Notes under the pieces: generated by a model
The model's input: the letters and a program-made list of their open reading frames with translations, nothing else
The model's database searches: none
Told to the model about the DNA's origin: nothing
NCBI RefSeq assembly: GCF_000165425.1
Contig: NW_001798961.1
Location: forward strand, 186,001 to 250,000
DNA: 64,000 nucleotides
From: Paramecium tetraurelia
Lineage: Eukaryota > Ciliophora > Oligohymenophorea > Peniculida > Parameciidae
Direction: 5' to 3'
In this document: piece by piece, positions 1 to 64,000 of the stretch
Layout of the letters: each line of letters begins with the position of its first letter
Position numbering within the stretch: position 1 is the stretch's first letter
Translations under genes and position numbers: made by a program

Positions 1-79
1 CATGCTTTGAAATCGAGGTGTTCAATTTTAGACTCCGACTTTCGCTTTGACTCTCTATAAATACTGTATTAGAGTTCAT
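1..79 (-). CDS. Partial hypothetical gene, 5' end only
   Basis: A minus-strand frame starts at an ATG (77-79) and runs open off the left edge, giving about 26 residues rich in Ser, Asn and Lys (begins MNSNTVFIES). Upstream is the AT-rich stretch typical of a promoter region here. Too little is present to assign a family. The start is the first ATG after an in-frame stop. Confidence 0.4.
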   Translation of the reverse strand, partial: MNSNTVFIESQSESRSLKLNTSISKH

Positions 80-106
80 TAATATATAAAATATATTTTA
101 AAAAAC

Positions 107-641
107 TCAAACAACATCTTACGCCTCCACTATTCCCCACAAATTTCGGTTTTTCCAACTAACTCCAAGACCTAACATGCAGTCCCTTATCAACTATTTC
201 ACATTTGTATCTTGCTCTTAACGCTTTTTCTCAAACTTATTGTTAGCTTTCCCCTTCTTGTTTTAGTCGTACTTACGATCCTACGAACTTACTATGATTT
301 TAATAAGTAATCCTACTCTCCTAATAGTGATTTTATCAATAATTTTCTTAATTGATTTATACTTTATAGTTGATGTATTTTATGACAAATGTAATTCGCA
401 AAGAGAACAAACAATCAAACAACATTAATCAATTCAACCTTACTGGTTTGATTAAAACCTCAATTCCATTGTCCAACCTTGATTGAATATCTTCATTTAT
501 TCAATCTACTTGCTGCTAATTTACAATGGAGTATGAATACCTACACTTTTTTCGTTTTTTTTGATTTATTTAGTAGTAATATAAATTTATACTTATGTTA
601 TGTTTAAGAATGGTCAATATTTGGTTTTTTTTGTTTCGCAT
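107..641 (-). CDS. Hypothetical gene, possibly broken
   Basis: Read on the minus strand from ATG 639-641 with a 25-nt intron (GTATTC...TTAG, near 516-540), the frame gives a basic Asn/Lys-rich protein. It ends at TGA 107-109. One in-frame TGA lies at 434-436, with open coding-like sequence on both sides (upstream MKIFNQGWTMELRF; downstream ending GLGVSWKNRNLWG). No 20-35 nt intron removes that TGA; a GT...AG of about 82 nt could, but would be very long for this genome. Either the gene is decaying, or two genes abut, or an unusual intron is present. No known domain seen. Confidence 0.4.
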
Positions 642-879
642 TATATCAGTCTGGCTGATTAAAATAGTTCTAAATATCAACTTGCCGCTGGGTTTCTACT
701 GAGATATTCTATTTGGAAGGCTCGTATATTTATAAAAAATTAATTAATTTATATTGGAACATTTTTCAATTGTTTTATTCTATTTTGTTATGCTTAAAAA
801 TATATTATATAATCACTAAATATTCAGGCACTTGATATCGAGGTAATAAATAATTATTATATTTTAATATAGCAAATTA

Positions 880-2002
880 TCAAATTATTTAGTTATTGTC
901 TGATTTCGATGAAAATAATCTACTAATTATCTTCGTTTAGGGAGTTCTTTGCAGAAAATTCTTTGGTTTCTATGAACCTCCAGTTGATTAAAAGGCAAAT
1001 TGCTATTTAGTACTTGCTTGAGGGGATTAGATTTACGGTAACTGATTGAATTGATCGGGCTTATCCATACCAATTATTTTGTATGCTTATTTCATTTGAT
1101 TTTGAGATTCAAGAGAGTCTCTTAGATGCTCTTAAGCAGTTCTTGATTTTCTTGCCACATCATCATTTGGTAGATTGAAACTAATAAATTCATTGACAGG
1201 AGTAATAGTCTATTTCGAGGAATTTGTTCTCAGAGCTGTTTCTTATTGGGATTATTGTCCAATGGAACCATACCCAATTAGTTGATTGTTGTATATTTTC
1301 TTTGTTTAATTAATTCGGGGTAAAAACGCAGTTGAATTAGACTTTTGCATTTATTCACTATTGTATTGAGATTGTCTGCTATCTAACAATGATTTTTGAT
1401 AGGATGGATATTCTGGTTAAATAAAATCTTCATTTTATTTGGTAGGTATGAGTTTTCGAACAGGTTATAAGTCAGCCATACTGATGTTGAATTCGTTGTC
1501 TGAAATTTTGAGAGGCTAGCCAAACTTGATATTGGCGTTTCTTTGGAAGCCAGGGGCCACAGAGTTATTCTGGAGTATATTAATTTATTCATTGTTTGTT
1601 TTGGGCTGGGGTGGCGAGAATGGTTTAACCGAAGGAACTTTATTTAATTTAGGAGGGGAGCTAATTAGAGATTATTTGATACCCAAACTTATGCATGACA
1701 GGAGTGATATGATTATTTTATGCAAACTATTTAGTAGATTTAGCCAGCGTGACTTTTTTCAAAGTTTGAGATGGTCTCTTTTCAATATTTATTTGAGGTT
1801 ACAAATTCTTTTTGCCTTCTGAACTAATCTTGAATGCCTATTCTTTAGGTGATTTGAAGGGCACTCTTTATATTTGTTTTTATTAAAATTTAATGGATTG
1901 TCCCAATGAGCTTAATTGTGGATTAAAAAATTAAGCTGTTTACTTCATTTCCTATTATAATCGACTATCATCAAATGAAGCTTAATCTTGGTGATTTATC
2001 AT
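880..2002 (-). CDS. Hypothetical Ser/Asn/Gln-rich protein
   Basis: ATG 2000-2002 to TGA 880-882, minus strand, about 366 aa after removing a 22-nt intron (1661-1682, GTATCA...TTAG). The frame is open throughout with TAA/TAG as Gln and contains stretches such as KRPSQTLKKV and VARKSRTAQEHLRDSL. It is low-complexity, basic, and shows no recognisable domain, signal peptide or membrane segment. Removing the intron turns two broken frames into one, which supports the model. Function unknown; probably a disordered ciliate-specific protein. Confidence 0.65.
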
Positions 2003-2213
2003 TTGTTTTAAATAATTATTTTATTTATTTTATCAATAACAATTATTCATGCAAGTCCTAAAAAGATATAAAAGATATATATCAAATACAATACCTCCCA
2101 CTGCAGGATCTAAAAATAGTGGGTCCTATGGATGACAATCCAAAATTTAAACACAATTTACTAAGAATATCTAAAGAGAAGAATGCATTTATTGATGAAA
2201 TATTAAAATTGTT
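2003..2213. other. Intergenic spacer
   Basis: AT-rich sequence between the start of the 880-2002 gene and the 3' end of the endoglycoceramidase-like pseudogene. No gene seen. Confidence 0.4.
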
Positions 2214-3139
2214 TCATTCACGATTAGTCACAATCAAAGATATCGACGTTCCTTCTTTGAAATCGTCAGGCAATTCGACTACATAATATGATTTGCTAAA
2301 AGCCTTCAGAGTGCAGCCAGAACAATTTCTATTAATCAAAATAAGCCTTACGTAAATTGATAATGAATCTAATCGAAATAATATTTTCTTGATAAGAAGA
2401 TTTCTGTTTGTTATCCATAGCAATTATTGCTGGCTCTCCAATCCAATAACAAGAAATAAGAGTCATCATCCACTCTGTTTGAAGTTAGAACTGCTGGGAG
2501 TGCCACATATATTAGTCACATATGACCTACTAAAAGTCTATACTTTATTTGTTTGTAGTATTCCAAACTAAACATAGAAGGATTCTATTTGTCCAGGATG
2601 AGTTTATGTCGTGATGTCAGCATAATACTTAGATTCCCAATAAGCCCAATGAAAGTGAATCTGAATTCCATTAAGTCTAATAAGTAGTCTAATTCCTTTT
2701 TTCTTCTGGAGTATCAAGAATAGCTCCAAGCTCAGTCATGAATTTGCCAACTCCTAATATATTGGCCACACCGTCTTTGGTTGCAAAGTAGAATGAATCC
2801 ATGTAATTGCACACTTACTCATTCTATGGAAGGCTATAATCATCAACATCAAACAAATAAATGTATGCTTCTCTATCTCTGAATTCTTAACCTCCTGGAG
2901 TATCTTTAAATCCAGCACTTATCAGATCAGTAGCTCCAGGTTCAAAAAAGATAATTTTTTGATCATCAACTTTCTGATTAGTTTATGAGCTATTCTATAA
3001 AGAGGTAAAAGATTGTGATAATTACCATATTTGGGAACAAGAATTCTCTGATACTGTGGTAAATTGATCCTTGAATTGGTTCATTGATAATCCTGAGGTA
3101 CCATACCATAGGCAAAACGAAAATAACCAGAAAAAATGA
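2214..3139 (-). pseudogene. Endoglycoceramidase-like (GH5) pseudogene, 3' part
   Basis: Minus-strand pieces in shifting frames match the second half of a GH5 endoglycoceramidase, which cleaves the sugar chain from glycosphingolipids. In order: RIINEP (acid/base Glu motif), KIIFFEPGATDLISAGF, KFMTELGAIL (nucleophile region), HWAYWESKYYADITT, VQTFSRSYVTNICGTP, and a C-terminal beta-domain piece with TEIFLSRKYYF. One 31-nt intron (GTAATT...ATAG) still splices cleanly. The order is right, but at least three junctions need 1-nt shifts and a TGATGA lies in one frame. The N-terminal half of the barrel is absent; the open frame begins just before NEP. An overlapping plus-strand ORF (2128-2601) is judged a shadow. 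Family assignment is from motif order, not from a search. Confidence 0.6.
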
Positions 3140-3175
3140 TCATAAATGAAAGTCTAATTTAAACATATTTTATAA

Positions 3176-4979
3176 TCATGATAAAAATTCATCAAGTACT
3201 TAACTCTATATTAAAAGCATATGCATCAATTCAAACTAATTTTTCTATCCATTTAGCAAATCATAAGGCCTGCTTTATTTTAGGCTTTATTGGTATCCAC
3301 TTTTGGAGGATACTGTTCTGTTTGCCATCATATTGGATAATTAACTCTATGATAGTTAATCTTGGCCAGAATCTTACAGAATATTATCAGAATAACTAGA
3401 TATGGCATTTAACTTAGCATTCAAAGTGTTTTAAGAAACAAATAACTCTTTCTATAATTCGGCTATCTCGTTACCTATGTTCTCTTGCGAAAGATTAACT
3501 ATTCTCTCAACGATATTTTTGTATTATTTTCCAAAAAACATGGTATCCCCTAATAATTATGCCTAAAATATAGTTATGAAGATGGATACAATGATCGATG
3601 ATTTTTCATTTAATTCGCTTTTCAATTATTTTATCTCTCTATCTTTAGTTTATTGAAGCTGATTGCATTGTTCTTGATAATAAGTGTAGGTTTCATTTTA
3701 GTATTTATCAAACTGTGTCTTAACTTAATCGTGGGCAGTCTAGTTGGGATAGAGATTCATAAGTTACTTTATATTTTTCCAGATTTTATTTGAGTTGGAT
3801 GCTTTCTAATTCAAAATCATGATATAGGTTTAAATATTGTTCTTTTTCTTCCAAACAAAGTTGGTTACTTGATTTTAAAAGGTCATATGATCGTTTTAAT
3901 TGTTCCAGCTATGATAGATTTATATAATAAATAAGGATACTTCATCAATTTTGGATTGTAATTAGGATTTGAAGGATTCATTTTAAGCATTTAGTTCTGA
4001 AATTGAAAGAATTTATTTTTTATTATTATTTTATAATTTCAAAATTTAGTCATTTAATGAGGTGATAAGTTTAGATTTCTATTCCAATTCATCAATTTAA
4101 TATTTAATAATCTTGGTTGATCCATGGTTTAATTAAGGATTGCTTTTGAATTGATTAGCGCTGAGATTGATTTCAGTAGCAAGTTTATTTTGGCATGCAG
4201 ACGAGTTATTATTTTTCTCTAGATTGCAACTATTGAATCTTTGATGATGAGACGATTTGCTTATAGTTTTGACAGAACTACTAGGTTGGGGTTTAAAGGA
4301 ATTTTGAATTTTGGTTAATTGATTATTAAGGTTATCTATTTGGGAAGTGATGTGTTATTTTGATTTGATTTCTTCGATGATCTCATAAACGATGGTGACT
4401 ATATCCTTGACCATGCTTTGAAATTACTGGGTCTGATCTGGTATTGATTCTTTTTTATTCTGATTGGATTGTTGGTTTAGTTCCAGGATTCAAAAGATAG
4501 ATCATGTATTTCAGTAGTATTAGATCGGTGCATCTATAAAAATCAAAGCAAGTTGTGGAGTTATCTAGACAAAAGAGTTTTATTTTGGTTAGTATTGTTG
4601 CAAAGGTGTTTTAATCTTGGTCTTTGGCATATCGAAGTTGTTTGAGCTATTTTTCAATTTGAGTCAGCGATTTAATAAGGGATTGCTAGATGGTCGAGGG
4701 AACAAGGGAGCATTTCTAAGGTTGGTTTTCAAGGGGAATTTCATTTTGAGTGAATGAGCCGTGCTTATCCATCTATCTGACAATACGATCGGTCCATTAT
4801 TCCACATCATATTGTTTGATTTGAAGGTAGGGGACTGGGGAGGATTTTTGGAGCAATTAGTTGATTTCTTTGGAGGCAATTGGCTTAATTGGGGAATGCG
4901 AGTGTTGGCTACCTTTCTTTTGGGTAGAATACAAATTTTGAAGTTTTTGAAGCAACTAATTGCTAGAAGCTGAGTTCAT
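3176..4979 (-). CDS. Coiled-coil protein
   Basis: ATG 4977-4979 to TGA 3176-3178, about 560 aa. The N-terminal part is Ser/Gln-rich (MNSASSNQLLQKLQ). The rest is heptad-like Glu/Lys/Gln/Leu sequence, for example KIDELEQLKRSYDLLK and REIKQLKSELNEKSSI. Four short introns (27, 28, 29 and 32 nt) splice cleanly. One frame change around 4540-4620 could not be resolved with a standard intron, so the gene model is incomplete there. No catalytic motif. Probably a cytoskeletal or basal-body-type structural protein, which is inference only. Confidence 0.6.
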
Positions 4980-5043
4980 TATAATTAACAGATATTTATA
5001 CTTGGCTGAATGTAAAAATTCTTAAATTATTTAATAAATTAAA

Positions 5044-7305
5044 ATGAGAGTTCTCTTCTGTATAGCATTGCTTTTAGTTGTAAGTGGGGCAGTGGTAGTC
5101 ACATGCCCATCAAATGGATATGGTTGCGTTACATATGGAGCCAATATAGCTAAATAGACAACAAGGACAAATTCATTGTGCAGAAATGGTATTCTATATT
5201 ATGATCATAATAGGGTATTATTGGAACAACCAAGCATGCATGCCATGCAAAAACGCTGACGCAGTATTGGGTGGTTATTACACCTGTAGTGCTTATTATG
5301 AGGCAACCTCTTTGACATGTACTTCTGGTTATACATTAATAAATGGGTAATGCAGCAATATTTATTTTAAGTGTTTGTATTCCTATACCCTAACGGTTGT
5401 ACTACTTATGGTTTAAACTAAAACTAAGATGCTTATGTGTGCACAGCCTGCAACTCCGATTACACACTTAAAGGAGGTGTATGTATCAATAATAGATATT
5501 GTTCATCATGGGATGAAAATGCAGTTTGCACAACATGCTAGACTGGATACTTTTTAAATTGGGACTTGAAATTCACTCTAACAACCTCAGGCTCTAACAA
5601 TTAAACTGATTGGATCACAACCTGGTAAACATACTATAGATTCCCCGGAGAATCATTTTGCAGTGTCTGTTCTTAGACAATGGCCAATTGCAAGTCATGT
5701 AATTCAGCGTAATTAATTATATATATTATAGTTATACTTGTTCATAATGTAATGATGGTTATTATTGGTAATAATCAACAAGCAGTACCTAATTGACATC
5801 CTCCAATGCATAGTTTGCAGGTGCCTGTGTCAGTTGTCTCACAAGTGGATATTGTGCTACTTGTCAAGGCTCAAATTGTACTCAATGCAGAACTGGTTAT
5901 TTCCCAACTAAAGATACAACCAACACTATCATTTTATCTTGTAATGCATGCCCAACTGGATGTACATCATGTACTTCATCAACATAATGCATTGATTGCG
6001 TTACCTCATACTACAAATATAACAGATAACTTATGTTATCCTCTCAATAAGTGTGCTTCAATCAACACCTAATTAACAACATCTGGAGCAAATCCAAAGT
6101 GTTCTTCTTGTATTGCTGGATATGCCTTAGACCCAAGTGGTTCAGGTATTTGCTATTAATGTGGAAATTGTGATAGTTGCACAGTTCCATCTGGATAATA
6201 AACAGCTGGTTTATAAACATCATGTACTACTTGCTGGGACACGTATAATATTATCAATATACTCTAGATATTATGGTGTAAAGGATTCAAATGGTATAGT
6301 TACTTGTAAACCATGCACACAAGCATCAGATTCATTCTTGAGATGTCAAGGACCTGTTGAAAATTCATCACTTACTAGTGTTGTACCAACTCAATGCTAA
6401 GATGGATATTATTTGTATACTCTACCTGCCGTAGGTACTACAGCAGCTTAAACTATTTGTGTTCCATCTACTCAAAACTTACAATGTGTAACCATCGTAG
6501 CAACTAGTGCCACTCAATACACATGTGCAACATGTACCTCATAAAGTAAATTATATAACAACGCAAATTGTTTGGTTTGTAATCCAACCCTGACTTCCTC
6601 ATTACCTCAAGGATGTACAGCATGTTCTGGATCTCCAAGCAATTCAATAACTTGCAGTGCTTGTGCAGTTAACTATTTTTACTCGACTGGTACTACCACA
6701 ACATGTACTGCTTGTGATTAAAATTGTATTTAATGTGGATCAGGTCCAACTTGTACCAAGTGTGCAATAACCTACTATGTATCTGGTGCTGGATGCACAC
6801 AATGTGGAGTTGCTAATTGTGCCACTTGTACTGCTCAAAGTCCTAACACATGTTAAGTGTGTTTAGATGGATATTTCTTATCCAGCATCAACACAGGCAC
6901 AGGATCCACTTCTTATTGTTTGAAGTGTCCTGCTGAATGTGCAACTTGTTCTGCTCCAGGTTAAGTTTGTAATTCTTGTATCTCTGGATACGTACTCTCA
7001 AATGGAGGCTGTATTTCTTTAAGTTAGGCAAATTGTGCTGAAGGATATATTACTTCAACATTGAACAATGAATAGTACCCATCCACCCAAAAACGGATGT
7101 GCTATATGTAAATATGGATTCTACAACTTTGAAAAAAGATGTCTTCAATCTGTCCAACCATATGCAGGAGTACTATATATTAATTACTATTTCTTAGTCT
7201 GTTTATACCACAACGAATATCGGAATTGGCTCAAACCCAGGTACATCTTCTTACCAGACCATCATGTATTCAATATTCTTGGTCATCATGTTGCTTGGAT
7301 ATTGA
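5044..7305 (+). CDS. Cys-rich GPI-anchored surface-antigen-like protein, possibly a pseudogene
   Basis: ATG 5044 starts a signal peptide (MRVLFCIALLLVVSGAVVV). A long series of CxxC and GYF/GYY units follows (for example NCATCTAQSPNTCQVC), the layout of ciliate immobilisation/surface antigens. After a 28-nt intron the C-terminus is SSYQTIMYSIFLVIMLLGY then TGA 7303-7305, a hydrophobic tail fitting a GPI signal. Several short introns (23-28 nt) splice well. Near 5380-5395, 6003-6020 and 7060-7085 the frame changes by one base with no fitting intron. It is therefore either a decaying family member or carries sequence errors. Predicted location is the cell surface; expression is not predictable from sequence. 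Confidence 0.6.
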
Positions 7306-7320
7306 TTTATTAATATAATT

Positions 7321-10300
7321 ATGGAAGATCAATTAGAACTAACTTCTTAATGGAGTTTCTATGAGATGTGCACCAAAAAGAACAACAAGTTGCCGTGTCT
7401 TATACCATAGACCATCATCTTCGATAAACTCATGCCTAAGGTTTGGCTCTTCAATCCCAAGAACACTCAAGTGGTCATGAAAAAGAATTCAGACAAACTC
7501 TCCAACCTCGAAATTGCTAAGGCTTTACTTGGTATTAAATTCCCTAAGGACATCAAGATTGACACTCTGACTCAATTGGTTGAGCAAGCAAGGTAGTCTC
7601 CTCAATTCAGAGAGGTACTATTTTAATATTATCGAAGGAAACTCCAATAGCATTTTTGCAGATGAAAAGGAATGAGGGCATCCCTATGAATAGATAAGAG
7701 TTATTGCAATTCTTTGTTGAAGGCAAAGATCTCTCATCTTTGGCATACATGCAATAGTACATTGAAAATCAAAGTAGCTAGATTAATAGTTTGCAGATGA
7801 AGTCTACTACGTTGAGTACCATTATGATGTTGATTTCATTCCAATCACTTTCAAGTTTTTCAAGAAGACTCTCACAATCAAAAGAGCCAACAAAAGTACA
7901 ACTGCTAAATCCACCAATCCCTTCTAAACCCTCTTGATGCCAGTCCAAAGCAGTGGTTAAATTCCAGTCAGACAACAAGAAGTTTAGAAAGTGCAAACTA
8001 TGTTCAAATATTGCAATTCTACTCTGAATCAACGCTTCTAAGAAGTACCTATATCATTTACTAATTCCTAAAGGAGGCGAAAAAGGTAGCATTCTACATC
8101 GAAAAGGTCTTCAAAGTCAAAATACGCAAATTCACTCCCAAATTCATTGTTGATTAAAGAGAACAGATCTATTTTGCTGGTATCAAATAAATCTCAATCT
8201 AAATTTAAAAAGGAGGTACTTTTTAGTTCATATGCAGCACCTTATCAAAGAGGGTTGAGAGATGAAATTGCTAGTAATGGTTAATTTGATAATTTCATGA
8301 TGGCATGCAAGTAGTTTAGATTGGACAAGAATGCAAACAATGAATTCAAAAAGTATCCCAAATAGATTGTAGAAGAGGATAAGAAATTGAGTAAAACACT
8401 CTACAAGCATTTAATATTGGAAAGATGTCAAGGAGACTTTTGCAATTATAAATTAATAGAAAAAAACAAGTATTTCGATCAAATTTATTTAAAGAGGACC
8501 CTTGCAATTAAGGAAGGGACTATTGGAAACATACAAGAATGTGTTTAAAGAGTCCAAATAGACAGTCAGTAATATGAGTACCAATTTACCTTATGAAATC
8601 TCATTGTAATTAATAGTGCGTACACGTGATGATCATAAAGAAGTCATTGAACTTTTTAAAAAATTTAAAATTCATTTAGAAAATTACAATCCAGAAGAAC
8701 ATCCAGAAATTAAAGACGAATAATAACATCCATTTAGTAAGGAGAATTCAGATGTTCAAGCACTAATCAATCTATATAAATCAGTTAAAATTTGTAAGAA
8801 TTGTTTCATAATCTATTCTATGATTCAAAGACACTTTGAATCCTAACTCAAAAAAGATATTAAAAATGGAGTCTAATTTATCAATGAGAAGAAGACTCCC
8901 TCATTACAAATAGATGAAGAAGCAGAAAGACGTAGAAAGAGAGAAGAAAATATTCACAAAAGACAAGAGAAATTATTGATGAAACCAACTACATCTACTA
9001 AATCTTTCAGAATATTCAGAGCTCCAACACAAAAGAGGAATTTCCTGATTACTTCCATACCTGAAAGCAGAGTTTCTAAAACTGCATCACCTGAAAAGTT
9101 TAGAGATATTTGCAAGTAAATTGAAATCAATAGATTGACTTTGGGTTATTTGAATTATTAGAAATTGGAGCAATTCCAAAAGCCAAGTCAGATGGAACAA
9201 TCTCAAGAGTTTAGAAATGAATCATATAATTTGATAAACCTCCTTTCAGAACAAAAAGCACCCAATGTTAGAAGAATTGATACAAATCAGTAGGAGAATA
9301 AGGAATTGCAAGGGAGAGCAGAAGAGATAAAGAAAATGCTAGTTAAGACTTCCAAGAAGGAGTAGGAATGTAGAGCAATACAGAAGGAATACTATATTGA
9401 GAAGACATAGGAAGGAGCTTAATAGATCTTGCTTTCGACTTCATCCCATTACTATTATCATGTTAATTTTGATATCGTAAGGAAGTTGTATCAATTCTAA
9501 TTAAGTACTCCGATGTAAGCATTATCCTATGATTTGAAATATGACCAATTAAGGCCATTACAAATTGAGGAGGTCTGTGAGATGATGAATTACCCATCTC
9601 CTTGTTTTGATATCACATAATTGGAGTATTTGGTAGTTGATTCCCAGACTGCTGTACCATATGCTTTATTCGAGAGCAACATAACAAAAAAGAAGGAGAA
9701 GAGTTCCCAATCAGGAATAGATTTGATAATCATACTCCATGACATGTTCGAATCCTTTTTTGAGTATTCATATCAATCATATCTTAGATATTATCCGATC
9801 ATTGTGGATTTGATCAATGACGCCTAAAATAAGAAGGTACTGCTCTTAAACACTCCCGGATAAGCCTACACTTTATTCAACAAGAAACAAGCATACACAA
9901 ATATCTACATAGCAGGCATCCTAGACTAAATACTATATGAATTATCCATCAAGGGGAAAATCGACTTGCAAACGGATACTCTAAAGATTTTGGGAGTAGG
10001 ATCTGGAGGGTTTCATGCATAAGCTTTCAGTAAGAAGTTATTAGAGTCTATTTAGTTGTACAATGCCAAAATACGATTCAATTTAGTTAGATTGCCTTTA
10101 TAAATTCTTATACGTCAATTTATCCTCAATTGAGAAGCTTCTTTACTCAATCAATAAAAATCTTTGAATCTTAACCTTATGATATGCCAGAACTTGCTTT
10201 TGAATACACTAATACCATCATGAATACTCAGCCAATTTCTGAAGATCTACTTTCTTGTGTTTTGCAACAGAATCCAATAAATCAATTGGGCAGGCAGATT

Positions 10301-10604
10301 ATTTTAGAGGGTAGATGACATTCTAATTTTAGGTTTGTTGTAAAGTCCTTCATTTATGGAGAGATTCCAAAAACTGATCCTAAGTGTGTAGGTATACCAT
10401 TCCTTAAAGAATTGTTTGGTCAATATATCTGAGGCTGACTTATTGCAAACATTCCTGTAGGATGAGACACTGGATGTGAATAATGTGGCATTATCGAAGA
10501 AGATACAAATGAATAAACGCACAGTCCAATACATTGAGGGTGGCCACTCTGTATTGTATGAAAATAAGGATTAATTGGTGTAAATTTTAAATAGATTAGC
10601 GTGA
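7321..10604 (+). CDS. Large protein with C-terminal alpha/beta-hydrolase domain
   Basis: ATG 7321 to TGA 10602-10604, about 1030 aa after removal of 22-29-nt introns (one at 7615-7637). The N-terminal half (FDKLMPKVWLFNPKNTQ) is unrecognised and the middle is charged and helical. The C-terminal third looks like an alpha/beta hydrolase. It has a strand KKVLLLNTPGQAYTLF, a nucleophile elbow in KILGVGSGGFHAQAF, then FINSYTSIYP and a late His in YIEGGHSVLYENKDQLV. Two apparent frame breaks disappear when introns of 25 nt (GTATTT...AAAG) and 26 nt (GTAAGA...TTAG) are spliced, giving one continuous gene. The substrate is unknown. The gene ends 22 bp before the next start. Confidence 0.6.
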
Positions 10605-10626
10605 CTTATATAAATAATTTATTCAA

Positions 10627-11974
10627 ATGTATAAATTCCTAATACTATTGTAAACACTATTGTGGATTAGTGAAACAAAAAAGATTCAGAAGAGTTTTCG
10701 TATCAGATAGCTGTCTGATTGGGAATACCTGACTAAATTTGGGGCTGAAGTTGGAGATGTCACTTATCATATCAAATTCAAACTTGTTGGATTGGAGTCT
10801 GAGGAAATGAGAGAAAGAAAATTCCCCATTTAATTTGAGCTGTATTTAGATGAGGAGTGGCCAGAAGCATTGGAGAAGCAAGAATGCGAGGTAAGTTTAT
10901 TCTTAATTAATTAGAGAGCATCCTCGGCCAGAAGAAAAGAGACTATCCAAGTGCCTGGAAATGGGGAATTTTCTTAAGTGTACACAGGGAATATTAAAGC
11001 CAAAGTAAGAGCTCATATGTGGTATTATGCCATATCTGATTGTCATCGAAGATTAAGGGATGAATTCAAAGAAGATTAGTATAAACGACTTAAATTAGAA
11101 GTGGATATTCACATAAAGAATGCTGGTAAGACTGAATTTTCAGTTGAACAGTTTGGAATTTAATATTTCATGATTGTGGTAGTTTTGGTTGACATTGTGA
11201 TGTTGGTTTATAATGGCTATTACATTGTCTAAAGACACGAAAAGTATGAGGAATTCAGTTTAGCACTGTTTCTGTTGGTCGTCACTCTTTTCCTTGAAAC
11301 AATCTCCTACGGTGTGAATCTATTGCACTTGTGGTTTTACAGTAATGATGGACAGGGAGTGTTTTTCCTTCATGTGGCTTCAGTTATTGTTTAGGTAAAT
11401 CTTTATTATAAATGCAGGTTGCATCTCAATTCTCTTTAACAATGATATTAGTGATGTTGTCTTGGGGTTGGCAAATCAGTTTCACTAAGTTCGAAAATTT
11501 CGAAATTTTCTTGCCCTTATCACTATTAATAGCATTCTTTTAATTGACTATCGTAGGGGTTGGTTTTATTGATTATGATGCTTACTACAAGGATCACTCT
11601 TATGAAGGATGGGTTGGCTGGTTGGCATCCTTTATATTTATTGGAGAATTCATCTACTTTATGAATGGATTGTCTAATACATATAAAAAGAGTAATGGAG
11701 CCGTTTAATAATTTATATTGATGCTTGGAGTCTATGGAGGAATTTATTTCATCAGTTTCCCAGTTCTCCAGACAGTCAATTTGGTATTATTATTAAAATA
11801 ACAGTATAGGTTGTGGCCAGATATCTTAGACACAAAGTAATGGAAATAGGTACAATATCTTTGAGGACTGCTGCTATTCTACTTCTGACTCATTTGTTTA
11901 CATCTAAAAAGTCCCTATTTGCTAAAATATCGTATGATAGCAAAAGTTTCTTGGATAGAAACAAGGATGAGTGA
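10627..11974 (+). CDS. GPR180/TMEM145-like seven-TM protein (GOST type)
   Basis: ATG 10627 to TGA 11972-11974, 432 aa, introns 11395-11417 and 11784-11809. A hydrophobic N-terminus (MYKFLILLQTLLWI) suggests a signal peptide. It is followed by a luminal domain of about 170 residues, then roughly seven membrane segments. The signature HLWFYSNDGQGVFF, with a later LVMLSWGWQISF, is typical of the GPR180/TMEM145 transmembrane domain (intimal-thickness-receptor family). The C-terminus is short, basic and probably cytosolic. Members act in the secretory and endomembrane system; the ligand or cargo cannot be inferred. Length and topology fit the family. Confidence 0.75.
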
Positions 11975-12007
11975 ATGTTTGTGTTAATTATTATTCATAT
12001 ATAAAAA

Positions 12008-13578
12008 TCAAAAATACTTCTTGTATAGCCATCCAGCTATTCCACAAGTAGCCAGTAATACCCCTGCTATCTTTAGATTTTTGTAAGGGTCAGCTTTTAC
12101 AGATTCTTCTGTTGTTTCAAATTAAACTTTTGATTTACTTAATTATTATGATTTCCTGTTTATGATGATAGTAGAATCTTAGATTATTGACTATTATTAA
12201 ACTAGTGAAGGTATTTCATCGCTATCATTCAACTCAGTATCCTTTTCTTTAATATCCTCATCTACTTGCTATTATTCATAAATGCTTTGAAATTCTTCTT
12301 TCAAAGTCATTACACCCATTCTATTGAAACTCTAATCTGAGGATTCGGATGCAAAAGAATACTTATTTTTCTAATGTTTCTTTCTGCCACTATAATTTTC
12401 CCAATTCTTCTCTGAATTCTTACTACTTATGATTGGCACTGCTGATTTATAATACCATGGCTATTTATGGGATCTCTGTTCAGGACGTTTATCATCCTCA
12501 TCTGAAGAGGAATGTTTCACCTCATCTTCTTCATTAAATTCAGAGAAAGCCCTGAGATCATCCTCCTGTGACGAGAGCTGTCTCCTTTTGATCTATTTCT
12601 CTCCCAAATTCTGGTGTGTTTTAAATCTGAATCCTCCTGATGTCAATACAGGATCAACTTTTTCTACTTCCTGCTATCTAGGTGAATTCAAACTGGGATC
12701 TATCATATTAATTTATGCTAATTCTTGTCTGATGGTGATTATTTATTAAATACTTTCAGCCACCTGTTAATCAATATTTTGTTCTTACATTTCTAAATTT
12801 TTGTACAACTCATTGAGGTGCTCAAAATGAATTTAATTATGTTATACATGTATCTTCCAATTATGAATAATTACTAATAAAATTCTCAAGTTTATTTTTC
12901 CTGTTTTAACTTACTGTTCCACTTTATTTTAACTGTCTCAAGTCATTAATTATTTTTAATTATTTGTTTATTCGATAATTTAGATTCATCCCATGTTGTT
13001 GCATCTCATTCAAGGTAGATATATTGTTATCATAAGTAGAATGAGCCTAGAAATCTAATATTCATCCATTTTACTTTAGAATAGCGACATTTTAATTAAT
13101 CGTTTTGCTATCTCAGAGATTCAGCAATCTTCGTAAACTCACGATTCTCTTCTTATAACAGTGCACATTTCTCCTTACACATCTATATTCCATCATTCAG
13201 ATCTTCAAATTAATGTTAAATTGATTCTTTTTTATTAAGACTCTCTATAAGCTTTTCTATCTTCGACAACTCTTATTCTCTTTAATCTAGTTTCAAAAGC
13301 AATTACTCCCTTTGCTCTTTGAGTCGATCCAAATTTGCAATCTTTGACTGCTATTATGACTCTTTCTACATGATTTCTTGACTTGATATTAACACTTGTG
13401 AACTAATTAAAGTCTTCTGATTTTCATTTTATTAAAACCTACTAGAGTAAATTTTAATAAACTATTTCAACATCTCATCAAATGATTGGTTTGAATTATG
13501 TATCTATCCATGCTTATTATTATATATTGTTAGTAATTAAACTAATTCATGCTACTAGCTTAAACTTAGGTGATTCAT
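12008..13578 (-). CDS. Tail-anchored coiled-coil protein
   Basis: ATG 13576-13578 to TGA 12008-12010, about 500 aa. The middle is a long coiled coil (DRLKEQREQLLLKLDQREQE). An acidic, Ser-rich stretch follows, and the last 30 residues hold one membrane segment, LKIAGVLLATCGIAGWLY, followed by KKYF, a tail-anchor arrangement. A 28-nt intron (GTAAAA...CTAG) was identified; another near 12,880 is likely but was not fixed. Likely a membrane-bound tether or scaffold on the ER, mitochondrion or another organelle. No specific family recognised. Confidence 0.6.
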
Positions 13579-14144
13579 TTATTAATTATTTTATTATTCA
13601 ATTATACAGAAAATCTCAATAATTAATACTCATTCGTAATTAGTTTATGATTATTATTCTAATTTCAAATTATAACTATTCTTCAAAAAGTAATTATTGA
13701 ATCAAATCTACTAATTTCTTTCAGTAGATTAAAAATGTTAAGTATTTGCAATAATTTTAATTAATACTTTAATAATTGAATCTAAACTCTATTATAAATC
13801 ATTATCATTGTCAAACTATGATAGTGATTCTAGAGTTGTAAAGACTTTCACCTACATTAATGAATTTTCCTTTAATGATCCACCTCATTTGACTAAGAAT
13901 ATGATATTCAAATTAAAGAAATTGGTTATCAGATTCATTTTACCATTAATTTTCACAAAATCAAAGAACAATATTTACCTTTTTTCTTATATCTGCATTT
14001 TCTATATTTTCTAATTGACATAAGTTATTTCAAACGTATTCTATATAGACATCATCATAGTATTTATAAAGGATATTTGTAATAATATTATTATAACATA
14101 TTGATACCTTAGCAATTAACTTTACATATATATATTATAATAGA
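13579..14144 (+). other. Spacer with possible small gene or gene remnant
   Basis: AT-rich. A plus-strand frame (about 13,735-14,105) reads SNYDSDSRVVKTFTYINEF followed by basic and hydrophobic residues to TGA near 14,105. It is open under the ciliate code but has no good ATG in frame. It may be the exon of a small gene or a remnant. Nothing else seen. Confidence 0.25.
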
Positions 14145-15572
14145 TCATATCTTGCGAATCTCAAATAGCTAAACTTTACTGTTTTGTTTATATTGGAGGA
14201 GAGGATCAACATTTTAAGGATCTTTAATATGGAATGGTAATTCTGAGTAATATGTAATGGCCATTTTATATTCTCTACATAAATCTTGAACCTTTTCTTT
14301 CTCTTGCAATTCCAACAATTAAGAAAGATCACTATAAATTAAAATCAATCTTCCTTTAGTAGAATCCAATGATTCAATTTACAAGTATCTGTTAGCAAAC
14401 TCAAAGATTGACTTCAACATTATCCCTTCTGGATCTGTGACTGTATTTTCTATTAAATCGTCAACACGTAATTTAGATGCTTAGATCCACGGTGGATTAG
14501 CAATAATCAGATTAAATTTGGCAGGGTATCTAGAAATTGATGATGATTACTTACTTGAAAACAGTCAACTAATACTATAAGGTTTCAATGTCTGTGATAT
14601 CTCCTTGTTCTGCAGTATAATTCTTATATTCCAAACATTATGCATTGATTTTTGCAGATTTAACTGCATTCTCAACGTTGTCTAATGAATAGATATTGAT
14701 TTCTTTGTCTTTAAAGCTTCTCAATAGGATATCATTTGCTATGAATCCAAGCACTCCAGTTCCACAACCCAAATCAATCACATTGTAGAGGGAAGAATGA
14801 GTCCTATAAGAAATGGTTATCAATATTACACATCATGTATTTTAACTAATTTCTGCATATAGGAATGGAACAAGACCTAATATTGTCTTTGAGTGGGAGG
14901 GAAAACACCATATAATGCATAGATTTTTTTATAGTTCAAAAATTCTATTGCCACTCCTTCTTTTTCGTAATTATAAGCAGTTACAATCCCCTGATAAGCA
15001 CTAAAAGGTAATAAGTAATTGTATTTGCGATATCCCAATTGACTGATGTTATTTGGTTGTTCTTCCAAGTGATATTTCAAATCTCCACATTCAGGTAATG
15101 TGCCTTGTATTCTTACTTCTCCATTGTAGCTCACAATGAGACACATCCTTGAAAGCATAAGTTTTTATTGATTCTGAATATGCCTATAGAGATTAAATAT
15201 GTCTTTGGGGCCTTTGCATTTTGAGAATGGATTGCGAGGTCTTTTGGGTGTTCCAAAAAATTACAAATCGATTTACTTTTTGGTTGCTTAGTAAATCTCG
15301 ATTGCATTCCTTAAATGCATCTTATCGCAATCGAATATAATCAACGAATTCATATCCTTTTTAAAAAGACTCTTAATGAAGTTGGATCCAACTCCGTCCT
15401 CCAAGAAATATGCATTGGCGATGATTTCTAATTGTTTTTATTTTAGGTATGGATTCCTTGTCATTTTTAGTAACCCATAGTTTGTATCAAATAGTCCATC
15501 TTGATAGTGAATGTTGACTGGCTCTATTTTAATTAAGGAACAAAAATATAGCCTTGAGAATCTATTAATCAT
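14145..15572 (-). CDS. Class I SAM-dependent methyltransferase with NPPW motif
   Basis: ATG 15570-15572 to TGA 14145-14147, roughly 450 aa with introns (one is 26 nt, GTAATA...ATAG). A novel N-terminal domain of about 200 residues is followed by motif I, VIDLGCGTGVLGFIA, an acidic motif II region (NIYSLDNVENAVKSAKINA), and the catalytic-type motif LIIANPPWI. NPPY/NPPW occurs in enzymes that methylate an amide or exocyclic amine (N6-adenine, Gln). A C-terminal strand GRLILIYSDLSQLLEL completes the fold. The basic N-terminus MINRFSRLYF could be an organelle signal. The substrate (RNA, DNA or protein) is not decidable from sequence. Confidence 0.7.
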
Positions 15573-15953
15573 AAATAAATTATTTAATATACCACTACTT
15601 ACAACAAGTGAAACTAAAACTAAGATATAAAAACTCTTTTGCAGAGAAGTATGCTCTTATAAACTGAAACAAATTAACATGTTTGATTTCGAATGCAAAA
15701 TTAAATTATCATAAATAATTTTGTACAAAAAAATATTTGTTACGCATTATTGAGTTTAAAACATCATCCCATTATATTTTATATTTCAAACCCTCCCTAA
15801 TTCAAGAATAAATATATTAGCCTATTAGTGTGTCTTGGGAAGAAACTTAAGGAATATTACTTTGCATTTTCAAACTTTAAACTCAGATATTTTGATTAAA
15901 ATTTGGATAAATATTTTTATTATATCAATAATCACTTAGGAAACTTAGTTTAA
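15573..15953. other. Intergenic region between divergent genes
   Basis: 380 bp of AT-rich sequence between the starts of the methyltransferase (minus) and the next plus-strand gene, so it probably holds both promoters. No specific motif or RNA gene recognised. Confidence 0.35.
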
Positions 15954-16265
15954 ATGAATATTTAAGCGTATCCAATAGCAATCACAAGTCAAAAAGTCTT
16001 GAAGACTAAAGGAGACAGTTCAGAAAATGTGATACCCGATTCTGATCAGGAAGATAACTTGTAGAGTCCCTTTTTAAAAGAAACTCCAACCTCTTCATCC
16101 AAACCTCTCAAACATATACGGTTTAGCGGAACCAATCAATTATGCTATTTTCCCAAAAATGGCAAAAAAGATCTCTCACCATCACCAACCAGAAAAAGCC
16201 ATCAATCTATTCAATCAATACTCAAAAACAAAGAGAAAGTATTTTTCTTCACCCAAGAAAAATGA
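15954..16265 (+). CDS. Small hypothetical protein, 103 aa
   Basis: Single exon, ATG 15954 to TGA 16263-16265. Polar, Ser/Lys-rich and probably disordered, no membrane segment. It contains KHIRF followed by SGTNQLCYFPKN; K-x-I-x-F fits the docking pattern for protein phosphatase 1, so it could be a small PP1 regulator. That is inference from one short motif. Two in-frame Gln codons are TAA or TAG. Confidence 0.55.
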
Positions 16266-16450
16266 TTTATAGTTATGTAAAAACTGATTTTCATTATTTG
16301 ACTAAACTTGACTTCTACATTGAAATTTAGGTTAAATATAAAAAATCAATAAATTAGGGAAATATTTAGAATTGGCATTTTAATAATTATTATAAATTAT
16401 ATTAAAAAAATGCAGAAATAATAAAATAAAAGACTTAGTTGAATATTGTG

Positions 16451-18231
16451 TCATCCTTACATAGATTTTTTGACAAGTTTCCTATTGTTTGGAATGGAGG
16501 ATTAATCTGACCTGATCAAGTTGTCATCTTCTTCAGACTAGTTTAATAAATAATGAGTATTACCATTTAAGAATTCTTTAACTATAAAAATATTGAGGAT
16601 GTTTAAAGCTCTTAACGAAAAGCATTCTAATAATTAAGGACTATTATTACTTATTTCATTACCAAAAGACAAGTGCCCAATTAAACAGGAGTTAAACACT
16701 CTTTTAGTTGTTCCCACATTTAATCCACTTTATTGGCTTCGCCCTGTATTATTTTTAGCTGAACTTTAATGTTCTATATAGAGCTAGAATGACTAGAATA
16801 ATAAATTTACTCAGATATTGTATTTCTGACACTTTACAATTTAGATTTCATTCTCTTTACTTTAACAATCTGTTCTGGCTTGATTTCTGTCTTCTTAAAT
16901 ACATCCTTCATCCAGTCAGTATAATCACTAATATAAGATCTTTAGTACTCAGGTTGTTGAGCAAAGAAATCTTTGTCTTGTTCTAATGCATAAATAAGGT
17001 ATTTGGTTTGTATTGGCAAACACACTTCAACCATGGAGTCAAAGTATTGTCTTGCAGCATCATTTCGTTCTTAACTGTTTGAATTTGTTCTATATCTCAA
17101 GGCATCTAGGACCATTGCTATTTCAAAATTATCCTTATTTTTGAGTAAACAAGTTTCTAATTTATCAAATAATTATTATTATTAATCTAAAAAAGTTTGA
17201 AACTAGATTTTGCACATTAATATACTTTCTCTTAAAATTTGTTGCAAATTTCAGTGTATTTAGTTTGATTTCGATTTGATTCTTTAACTTTGTCCAACTC
17301 ATCCTAAAGCTCTTTCACTTTGGTTTCCAATAATTCATAATAAATTTTCTTTCTTGCCCTTGAATTTTTTGCAGATTCTCTGTTCTTGGCCAACTTTTAC
17401 TGTACAGGGTCCATGTTACCATCAGGACTCAATTGACTTGACTATAATTCATTGGAGGAAACATCGAAATGATCCCTTGAAATTATGGGTGATTTCCTCT
17501 AAAGTTTTTGTTGACTCTTCCTATATGTATAATTTTCGTATTTTACGATAATCTGGGGGATGATTTAGTAGCGAAATCAACTTTTTTTTAGGTCTATTCA
17601 ACCAATTGAGTAATCTTATTTGTATATATGCTCTTGGCTTGATTCACATTAAACAAATTCTTATTCTCCTAGATAATGTTGGAGTTTAAAAGTAGTTTAA
17701 CTTCGGGTTTAAACTTTGAACTTATCTACTCGCCTGATTCTAAACAAATTTAGATTTGCAATCTACCTATTTTCAAGTCGAATTCATGAGATGATTATTA
17801 GCTGCTTTTCATTCCACTATCCAATGATGGTGCCTTGTGTTCTTTTGAATCCTCTTAAATTTTAGGTTGTATATTCAATCTGTCAATCCCAATCTCTTCG
17901 AATTACATCTCGAAATCACCGCTGCTCCTAAAAAATACTCCCTTTTATATTTAAGGTTCCTGATATTCGTAGATTTAAATTGGAGCAGCCACATCTTCTA
18001 AACCAACAGAAGATCGGTATTACTCATTTTAAACTATAAACCCAGAATTCTATGCAAAACTTCCCCCTCCATTTCCACCAAAACTTTGATTGTCCTAATG
18101 CAATTTGCCAAAACTTGCTCCTAAACTAATGGGTATAATCATCAACTTCATTACTTGTCATTAAAACTACCGAATCCACTTTAATTTTGCTGAGAAATTT
18201 CACTTCTATTTTAGACAAAGAAATCGCTCAT
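16451..18231 (-). CDS. bZIP transcription factor
   Basis: ATG 18229-18231 to TGA 16451-16453, about 560 aa. The N-terminal half is Gly/Ser/Asn-rich and low-complexity after a 29-nt intron (GTAATG...TTAG). In the middle is a clear basic region, KLAKNRESAKNSRARKK, matching the bZIP N-x7-R DNA-contact pattern. A leucine zipper follows (YELLETKVKELQDELDKV). The C-terminal part is helical (DAARQYFDSMVEVCLP). It should bind DNA as a dimer in the nucleus. Target genes unknown. The basic region is diagnostic, so the family call is strong. Confidence 0.8.
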
Positions 18232-18524
18232 TTCAATTATAAATATTTATTAATTAAAGAATTCTAACAAAATTCAACCAACTTAGCATATTAATACTAT
18301 TTGGATCAAGCAAGATCTTTTGCAACTACATCTTGTTATTGAAAACCTTACTCTTAAGAAATACCAAATACTAAATACCTAAAATATGGTCATCTCTATA
18401 TAAATGAAACTCAAAACTTACTCTTTTTAATGTTTTCTTGACATCATACTAGAATTTGTAAGGGATAATCAAATGGAAGTCCTTCTAAATTATGCTTATA
18501 ATATGAAATATATATTATCATTAT

Positions 18525-18903
18525 TCATGAAAAAAAAGTAGTTGTTACTTCAACCTCCTTATTGTTTGAAGTCTTGATACTTTCTGTTTTTTAGGTTTTG
18601 CTCAAAGAATTGTTAAAGTCAATTAGATTTTGTAATCTCTCTATTTGTTTCTTCTTTTCCTAAGAATACATTTTTCATTATAACTTCTCTAATTTATGCT
18701 TTCTACTCCTGATTGAATTTCTTATGCTTCTCATTTCTCAATTTGATGTATTCCTCTTTTCGTTTTTATTTAGCCCCAAACATCCCAGTCAAATACTCCT
18801 TTCTCTCCTTTTCATCAAAAACAGCTGCCATCTTTGTCCTGCTAATCTATTTGAATTAGTTTTTCTTTGTTGAAAAATTTCTTTTGTTGTTTTTCTTCCC
18901 CAT
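18525..18903 (-). CDS. NOL12/Rrp17-like ribosomal RNA processing protein
   Basis: ATG 18901-18903; with a 25-nt intron (GTTATA...TTAG) the protein is about 117 aa to TGA 18525-18527. After a basic N-terminus (MGKKNNKRN), MAAVFDEKERKEYLTGMFGAKQKRKEEY matches the NOL12/Nop25/Rrp17 signature (FDE..R.EYLTGF.KRK), followed by a long basic helix. The family acts in pre-rRNA processing in the nucleolus. The 3' end is uncertain: coding-like sequence continues in another frame down to about 18,233, so an extra exon is possible. The gene lies 28 bp from the DYRK stop. Confidence 0.65.
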
Positions 18904-18931
18904 ATTAAAAAAATAAATTATATAATAATTG

Positions 18932-20893
<1,962 letters not shown>

Positions 20894-21444
20894 CAAAACT
20901 ACTGGTCTTCTTTTTTAAATCTTAGCCTTTGTGAATAATACTAGCCTTAGTTTTAGATTAATTGCACGTCAGGTTCAATAAGCTTAACTATTATTTCATA
21001 CTTGTTTCACTTTTTTAATGATTATTAAAGTAATTTAATTCAAGAGTAAAATTAATTGAATAATAGATTTAATTAATTATGCGATCGTATCTACACTTTA
21101 ATTCCTAGGAAATCAAAAAATAAATCAAACTCTCCATTAACAATAATATAATTAATCAATAATCTTATCCAGATAATCTCGTGTGTAAAGAAGTGAGCAA
21201 TTCCCTTATTTTTATATGCAATTATTAATTCAAGTCTAATTACAATTTGTTAATTAAGTTTTCAATGTGATTTTCACATTCTACATTTATTTATAAATTC
21301 ATTATTCCTTTTCTTAATTAATTTTAGCTCTTCAATTAAATAGTTTTAGTTTTAAATGAAATGACAAATCTGAATATTGAAGAAATCAATATATATCATA
21401 TACATTTCTTAATCCAATTTGTGTATATCTTTTAATATAATTTC
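20894..21444. other. Intergenic region
   Basis: About 550 bp of strongly AT-rich sequence upstream of the DYRK gene (minus) and the next plus-strand ORF. No gene or RNA element recognised. Confidence 0.35.
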
Positions 21445-22049
21445 ATGAATCAAATATCAAAAAGAGAATTTACTTTAGAGAATCTTTTAATTAAAACAAA
21501 TAGATCATCGTATCCTAATAGATTATTATTAAAACAAATGATAATTGTTTCATCATTTCTACATTATGGATTTAGAAATGAAATTAAAAACTAATTCATT
21601 TTTTTTAATTATTTGATCAGGAATTTAAATGCAATTTAACACCATAATTTGAAGTAGAGAGTTAGAATTGATGCATGGCTGATTATTTGTTATAAATATT
21701 TATTGATATGGGTAAAAAATTTATATATATGATTTAATGGTAGTTTAGAATATTCTTTTTGAAATTTCATTTTTGAATTGTTCTAGATCATTCAAGAAAA
21801 ATCTAGATCTTTTAATCTGGTTGATTAAGAACACAATAGGAAATTCAATTAGAATTAATTTAATGTTCCCATTTGTTAGTAATATATTTAGATCAGACCT
21901 CCCACTTTTCATTTTTGATGATATCTTTGTTCCAGGACCAGGGATCAGAGTGGGAGTACCAAGACCACCTTACACAAATCAATAGTTTAGAGATCAAGTT
22001 CCCAAGGTACATATAAGTGAATCATAAGTAGCCACCCAATTTGTAGAAA
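21445..22049 (+). CDS. Candidate coding region, possibly N-terminal extension of the CHIP gene
   Basis: From ATG 21445 a plus-strand frame (MNQISKREFTLENLLIKTN) is open except for a putative 38-nt intron near 21,712. It continues through FIFDDIFVPGPGIRVGVPRP and, after a 22-nt intron (GTACAT...TAAG), enters the CHIP frame without a stop (PKQPPNLQKM). It is either a separate gene with an unresolved end or an unusual N-terminal extension of the ligase. No domain recognised. Its T-rich composition makes chance openness possible. Confidence 0.35.
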
Positions 22050-22968
22050 ATGCAAAGTGTGAAAAAATCACTCGCCGATTACTCAGAGACATAGGGACAA
22101 TATTGGTGCATATTGGGGGACATGTCATTTGAAAAGGGAGATTATACGAAGGCAATTTAATATTATGACAGAGCCATTGAATTGACAGATGGCACAGAAA
22201 GTTCTTTTTTCAGATCAAGAGGTTTGGCCTATAAAAAGTTGGGGAATTTAGAACAGGTAAAAGCATTAATGTATATATCCATAGGCGTATAAAGACGCAA
22301 TTATGGCAATTGAGTTGGATGATAAAAATATCAAGGCTCATTTATTGTGTGGATAAGTATTGGCAGAAAGAGGGAAGTCGCAGGATAACACTCATGATAT
22401 CGAGACAGCTATTAATAGATTGACAAAGGCCAGAACTTTATGTGCAGGATAGAAGAAACAATATTATGAGGATGAATTGAGTAAGTACATCTACAGAGCA
22501 AAAAAGTTACTTTGGTACAAGAACAAAGAGTTGGAGAATCAGAAAAAGAGATAAGCGATTGATAATTATACAAAGTATTTAAAATAAAGAGAAGACATGA
22601 ATGAGGAGGAAAGATAGAAGGAAATTCATGCATTTATTAATTCTATTGGAAATCCGGATTAAAAATAGAATTACGATATTCCAAGTTATTTGATATGCAA
22701 AATCACATTTGTAAATATAGTTTTTCTATTGAAATAGGAAATTATGGAGAACCCAGTAGTTACAGATGCAGGTTAAACATATGAGAGAGATATGTTAATT
22801 GAAGCAATCTAGAAAAATGGCCCAGTTGATCCTTGTACAAGGTAACCTATAAGTGGAGAGTTTTATCCAAACCATAATATCAAACAAGCAACGTAGGATT
22901 TCCTACTTAACAACCCATGGGCTTTTGAGTTTTAATCTGGGGAAAACTATGCAGATATAGAATTTTGA
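22050..22968 (+). CDS. STUB1: CHIP/STUB1-like TPR and U-box ubiquitin ligase
   Basis: ATG 22050 to TGA 22966-22968, 287 aa, introns 22257-22284 and 22711-22737. Residues about 15-130 form TPR repeats (FEKGDYTKAIQYYDRAIEL, AYKDAIMAIELDDKNIKAHL), followed by a charged helical linker. The C-terminal U-box begins CKITFEIMENPVVTDAGQTY and continues DPCTRQPISGEFYPN. Order and length match CHIP, the cochaperone that binds Hsp70/Hsp90 C-termini through TPRs and ubiquitinates their clients. Cytosolic. The first Met used here gives the usual CHIP length; an in-frame upstream extension exists (see preceding entry). Confidence 0.88.
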
Positions 22969-23013
22969 TTATAATTTATTATCCATTATAATCCTTTTTT
23001 AATATCTTATTTT

Positions 23014-23945
23014 ATGAGGGTATCTATATTGATATTGGCACTTTTGACAGTTGGGACCATGGTAAAAAATAATGTATTATTAGCTGAATTAAAATAAGAA
23101 GCATTTGAAGAATAATCATTTTTCGGATAACAATGATACTTCTTGAGCAAAAAGGAAATTGAGGACGTTGTTAATAGATAAAAGGGTTAAGTCTAAATTG
23201 ACGCTACATTTTCCAAGTTTCAAGCCAGAATTGAGAAGGAGAATAAAGTATTAAATAGACAAAATGAAATCTAAGATGATCTATAATATTTAATAGTTAA
23301 TTTCTATAGCATTTTTTAAATTAATTGACTACTTTATATGGGCGATTGATTCAGACTAGATTGAAAGAAATAAATATACATATTGGCAAAAGAGGATTTG
23401 AAATATAATTGGGAATGGATTGATGAGGGCAGAAAGTGATTGGATAAGGAATTGGAATTGCTTAATTAGCTAATTAAACATTTTTAAGTGGCAATTTTTA
23501 TGCGGACACAAATGGTAATGATGGTGATAGTGAAAATGTTGATAATGGATAATCTGCATAAGTGAAGTAGATTTGATTTAAAGTTAGGGACAAATTGGAA
23601 ATGATAGGAATAGAGTAATTGATTGATTATACACCAATAAAAGAAGTATTTCATGCATATGGGCATCCTCAGAAGAAGAGGGAAACAATGCAAATCAAGA
23701 GGGAGATCATTAAGATACAAATAATAGAGAAGATGCACAATTAATCAAGTTTTACTATTGTAATGTTATAGCAGTTATTGTCAATATTATGAATAAAGTT
23801 TTTGGAAGTGACCATAAGATTATAAGCCAACTGAAGAAAAGGATGTGGATTGGGATTCCTTGTTGTAAAGGAATTAAGTACAGACTCAAGAGAGTCATAA
23901 TAAATTAAAGATTAGTACTCGAAAATGATTTATATATGTTGTTCC
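23014..23945 (+). pseudogene. Decayed gene with signal peptide and acidic C-terminal region
   Basis: Starts MRVSILILALLTVGT, a signal-peptide-like N-terminus. It continues YFLSKKEIEDVVNRQKGQV, EDLKYNWEWIDEGRK, LDKELELLNQLIKHF and an acidic tail (ASSEEEGNNANQEGDHQ). These blocks lie in different frames and two are interrupted by in-frame TGA (after GQQ and after GRK) where an ordinary residue would be expected. No set of short introns repairs it. Best read as a recently inactivated secreted-protein gene. Family unknown. Confidence 0.4.
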
Positions 23946-23981
23946 TTATATAATGGAGAATGGAATGTTCACATTAACAGT

Positions 23982-24053
23982 TCCGGTATAGTCTAGTGGT
24001 TAGGATATCAGGTTCTCACCCTGGGGACCCGGGTTCAATCCCCGGTATCGGAA
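23982..24053 (+). tRNA. tRNA-Glu (anticodon CUC)
   Basis: 72-nt cloverleaf: acceptor TCCGGTA pairs with TATCGGA (one G-U), discriminator A at 24053. The D-arm has GGTTAGGAT, the anticodon loop is TTCTCAC with CTC at 34-36 (reads GAG, Glu), and the T-arm is CCGGG-TTCAATC-CCCGG. The T-arm and D-arm carry the internal B and A boxes for RNA polymerase III. No intron. It is followed at once by a T-run. Confidence 0.95.
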
Positions 24054-24056
24054 TAA

Positions 24057-24062
24057 TTTTTT
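24057..24062 (+). terminator. Pol III T-run terminator of tRNA-Glu
   Basis: A run of six T directly after the tRNA 3' end, as expected for RNA polymerase III termination. A second T-run follows a few bases later. Confidence 0.7.
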
Positions 24063-24124
24063 ATTTTTTATATAATGTTAAAATGAATTAATTTCTTCTT
24101 GAAAGCTTTTGAAAATTTATTTTT

Positions 24125-25255
24125 ATGAATTAAAGTTGGAGATAAAAGTTTGAGAAAGATAAGTAGTATCCGAGACATCCAATGGCTCACAAAAATGGTA
24201 ATGCACAATTTCTATATTGAAAAGGTGGTGTTCATATGAATTAGGAGGATGATACAAAGCTATTTTAGATAGCAGGAGCAATGCTAAAATAAATTGGTAC
24301 AAAAATAGCTAAGGGAGATTTCAATTTAGCTACTATTCCAAAACCCATCTGTTTAACGGCTCCCAAAACAGCTAATGAGTGCTTGACATTGTATATTTTT
24401 AATAGCAATAAGTGATCACGACTATGCCAACATTTATCTGACAGAGGCAGCAAAGTGCAAGGATCCCCTCTAAAGAATGCAATTGGTAGTGGCAAATGAA
24501 ATTGCCTATCTACATGGGACACACACTTATTTGAGGTCACTGGCACCCATCGATCCTATGGTTGGAGAAACATGCCAAAAAGTGAAGGAGGATGGCACTG
24601 CATTTTATTGCGAATTCATCAAGGCTGACCCTCCAACAACATTATATCAAATCTATGGGGATGGGTGGTAAATCTATGGCTCGGAGGAAGTGTTAGCTGA
24701 AATTCATCCAACCATTACTTAGATTATTGGTAAAAATCTTAAACCCAAATACATAAAATTTGCAGATGGAAAAGTGTATGAAATAAAAGTGCCTGTTATG
24801 ATTATCAATGGGTTAATGAAGGGAGATCGAATTTTAAATAAATTAGATAGTTTCACAATAAAGTGTGTGTAAGACAAATTGGTTGCTCAAATCAATTTCA
24901 GTTATGTGTATGAAGGGAGTGCTTAGAAGATCAAAAACAAACTGATGTTTTGGTCTCAGTAATAGAAACCACTCTCTGATTTGGTGGATGTTAAAATAAA
25001 TAAATTAATTAATGTAATAATAATATTATTAAAAAGACTGATGAGGATGATGAAGATCAAGTGTTCACCTTATCAAAAGGCTCAGGGTCATGGTTGTCTC
25101 ATTTTGAAATGGATGGCGAAGTAGTGTGGAGAATAGATGATCCTATCTAACCATGGAAGGAACCAGCCTATATACTACCAAGTGATTCGATTTTTAGAGA
25201 GGACAAGGCACTGATGTTGAAGGGAGATGACGATGCGGCTCAAATGTATTTGTGA
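24125..25255 (+). CDS. Oxysterol-binding-related protein (short OSBP)
   Basis: ATG 24125 to TGA 25253-25255, 352 aa after introns of 27, 22 and 23 nt. It is a bare lipid-binding (ORD) domain with no PH domain. ORD features: IPKPICLTAP near the lid, LQRMQLVVANEIAYLH, the fingerprint region LAPIDPMVGETCQ (normally PFNPLLGE), and a C-terminal LPSDSIFREDKALMLKGDDD. The usual SHHPP motif is replaced by FIKADPPTTLYQ, keeping PP but losing the paired His. In this family the His pair helps bind PI4P, so ligand use may differ. Acts in sterol/lipid transfer at membrane contacts. Confidence 0.75.
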
Positions 25256-26619
25256 TGTGTCAATAGTTACAGTACTCGTAATAAGATTGAGGAGCTTGGA
25301 TTAAAAGATTAGAATTTAAGAAAAAAGAGGAAATGAAATATATTTGATAAAATGTAAAGTAAGATCAATTCTATTATTCTTTCACTTTTTTCTCTTCTCA
25401 TCACTTTTTCTATTCTAAATAAGCGGTGACGATTTCAGATACAAATTATAACTTCTGTTAAATTATTTTGATTTGAAGACATCAACAAAGTATTGATGCT
25501 TTAAATGTAATATAGAAATATATAAATCGAATTTTCTAGTAATAACATAGAAACAATTATCCTCATTTTAATTCATAGTTAAGCTATTCTGATAAAAATT
25601 TATTGTATCATAGTATTATCAATATTGCAATAAACTTGAAGAGACAAAAATTCATAGATTTTGTAAGTTCTTAGAGAATGCAATACATAATATATCACAC
25701 GGTAGGTGTATCATTTAAGCTTTATCCAATATTTTCAACTTGAAATCAGAAAATAAGTGCTAAATTTTAGAAAAGCCCTGCAATTAAATTGTAATTCATC
25801 ATTTAAAAAGTATGCGAGAAGTCGCACTGTTAAGCTAAAAATCTTTAAAAATTATTTGATAATGATCGGTTACATCTAATGATATTTCTTCATCTAAATT
25901 GCCCTATTCTTAAGGCATATTTTTGCATCAATCGTAAACTTAAAATCCTAATTCTGATAGTATTAATTTCCCCCATTCTTATGGTAAAAATTTGATCGAA
26001 ATTCCACGATCCAAATTCTACTTATGGATTTCTAAGAAATATTTTTATCGAAATTGTGTCAAAAAATTTGATTTAAGTAATCAAACTTCATCATTTATAC
26101 GATTTCAAATGGACTATCCTTATTAATTGATTTAGTTTCTTATTTAAACTTTTGTAAAGTAGCCCATAAATATTTGTTTCAAAATTTTACAGTATATTCA
26201 GTCTGAAAGATCACCAGTTCTTAATAGATTTATAGTCATATGATAATTTAAAATTCAATATTAAAACTGAAAGTTCTAATTTCGATATTGTTTTACCAAT
26301 TTCTTAAAACTCATAATATAATTTAAAGGTCTTTAAAAAAGAAAATTTAGAGAAATTTCTAAAATCGCAAATGATAAGGAGCATTATTAAAAGGTGAAAT
26401 TTCAAACGTTTATTCAAAAATTGAAACATGTGTCAACTTTTATTTTATGAACTACATATTGATGTTGATAACTGTAATATTTATTACTGATTTGATTCAT
26501 GTTAGAGAACTTTGATCATTCAATCAGAAATAGAATTTTTGGAGATTGAAAAAGAATGAAATTCAAAGATTTACAATTGAAAAATATTGAATATTTAATT
26601 TATCTTATGAATGATTCAA
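25256..26619. other. Long AT-rich spacer
   Basis: About 1.36 kb between the OSBP-like stop and the lectin stop (convergent genes). I read both strands and found only short frames broken by TGA. No tRNA-like fold or repeat was recognised. Long for such a gene-dense genome; may hold decayed coding sequence or unrecognised RNA. Confidence 0.3.
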
Positions 26620-27959
26620 TCATTGTATCAATTCAACTTTGTAGAGAAGTTTTTAGAATAGGCCAGAAGATTTGATTATTTAGGTTGCTGTAAATGAAGC
26701 TGAAGTTTTGGTAATTTTAAGATATTATTAAGAATTTGTAGTTAACAAATACTTTGCTGATAGCCTTACAGTATTAGTTTTCCCTACTTTACATTAGATA
26801 TTAGAAGAAGTGTACTATTATTGAATGTCTCGAATACAAAATATTTGCATCTTCAATTATTAATTTTCTTAGCATTTCCAATAATAATTAATTTTTATAG
26901 ATTAGATGCCTTCAGGGATTTTAATTTCTTCTTCTACATCTTGACTTTAATTATAGTTCATTTCTTAAATTTCTACATGATTCTCTATTTCATTTTTTGT
27001 ATCAAAATAATTAGTTTGTGTCATGCCTTAAAATATTGCGAGATCAAAATATGCATAATTAATACAAAAATAATTGTATTAAATTGATAAAATTATTGTT
27101 GCATGCCCTTAAATATTAATTTATTAATTACATGGGTAAAATCCAAGATCTATTTAGGAGGTATATGAAACTCTTCCAGATAACCTTATGTTAAAATCAG
27201 TTCCATCATGATAAAACCCAAGAAGATTCGGATGACACATTGTTGTTTCCCATCCTGATGGAAAATTCACAGTTTGGCTTGAACCATAAGGTAGGGTACT
27301 TGTGATTGTTGGTCCGACTAAAATAAGATCAGAGGAGGCCAATAATATTTAATAACCAAATTATTTAAGATTGGTGTAGAGACTTATCGTCACAGTATCA
27401 TCTGTTAATGATAAGCCCTATATTGTCATAATTTGCATACCGTTAAATTATTAAATTAAGGTCCTTCAGCATAATAACTAACAAAATTAGCTATGGCCAC
27501 ATTTATCTTCAAATTTTTAATATATGAATGAGTATATTACCAAAGTGGATTAGTGATATTTAAATGGTTTATAACTTAAACACTGTCATCATTAAATGCA
27601 AACCAATTTAAATTGATTCCAAAATATAACCAAGGACTCTCACAAACTGTCTTCATTGTGAAACCTAAATCTAAGTTTTTCATATTACCAAGTGTGGTGA
27701 TGCTTGTTATATCTAATGAATATCCTTGAGGAAACTATAGCGCCATATCCATCAAAGCGATATTTAAGTACACATCTGGTATTGAGGAGAATTCTTATGC
27801 AAATGGAACAAAAAATTCTTCTGACCTAAATTTCATTGAAGAAGTAAATAAAATTAAAGACAGATTGTATGCATAATTGAACTGAGTGAAGAATCCTGAC
27901 TCAAATTAATGACCAGCGTTTACAGAAAATATTTATAAGGCTAAATGAAGTATTAGCAT
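26620..27959 (-). CDS. Secreted protein with H-type lectin domain
   Basis: ATG 27957-27959 to TGA 26620-26622, about 438 aa, one 23-nt intron (GTATGC...ATAG). The N-terminus MLILHLALQIFSVNAG is a signal peptide. The next 100 residues fit the H-type lectin fold (discoidin/Helix agglutinin type): FAQEFSSIPDVYLNIALMDM, FPQGYSLDITSIT, MKTVCESPWLYFGINLNWFA. The remaining C-terminal 250 residues have scattered Cys pairs and no clear family. The frame continues without a stop into a part that looked at first like a separate 134-aa gene. Likely secreted or surface-bound and carbohydrate-binding. Confidence 0.65.
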
Positions 27960-29509
27960 AATAATTATTAATAAATTAGATACATTTATTTGAATTAAAT
28001 ATTTCTAACCTAAGTGTGGGTAAATAGATTAGAGGTTTTAATAATAATTTCAAGATTTATAGGGGACAAATTATATATAAATGTAGACTATCTACTTTAA
28101 TTTAGGATAATTTCATATAACACCGTTTCATTGTTTTCCAAAACTATTTATATAAATTATATTAAAGTTATTCGGTGATTTTTATTTTAATCTTCAAATA
28201 AGGAATTTGAATTATTAGCAAATAATCTACTAAATTACAGATGGTAGATTAAAGATTAATTGGTACTAATTAACTAATCAATATAAATTGGTATATAAAT
28301 ATGCTGTTGTGACTTTATGCTATTTCTATATAAACTCAGATCTAGTTATACCTTATTAAATTCATGAATAAGTACTAAAAATACTTTTGATCAATGATCA
28401 CAGTCGTATTCATTAAAACATCGTATAAGCATAAATGAATTTGGATTAAGAAAATTATAAACTCCTTCATTAAATACCTTCAAATCAATTTTTTATTAAA
28501 GCCAAATAAATTAAGTTTAATAGTTGAATTCAGGGTCTATTCAAATTTTAATTTAGATTTCGCTTTATCCCTAATCGGACTTAAAATTAAATTCAACTCT
28601 CAAGTAACCTTATTTAAATTCGATATTTTGGAACAACCAAAAAATTACAATGAAGTTTTAAAGAATGATACTCATAATTTCTAAATTATATGCAGTATAT
28701 CATGTCAGTTAAAAAAGATCATAAATTTCTAATTTATTTAGCTTTCTGCACATATGCTTTTTTATTTCTATTTTTAAGATTATTCCATCTAAGTCTCATT
28801 ATTTCACAATTTAATTATTAATTAATTTTATATTTATTTATTTTATTATCATTTTGTAAATTAAACTACTCCATAAATGAAAAGTCTAGAATAATAATAA
28901 AAAAAACACAATAAGTATACTTTTTCCTATCGATTAAATAGCATCCAATTTATTTTTAAATTATAAAAATAAATATCAGTCTGATGTTAATTTAGTTGTA
29001 TTAATCATAGATATTGCATTAATAAATTATCTCGCTTTAAAGAATAAACTCTTTTATAATCAGTATATTCAATTATATTAATTAAATGAGGATATGATGT
29101 GAATTAATTCAATTAGAATAGAAATGAAATATCTGCACATCAACAAAACTTATGTTTTCATTAATTCAAGGACCTGGTTAAATAATTCATAGGGATCTTC
29201 AAGATTCTGATGCTTTGAATCTAATAATAAATTATTTATTAATAGATTAGTCTTGGCCTGGATAGCCTTCATTTTTTAAGTGTCCAACAAGATGGAATAA
29301 AAGATGTTTATTTTATCATTTCTTTAGTTTCTTTTGAAGGCGATAAAAGTTAGTATTTCATATAAATTTAATTTGATTTTGATAAATTGATAAGGTTAAA
29401 TCACACGTTCTTTTCAAATTATATTTTATCTATCTCACTCGATTTGGCTGAACTTTCCTAGTTTTGATAAATTTCAAAATTTGTATATATATAAAAATTA
29501 ATCAAAACA
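27960..29509. other. Long AT-rich spacer between divergent genes
   Basis: About 1.55 kb between the starts of the lectin (minus) and the TLDc gene (plus). Very AT-rich with short T- and A-runs. No coding frame of convincing length on either strand and no RNA gene recognised. It must contain both promoters. Confidence 0.35.
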
Positions 29510-31375
29510 ATGGGTAATTGTGTGACAAACAGAACAAAAATCTAGACCAATCTAGAGAAACCCCAAAAGTTGTACATTCACCAAGCCTTTATGAGACACA
29601 CACTTACAAACCCAGAGTATACTTTATTATGAAAATTGCTAGATCTCGTAAGTAACTATTGCTATTTGAAGACAATTTCATTGACATGTTTGATGAAAGT
29701 CCCATTTTGGGATAAAGCATGTATTGGTTTTTATTAGGACTGCAAAACAATGAGTAGAAGGGGATCGAATACGAAACGATGCTCCATATATCAGAGGTCT
29801 TCGTTTTGGGTAAATCAGAAAATGAAATATTAAGATTACCAAACAGAGTTTCTTTAATTGTATTAATAGTCTCCCTGTTTGGTAATTTGAATGTCAAGGA
29901 TGCGATCAAACAATTTGCCTCCATGGAAATCACTTATTTGTAGACAACCAAATGTATGCAAGTGTTTATCAATATGATGTTGAGAAAGCAGAATGTGAAT
30001 GAACAGCCAATCAAATCATTTGTAGATTCAATATTCTAGAAAGTTAATGGCAACGTTCCGATCTTGCAGTTAATTAAATTTTTTGATAATTACATGGCAC
30101 AGTTAGAAGAAATTGTCGAAGATTATTATTACAATAAATTTCTCGGAGAATAGAAATTATTTCGTAATCCCCAATTGTAACATCCCTCTCACATCTTGAA
30201 TCAAGAATGGATAGCATTTATGTATTTGAGTTTCATGCACAAAGACACTAACAAATTGGAACTACTCTACTCCACCAATGTTCATGAGAGGAGCTTTGAG
30301 TTATTGTCTCATCTTCTTACTGAATGTCAAACAAGTGTATTATTCTTAATCCAGTGTGAAGAAGTTAATCGTAAGTACATCTTTGGAGCATATACAAATT
30401 TTGAATGGAAAGATGATGCTCAACCTAATGGTAGCAAAGAAGATTGCATATTTCAAATGTTCCCATAATACAAGGTTTACAAAACTAAAAATGATAAATT
30501 TACTCGATCACAATGTACTTACCTAAATTCAAAGCACTCAGAATTAAAGCAAGGCATTGGATTTGGAGGAGAATTAGCAAAGGAATTTAGGGTTTTTCTT
30601 AATTAAGATCTCCTTAATGTATAATGCAAAAATCATGATAAAACTTATGAGCCTGGAGAGTTGATGCCTCTCAAATAAGCCAAAGTATCTATCCTCGAAG
30701 TTTGGACCATTTAATAGATTTAAGGTACTACATAATTTAAAGATCTGATTTATCAAAAAATTGATGAATAAATTGAATTGGAAGAATTCGAAAACCCATT
30801 AGTTCATTTAGATGAAGATATCAGTTCCTATAGATCTGGTGATCATCCATCTCTAAATCAGTCTATTCATTAATTACAAGAGAGGGATTCATGCGATTGG
30901 GAGGGAGAAAGTTAGAATGGATTTGAAGAAGAGATCATCATAAGAGGGGATGGATTTGAAGAAGTGAAGAAAAATGAACAAGGATTCGAAGTCATTCCTT
31001 TGAATGAAGCAAGTGTATATCAATTTAAGTATATTTAATTTAGATCAATAAAAAGAGTACAAAGGTGTAAAACTAAGAAAAGGCACCATAACCTCCACAA
31101 CAGGAAGACAATCAATTTGAAGAAGTTCTGATCAAAACATCGTAATGTATGGATTCCTCTGCACTTTAAATGGTGTACAATGTCGTTTCAGGAGCCTTTG
31201 GACAGGCTGAAACAGATGATAAGTATTTGTATTATAAATCAAAAGTTGGAATGGGGATAACTCTGATTGGAAAGGTGATGGATCCACTACTGCCAAACAA
31301 AGTCGAGTTCAATTAAGTAAGGATTTGGCTACAATCACTGAGGAACTTAAGGAGTCTACCAATACCCAATATTGA
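29510..31375 (+). CDS. N-myristoylated TLDc-domain protein
   Basis: ATG 29510 to TGA 31373-31375, about 590 aa. It begins MGNCVTNRTK, a good N-myristoylation/palmitoylation signal, so probably membrane-attached. The helical N-terminal half is followed by a TLDc domain (about residues 200-390): RSFELLSHLLTECQTSVLFL, KYIFGAYTNFEWKDD, GIGFGGELAKEFRVFLNQ and ILEVWTI. An acidic C-terminal tail has repeated FEE/FEV units (QNGFEEEIIIRGDGFEEV). TLDc proteins protect against oxidative stress and several regulate the V-ATPase. Introns of 26, 29 and 23 nt were placed by restoring frame. Which TLDc function applies here is not clear. Confidence 0.75.
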
Positions 31376-31469
31376 TTACATTAAATAATATATTTAATAC
31401 TAAAGTTAAAAATCAATTAATAAAACTCATTTTACACAAATTTGTTTTTAATACGATATTTTATATTCT

Positions 31470-33230
31470 TCATATTCCTAAATCAAGAAATCCCAATTTT
31501 GGAGCTACAAATTAAGTAGATTGCTTACTTAATTGTTTGTATAGCATCTCATATTCTCTAAATAATATTGAATTTCATTAAGCAGTTTATCGGTTTCAAT
31601 TATGAATTGTTATTCATATTATTCATTGAATTTATTAAGCATGTAGACATATTGGTCTCTTTTTTCATCCACATAGAATGTGTCTTTTGGTAACATGATT
31701 TCTTTGGCATATTTCAAATCAGTAAAACATTTATTGATATCAACCTTAAGTTATTATTCTTAATTCAATCCCCATTTTTATAGATCCTCTACATTAAATA
31801 AAAATCACAATTACTTATTACAAATAATTCTTCCTTTCTTTTTTCAAGGAGGTTGAATTCATTTGAAAAGATTTAGAAAGTCTCAAAGAGATTTGACTTC
31901 AGTTCAGTTAATTGCTATCTGGAATTCTTGAATTTGACTAAGGTTATCAATAGGACATCCATGATTTATTTTGTTGACCTTAAGACAAAATCTTTTTAGG
32001 TTTGCTATCTAAATAGTGGATTCAAATTACAAAATAAGATTTGATCATACATAAGGATTTTCCAAATTCTTAAGCTTCCATATATTATGGCAGTGAATTG
32101 CACAACGATTAAATCATTTCTATTGAGTAACCCAGACTTTATTAACCTTTCTAAGTGAATTCGGCAAATTATTCCAAATATTTTTAGATGATCTCATAAT
32201 TTCCTTACTCTCCATTTAAATACATTTAATAGTCCTTGTATTTTTGATACTGAGTTTAATTGAATGAAAAAGTGAGAGTGCCAGTTTTAGATTGTTTCTA
32301 ACCCAAGTTATATTATTTTTAGAGAGTTTGTTCTTTGTAAAATTTCTATTAAAATTGCTTCGAATTTTCTTCATTCAAAAATAGCAAACTTGAAAAGACA
32401 GTTCTGATAATAGGTTTTTTGTTGTATATCTGGAGGAATACCTAAATAAAAGTAATGGGCGGACTTTACATTCAAGACTTTAATAATGTTTTATTGCTCC
32501 TTCATGATAATATCATAGTCATTGATATCGTTGTAAGGAAAGGAAGGAATCTAAATAAGAGAATAGTTTACAATATACTCTGGAAATGCAGCTGAGAGTA
32601 TGTTTCTGAATTGAATGAAATCCTGGAGTGTTCTTTTGACCTTCCATTACATTGGAAGAATTTGAATTGGGAATACAATGGTTTTTGAAAAGAAATCTAG
32701 AATGCCACCTCCTTCTTGAATGGGACTTGAATGTTATTAGAATAAAATACGGACTGATTTCAAATTAGAGATCGATGTTTTCATCTATAAAAAAATACAT
32801 TTATTTGCAAGTGATAGTCTTTTCAAATGGAATCAAGGATATTTTATCAGTCTAATGATAGGTGGTAAAATGATGTACGATTTTAATGGATTCTAAGGTT
32901 TATTTTTGGACAAAAGTATCTCGATCTATAATTTGAATTTGATCAGAAATGTCTGGAGAATCAAGTTCGACTATTTGATATGAATCTGATTATTGTTCTT
33001 TTTCTGCATAATAATTAGATTTGATACTCTCCTATTGATATTGTTGTATGATTTTCAATAACTCCTAATATGTCCATTGAGTTAGATCTTAACCTAAAGA
33101 ATAGAAAGGATTTTGAACCTTTGTTTGGTTCCTTGTGTAAAACAAAGTCTTCAAAATCATCTTGATTATAGCCCTTGCTTATGATTTCATCGACTAATAA
33201 CTATTACTCTTTTGTAAATGTTTAACTCAT
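31470..33230 (-). CDS. PX-domain (sorting-nexin-like) protein
   Basis: ATG 33228-33230 to TGA 31470-31472, about 550 aa with introns. The N-terminal 150 residues are polar and acidic. The middle reads WKVKRTLQDFIQFRNILSA and, after a 21-nt intron, IPSFPYNDINDYD, matching the PX core (R..DF..L...L...FP...IP.LP). The C-terminal 250 residues are helical and could form a BAR-like module. PX proteins bind phosphoinositides on endosomes. The call rests on this short core and is moderate. Confidence 0.5.
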
Positions 33231-33240
33231 AATTAATAAA

Positions 33241-34073
33241 TCAAAATCCGTATTAAATTTTCTTATCGTAGAATCTCTTATATATTTGACTATTGAACAT
33301 AATTGCCACAACGGATGCCATGAAGGGAGTACAAGTAAATACCCACAAGAATCCAAACCTACCCCATGTGCCATCCTAAATACATTCAAATAATTCCAAG
33401 CTTGAAATACTTTCATTTGAATACCTAAAAGCAAATGCTGGATTGAAGAGTGATTGTCCTTAAGATGTCAAGACTCGAGCTGCTCCAAATCCCAAAGTCA
33501 CGACTAGGGCATGCTCTAATTTGTCATCCGAGAATTTCAAGTAATCGTCCTCCTGCAATACCAATACTATCATGAACAACATGGAGCCAAATAATTCGCC
33601 TTCAACTGACTATTTACTTATTGAATATATTCTAATACGCCAATCAAATTGTCACCAATTTTGGCATCTAAATAAGGTGCATTAGTGAAATCCTACAAAA
33701 CAAAGAAGCACACCATTGCACCCAATAGACTGCCTCCGACTTAACCAATTACGTTGAATATAAATTCTTGGAATCCAATTCTTGCCATGAGTAAATCAAT
33801 GAAGCTAACAGCAGGATTGAATACAGTTAGACGATCTGTCATAAGTACACTCAAGAAGAATATGACTAAGATGGCCATATTATTGCCTGCTGATGCCAAA
33901 ATACCATAAGTAAAAATGAATGATCCAATTGTTGCAATTAGAGTTGATTTGATTATTGTTTGTTTCTCTAAATGCGTACCAGATAATTGTCCAACAGAAG
34001 GAGACGAGTCAAATCTAGTGTAAGCCGCCTAAGATTCTCCTTCCACATTCACATCACTTTCGAATCTTTGCAT
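33241..34073 (-). CDS. Aquaporin/MIP-family channel
   Basis: ATG 34071-34073 to TGA 33241-33243, about 260 aa after a 29-nt intron (GTATTA...ATAG) and a likely second intron. Six hydrophobic segments, with the two pore motifs FNPAVSF in the first half and FNPAFAF in the second (NPA boxes), and GQVGGSLLGAMVCFF as the second helix after the first NPA. An extra cytosolic N-terminus of about 45 residues is polar. It conducts water or small neutral solutes; selectivity cannot be called. Only 10 bp separate its stop from the start of the PX gene. Confidence 0.8.
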
Positions 34074-34940
34074 ATTTGTATATTATTTATAATAATTCCA
34101 TAAAAACATAAATCAATACCATCATTTAACCCACTATTTCAGTTTAATTGTCCCTAAAATAAGTTCATCAATATAGTAATAAGTAAATAGATTGATTTAG
34201 CTATCCTCAAAAATAAGGTCCATCGATTTCTTAACAAAATCCTTTACTTATTTTTTATATACAAAAAAAATATCAGAAACTAACAATAACAGATCAAATT
34301 GTATTATTCTGATAATTCGATTTAAAATAGGGACTTATACTAAAAGAAATTGATATAAATCTAACAGAATAACATAGCTAAATAGATATTTTTTGAAGAA
34401 ATATATAGTTTCACAACAATATGCATAAACACATCACACAGTATGAGCAGAATTCCTTTTAAGATGTAATTAAATTGTATGAAATACTAAATATTCATTC
34501 CTTTTGATAAGAATTTCCAGAATAATCCCATATAACCTCAATAGATGATTCTCTGCTTTAATAGAGTATTTTCATAAATTTAAAGATGATTCCAAAAATA
34601 AATTTTAGTAGATTTTGAATAGATATCAACAATCTTAATTAACATTAGAATGTAATTATTTTTGATTAAATAATCAAATAAATATCCAAGAAATAATTAT
34701 ATTTCATCAAAAAGTGAATTGATCACAATTTTCTTTAATTTAGTTGATATTTAATACTTGATATTCAACATAATCATAATAATTAAATTAATCATTGTTT
34801 TCTACATAGAACCACTAATTATAACTGCTTATGGCTTTAGTTTACAGTTCAATTATAAAAATATAATTAACCAAAAACCATTCTTCTGCATTTCTATAAA
34901 TCCTATTCATCAATATTTTATTAATTATTTTATTATTCCG
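34074..34940 (+). other. Spacer with possible small gene
   Basis: AT-rich region. Around 34,421-34,665 a plus-strand ATG opens MHKHITQYEQNSFQDVIKLY, and nearby frames give DSKNKFQQILNRYQQSQLTL, resembling a short coding gene. I could not place introns that remove an in-frame TGA. Elsewhere nothing seen. Confidence 0.25.
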
Positions 34941-36918
34941 ATGCTTTCTTATCATAATTTAGCCCAAAGTGATTATCAAAAGGAAAAGGATATTCCAGTT
35001 ACAAATCCCTTACACAAACCAAAACAAAACAGCCTTAATATCTTAACTTCTCCTGTGCCCCACCCTTTCAACACATTGCTCCCATCCAATCTGTAATCTT
35101 GATTTTCTTAGTTTCTATAGTCTATAACACCAACCACTTGATAACGATCGACAATCGTAAACATATAATCATTCTTAGATAGAGGTCCAATCTCTCCCAA
35201 AAAGACCAATCCTATAGCTACATCCCAATCTTAACCAATCCTCATGAGCAAATGCTGTTAGAGTAATAGCAACATCTGATGGATCAAGGTGAAGATTTAA
35301 AGTAATAAATCATTCCACTTATATTTAGATCCCAAAACAAGAAACTGGTGTTCGAAAACAATTCACTCAAAAAGCTGGTGGAGTAGCTCTCCTTAGAATT
35401 GTACATATATGTATCTAACTACTCTAGGCAGTCTTTAAGGATCCAGAAATCTTAGGAACTAGAAATGAAAGCTAAAATAGACTATTAGGAAGAAATGATT
35501 GTCAAACTTAAATCGGAAGTCAGAAGAAAAGCAGATCTTATATAAGAGAACTAATTTAAGGTAAATGAGTTGGAACGGCTGCAAAATAAATTAGAAGAAT
35601 ATTCGGGCTTAACTAAGAAATATTAAGAATAAGTCTTATAAATGTAATAACTGAAAGAATAGGCTCAAGATCTCAATAGGCAATTAATTCAATATCAAAG
35701 TACAGAAAATGAGAATCACAACCTAAAGGAATACATAGAAGCATATAAACAATAAATAAGAGACAAAGATGTTAAAATATAACAATAGAGGGAGCAATAG
35801 GAATAATTGTTTTCAGATAATAAAAAAATGAAATCCACTTTGGATGTTCTTAACTTTGAGTTTAAAAAAGCACAGGATGGTTATAATGAATCCTTGCACA
35901 GAGCGACCATTTAAAATACAGAATTGCAAGGATAATTAAGTTTACTCCAAAAAAATTTAACTAATCAAACTCATCAAATTGAATTACAAAAATAATAGGT
36001 TAAATAACTAGAACTCAAAGAAAAGGAATTATACACTACCAAAAATCAATACTTAAAATTAGACGAAAAGTTTTAAGCCTAAACACAATAGACCATTAAA
36101 TGTAATACTTATATCTTGATATTTAGAAACTAAAGAAATTGATAAACTTCATATGACCTTAAAAAACGGCAAATAAGAATACTTGAATTTACAATAAAAA
36201 TTAATGCATTTAGAATAAGAAAATAAGAGATTATCAGAATAGTCTCTGCAAATTTCCAAATCTAAAAATCAACTCGAATTATAATGCTAATAATTAGATT
36301 AAGAACTAATTAAAAAACAAGGATCCTTAGACACTCTCTAATTGAAATAAATGGAATTGAAATCCAATTTTGAAAAGTGTTAAGGATAGGTATAAGGATT
36401 AGAAAACGAGCTCAAAAAGAAAGAGACAATTATACTCAATTTGGAATAATAACTTTAAACGTAAAAAGGATAACTAGAATAAATTACACATATTGATACA
36501 TAAAACAAAAGTGAAATTAATCATAATTTTGCAAAAATGAAGGAAATGCACAATGATCTTATTTTGTATGAAAAATAAGTAAAGTAAATCAATTCAGGTA
36601 ATAATAATCTTATGATTTAAAGAAAATTATTAACTCAAATAATAAAATTAGATCATAATTGAGAGAAATGCCTAATAAGAAAACGAAATGAAAAAGATGA
36701 GAGTAATTTATCATATTTTAATTTAGGAATAAATAATGCATTAGGATAATCGTATAAGATATTTAGAAAATGAAATCCATAACTAATCTTTTTAATAAAA
36801 ATTGACTACAGCTAGACCTATTTAATCTTAAGAAAAAGGATTTCCAAATCAATATCCTTCTTCTCAACAAAATACCCTTCAAGGATCCTTTAATAATCAA
36901 TTCAATTAATATAAATGA
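34941..36918 (+). CDS. Long coiled-coil protein
   Basis: ATG 34941 to TGA 36916-36918, about 620 aa. The N-terminal 100 residues are polar and Pro/Gln-rich, with introns there only partly fixed. From PHEQMLLEQQQHLMDQ onward the protein is almost entirely heptad repeats (KLEEYSGLTKKYQEQVLQMQ; KQEYLNLQQKLMHLEQEN). A 25-nt intron (GTAATA...TTAG) near 36,100 restores the frame. It ends QYPSSQQNTLQGSFNN. Gln is mostly TAA/TAG. Likely filamentous or centrosome/basal-body associated; no named family. Confidence 0.6.
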
Positions 36919-37332
36919 TTATCTAGAAATTTTAGGTTAATATAAATTAATTTATAACCTTTCTAACATTTATATTTCTCATAATAATATTTCTTATGAG
37001 TTACATTTCTTTTATTATGATGGTGTATGAATTATTAGTAAAAGTAAATGCTCATCAATTTAAATCTATAACAAAATTATAGTGATTTCATTTAAGAAAA
37101 TAAATGAATAATTTAAATCTATCGATCTGTAATATGGATATCATATTGTAAGCATTTAGCAACCTACCTTCTATTATTGTAACTTGTTGTTTACAATTAG
37201 TTATAGAAAGATGAAAATTCTGAATTGAATGAAATTCAGGCTCAGAATCAATTAGATTATATTTTAAAGGTTTTAGTAAATTAATTTAATATTATAAATT
37301 GCTCTAATATAAATTATTATTATTCGTATTTG
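36919..37332. other. Intergenic spacer
   Basis: About 410 bp, AT-rich, upstream of the truncated IFT54 copy. No gene seen. Confidence 0.35.
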
Positions 37333-37731
37333 TTTAATAAAATAATGGCAGACTTTTGGAAACCTACAGCTGATTTATATAGTGCTCTATTTGAAAAGCC
37401 AAAAATGTCATAGAAGTTACTTGAAAGACCACCTTTTAAATACATATTTGATATTATAATGGAGACAACCAAATAAACAGGTTTCAAATTTAAATTTCCT
37501 TTAGGTTATGCAAAAGGACTTTATACAACTGATGAATTAGATGGGAATTCGTACGATAATAAAGATAAAAAGCTTATGTTCCTATAAAAGATAATAGATT
37601 TGACATCCATGATGTTAAAAGAGGAAATCGCTGCTAAACCTGGTAAAATAGCTGCAGGTTTAGAACCAGAGAATACAAATCTTTTACTGTAAGCTATTTA
37701 TAGAGCAGCTGTAAGTGGTAAAAATAGTGAT
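37333..37731 (+). repeat. Direct repeat, upstream copy (IFT54 5' region)
   Basis: A 399-bp block repeated at 39561-39959 in the same orientation with four substitutions and no indels. It starts 12 bp before the ATG. By codon, three changes are silent and one is Arg to Lys. Confidence 0.95.
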
Positions 37732-37915
37732 TCTTATGTAGAAGATGTACTTTTAAATATTTAGGATTTAGGTACTTGCAATAATAGGGGCAAATCCAAA
37801 AGATTAATAATTTTAAGCTCAAGGAATTTATGATAAAAAACCTTAGTAAACATAAAGTCAATAAATTCAAGAATTTTAAAATGAACTAAATTTTAAAAAA
37901 GGAGATGATTTTTGA
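37345..37915 (+). CDS. Truncated IFT54 paralogue (CH-like domain only)
   Basis: ATG 37345 to TGA 37913-37915. Residues 1-120 equal those of the full IFT54 downstream: MADFWKPTADLYSALFEKPK, RPPFKYIFDI, LEPENTNLLLQAIYRAAV, that is, the N-terminal CH-like domain. After NSD it diverges, and through an intron it acquires a short unrelated tail, GANPKDQQFQAQGIYDKKPQ to FKKGDDF. It lacks the charged linker and C-terminal coiled coil that bind IFT20. It may be a free tubulin-binding domain or a gene on its way out. The frame is intact and substitutions are mostly silent, which argues for selection or very recent origin. Confidence 0.7.
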
Positions 37916-38157
37916 CTTTGAATAATAAATTTAGGCATTGAAAATGTAATTACAATAAACAGCTTAAAATACTTAAAATTATGTTTATAAAGTCTAAGAT
38001 CCCATTATTTATATATAACTATTTCATTTTTTTCAATATTGATAATCATTCAGTTGTTTTTAATCTTTCCCTAAATCAATAAAATTATATAATAAAATAA
38101 AATTCGATTAAATAGATACTTGATATTAAAATTAATAGCTATTATTATTTTAAAAGA

Positions 38158-39047
38158 ATGTATAAATAATTGAATTAATAAGTTGAAATCAAAATAAGAT
38201 TTGATAGCCTACCCTCGATATAAGCAATCTCAAGACAAAGTCTAAACCGAATTAAAAAAATCTTTAACCACTCAGAACTTCCATAAATTCCTTTTCGATC
38301 AATTTTTGAATCTACTGGATAATAAAAAAAATTAACAATAGACAACTTCGGCCAAGTAGCTGAATAAAAATAAATAATTTCTACTACTAGAAAATCTCTT
38401 AAATTATCAAAATATTAATCTCCTTCATACTTTTCAAGAAAAATGCAATTTAGAAAATAATTCCTTAATTAATTTAAATTTGGAAGTAGTTAATCAAATA
38501 AAGGAAATTCCTTTCAAAGATACTACTTTATTTTAGATAATTAATAAAATAAGTCAAAAAATGAATTAGTTACATGAGTATAGGAGTGAAAAGGCAATTC
38601 TTTCAGCAGCTGATAAATTAATTAAATCTCACATACGTATTTAAGAAATAGAATTGATTTTCAAAAATTGTAAACTAAAAGTTTGGTAATCTGTAGATAC
38701 AATTTTTGTTCGAATATACTGGTAAGTTAAAAATTATATTAATTTTAGTCCTAAAATGTAAAAGAAGCAAAAAAATTATGAATATTTTTTATAGGATTGT
38801 ATTAATAGAGAATTGCCCTTTCATAAATTCTTAATTTTGCTTCAAAACAATTAAATTAATTTAAAAAAATAAAAATAAACCAGATTAATTCTTCTTACAA
38901 GTTCTTTATGACTTTTTAGACAAATTAGAAGATCTATTTAAAAAATTATGTGATGATTCTTACCGTTTGTTAGAATAAACTATAATAAATTTAAAATAAA
39001 AATTACTAAGTATTATTTCATAACAATTCTTAAGATAAGGAAGTTGA
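38158..39047 (+). CDS. Hypothetical helical protein
   Basis: Between the two IFT54 copies. A plus-strand frame with short introns reads KSLTTQNFHKFLFDQFLNLL, QIINKISQKMNQLHEY and YDFLDKLEDLFKKL, Leu/Gln/Asn-rich and helical, ending at TGA 39045-39047. ATG 38158 is the likely start, but the first intron could not be fixed. A further coding-like stretch (MEQFSKLSKKESYNQY) follows. No family recognised. Whether it arrived with the duplication or was already there is unknown. Confidence 0.45.
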
Positions 39048-39560
39048 GGTGATGGAACAATTTTCAAAATTAAGTAAAAAAGAGAGTTATAACCAATATT
39101 GATGGAGAGTACAATGATGAAATAATTGACTGAATTTGAAGATAGATTTTGAATGTTCAAATAAATAGAAAATAGTAATAGGTTTATTCAAACAGAATAA
39201 ACGATTTAGTTTATGATATTAAAACTGTAAATCTAGTTTGAGTTTAATAAATAAGGGGTTTTGTAACTAATCATTAGTAAGATATACTCTAAATTATAGC
39301 AATTCTTCCAATAATATAAAAATATTTGAATGCTATTTCCTCATAGAACCATTTATTACAATAGCATTTTCTTGTTATTAATTCATTATAATTATTTGAA
39401 AAAATAATTATTTATATTAATTGTCTGTCATTATTCGACTATTAAGTAATGACTTAATTTTTATCCTTTCATATGTAATCAAGAATACTCATGGTAGTAG
39501 TATTAGTGATTTCAAAATTTAAATAATAAAACATGAATATTGAATTATTATTTGTTTTTT
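39048..39560. other. Intergenic spacer
   Basis: About 510 bp between the hypothetical gene and full-length IFT54. Short broken frames only; a possible 3' exon of the preceding gene near 39,050-39,110. Confidence 0.3.
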
Positions 39561-39959
39561 TTTAATAAAATAATGGCAGACTTTTGGAAACCTACAGCTG
39601 ATTTATATAGTGCTCTATTTGAAAAGCCAAAAATGTCATAGAAGTTACTTGAAAAACCGCCTTTTAAATACATATTTGATATTATAATGGAGACAACCAA
39701 ATAAACAGGTTTCAAATTTAAATTTCCTTTAGGTTATGCAAAAGGACTTTATACAACTGATGAATTAGATGGGAATTCGTATGATAATAAAGACAAAAAG
39801 CTTATGTTCCTATAAAAGATAATAGATTTGACATCCATGATGTTAAAAGAGGAAATCGCTGCTAAACCTGGTAAAATAGCTGCAGGTTTAGAACCAGAGA
39901 ATACAAATCTTTTACTGTAAGCTATTTATAGAGCAGCTGTAAGTGGTAAAAATAGTGAT
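39561..39959 (+). repeat. Direct repeat, downstream copy (IFT54 5' region)
   Basis: Second copy of the 399-bp block at 37333-37731; covers the last 12 bp before the ATG and the CH-like domain of full-length IFT54. Confidence 0.95.
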
Positions 39960-41016
39960 CCTTTTGTTAAGAAAGTACATAGAGTTTAATAATTAATATT
40001 TAGATTTTAGGAGGAGCAGGAGCCAAAGAGCCTGAACCTTAAAAAAAAGAACAGCCTAAACCAGAACCAAAAGCTTAATAGCCTCCTCCAAAGGAGTAAA
40101 GTGCACCATAAGTAAAGGATGAAAAAAGGCCTGATGAGAAGAAGCCAGCTCAACCTAAGGAAGATCCTAAGCCAAAATAATAAGCTCAATAACCTCCTCC
40201 TCAATAGCCTAAGGAGAATTAAAAATAACAATAAGTTCCTCCTCCATAATAATAATAATAATAAACACAAGAGGGAAATGTAAGACCTTCAACTGCCAAA
40301 AAAAGACCACCTTAATTGCCTTCAAATCAAGTTTAGGTTGAACAAAATTAAAAGAAAGGAGGAACAGCAAATGTAATTATTGAAGGGAAAGGAAATAATG
40401 ATGAAGATGATGGTATTGTAGTTCAAAGCAACGTGAGGCCAACTTCTGATATTAATGCTCAAGAATATGGTAAATTCGTTAGAGACAATATGAAAAATTA
40501 AGAGAAAGCCAAAGAGGAAGAAAAAGAGAAGGATTAACCACAGGAAGGAATTAAAATGAAGAGGATAGGAAATGTCAATTAGAGAAAAGGTTATTAGTCA
40601 AATACTATGAGTAGATAAAATCAAGGAAGAGATTGCATAAAATTTGGGAACATCACAAGTCTCTGATACAATTGTGATGCAAAAACTAATCCAATCTATG
40701 AGTTAAAATGTAAATCCTTTGGCTAAATAAATTGAATTTATTTAAGATGATATTGAGAACATGAATAGGGAATTGTAATAATGGAGAAAGATCTATAATG
40801 TTTCTAAACAAAAGATGGTTGATATGAATAGAGCAACTGAAGAGGTGAGAATAATTTATTAATAATTAGGCATAATAACCTTTATATGATAAGATAGCTG
40901 AAGTTGAGGAAGTTATAAAAGAGAAAAAATCTAAGATATAAAACATCAAAGCTTAAATTATAAAAAATAAATTACAAATCGACTAATTGCTTAAAGCAGT
41001 TTTAGTTTAAAAATGA
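39573..41016 (+). CDS. IFT54: Intraflagellar transport protein IFT54 (TRAF3IP1)
   Basis: ATG 39573 to TGA 41014-41016, about 440 aa. Residues 1-120 are the CH-like domain (SALFEKPKMSQKLLERPPF-type sequence, AAKPGKIAAGLEPENT). A 24-nt stopless intron candidate lies within TG|YAKGLYT. A Pro/Glu/Lys/Gln-rich linker follows, with six Gln from six TAA at 40247-40264. The C-terminal coiled coil (QIEFIQDDIENMNRELQQW, IAEVEEVIKEKKSKIQ) is the MIP-T3 region that pairs with IFT20 in IFT-B. Two introns (25 nt each) were fixed by frame. It works in cilium assembly, with the CH domain contacting tubulin. Confidence 0.88.
40247..40264 (+). repeat. (TAA)6 microsatellite coding for six Gln
   Basis: Six in-frame TAA codons following CCT CCT CCA. 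Under this code they read as polyglutamine; under the standard code they would be six stops. Confidence 0.85.
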
Positions 41017-41069
41017 GAAAAATTTATACAAATTATAAATTAATTTTAAAATAAATCTGTTACATTTCT

Positions 41070-42194
41070 TCATGATAAAAAATAAATTCGATAATAAATA
41101 AAAAAGCTTTTCTTTTGCCTACCAATTATAAAGCAAGGATTTTTTAATTTTTTGGGATTTTGATTAATCTACTTTTGCATCCAAACCTTGAATTAATCCG
41201 AAAACTCCTGGAATTTAATTAACCAATTATCTGATAGCTTCTAACCCAATACTAGTTCAATTCTCTTGTACTCTCTGTAGATTTTTCAACATTTATATTT
41301 TTTTTGAAGATGTCAAGACCTTCATTTGTACGATATGAAATGTCTCCTTAGTGAATAAATACAATAATTTTAGATTCTCTTCAACTTCTTTATTTAATCC
41401 AGTATTTCTACTCATTTACTCTTCTCTATTTTAATCTTGCAACAATTATAATTTCCTTTTTGATTTTGCCTTTTGTGCTAAAAATGTTTCATATCGCATC
41501 AGTTAATTATGTAGATCCTCTTCTAACATCTCTCCAATAATGTCTGTCACTTAAAGACAGACATATATGTAGTTTCTATTTAAGTGATTTATGTTTCTCT
41601 ATCCAATTTATTTTTTTGGATTCTTTTACTTGGGCTAACGAAAACTTTCTTTACATTTGAGTTTTAACTTAAGAGTTTATTTCAACTTTTTTGAATCCTT
41701 CTCTGATTTAGAGCATAAATGGATTAAGTAAAAATGTTGATTGAGCTATCAAAGAATTAAAAAAAATTGTTTAGTCAATTCAGTTAAATTAAGACCAATT
41801 TATGATTATTAAATGAATTTTTTGACTAAGGTAAAATATTTGGATATTGCTTGGTTACTTATTGTTGAAAGGATATGTTAAATTTCAACAAATCCATTAT
41901 TGGTTATGTGTTATTATTTTGGTAGTTTGAGTGAGACCAATTGGAATTCATCGATAATGCATCTTTGAAACTCTTCAATTAAAATTCATTCGAATGAAAT
42001 GATTTAGTTATAAATTGTATACTCATTACTTATATTATGAGTTACCCATATAGAGTTATTTTATAATATTATTTCATATTGATTTTACAATACCTTGGGT
42101 AATTTGAACATGGAGGACAATAGTGCTTCACTATTAGATTTTTTTTTCTAAATTCCTCCATTGGAACTAGAGATTCTACTCGTTTATGTTTCAT
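41070..42194 (-). CDS. Hypothetical coiled-coil protein
   Basis: ATG 42192-42194 to TGA 41070-41072. The N-terminus is MKHKRVESLVPMEEFRKKNL with HYCPPCSNYP. The middle is a coiled coil (IIGEMLEEDLHNQLMRYETF; EEQMSRNTGLNKEVEENLKL). The C-terminus is basic (QFKVWMQKQINQNPKKLKN). The frame is open in blocks joined by short introns, several of which I could not place exactly. It ends 53 bp past the IFT54 stop on the other strand (convergent). No family recognised. Confidence 0.45.
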
Positions 42195-42231
42195 TAGAAA
42201 TAATTATAAAATATTATATTGATATTTAAAC

Positions 42232-43269
42232 TCATTGTTCCTGAACAGCATTTTTAATGGCTTTAAATAATTGAGTCGCCTCTTAAATTGAAGAAAACTC
42301 TAAACAAAATCCCTAGAGTTAAACATAAATCTTCTTAGGATTGAAGGTCTTTTATTTGATCAAAGTCTTAATGAAAACTGATACGAGTCTAACTTATCTG
42401 GCTAATTGTTATTGATTCTATATTGATTGTTAAATTAAAATATTACTTATTTGACTTCTTCACAAGTGGCGATGCATCTGGTAATGAAGCTTATAAGAAA
42501 TTGATCAGGAAGAGTTATGTTCTTGGTGAGTTGGTTCACTAATTCTAAAGTTTAGATGGTGACCTTAATTTGAATGAGGAAATCTAAATATCTAAAGAAT
42601 AAGATTTAGGATTTACTCATGAACATTAACTCCAGATTAGTGTAGTTTAGTAATGATATCACTAACTAGTTGTGGGTTGTGCTCAACAATGTTGTTGAAT
42701 TGAGTGATGTCATTTTTATATTCAGGCTTGAATAGAGTCAAGATCATCTAGTGATCCTATGGGGAAAGCTTGGTGGATTGTGCTTGTGCTAAGTAAAATC
42801 GAAAGAGGAATGGGTTTATGTTGTAATCCCAGATTGGTTGATGTATAAATTGAGGTGAAATGTCTTCCCATTGTGGTGTTAATATTTAGGGGATGGGTCT
42901 CAAATATTCACATTAGGCAGTTAGGGATGTGTCCATTTAATTCAGCAATTAATCTAAATCTTACCCATACTCTATCATACTGCATTGAGAATACATATTT
43001 GATATTGTTTACGATGTTCAATTCCAATTGATTGTTGCACAATTCAGTCAAACTCATTTTCTAATTGATCTAATGGACATTATACAAATACTATAATCGT
43101 ATGTGTTATGGCAAGTCCTTGGATATTTATTTAAAATTAAAATTACCTAATCACGTAAACTGGATAACATGAAATTGCAAATTTCATTCACTCCCTGCTC
43201 TTTGATGACTTTAAAGTTATCTTCAAGAGTCTTATGGATATCCACAGGGACTTTGGTGTTTGCTTACAT
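42232..43269 (-). CDS. CNOT11: CCR4-NOT complex subunit CNOT11
   Basis: ATG 43267-43269 to TGA 42232-42234, about 325 aa, with a 30-nt intron (GTAATT...CAAG) near the start. The N-terminal helical part is followed by HQPIWDYNINPFLFRFYLAQ and ITQFNNIVEHNPQLVSDIIT. The conserved CNOT11 C-terminus is LPDQFLISFITRCIATCEEV, RLVSVFIKTLIKQKTF and LQGFCLEFSSIQEATQLFKA. In animals and ciliates CNOT11 binds CNOT10 and docks on CNOT1 in the deadenylase complex that starts mRNA decay. The C-terminal match is over the whole domain, so the call is firm. Confidence 0.85.
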
Positions 43270-43332
43270 TAAAAAAGTGATTTATTGAAATAAATTACTT
43301 AAATATATTAATATATAATTTTAAATATAAAT

Positions 43333-44690
43333 ATGATTAAAAATAAAGGTTATTGGGTCTATGGAGGTGCTCTGGCGTTGGCTCTGCTTGGCACATTCAA
43401 ATATACTATGAAATCTAAACAATAAAAGCCGACAGGCCAAGTAGAATTCAGTCTACTATAATCATCCATTACTCTTGATTACAATAAGAAGCCAGCAGGC
43501 ATAATAAACAACGGGAATACGTGCTTCTTGAATTCCGTATTACAAGTACGATAAATTACATAATTAGTGGCCTTAAGTTCATAACCCAATTTCATTGAAT
43601 ACCTATTTGAATTAGTGTAACACATCAATGGACAAACTACTTTAGCTTAGTAGATCTGCTTAGAATTGGCTAAAATCATGAAGTACCTCAATAGTGATTT
43701 GGAAGTGATAAACGCATCCGATTTGATTGATCTGCTATCAGAAGATGCCGATTACTCCTTTTTTTATGAACAATAGGATTCTCACGAACTCTTCAACATG
43801 CTCATGAAACACATTGAAGAAGCCAATAACCAAGTTAATTCATTTGATTTAACCATGTTGAGATCAAAACAAATGAAATCCAAGAATCCTTTTCTTCATC
43901 ACACCAAGGTTCAAATTAAGTGCAATACTTGTAACCATTCTGTAAGCATCTTCTACTAAATGTAGTTTAACTCACTCAAAGTAGAAAGCAACTATGCATT
44001 CCATTTCAATCTCAATCATGCAAGAACAGTTCCAGAAGCAATCGATTATATTTAGAAACCTGAAACAATCACTGAATATATTTGTCTCTATTGTTCCCTT
44101 TAATTTTTAAGGAAAAAGTACACATTGACCGAACAACAGAATATAATTGATTCATATTTCTCAGCCAACAATTACGATGAGGATTCTTTCACAATCCTTA
44201 AGAAAATCATCGAGCAATTGAATACAGTCCAAGGCAATTAAGTTGAATTGGATCCATAGAAGGCATGTCTTAAAAGAACCGTGACACGTTAGACTTACAT
44301 TGCAAAATATCCAGTATTTCATAGTACTAAACTCTTAGAAAACGTTTTGTTTTTTCGTCAACCGACTCATTGTACATCCCTATCATGGTTTGATTAAATT
44401 GGATGATCCAGTTTACTTGGATTCTAATTTTCCCATAGCTGATAAGGAATTCACTCTCTCTGCATTAGTTTGTCATCTAGGAGATTCCAAATCAGGTGAG
44501 TATCTTAATCATCATTCTAGGCCACTATGTTGCATTCAAAAGAACATTTGCTTAGGATCTGGAATCATCAATGAGTCTAAATAAAACATACAAGAAATGT
44601 GAATGGTATGCTATTTCTGACGTTAAAGTCGCTGTCACAAAACAACCACAGCAAGGTGAAGCGTATTTAATTTTTTATGACACATATTGA
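43333..44690 (+). CDS. Membrane-anchored ubiquitin-specific protease, USP30-like
   Basis: ATG 43333 to TGA 44688-44690, about 435 aa. An N-terminal membrane segment (GYWVYGGALALALLGTFKY) is followed by a USP domain. The Cys box is GIINNGNTCFLNSVLQ (catalytic Cys), then a QQDSHELFNML box, a zinc finger with paired CxxC (KCNTCNHS and CLYCS), and the His box SG|HYVAFKR restored by a 25-nt intron. The N-terminal anchor and short length resemble USP30 on the mitochondrial outer membrane, which removes ubiquitin from mitophagy substrates. After SVLQ there are 24 extra in-frame nt that look like an intron (see findings). Confidence 0.8.
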
Positions 44691-44730
44691 TATAATATAA
44701 TGATTAGTATTATTATTTGTAACAATTCAT

Positions 44731-47700
44731 TCAGATAAACAATTTAAGAATTTGACATAAAATTATAATAAATTATTTTAGTACTCTCTTAAAAAAGGTT
44801 TGTAGATTATTAATAAATAATATTTTAATCATTCTAATATATATTTATGTTTGGTAGTTGATAAAAATAGATCTGTTTTTACAATCTCTGTACTTACAAT
44901 TTAATTAAACTTATCTGGATTCTTGAATTTTAATGCTCTTAACTTTTGTGCCAACAATTCAAACTTTTTATCATTCTAATTTGACATTACGCAATCCTAT
45001 TCTAATTGTTCAGTTTTCCTCTATGTCTCTTAAGTAGGTTCTTCATAGATTCTCATTTGTGCTTGAGTTTACACAATCTCACTTGCCAATGATTCCATTT
45101 TTCTTTATTGAATAATGCTTGAATCGTACTCGAAACATTCTTTTCTTACTTCAGGATGATCCCTCATTTACTCTAATATAATCACTCATTATGATTACCT
45201 AATTGTACTTATTGAATCATTCTTTATATATTCATTTAGACTTCTCTCATGTATTCATCCAGGTGAGATTGAGTGTTAATTTGAGTTTACTATTCATCAT
45301 CTAATTAAATTTGATTAGTAAATTTGAGTGCCTAATCCTTCTCTATTACATCTTTATATCTCATCCGGTTCTCATGAAATTTTCGAATCGTATCTCCACA
45401 AGCATCTTCATTTTCCCTCTTATCATTAATTAATCCTTCTATTGTTTAAGGTATATGCTTCAGTTGCTTTTAACGCTATTCATCTAGTGTTATTACTTAT
45501 AATATTTACATAAATAGATATTATATTTAGCCTCATCATCTGGACTTTATAATTGTGAAATCTTTTTCTCTATATCCTTCTTGAGATCTGCCAAACTTAA
45601 ATTTTGCTTAGCTATCAATTCGTATTCCTATTTTAAATCATAAACCTTCTTTTTCGCTATCGTAGCTTAATTTTGTTACTTAGTCATCGGAGAAATAGAG
45701 GGTGATTAAATGTCATTTCTTAAAGTGGATTTACTTGATTTTGAAGTATTTTTCTTCTTTTTATTGCTTGGATCCTCATCATCCCAATCATAATCATAAT
45801 CGTCATCATCATTATTATTAGCTGCTTCCTAAAATCTTGATAATTTAGTTTTAACTCTTTGTAATTTTGCTTAAGGTGTATTACTGTTATTATTGTTACT
45901 ACTCTAATCTTCAAATTTAGTTTTCTTACCCCCTTGTTTCCTAGGAGGCTAAAGGGGAGTATTATTTTATTGAGGAGTTCCACTGCTATTAACCATAGAT
46001 TAATTTTGCGAAGGTTAATAGCTCCTTAATTAAATATCCTACAAATTTGTTCTATTTCGTAATTATTATTAATAAATCTATTAAGTTGAAGAATTCTCAG
46101 CATAATTTTGATTACTATCTTAGCGTTGAAGATTTAATTTAATTTATTTATCTTCATTGTTATTAATACTTGGTTATTCTTATTAATATTATTATTATTA
46201 ATTTGATATCTATTTTTGCATAGGTTATGAAACAATATTTTATGATGAGTTTTATTATTACTATTATTCTTAATGTTATTCTTATTCCTTATACTATGAT
46301 TGTTATGTTTTTTCTCTTGGATTCTATTTATTGATTTGAGATTATAATTATTATGAACCTGATTATTTTGATTTCTTTGATCTTTCAGTTTATTTGGGAT
46401 CTGACTTCTTTGAATTTTCAGTCGGCTATTTAATTGTTCTCTTTGTGACCACATTAACGACATTTCCATTTTCATCTATTATTTCCTAGATCTCCTCTAC
46501 AACTTATTCATCTTCTTTATCTGTTTATTCATCATATTCATCTTAATGAGGTACTTCTTCAACTGATATGTTTGGAGAATAAACTTCCTTATTTTCATTA
46601 CCTCTATCGCTACTCTCTCTATTCCCATATTTGAGACTCTTATAAGTTCCATAAGACTATGATGAACCTTCAGGTTAATTTGCTTATTATTCATCCTGAT
46701 TTGATCTTTTAGTTCTGCTTCTCTAAGCATCTGATCTTTATGTACCTTATTAACTGGAGATTTACATTTGCTAACCTTTTTCAGATTAATTTTAAGTTTA
46801 ATCAGTTTTTTATTTAACTTAAGGTCTTCTTATATTAAAATTGATTTCTGTTTATCCTTATTTAATTTGATCAGATTCGTAATTGATATTAGTTGGTGGA
46901 TTATGAGATCTAAATGTATTTTATTATTTTTCACTAGATTCATCAAAATCAATCAAATCTCTTGATGTGTTCTTACCTGATTGTAATGGTTAGGATTATT
47001 TCTTAGTGAATATTTATTCCCTTTATTTCTTCTGATCATCAATCACAGTTTATAGAAATTGCAACTCCTCGTCCAATTCTTATGAATTGGCTCTTTCCTA
47101 AAGATTCATCTTATGGGAAGCTAGAAATTGCTTTCGCTCATCCTCAGACATATTTTTGATCATAGTAGATGGCTTGGATCTTTTGGAACTATCCTAGATT
47201 TTATAGCTTTTCCTTGATTTCTCCTATTTGGATGGTGCATTTTCTTCATAAAATTTCAAATAATCAATTTAATCTTTATTATGAGTTATTTTAGGTGGTT
47301 TGATTGGATATCTAGTTTCTTCCAAATAGATCTTTTTATTTGGTTCATTTTGCATAATGGTTGTTGATTACTTAAGTAACTTGGATGATAATTTATTAAT
47401 TGGATGTTTAAGTAGGATATTAGTGACTTCATCTAATTGTTTTTCAATTTGATCAGGAGGTATTTGAGCTTATAGTAATTATTGTGAAATCTATTAGATA
47501 ATATTAGCAATTTATTCTTCATTCAATCTTTTATCATTGAGAGAAACCTAACTCTCAATTTTAAACGTATGATCAAGATGAGAAATATCTCGATTGTAAG
47601 AGAGATGTCTGCGAGCATCTTCTGGAATATCTTCACTTTTGATGACAGGAATACTTTAGGTTGCTTTCTCTTAATCATCAGAGTCAACATCCAAGTAATT

Positions 47701-49389
47701 GAAAGTAGACGGTTGATCCATAATTGGAGTTGGATTTTTGTGGATATTAATAATATTGGATACTAGATTTTAAGCTATTTTTTAGACAGTTTCAGATTCA
47801 ACTTAGGAGAGAGTCTGAGAATGTTAAGATTCTTCTCCTCCTTGAATTTTCTTTTAATCCATTACTCTTTATAAGATTTGACTGAATTTCATTTCATAAT
47901 AGTTCTATCTCTCAAATTTCATATCGTCACTTACATCTAATTCTTAGGCAGATGATCTGGCTTTCTATTCTTCATTTAATTTATAGGCACTCTTTCTCAT
48001 AGTTTCAGTTTATTTCTTCTCAAGACTTAATTGATTTGAATGATGATTGGATGAAGCAGATGCCAATTGATTTGATCTATTGACACTGGATTTCATAGTT
48101 TTACTTGTTTTATTTTGTAGTTATGATACCATAGATAGACTCTATTAAACCTTAGACTTGCTTGTGTCTTCAATATCAGGTTAAAAGTATGGTTATTAGA
48201 GTTGTTGAGTGTCATTGTCAGATCTTTAAGCAATTTACTGTTTAGCTTATTCTAAGAATTTTAAAGTTGGTAATAGTTTATTCTTATCTTAGGTCTTCTC
48301 CTTGCTATGTTCAGTCTCATTGCCTTTTGTAGCAAGCGAACTGGATCTCATTTATTGTAAGATAGATTGCATCTCAGTTGATTGTTCTTAAATGAGTGTT
48401 TCTTCTATTTATTTCTATTTTAGATCCATTTTTGTTTTGTTAGTTACATCCTCTAGTTCAGGTTCATCTTCATAGTTGTTAAATTTATATTCAGTAACAC
48501 TCACATTAGGCAATGATTTGACATACATGGATCTCATGATTGAAACTTCTTAGATTGAACTTAATTCATTGAAATTGACAGGGTTATCAATGCCTGGAGG
48601 TCTATTGAATTCATTCTTCATTGCCACTTCCCTCTCATAGATTTGTTTCTTGATTCCAAGAATTTCATTTAATTATAATTCTCTCTCCATCTCACTCAAT
48701 TGACTGTGTCGTTGCAGAATGATTTCTTTTACTTTTCTCACATCTTCATGTGAAACCATTTTAGATTCTTAAATTGCTTACACTACTCTACTCAGCATTA
48801 ATTCTTCCAGTTCCAATTATGAATCCCTTGTTCTGGCTTAAGGGATTTTGGAAATATTGATATTAACTATTTTGACTTGAGTTTGAGAAGAAACCAATTT
48901 AGGCAATTCTAAGTGTTTATTAACAATTGATGCCTATTATTATAAATTCTGAATGCATTCCCTGACAAATTTGAGTTATTTCTATTAAGATGGTGGTTTA
49001 ATCTCTATTGTTTTGTAAGCATTACGTATCTCCTCTGTATTTGGTTCTTCGGTTTAGTTTAGTTTCTACTTTTTAGCATTCTCATTCTTTTTTAATCCAT
49101 CTTTGACTTTCTTCTCCTTTCTGATTCTCTGAATTGCAAATTTATTCTTCAAATACAATCGATAGTAGAACTTGAATAAGTCCACATTGCTTTTCCCTTT
49201 GAAACCCATGGCATGATTGGCCACAAAGTCAAAGTCTCTGTGCAATGGAAACTGTATTTCCAATTGATTATCGATACTCTAGCGTTGTTTCTTCTCGAAT
49301 TTGGGTCTAATTATAAATGTCTATTGATTCCACTCTCCTCTGTCCTTCACAAGAGGCAAACGAGATGAAACCATTTCCATTTTTTCCAT
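44731..49389 (-). CDS. Giant Gln/Ser/Asn-rich protein, about 1500 aa
   Basis: ATG 49387-49389; the minus-strand frame is open without TGA for over 3 kb, then continues through a few short introns (26 nt and others) to about 44,731. The 3' end is approximate. The N-terminus is MEKMEMVSSRLPLVKDRGEW with FVANHAMGFKGKSNVDLFKF. The middle is Gln/Ser-rich and largely disordered, with dense Gln runs encoded almost only by TAA/TAG near 46,100-46,300. An acidic DDDDYDYDWDDED patch is near 45,790, and the C-terminus is a coiled coil (EYMREVQMNIQRMIQQ). Nearby short antisense ORFs are shadows. Function unknown. Confidence 0.65.
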
Positions 49390-49494
49390 TTTAATTATAT
49401 TATTTAATAAAATGTCACTCACTTAATATCCTCTTAGTAATATTATTATTTATTAAAAATGGCTCTGATACATAATTAAAATGACTTATAAAAT

Positions 49495-50672
49495 ATGTTT
49501 AGTAAGGCTGGAAAAATAACTTCTGAAAAATATATTGTATTTCAACATAGAGATGATCAACCTGTTAAAAAGTTTAAGACTCCACAATCAACCAAATCTC
49601 CAGAATCAATAAAAAAGAAAGCACATTCTCAATAAGAGTCGCTCAGTGAAGCAGATCAAACCCATTTAAAACACCTTCTCAAACTATCCTAACCCTTTTC
49701 CAAATAGATCTCCAGACAAATTGGACATTACACTTAAGTTGGAAACAATAACAAAGCATCATGTGGATAATATCATATCAAATATAGTGAACTAGACAAG
49801 TAACATCAATATCCTATACTTTTGACAGAGCAGTACATTCAGTTCCAAATTATGATAAAACTTTGAAACACACTCATCCCATCGAAGTTCCCCATAGATA
49901 TCAATAAGATTGCCCTATAGTGTAAGTACCCTATTGCTATAATAGTACTCCCATTATTGAGAAACCTAAAATTAAAAATGAAAGTTTTGTAGATTTGCAA
50001 AGATAAATACCAAGGTTTACTCTCTTGTTATAAATAGAGCTGACATATTTTCAGGAACGCCCAATCCTCATCCAGATCGATTTCAGTTCTTAAATGTAAC
50101 CAATCAATGGAGTAAAATACCAAGATAACCTTAAATTAAGTTGGAAAAACAATTATCCAGAGATCAGATGTTGATTTATAAGAAGAAGGAGTTTGCACCT
50201 GATTATAAACCTAATTTCGAGTTTGGCAAAAAGTAAAAGCTCCTAATTAATTTAGGAAGTTGGGCAGTTGTGGGGCACCTTTTTATAAATTAGAATAAAG
50301 AAAGGACATTTTGACTAAGATACCTCCATACACTTTTGAAAGCTATTTCGAATATGATGAATATGCCAAAAAATCAAATAGCCAACTCTTCAGTTCTCCA
50401 ACAGCTCCTAATTTTAACACTATGTTAGAGAGAGAATGTGATCAACGTTCATTGTTGCCAAGCTTCATGCAAGTAATTCTATCAGTTAAATTTAGAAATA
50501 TACAAATACAAGATTGGGCATTACTCATTTAAATTAGAAAATGTTAGAAGTTAACAATTTTAGAGATGGTAGATTCCTAACAGTTACATCAAGTTTTATG
50601 CCTACAAAGTAATAGACATCCAAAAAGAACCTTAACAAATCAAGCCAAAATTAATCAATTGATGACATTTGA
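49495..50672 (+). CDS. Hypothetical protein
   Basis: ATG 49495 to TGA 50670-50672 with several short introns, about 370 aa. Blocks: KITSEKYIVFQHRDDQPVKK, RAVHSVPNYDKTLKHTHPIE, NPHPDRFQFLNVTNQWSKIP, IPPYTFESYFEYDEYAKKSN. Polar, Pro/Ser/Asn-rich and probably disordered. At least one junction (about 49,640-49,700) was not resolved. No domain recognised. It is divergent from the giant Q-rich gene with about 105 bp between starts. Confidence 0.5.
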
Positions 50673-50868
50673 AATATTAGATTTATTGATTAAGAATTAT
50701 CAATAACTTAATACATAAGTAGCTTCATTTTTGAATGCAATAATAATATCTGTTATCTAAAATTTCATTTAATTTTAAATTCAAGAAACTAAGAGAAATC
50801 AGTAATTATTGATTTAAATTGATACCAATGAAAATTCATAAAAAACTTGTTGAAAATAAACTAAATAT

Positions 50869-52239
50869 TCAGATTCCATCCTCATCAAAATTACGAGATC
50901 TATATAGTTTTCGTTCAAAACTATCTAACATATTATTAACATTTTTTATATCATTTGAATCATTCTACTTTTAGCTGTTTATTAAGTTGCTACATTTAAT
51001 CTACCTTCTCTTTTTAGGATTCATCTATTATCTACTTTTATTTAAATATATTGATGTTTCTTTTAACAACGAACTATTGGCTTATAAGGTTTTGCTAAAA
51101 GTACTTTCTGCTTACTCAACAGCTTGGGCTAGCAATAAACCTTTATATTCAGTCCTATCGAGTGGATGCTTATGGGATAAAGCATATGTAGATTTAGATT
51201 ATTAACTAAGATTTAAGATAGGAAATACCTACTTAACATTAACATGGGAGTAGTCTAGGGTTGATTGGTAGACTATATTTAGGTTTGCTCATTTTTGATA
51301 GTTAAACCATTATTAAACGAGACAGAATTGAATTCCTAGTTGAGTACACTGCCAACAGTATATGGTCTGCTGGTGTGATTGTTCTGTTGTGAGGATGTAA
51401 GAATTTGATTTTGAAATTATTACAAAGTCTAAGATTATTGCTATTTTTCAAGTTATTGAAGTGTGGATTCAATGACATCTTTAGATTGTCTGGTTAAAGC
51501 TGTGGTTACTCTTTGGAGACTTTACCTTGAGGGAGAGATTCCACTTTTTTATTCTAATTCTAGATTGAGAATTCTTCTTCGAGTGCTTTGTTGTTTAATT
51601 TAATCCATGTTTTTAAGTCTCAAATCTTCTTTAATCTATTCGACTTAAAAGTCTTTACTAATTTTATCACTTATAGACTTAACTCCTTGTTCCTCCATTT
51701 TAAGTATCCTAGGATTGATAAGGATATTGATATATTTTTAAGATTGCTGGTTTAATTTGTTCCATAGGTGATCAGGCCTACCCAGAAGTGCAGTTCTAGA
51801 GAAGATAGGTTTCAGAACGATATTCTCAACTTGGACATCATTTTGCTATTAACTCAGGTTCTGCAGACTTCCTCTTTCCATTTTCCTTTGTTGTAGCCTG
51901 TTCAAATCTTCGTCTCTTGCCAAATTATAATAAATGATTTTGTTCTTCTACAACTCCATTTTGTCTTGCTATTAGAGTTCCAACATCTTCTTTATTCTCT
52001 TTTCGCCTCGTTTTTATTGTTCCTTGAGTTAGGTGAATATTTTGGCATTAGACTTAGCCTGATGAGGATTGTTCCAAATATGGGTGTTATCATTATAATA
52101 ATCATGATTCTTTTTCTGATGGGTGTTGATTGGAATTGTTTAATATCTAAAATGAGTGTATAAATTACTCAGGTAATTTGGTATGTAAATAGTACTTATC
52201 TATTTCCTTGATGGGATAAGAGGGGTGATTTGTTATCAT
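50869..52239 (-). CDS. Gln-rich coiled-coil protein
   Basis: ATG 52237-52239 to TGA 50869-50871, 439 aa with introns of 28 nt (GTACTA...TGAG) and 23 nt (GTATTT...TTAG). Coiled coil near residues 60-130 (KEQQKRGEKRIKKMLELQQQ), a Gln-rich stretch (LQQLEKQQQSQTLQQFQNQ), and a basic Asn/Ser-rich C-terminus (SFERKLYRSRNFDEDGI). The second splice extends the gene through a region whose plus strand also carries an open 156-codon frame (50828-51298). The spliced minus reading is the better one because it stays open and keeps the same composition. Function unknown. Confidence 0.6.
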
Positions 52240-52261
52240 TTTAATATATAAAATTAATTAA

Positions 52262-53413
52262 TCAATTTTCATTTATAATCCGCTAACATTAAGCCATTAA
52301 GTTGAAGATTTGCAAGTCCTCAGCTGATCCTTCGATTAAACATTTCTCAGTATAAGCTGCAATTTCCATCATCTTAGCCTTTTGCTTTTCTTTAATCGTG
52401 TCTGTTGCTAGCACAACATCCAAAAACTATAAAATCTATTATAATTAGATAATAATTCACCAATTGTTCGATATTATAGCCTTATTGGATAACTCTAGTG
52501 CATTCCTCCTAAACACTTCTTATACTCTTAGTTTGAATTACAGACACAAGGTCTTCGATTTATTCATCTGGTATGAACTAAACTATTGATTGGAATATTT
52601 TACTCCTGATATTTCATTAATAGCCTTTTTGTTTATACTCTTCTCATACAGAGTTGACGAACTTTGAAGCATATTGACACTCTTCCTCAGATCACCACCA
52701 GAAACAACCACTAATTATTTTAATGCATCCAAATTATATGTTACTGACTCAGAATCAGCAACAAACTTGAGTCTCTCTATTTGTTCATTCTCAGGGATGG
52801 ATTTGAATCTATATTTGACACATCTTGAAACTAAGGGTTCAATGATCTAATTAATATACACACTTACTTTGGTGATATAGTTGCAAATTATACAAAATCT
52901 GGTTGTGGTTGCATAGTCTTCGATGATTCTTCTGAGAGCACTTTGAGCATCATTAGTCATTGAATCAGCTTCATCAAGAATGATGATTTTATAACTAGGA
53001 CATAGAAATCCTGGGTTTGGGTTTTTGGCCACTATTTATTCTGCAAACTTTTTGACTTTATTCCTGACAACATTGATTCCTCTGTCATCAGATGCATTCA
53101 ATTCCAATACTCTTTATCTCCAAAAATCGGGTCCAAATAATTGCTTTGCTAATGCTATTATGGTGGATGTCTTCCCAGTCCCTGGAGGTCCATGAAGTAG
53201 AAGGTGAGGCAGATTTCCAGTTTTCAAAACTCCTTGCAAACTCTAAACCACCTCTTCTTAATATGCAAGATCCTCTATTTTGTTAGGACGACTTAAAATT
53301 ATGAATTGATTATACTATTTTTCAACCCATGGCAACATAGGTTTAACAACAGGTTCTTCCACCTGCATTGCTGATGTGTTTTTGTTAAACTAATTCAGAG
53401 TCCTATTTTACAT
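52262..53413 (-). CDS. RFC4: Replication factor C small subunit (RFC4/Rfc2 type)
   Basis: ATG 53411-53413 to TGA 52262-52264, about 350 aa. A 24-nt intron restores [23 protein letters not shown]+ motifs: Walker [29 protein letters not shown], Walker [17 protein letters not shown], and the arginine-finger region ending [13 protein letters not shown] (the SRC motif follows the next intron: [14 protein letters not shown]). The C-terminal helical collar ends [13 protein letters not shown]. It is a subunit of the clamp loader that places PCNA on DNA. The sequence is closest to human RFC4/yeast Rfc2 by memory of motifs. The stop lies 22 bp from the next gene's start. Confidence 0.88.
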
Positions 53414-53486
53414 AATAAAATTAAATGAGCGGGTAATTTATATTTATTGAGAATCAAATATTAAAATGTGTTATATTTGCAGAATA

Positions 53487-54832
53487 TCAATATTTTCTGT
53501 GAGGTTCTTTGGAAGTGACTATCTTTGGTGCCAACACCTAAGTTCCTGGCTTAACTATATCTAGTGAGGGAATATGCTATTTATTTTAAAAGCTGGTTCT
53601 CCTCTTATCCACAGACGTAATCTTAGTTAATTATTGTTATTATATGGTTTTTCTTTGTCCAATCAATTGTTAAGAATTGAATTGTTAGATGTTCAAATTG
53701 GACATTTTCTTCTCAGAATCTAATCCATTCAATACTGCTTTTGGTAGTATTGGAGGTTACTGATGCAATGGTTATGTCATAATCAACTATTGATGCAACT
53801 ATTTTTTTTCAGCACTCATAATATCCTGCTGAGTTTTAATTGCATTATCATCCTTTATCCAATCATACCTTTAATCGAGCTCAAAACCAATCTTTTTGAA
53901 GGCATCCTAAAATTTAAGCTGAGTAACATACTTTAAACAATCCTCTCAGATAATGATAATCTGGTTTCTCTTCGAATTTTAGTTACTTGCAATAATTTAA
54001 ATATTGACTTAACTCAACGGGAAACCCTTTGCATAAAACATCTGATGAGGTTTCTACTTTTTTCTCCATTATTCGTTGATATTTTTCTTTTTGATTAATC
54101 CCCTTCATGTTTTACCAAGGCAACTATCCTCTTAATAAATACATTAGGACATAACCAAGAGATTCTAGATCGTCCCTCCTTGATTATTCAATTCCTAAGT
54201 GAGTGTTGATAGATGCATATCTGGCAGTTCCAGTTAGACTCTTTCCCTCTCTATAGGGGATGTGTCCATCTTTTGTTGAGTACCGTTTGGCTAGTCCGAA
54301 ATCCAAAAGGTAGATTCGAACGGCCTTCTAGCCTAATCCAATGAGGAAATTATCAGGCTTAATATCGCGATGAAGGAATTTGTTCAAATGGATGAATTCA
54401 ATTCGTTAAATCATCTAATCTGCGAGCATCAACACCTAAGAATAAATTGGAGCTGCGTACAGTCTTTAGTGATAATCTTTTATTGTGCTTATTGAACAGG
54501 TCTTCGAGACTTTGACCCAATAAATCAATGACGATGTAATTATAATCACCGTCTGTTCCTTAAGCAAATATTCTGGGGATTCCTAACTTTTAATTAACAC
54601 TTCAAATACCTTTATCACTCTGATCGGAACCTTGTAAATATGTGTACAATTTAGCCTCAAAAAATAGTTGAGGATGCTTAGTATCACTTCTTTCCAATTT
54701 CATTGCGTATTCCTCCTTTCCCTTAGTTACTTGATATATTTCTCCAAAAGCACCACTCCCTATTCTCTTGGTCAACTTATAAACCTTGGCGATAACCGTA
54801 TTTGTGAGATCTTTGCCTATAGGAGTGTCCAT
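53487..54832 (-). CDS. Casein kinase 1-family protein kinase
   Basis: ATG 54830-54832 to TGA 53487-53489, about 425 aa. The Gly loop [20 protein letters not shown] is followed by the Lys in MKLERS. The catalytic loop is [13 protein letters not shown] and the DFG is in [11 protein letters not shown]. The CK1-specific substrate region reads [20 protein letters not shown] then [20 protein letters not shown]. The 130-residue Gln/Ser-rich C-terminal tail ([15 protein letters not shown], QQQLTKITS) is not conserved. A Ser/Thr kinase; ciliates have many CK1 copies, so the exact ortholog is unknown. It starts 35 bp from the stop of the next gene upstream. Confidence 0.85.
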
Positions 54833-54867
54833 TAATTAATATAATTTAATAACTTATTCTTTAAAAT

Positions 54868-56680
54868 TCAAAATAATTTAAAATATAAGTACGCCAGGAG
54901 GAACCCCAATATAAATTTCCATTGATTTTTCGCCATCAACCACCCTCTATACAACATTAATAAGAACTTTAAGAATATGGCCAATCTACCAACGACCTTG
55001 GACAATTACTCTGGACTAAAACAATTGAGAGAGACAACTCACCTTGCAGATTCAATGTATGATGTGATTGCATTATTGCCACCAAATGCAGGAGCCATCA
55101 TTTTTAACATTTAGGGATTGCTCTTTAATTGATCGATAACCATTTCAAGCATTTAGGGATTTTATGCTAAACCCTATAGGTTTTATGGCATTTATTACGA
55201 CGCAGTGGGAGCCTAAGGAGCTTGAGGAGCGTTTTGATTATTTGATTATGAAGTTGACTAAATGGGTTGTTATTATGCGAATTATTAAGATTATTAGGAT
55301 AACTTTTATTATTGTAATACTGCTGGATCCACATTTTTCATTTATGCCAACATTTCAGGTGTCATCATAGTTTGCATCATCTCTATTTATTAATCTGACA
55401 TCTCTACTCCACTCTACTATTTCATCATTTATTTTAAGAAGCCTTTGTCCATTGATTTTAACGTGTTAGTCATGTAATTTAATTATTCAGGAGACTATAA
55501 TAGTAGATGGATATTACCATATTTTTAAATTAGTCAAATTGCTATTGAAATTGGGGATTCTCTGGAATTTTGTTTACATTCTGAGTTTCATTTTATTTAG
55601 TGGCAGGCTTTGTAGGTTGACTTTTAGAAGTAGGAATCTCCTCCTCAACAATAAAACCATCTTCTTTAGTGGATTGCACCTTCTACTTTAAATTTTGGAA
55701 CTCTTCAGAATTGGTGTCAACAGAGGATAATTTGATTTTTGGTTTCTTTTGTGCTTCTTCTTCTAAGTCTTTGTTTTCCTTCTTATCTTTATAAATTTGT
55801 TAAGGCTATTATTATTATTGATTTTGAATTGGTTCATCTTCTTATACAATTTTAGTTTATTCAACTTTCTATTCTTGTTTTTCTTATGGATCATCTGAAT
55901 TTTATTTTTATGTTTGATCGATATTTGAATTTTACAATTCTTTTGTTTGTTTATACATAACTTGCACTGTTTCATCCGCTGGTAATTTTTAGGATGCAAT
56001 TTCCAAATATCCAAGGGCCTCCGTATACCTTTTTGTCTCGAAGAGTGCTTAACCCATTCTGAAATTAGCCTTACCATTCTAATCGTCATCCTCTAGGACT
56101 TTCTTAGCTTAACGTAAAACAACGTCAAATTGAGATTGTTTGGCTTTCACATTACAATAATTTAATCTGCAAGAATGTTCCAATTGCTTCAATTCTATTT
56201 TTTTGTTTGCGTCATTTTTCAAATAGGCATTGTTTTCCCACAATTCTTCAATTTCTGAGATTGCTTCATAATATTTGGATGCTGCCTTTTCGTAATCTTA
56301 TTATTTAAATGCATCATTTCCTTGATTCTTTAATTTTGTTAATGATCGGAAATTACTCACTCTATGGTTTTTGCTATTGCTATTATTATTATTGTGCTTG
56401 CTGACCCTGAATTCTCTATTTTGCTCTCTCTATGTCTTCTGGACGAGTCTAAAATAGATTCTTGATACAATACTTGATTGACTTGTCTTTATAGATCCTC
56501 ATCTTTCATATTCTTGACTTGACCCATGGTTTGTCTCAAAAATGAAGGATCTATGTTACCCATTCCTGCCATCTAAGCATATTGTCTCAATTGATCATCA
56601 CTCATGTTTGCACACATTTGTGAGGTCTACTTCATCATTTCAGGAGTCAGGAACTTCTTTGAGTCTTGATTAAATTACAT
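54868..56680 (-). CDS. Membrane-anchored TPR/STI1-type cochaperone (OEP61/TPR7-like)
   Basis: ATG 56678-56680 to TGA 54868-54870, about 570 aa. An N-terminal Met/Gln-rich STI1-like segment (FLTPEMMKQTSQMCANMSDD; FLRQTMGQVKNMKDEDLQRQ) is followed by three TPRs (LKNQGNDAFKQQDYEKAASK; KANFRMGQALFETKRYTEAL), an acidic/Gln linker, and a second STI1-like block (MMQTMMTPEMLAQMKNVDPA). The C-terminus, reached through a 27-nt intron, has hydrophobic helices (KFLLMLYRGWLMA, FILGFLLAYLYFKLF). The layout matches plant OEP61/TPR7, which docks Hsp70/Hsp90 at a membrane for protein import. Likely ER or mitochondrial in a ciliate. Confidence 0.7.
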
Positions 56681-56860
56681 TTTTATATAATTTTTAATTA
56701 AAGTGAAGCACGTATTCAATCATTTTACATCTTTCATCTGAATACAACATTTTCATCTACCTTATACAGTTAACTTAATTGATCTAAACTATTGATCTCC
56801 TTGATTATTTATAATTTCGATATATATATTTTATACATATAATAAACAGATAAACAGTTA

Positions 56861-58549
56861 ATGAATAAATCTGTTTTATTAGAGATGCAACTCAAGGAAG
56901 CCCTCGATAGAGAGATCAATCTCAAAATGCTGAATGAATCCTTAATGTAAGCCATGAGTGGCATGGCAAATCAAGACAGGGGCAAAGAAATTCATTTATT
57001 AAATTAACTGCATCAATAGGAGCTATCCAAATTAAAAACGACTCTTCAAGAAAAAATAACAATTCTAGAATACGAAGTAAGATCCGAATATTATTTTAAG
57101 CATCGCAAGAAATGTCTAGAGTTTGTACAATTGTAAAAAGATTATAGCCAATTAAAATTAGACTATGAAGAGAAAGAAGAACAGTATGTATTTTTGATTA
57201 ATTAGAAAATGTCTAAGATGTGTTGAATTGCAATATTAATTGAGTTTGATCGTAAAATAAAATGAAGTTGAAAAAGAAGGACTTGCTCATGAATTTGCAG
57301 ATGCCCTCAGCAATTAGAAATCTATTATTGAATACGTATTACTATTGCATTTATTCAGTAGGACTTGAATTGCCTCAAATCGAATCTCAAGGATCTCACA
57401 TACTAATTAGATTGTGAGTGTAAGGAGAAGGACAAATTGTAAAATGCTATTCAAGAATTAAATAAGACTCACGATTAAGCAGTAAATAGTACTTATAGAT
57501 TAGTAAAAGCAGCTTAATGTAACAAATTTGCTGATTTAAACAGATCCCACCATGAAACAATCCTTTAGAATAATCAATATCAAATGAATAACCAATAGAG
57601 AGAATAGATGTAAACAGTCAAGCTTTCACAAAATGAATAAGAGAAATTAAATTTGGAAAAGTCACTCCTAGAATACAAGTAATTAGTTTAATCTATAACT
57701 AATATAGAGAGATTAATTATAAATTGGATTCTTAACTTAAAATATTGAATCAGCAATTACTTGATAAAGAAACTAAAATAATTGAATAAAAAACAGAATT
57801 AACAAAAAAGTTGCATAATGAAAAAAAAATAGCAGAGTAATGTTAAGTTGTAGCTCTCAAATTAAAAAATGATTTTCAAAGAAAATAGTCTCTCCTAATC
57901 GAAGATTCTCTTAAAAAAGAATAACAATTAAAAACCATTTAAACTCAACTTACAAGGTAGAAGAGCAAGAATAAATTTTATGAAAAATGCTCTTAATTAA
58001 GTCAACCTCTAAGAAATTAAGAATGCCACTCCTAAATAAATTAAGCATAAAAAAAATAACCTTTCCAACGATTACAAATCTTCTCATTAACCTGGACATT
58101 AAAAAGTAAATCATCTCTTTATTTAAGAATACTTTAAGTCAAGGAAACATTGGAAAAATTAAATTATAGCCATCCACAATTCTTAGAAGTGAAGCAGACT
58201 CTATTCATTTCACTCTAACAGATATGTTGAATTCAACTAGAAATATTGATTAACAAACACTATCTTGTCGATAATCTAATGATGATATCACTTACCATAT
58301 TGACCAATTTAATTGTGTGGCCAAAATTGTATTTATTTTATTTTTAAGTCTTAGATCTAAACTAATGAAGATTCAGTCACCCCGACATAAATCTTAACGG
58401 ATAGGCAATTATCTCCCAGAATTAGAAGTACTCTTTGATTATAATGATTAATAGTTCAAACAGTGAATCCGAAGGGACCTACTTCAAAAGTACGATAAAT
58501 ACAGGCAGATTTGTCTAAAGAAAATGCTATAGTGAGACTTAAATCTTGA
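56861..58549 (+). CDS. Coiled-coil protein
   Basis: ATG 56861 to TGA 58547-58549, about 520 aa with several introns (for example 22 nt GTATGT...TTAG; 27 nt near the end). It begins MNKSVLLEMQLKEALDREIN and is nearly all coiled coil (KEIHLLNQLHQQELSKLKTT). The last 70 residues are polar: TPTQILTDRQLSPRIR then KGPTSKVRQIQADLSKENA. No known domain. Divergent from the TPR gene with a 180-bp gap. Confidence 0.6.
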
Positions 58550-59037
58550 TAATATAAACTTAACTAAAAATTTTATAAAAATTATGTTGTGAATATAATT
58601 TTAATAAGGCCTTAATAGTTCATAATCATTTAGATGTTGATCTATAATTAAGAAATCTTTAAAGTTTAAATGAATATTTTTAAATCATTCTCATAACTTT
58701 ATGTATTTTTCTATTAACTTGTGTTGCCAACGTTCAAAATAATCGTAATCAAATTCAATGATAGAAATAAATTACTTCATAAAATCCTCATTAATACTAT
58801 ATTTATTGAAATCAATAAAAGAATATTATTTGATATTAACTGACCCTAGTTTTTTTGGGTATACAACTATAAAAAACGAATACATTTTAGAGTTTTATAA
58901 AGTGATATCAAAATTTCATATGAATATACGATAAATGAATACAAAAATAGTAAAGATCAAAATTTTTAACTGTTACTTTCAAACTTTTTAAGCCTTTCTT
59001 TTGAGAAGGGGACAAGGATTTAAAACAATTTGTTTCT
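58550..59037. other. Intergenic region between convergent genes
   Basis: About 490 bp of AT-rich sequence with T- and A-runs. No convincing frame on either strand and no RNA fold recognised. Confidence 0.35.
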
Positions 59038-59358
59038 TCAGTTGGTTTTCACTTAAAGTTTAAGAGAAATGTCTTACACACATCTGCAGAAATAACCATT
59101 GCAACATTGGCAATGATAAAACATTCTTTTTGAATTTCTATAACAGTTTTAATGTAATTGAACATCCTCATCGCTTTGATAGTAAGTATCTAATCTAATC
59201 TAAAATAGTTTATAATTAATATTTACATTGACACATCTTGGACAAGTTACAGGTAAACCGTTACATTCGAGCATTTCAAATTGCTTACGGCATGTACAAC
59301 AGTTGAGAAATCCAACGTTGACCTAGCACCAAGGACATAAAATAATGCAGCAATCCAT
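59038..59358 (-). CDS. Small Cys-rich, probably zinc-binding protein
   Basis: ATG 59356-59358 to TGA 59038-59040, 97 aa after a 27-nt intron (GTAAAT...TTAG). Paired cysteines: MDCCIILCPWC, NCCTCRKQFEMLECNG, LPVTCPRCVN, then after the intron FYHCQCCNGYFCRCVQ. The spacing suggests two or three zinc sites in small ribbon or RING-like folds, but it does not match a standard RING or C2H2 pattern. Likely a compact nucleic-acid or protein-binding module. No family assigned. Confidence 0.6.
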
Positions 59359-60772
59359 CTTGTTAATTAGTGATATAATTAATATAAATATTAACAATTG
59401 TGTTAATACGTCAAATAGTCAGCCCCTTTGAAATCGTTAATTTACTTTTTGTTATAAAAAATATTCTTTTATAATATAAATAATAAATAGCTCATTCTCA
59501 CAAAACTATGTGTTTACATATGCTAATTACAAACCAATTTAATAAGACTTCATACATTTCAAAATATTATTAAAGTCAATTTAAATATAAAATCCAAAAA
59601 AGGGGAATTGAGCGCAAATTATAATATCGCAACAAAATCAATTTTTGATTAAATAATATTTGATATATCCTATCTCAGCTTACAGGTTAATGAGATTTTG
59701 TTATTTATTATTGTAATATTATCATTTAAATTTTGTAATATTAAATCCATAAAGGCAAATAATTTGCATCTATATTGAATTGAGTTTTATAATACTCATA
59801 TTCGAAATAAGCCTTTTTATTTCACTTCATACCAATACTTCTTTTCGTATTACAAAATTCCTGATAAAAATTATCTTATGATATCTGATTTTAAAGTTTA
59901 GCTCTTAATATTCAATATATGATAGAATACAAGATCATTGAAGTTTACAAATTTTAACTAAATGCTTCTTCTGGAATTGTAAACAAATATTTATAACAAT
60001 TTTCAGCTAATGAGAACAACACAAATGACAAATGAATTCACCTCACAAATTATCTATAGTAAAATCCAATTGAATATAGCAAGTTTTTTATATAAAAGTA
60101 TCAATTCTAGGTATTCTAATTTGGTTTCAGTGATTCTAACAATAAATGCTATGCTTGTTGCTTAATAATCATTGATTTTTTTGTTAGTGCTTTAGAATGA
60201 TTTCTCCATCCGAAGCTAAGGTTTGAATTTTAAAATGCGATTAATAGAAATCTGCCTTGCAATAGTGCATTAATAAATTTTAAAAAGGAATTAATATATA
60301 TTTTATAAAAATTACATAATATAAATAATAATATATTGGGTTCAAATTATATGAGTTTAAAATATTATGAAAAAACTATTTGTATCTAATTGACCGGTAG
60401 ATGAATTGCTCTGAATTTTGAAGAGTCAATTTATAATCTTAAGTCTAATTATCTAATCGTAAGCTATAAATTCGTTTTTCTCGGAAATTTTAACAAGTTT
60501 ACCTTAATCATATCCACATCATTTTTATTTCACATGCTTTGGATCAAGAGTGGTGAAAATCGAATAAAATTTTGAAATCCACAATTAGAAAATTAGAGAA
60601 TAGTTCGTGTGACCTTACTCATCTCTAGTTCAGTGGATTAGACTCATTTTTGAGAAGTATTTTATTTAAAATGCAAAATAAACATATGCTCTTATATTCT
60701 AAAATTTAAAAGGATAACTAGAAGTATGGATTTATTATTTAATATAAGGGAGTACGAATTATTTAAGTTTCA
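59359..60772. other. Long AT-rich spacer
   Basis: About 1.4 kb. Both strands read; only short frames interrupted by TGA. No tRNA, snRNA or repeat recognised. Confidence 0.3.
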
Positions 60773-61152
60773 TCATTATCCGAATGAGGGATATTCAGTC
60801 AATTGAATTCTTAAGAATCCATCAGGACTTTTGAATTTATTATAAACTTCATCAACTTGACTCTCTTATTAATATGAATGGTTGTACCTGCTTTGACCAA
60901 GCCAGAGTTGTTAATGAAGAGATATAGGCTTTCTTGCTGTTAGATGTGGAGTGTCTCTCTAATGATTTATAGGAAATGATAAAAGTGGTCAGATTTGCTC
61001 ATTAAATACTTTTTGATTTTGGTTCCATCCTGAAATTGCAATCTAGATCTAACACTTATCTATAATAAAATTGGACTAATTATTATATTAAAATACACTC
61101 TATCAGGATATTTCTCAATGAAATTGTCTGAAATTTTTAAATTATCACACAT
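60773..61152 (-). CDS. Divergent ATG8-family ubiquitin-like protein
   Basis: ATG 61150-61152 to TGA 60773-60775, about 105-118 aa. KISDNFIEKYPDRV matches the ATG8 N-terminal helix/KYPDR motif. IKKYLMSKSDHFYHFLQIIR and QESLYLFINNSGLV match the ubiquitin-like core, and a 23-nt intron (GTACAA...TAAG) joins AESQVDEVYNKFKSPDGFLR, the end of the fold. It ends LTEYPSFG then one Gln (TAA) and TGA. ATG8 is conjugated to phosphatidylethanolamine through that Gly after ATG4 trimming. ATG12 is the alternative, but KYPDR and DGFL favour ATG8. A possible second intron near 61,080 is unresolved. Confidence 0.6.
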
Positions 61153-61177
61153 CATATAAAATAATTAATTATAGTTA

Positions 61178-64000
61178 TCATTATTATTATTATTGTTCTT
61201 CATTTTTCTTCCCTATCTTTTCCCAATATTGAATAGTATCATCAATATACCCAATGCAGTGTTTCAATCTGCCTTCCAGGAACTCACTCAACAACACATA
61301 ACAAGGTCTCACAATCACCTTCAAAAACCCAACTTCAGACTTCGCCATTACTTGAGGCTAAGAACTAATAAGACTTGGAATATTACAATATGTAGATCCT
61401 TCATATATGGTTACTATGGGTATCCGAGTTCTCCTTCTAACTTGTATTGAAAACTGAATTCTTAATTAACTCTCGATGACCACTTTACTGAAATATTGCT
61501 TCTCTTCCCAGCACCACCAAAATCACTAACATGCATGATATAACCACTTAAAATCTTTGGATCATTGAAATTCTTAGGTCTGTTTTCAAAATCCTTCAAT
61601 AGTGTGAAATGCTCAGACATATCTGTACTCAAGATATTGGATATCAATCCTTTTCTAAAATTCCTAAATTACGTTTAATTTAGATTGGTTAGAATGTTGC
61701 ATTAAGGGTATTTTAGAATTTAAATTGTTAATGCAGCATGATGTTATTCCAATACACTTTTATCATGATATCTAATGGCTAAATCACTTAAACTATTGAT
61801 TTCAAAGACATTGGTTCTACCAGTATGTCCAACATCATGTCCAAAACTACTGATCATAAGAATAAATCGGTTGAAATTATCAATGATTGTATTCTTGGAT
61901 GTTTAATCTAATTCTTTACAAAAGTAATGAGCAGTTTACATCACAGTAACGCCATGATCATAATTATGATATGGGTTATTATTGACATTATAATGATATT
62001 CCATCTCCTTAATGAAATTCTATAAGTTCTCCTAAGGTAAACCAAAATCATCAAAAATTCTATTCTTCTTTAGAATTGCCCACACAACTCTATGTTTATC
62101 TTTCTAACTTGTTAATTCCATAATATTGAAATCAAATGTGTCTATCAAGTCATCCTGACTTGTTAAACAGAACTCATTTAAGTCTAATTCTTCCATGGTT
62201 GCAAATTTGGATCTTTTTAGTTCAACTTCAGATTTTTGAATTTTAGGTTAATCTTGCTAATTTCCTTAATTTGATTTAGTCCGTTTCAATATCAATTATT
62301 GCAAAGGCATATATAATGAAGCCACAGAATATTTAACATCCGGATTAGTTTCTTCTAGTTTGTTCACAAAATTGATTGTCTCATGTTAAATTAACTATTT
62401 CCTAATTTTAGCCTTTATCTTAGAATCTAATTTATTTCCAGATTCTAACTATTTAAATTACTTCTTGACCCACCCCTTAGTGTTCTCTGTAAAAATCAAA
62501 GCAAATCCTTTATACGTTTTCTCCTCTATTTTTAAAAATATTTCATATTGTTTTTCATTATCTTTCATAGTTTTCCAATTATGATCCTAAAGATAGTTCT
62601 CAATATTTGACACAACCCTTTAATCAAAGATCTTATTGTATGACAATTGATTATAATGTATCATATGAGAATTGAATTGGATATTAAAATTAGATTTAAT
62701 TTATTTGGGTATGGGTCTTGATAAGAATAGAAGGTGTCCACTCTTATCAAATTCAAAAACTAAAGAGTTATTGGATCTTAAAAAGAATTTATAGAAAGCA
62801 CTTTTATCAAAACATTCTCTAATAAATCTGAGATATTTTTCATAATAATGTTTTACTTCTGAATAGATTCTCTGGTCTGTCTATTTCTACAAATTCATCG
62901 AATAAATTCTGAAACACACAGTCACTTAAGAGTCTTTAAATATTATATAGACACTTTCGGAATCCCAGACTTAAATATCCTACTGATCTGTTTGCAATCT
63001 ATCATTAAATTAAGATTACTTGTCCATTTTGAACATTTGAGAAAGGATATTGTACATCTACTCAATCAATATAAATTTGGAGGCTCTGAGAAATGAGATG
63101 CCAAGATCTAGGATCATGTCTGCAATGGATAATGGACTAAAAAACTAGACTTTGGCATTTTGGATGGTATGAATCAAAAACATGGACATATTCCTCAATT
63201 CATCTATCAATTAATAATCGTTGGCTATTCTAGATAGAGAATACAGAATGAACTTACTTCAATATGGATTCTGAATCTAGTTATTTATTTTATTTGGAAT
63301 GATATATGAAGATCACATTATTGGTCTACAATCCATAGGAGGACAAATAATTCATAGAGTCTAATTTTGAACACAAATGAGAGGCTTGAGGGAATCGAAA
63401 AACCTTGTTCTGTGGTAATGAGGCAATCTCATCAGTGAGGAATTGATCCAATGGGATTTAATCAAAAATGTCAGTCTTGGTTTAATATAATTCCAGCTCA
63501 GAATTTGAATTTAATTTGAAAAAACTAAAATGATCGCAATCCAATAGATTTTTGGTTAATTCTCTCAATAAATTGAATATGGTAGTGTATGAAACATTTT
63601 CATCCATTAATAACAAATGGCTTTTCATGTAATTAGCAAATTGAAACTTTATGCTTTTATAGGAATCCAACAAATCAGATTCGATCAATTAATTCATATC
63701 CATGGTTGGAGATGAAGAACATTTAGTGAGCAAAGCTGATGATGGATTTGATTGAGATTCATTCTAAGTAAAGAGATTACGAATATTTTCAAATATCTGA
63801 TTGATTTTAGGATTTATGGTTTGTCCCTCTTTTTTTTTATTATAGAAATGATTAATCAATTTAAATGCCTTTTCCATATCGGCAACCGAATCATGGAATT
63901 AACTATCATCCAATTTGACACCCTTGATTAGATCCACATCTGTTATGCTTGATCTAGTTCTCTTCATCTATCTTGAAACTCCTTGCTTTTCTTTAGGCAA
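61178..64000 (-). CDS. GAF-containing cyclic-nucleotide phosphodiesterase, 5' end outside window
   Basis: The minus-strand gene enters from the right edge and ends at TGA 61178-61180. The right part (about 62,700-63,990) is helical with GAF-like blocks (YTTIFNLLRELTKNLLDCDH). The C-terminal third is a class I PDE catalytic domain: NPYHNYDHGVTVMQTAHYF (metal-site His), ISSFGHDVGHTGRTNVFE, LAIRYHDKSVLEQHHAA, ILSTDMSEHFTLLKDF and HVSDFGGAGKRSNISVKWS. It hydrolyses cAMP and/or cGMP, second messengers that control ciliary beat and excitability in ciliates. Several short introns present. Ends 25 bp from the next gene's start. Only the N-terminus is missing. Confidence 0.85.

Follow-up and report, generated by a model that had tools for sequence, protein, structure and literature searches.

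A gene of Paramecium tetraurelia that shares only the CH domain of IFT54 is very probably an old paralogue whose front was recently replaced, through gene conversion, by the sequence of the IFT54 gene beside it. The two genes lie in the stretch analysed here (“the window”: 64,000 nucleotides of contig NW_001798961.1, hereafter C8; G+C 29%), which was translated in the ciliate code with TAA and TAG read as Q and belongs to a genome of 69 Mb in 231 contigs. In the history that we infer, a tandem duplicate of IFT54 with only the N-terminal CH domain and a tail of its own would have existed before the duplication that gave rise to C8 and to a second contig, C38. Ectopic conversion from the adjoining IFT54 on C8 would later have overwritten about 400-430 bp of this duplicate (start region, exon 1, intron 1 and most of exon 2), with the tail outside the tract retaining its old divergence. 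The outcome would be an open frame of 173 residues in which a CH domain nearly identical to that of IFT54 is followed by a different tail of 52 residues (Table 1).

Table 1. Coordinates of the CH-only gene, gene X and IFT54 on C8, as positions within the window.
Feature	Position	Strand	Remarks
Near-identical (putatively converted) tract	37333..37731	+	Outer left limit possibly 37316; 4 differences/399 bp against 39561-39959
CH-only paralogue, exon 1	37345..37480	+	ATG at 37345; ciliate-code frame
CH-only paralogue, intron 1	37481..37504	+	24 nt, GT..TAG, 3n, no in-frame TGA; predicted
CH-only paralogue, exon 2	37505..37746	+	Tract stops at 37731; last 15 nt (SYVED) lie beyond the tract
CH-only paralogue, intron 2	37747..37771	+	25 nt; offset +402 and phase 0, as in IFT54 intron 2; predicted
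CH-only paralogue, exon 3 (tail VLAIIGANPK...KKGDDF)	37772..37915	+	TGA at 37913-37915
Gene X remnant	38159..39242 (approximate limits)	+	Between the two CH genes; frame broken on C8
IFT54, 446 aa	39573..41016	+	Introns 39709-39732, 39975-40003, 40590-40614, 40845-40869; presumed donor

The original prediction described two 399-bp blocks differing at four positions with no indel, and an ungapped alignment of 37333-37731 with 39561-39959 found this to be exact. The aligned span runs from offset -12 to +386 relative to the ATGs at 37345 (upstream gene) and 39573 (IFT54). All four differences are transitions, and a codon-level count of silent and replacement changes bore out the expected three silent changes and one Arg/Lys exchange: AGA (R)/AAA (K) at 37427/39655, followed by the silent pairs CCA/CCG at 37431/39659, TAC/TAT at 37554/39782 and GAT/GAC at 37566/39794. 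Polarisation assigns three of the four to the upstream copy and leaves the remaining one undecided. A repeat search of the window also recovered the first 300 nt of the block, at 98% identity. On the 5′ side the match extends to -29 with three more differences (at -13, -17 and -20), and no homology was found in the left flank beyond that offset. On the 3′ side the first differing base is +387, immediately past the NSD codons, and identity falls from there (14, 9, 6, 5, 4, 7 and 5 matches in successive 15-nt bins from +375). The “clear breakpoint” proposed after NSD is therefore a sharp boundary but not the end of homology, since intron 2 begins at the same +402 offset in both genes (29 nt long in IFT54). 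The block was apparently taken as coding throughout, but it contains intron 1, which is identical in the two C8 genes.

The introns of all four CH genes found in the genome (see below) were predicted from sequence and measure 22-29 nt; about 98% of P. tetraurelia introns are reported to be 20-30 nt long (PMC5485702). With introns of 24 and 25 nt, which are of the usual size, the predicted spliced frame of the upstream gene comprises 173 codons open to 37915, that is, the CH domain plus 52 residues, and the gene is CH-only with an open frame and its own short tail, as had been predicted. Intron 1 coincides with an eight-residue insertion that the unspliced reading shows relative to Chlamydomonas IFT54, and its counterpart in the C38 paralogue is 22 nt long, with the C38 frame staying open across it. 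Intron 2 was picked from nine listed candidates of 15-38 nt as the one that fits both the IFT54 offset and the usual Paramecium size. Among the other tail introns considered and set aside, a 34-nt candidate, and 16- and 31-nt candidates further on, give the same tail. As a separate observation, intron 1 of IFT54 (39709-39732), like its twin in the upstream gene, has 24 nt and no in-frame TGA, so that its retention would add eight residues; stopless introns of length 3n are reported to be counter-selected in Paramecium (PMC5485702).

The domain content of the two C8 genes agrees with this description. PF10243 (MIP-T3 CH-like) matches the unspliced upstream frame, 37345-37830, with E 6e-49 over profile positions 1-112 of 113, and was found in 0/14 control genomes. 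PF17749 (MIP-T3_C) is absent from the upstream gene, the four stretches above the cut-off all being at the two full IFT54 loci; a fifth stretch, on contig C186, scores 17.8 bits and is below the cut-off, and 2/14 controls have such sub-cut-off matches. At E <= 0.001 there are only four solved relatives, all of them IFT54/TRAF3IP1 (5fmt, 8bd7, 5fmu and 2eqo). The downstream gene was rightly identified as IFT54: it has both the MIP-T3 CH-like and the MIP-T3_C domains, called on a gene model that still contained intron 1.

A search of the whole genome located CH sequence at four sites, a pair on each of C8 and C38, the three matches other than the block itself having E values of 2e-203, 3e-134 and 2e-42 and thus lying above chance. 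The same four genes came back from a protein search and from the Pfam CH model, with the C38 upstream gene in two overlapping pieces, and neither found further IFT54 relatives in the genome. In viral and prokaryote contigs, a search for relatives returned 4 and 63 pattern stretches, respectively, none of which was confirmed. On C38 the order is CH-only gene, gene X and IFT54 on one strand, the same as on C8. Of the 23 blastn rows between C8 and C38, 21 are colinear, at 70-87% identity (81-87% in rows over 1 kb), and several unmatched stretches interrupt the colinearity. The two regions are most likely copies from the recent Paramecium whole-genome duplication, and the CH-only gene on C8 has an equivalent copy in the same place on C38, contrary to what a recent duplication on C8 would give. 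The C38 copy has one 1-nt frameshift, which may reflect decay or a sequence error. A 2-nt deletion in the same copy, considered as a second frameshift, falls inside intron 1 and was excluded.

Gene X, located between the two CH genes, is represented on C8 by four protein-match pieces in three frames, with TGA inside two of them, whereas on C38 it is one open frame of 338 codons. More distant matches are present on contigs C35 and C154, and the C38 protein had no Pfam match at E <= 0.001. Gene X and the CH-only gene thus seem to have met opposite fates on C8 and C38. The two contigs differ in further places. Opposite the stretches 25374-29477 (4.1 kb) and 50680-53441 (2.8 kb) of C8, C38 has only some 60 and 410 bases, respectively, which makes them candidates for loss or insertion following the duplication. 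Upstream of the array, a C8 stretch of about 3.2 kb (34146-37304) corresponds in position to 14.7 kb of C38, delimited by the matches on either side, but has no blastn match there; it includes reading frames (35252-36142, 36153-36662 and 36688-36918) that look coiled-coil-like by eye.

The pair on C8 was first interpreted as a very recent partial tandem duplication. The recent similarity stands, but the recent duplication does not, as the array recurs on C38 and the CH-only copy there is diverged. This copy is identical to each IFT54 at 77/125 residues and, being equally far from both, indicates that the duplication is old. By a simple counting method that is near saturation at these distances, and with the codon at the frameshift left out, the C38 CH-only copy differs from the two IFT54 genes by dS of 1.34 and 1.76 and dN of 0.27 and 0.26; the two IFT54 genes differ from each other by dS of 0.94 and dN of 0.022, with 122/125 residues identical. 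A copy that arose on C38 after the split would be expected to side with the C38 IFT54. At the 47 tract sites that are discordant between the IFT54 genes, the C38 CH-only copy agrees with the C38 IFT54 at 19, with the C8 IFT54 at 17 and with neither at 11. It therefore has no preference for either, and we conclude that the tandem duplication predates the split of C8 and C38. In a protein tree of five sequences with Chlamydomonas as the outgroup, the C38 CH-only copy groups with the C8 pair (bootstrap 87). This grouping fits no simple history and, given how few residues separate the two IFT54 CH domains, carries little weight.

Set against this age, the near identity on C8 points to conversion. 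An old arrangement should leave the upstream C8 copy as diverged as its counterpart on C38, an expectation that holds outside offsets -12 to +386 and fails within them. The tract is 99% identical between the two C8 genes, as opposed to 70-72% for the C38 CH-only copy against the other three genes. Both C8 copies are 86-87% identical to the C38 IFT54 and 70-71% identical to the C38 paralogue, and because they are equally related to the C38 genes, the donor would be the C8 IFT54. With three silent changes among some 73 silent sites, the conversion would date, as a rough estimate, to about 5% of the silent divergence between C8 and C38.

Homology appears to continue at lower identity beyond the right edge of the tract, judging from the shared intron offset and a similar exon start, although the tail as a whole gives no significant match. 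Past the tract, up to +401, 8/15 bases equal those of IFT54. A GTA..TAG intron of 20-34 nt followed by 44 open codons occurs at 165/127,400 positions on both strands of the window (0.13%; 0.22% in one shuffled window). Exon 3 starts with VLAIIGA, compared with ILGGAGA in IFT54 and ILAGIAS in the C38 paralogue; against random open readings from the window, this likeness has p 0.0006 (IFT54) and 0.0016 (C38 paralogue), values that are uncorrected and refer to seven residues picked post hoc, behind an intron that is one of nine candidates. Had a new partial copy been fused to unrelated DNA, neither the shared offset nor the similar exon start would be expected, and this account is accordingly disfavoured.

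A question with its own odds, compatible with conversion, is whether the patched gene is a working one. It may encode a free CH-domain protein whose binding partners, outside IFT-B, are tubulin or microtubule proteins, a proposal that we regard as possible but on balance doubtful. The open 173-codon frame and the predicted introns of usual size speak for it. So does the C38 CH-only lineage, which for a long part of its past looks constrained (pairwise dN/dS 0.15-0.20); in a count that included intron 1, the differences fall mostly on third positions. The IFT54 truncation p.R155* offers a further point in its favour, as the truncated protein is reported still to interact with MAP4 (PMC4617596); in the parts of that study cited here, two truncating IFT54 alleles are distinguished from missense alleles, which affected IFT20 binding slightly or not at all. 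The proposal is weakened by the 1-nt frameshift in the C38 copy and by the base changes on C8, where three silent changes in four give no clear sign of selection (probability of at least three silent in four, 0.03 counting all changes and 0.12 counting transitions only).

The C8 tail, too, may have been cut short by a frameshift. As it stands in frame, it has no significant similarity to the C38 tail protein (p 0.38 by shuffling, 0.11 against window readings) or to the IFT54 tail (p 0.08). For the first C8 tail fragments, the comparisons gave p 0.32 and 0.22 with the C38 tail and p 0.03 and 0.47 with the IFT54 tail, and the C38 tail is likewise not significantly similar to IFT54 (p 0.89 and 0.49). 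When the C8 tail is joined to the next frame after the TGA, in an exploratory reading, the comparison with the C38 tail yields p 0.02 and 0.007, a hint that a frameshift cost the C8 tail its end. In genome searches the C8 tail and the C38 tail protein each matched only themselves. On the sequence evidence, a free tubulin-binding role is no more likely than drift following the conversion.

The CH domain of IFT54 is reported to bind tubulin and the C-terminal part to bind IFT20 (PMC4617596), the latter through a coiled coil (PMC4617596; PMC10191852). By analogy, the CH-only protein, if made, could contact tubulin but is predicted not to join IFT-B because it is without the part reported to bind IFT20. 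It would then provide a natural separation of the tubulin-binding end of IFT54 from the end that binds IFT-B. A more far-reaching view, that a ciliate lineage keeps a dedicated free tubulin-binding CH-only factor whose CH domain is refreshed by conversion so that both proteins share the tubulin interface, is one that we think improbable. None of the literature matches listed describes a CH-only paralogue of IFT54 in Paramecium; PMC8535419 names IFT54 once, among its references.

Two other accounts of the near identity on C8 have to be weighed. In the first, a copy of the first 430 bp of IFT54 would recently have landed 2.2 kb upstream, fused to unrelated DNA, and the C38 array would be independent and older. 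The near-identical blocks with their sharp edges are what this account would lead one to expect, and the CH-only tails and 5′ flanks of C8 and C38 indeed cannot be significantly aligned as DNA: the tails score 29 against 28.7 +- 3.9 for shuffled sequences, and the 5′ flanks 25 against 30.5. The 5′ flanks of the two IFT54 genes align over about 60 bp (56 against 24.6 shuffled). Yet the account needs two separate events that each placed a copy next to gene X, at an equivalent site and in the same orientation, and it leaves unexplained both the intron 2 offset, found at so few positions of the window, and the likeness of the exon starts; we therefore judge it quite unlikely. Short-read assemblies go wrong at repeats of a few hundred bases, but an assembly artefact, in which partial collapse of the two loci or gap filling gave the upstream copy IFT54 sequence that is not its own, is less likely still, since a copied patch should be identical, whereas four differences in the tract (three of them private to the upstream copy) and three before it were found, and since the array itself recurs on C38.

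Replacement of the front of an old paralogue by conversion from IFT54 hence remains the preferred reading of the C8 pair. The kind of event is instructive but ordinary: local conversion gives an old duplicate the look of a recent one, and the question is settled by inspecting the partner locus left by a whole-genome duplication. Recent single-gene duplications are reported to be extremely rare in Paramecium, with a median of 28 per genome, and gene conversion to be frequent after whole-genome duplication (PMC10195154), so each apparent case of the former deserves a check of the partner locus. Among the literature matches listed, none reports conversion at the IFT54 locus in Paramecium.

Compared with IFT54/TRAF3IP1/MIP-T3 proteins (PF10243 plus PF17749), the CH-only gene on C8 shares an almost identical CH domain but is without MIP-T3_C and ends in a 52-residue tail of its own. 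Viewed together, the two C8 genes resemble a recent single-gene duplication of the sort described in PMC10195154; unlike these, the array on C38 dates their duplication before the C8/C38 split. The screen in that study, which in the parts cited here relies on reciprocal best hits, could have passed over a pair of this kind, as the best hit of IFT54 would probably be its C38 partner. The conversion described in the same study likewise makes a pair of paralogues look younger than it is. In the parts cited it concerns pairs from whole-genome duplication, whereas here conversion would have acted between neighbouring tandem paralogues, and only partially, over about 400 bp, changing one domain.
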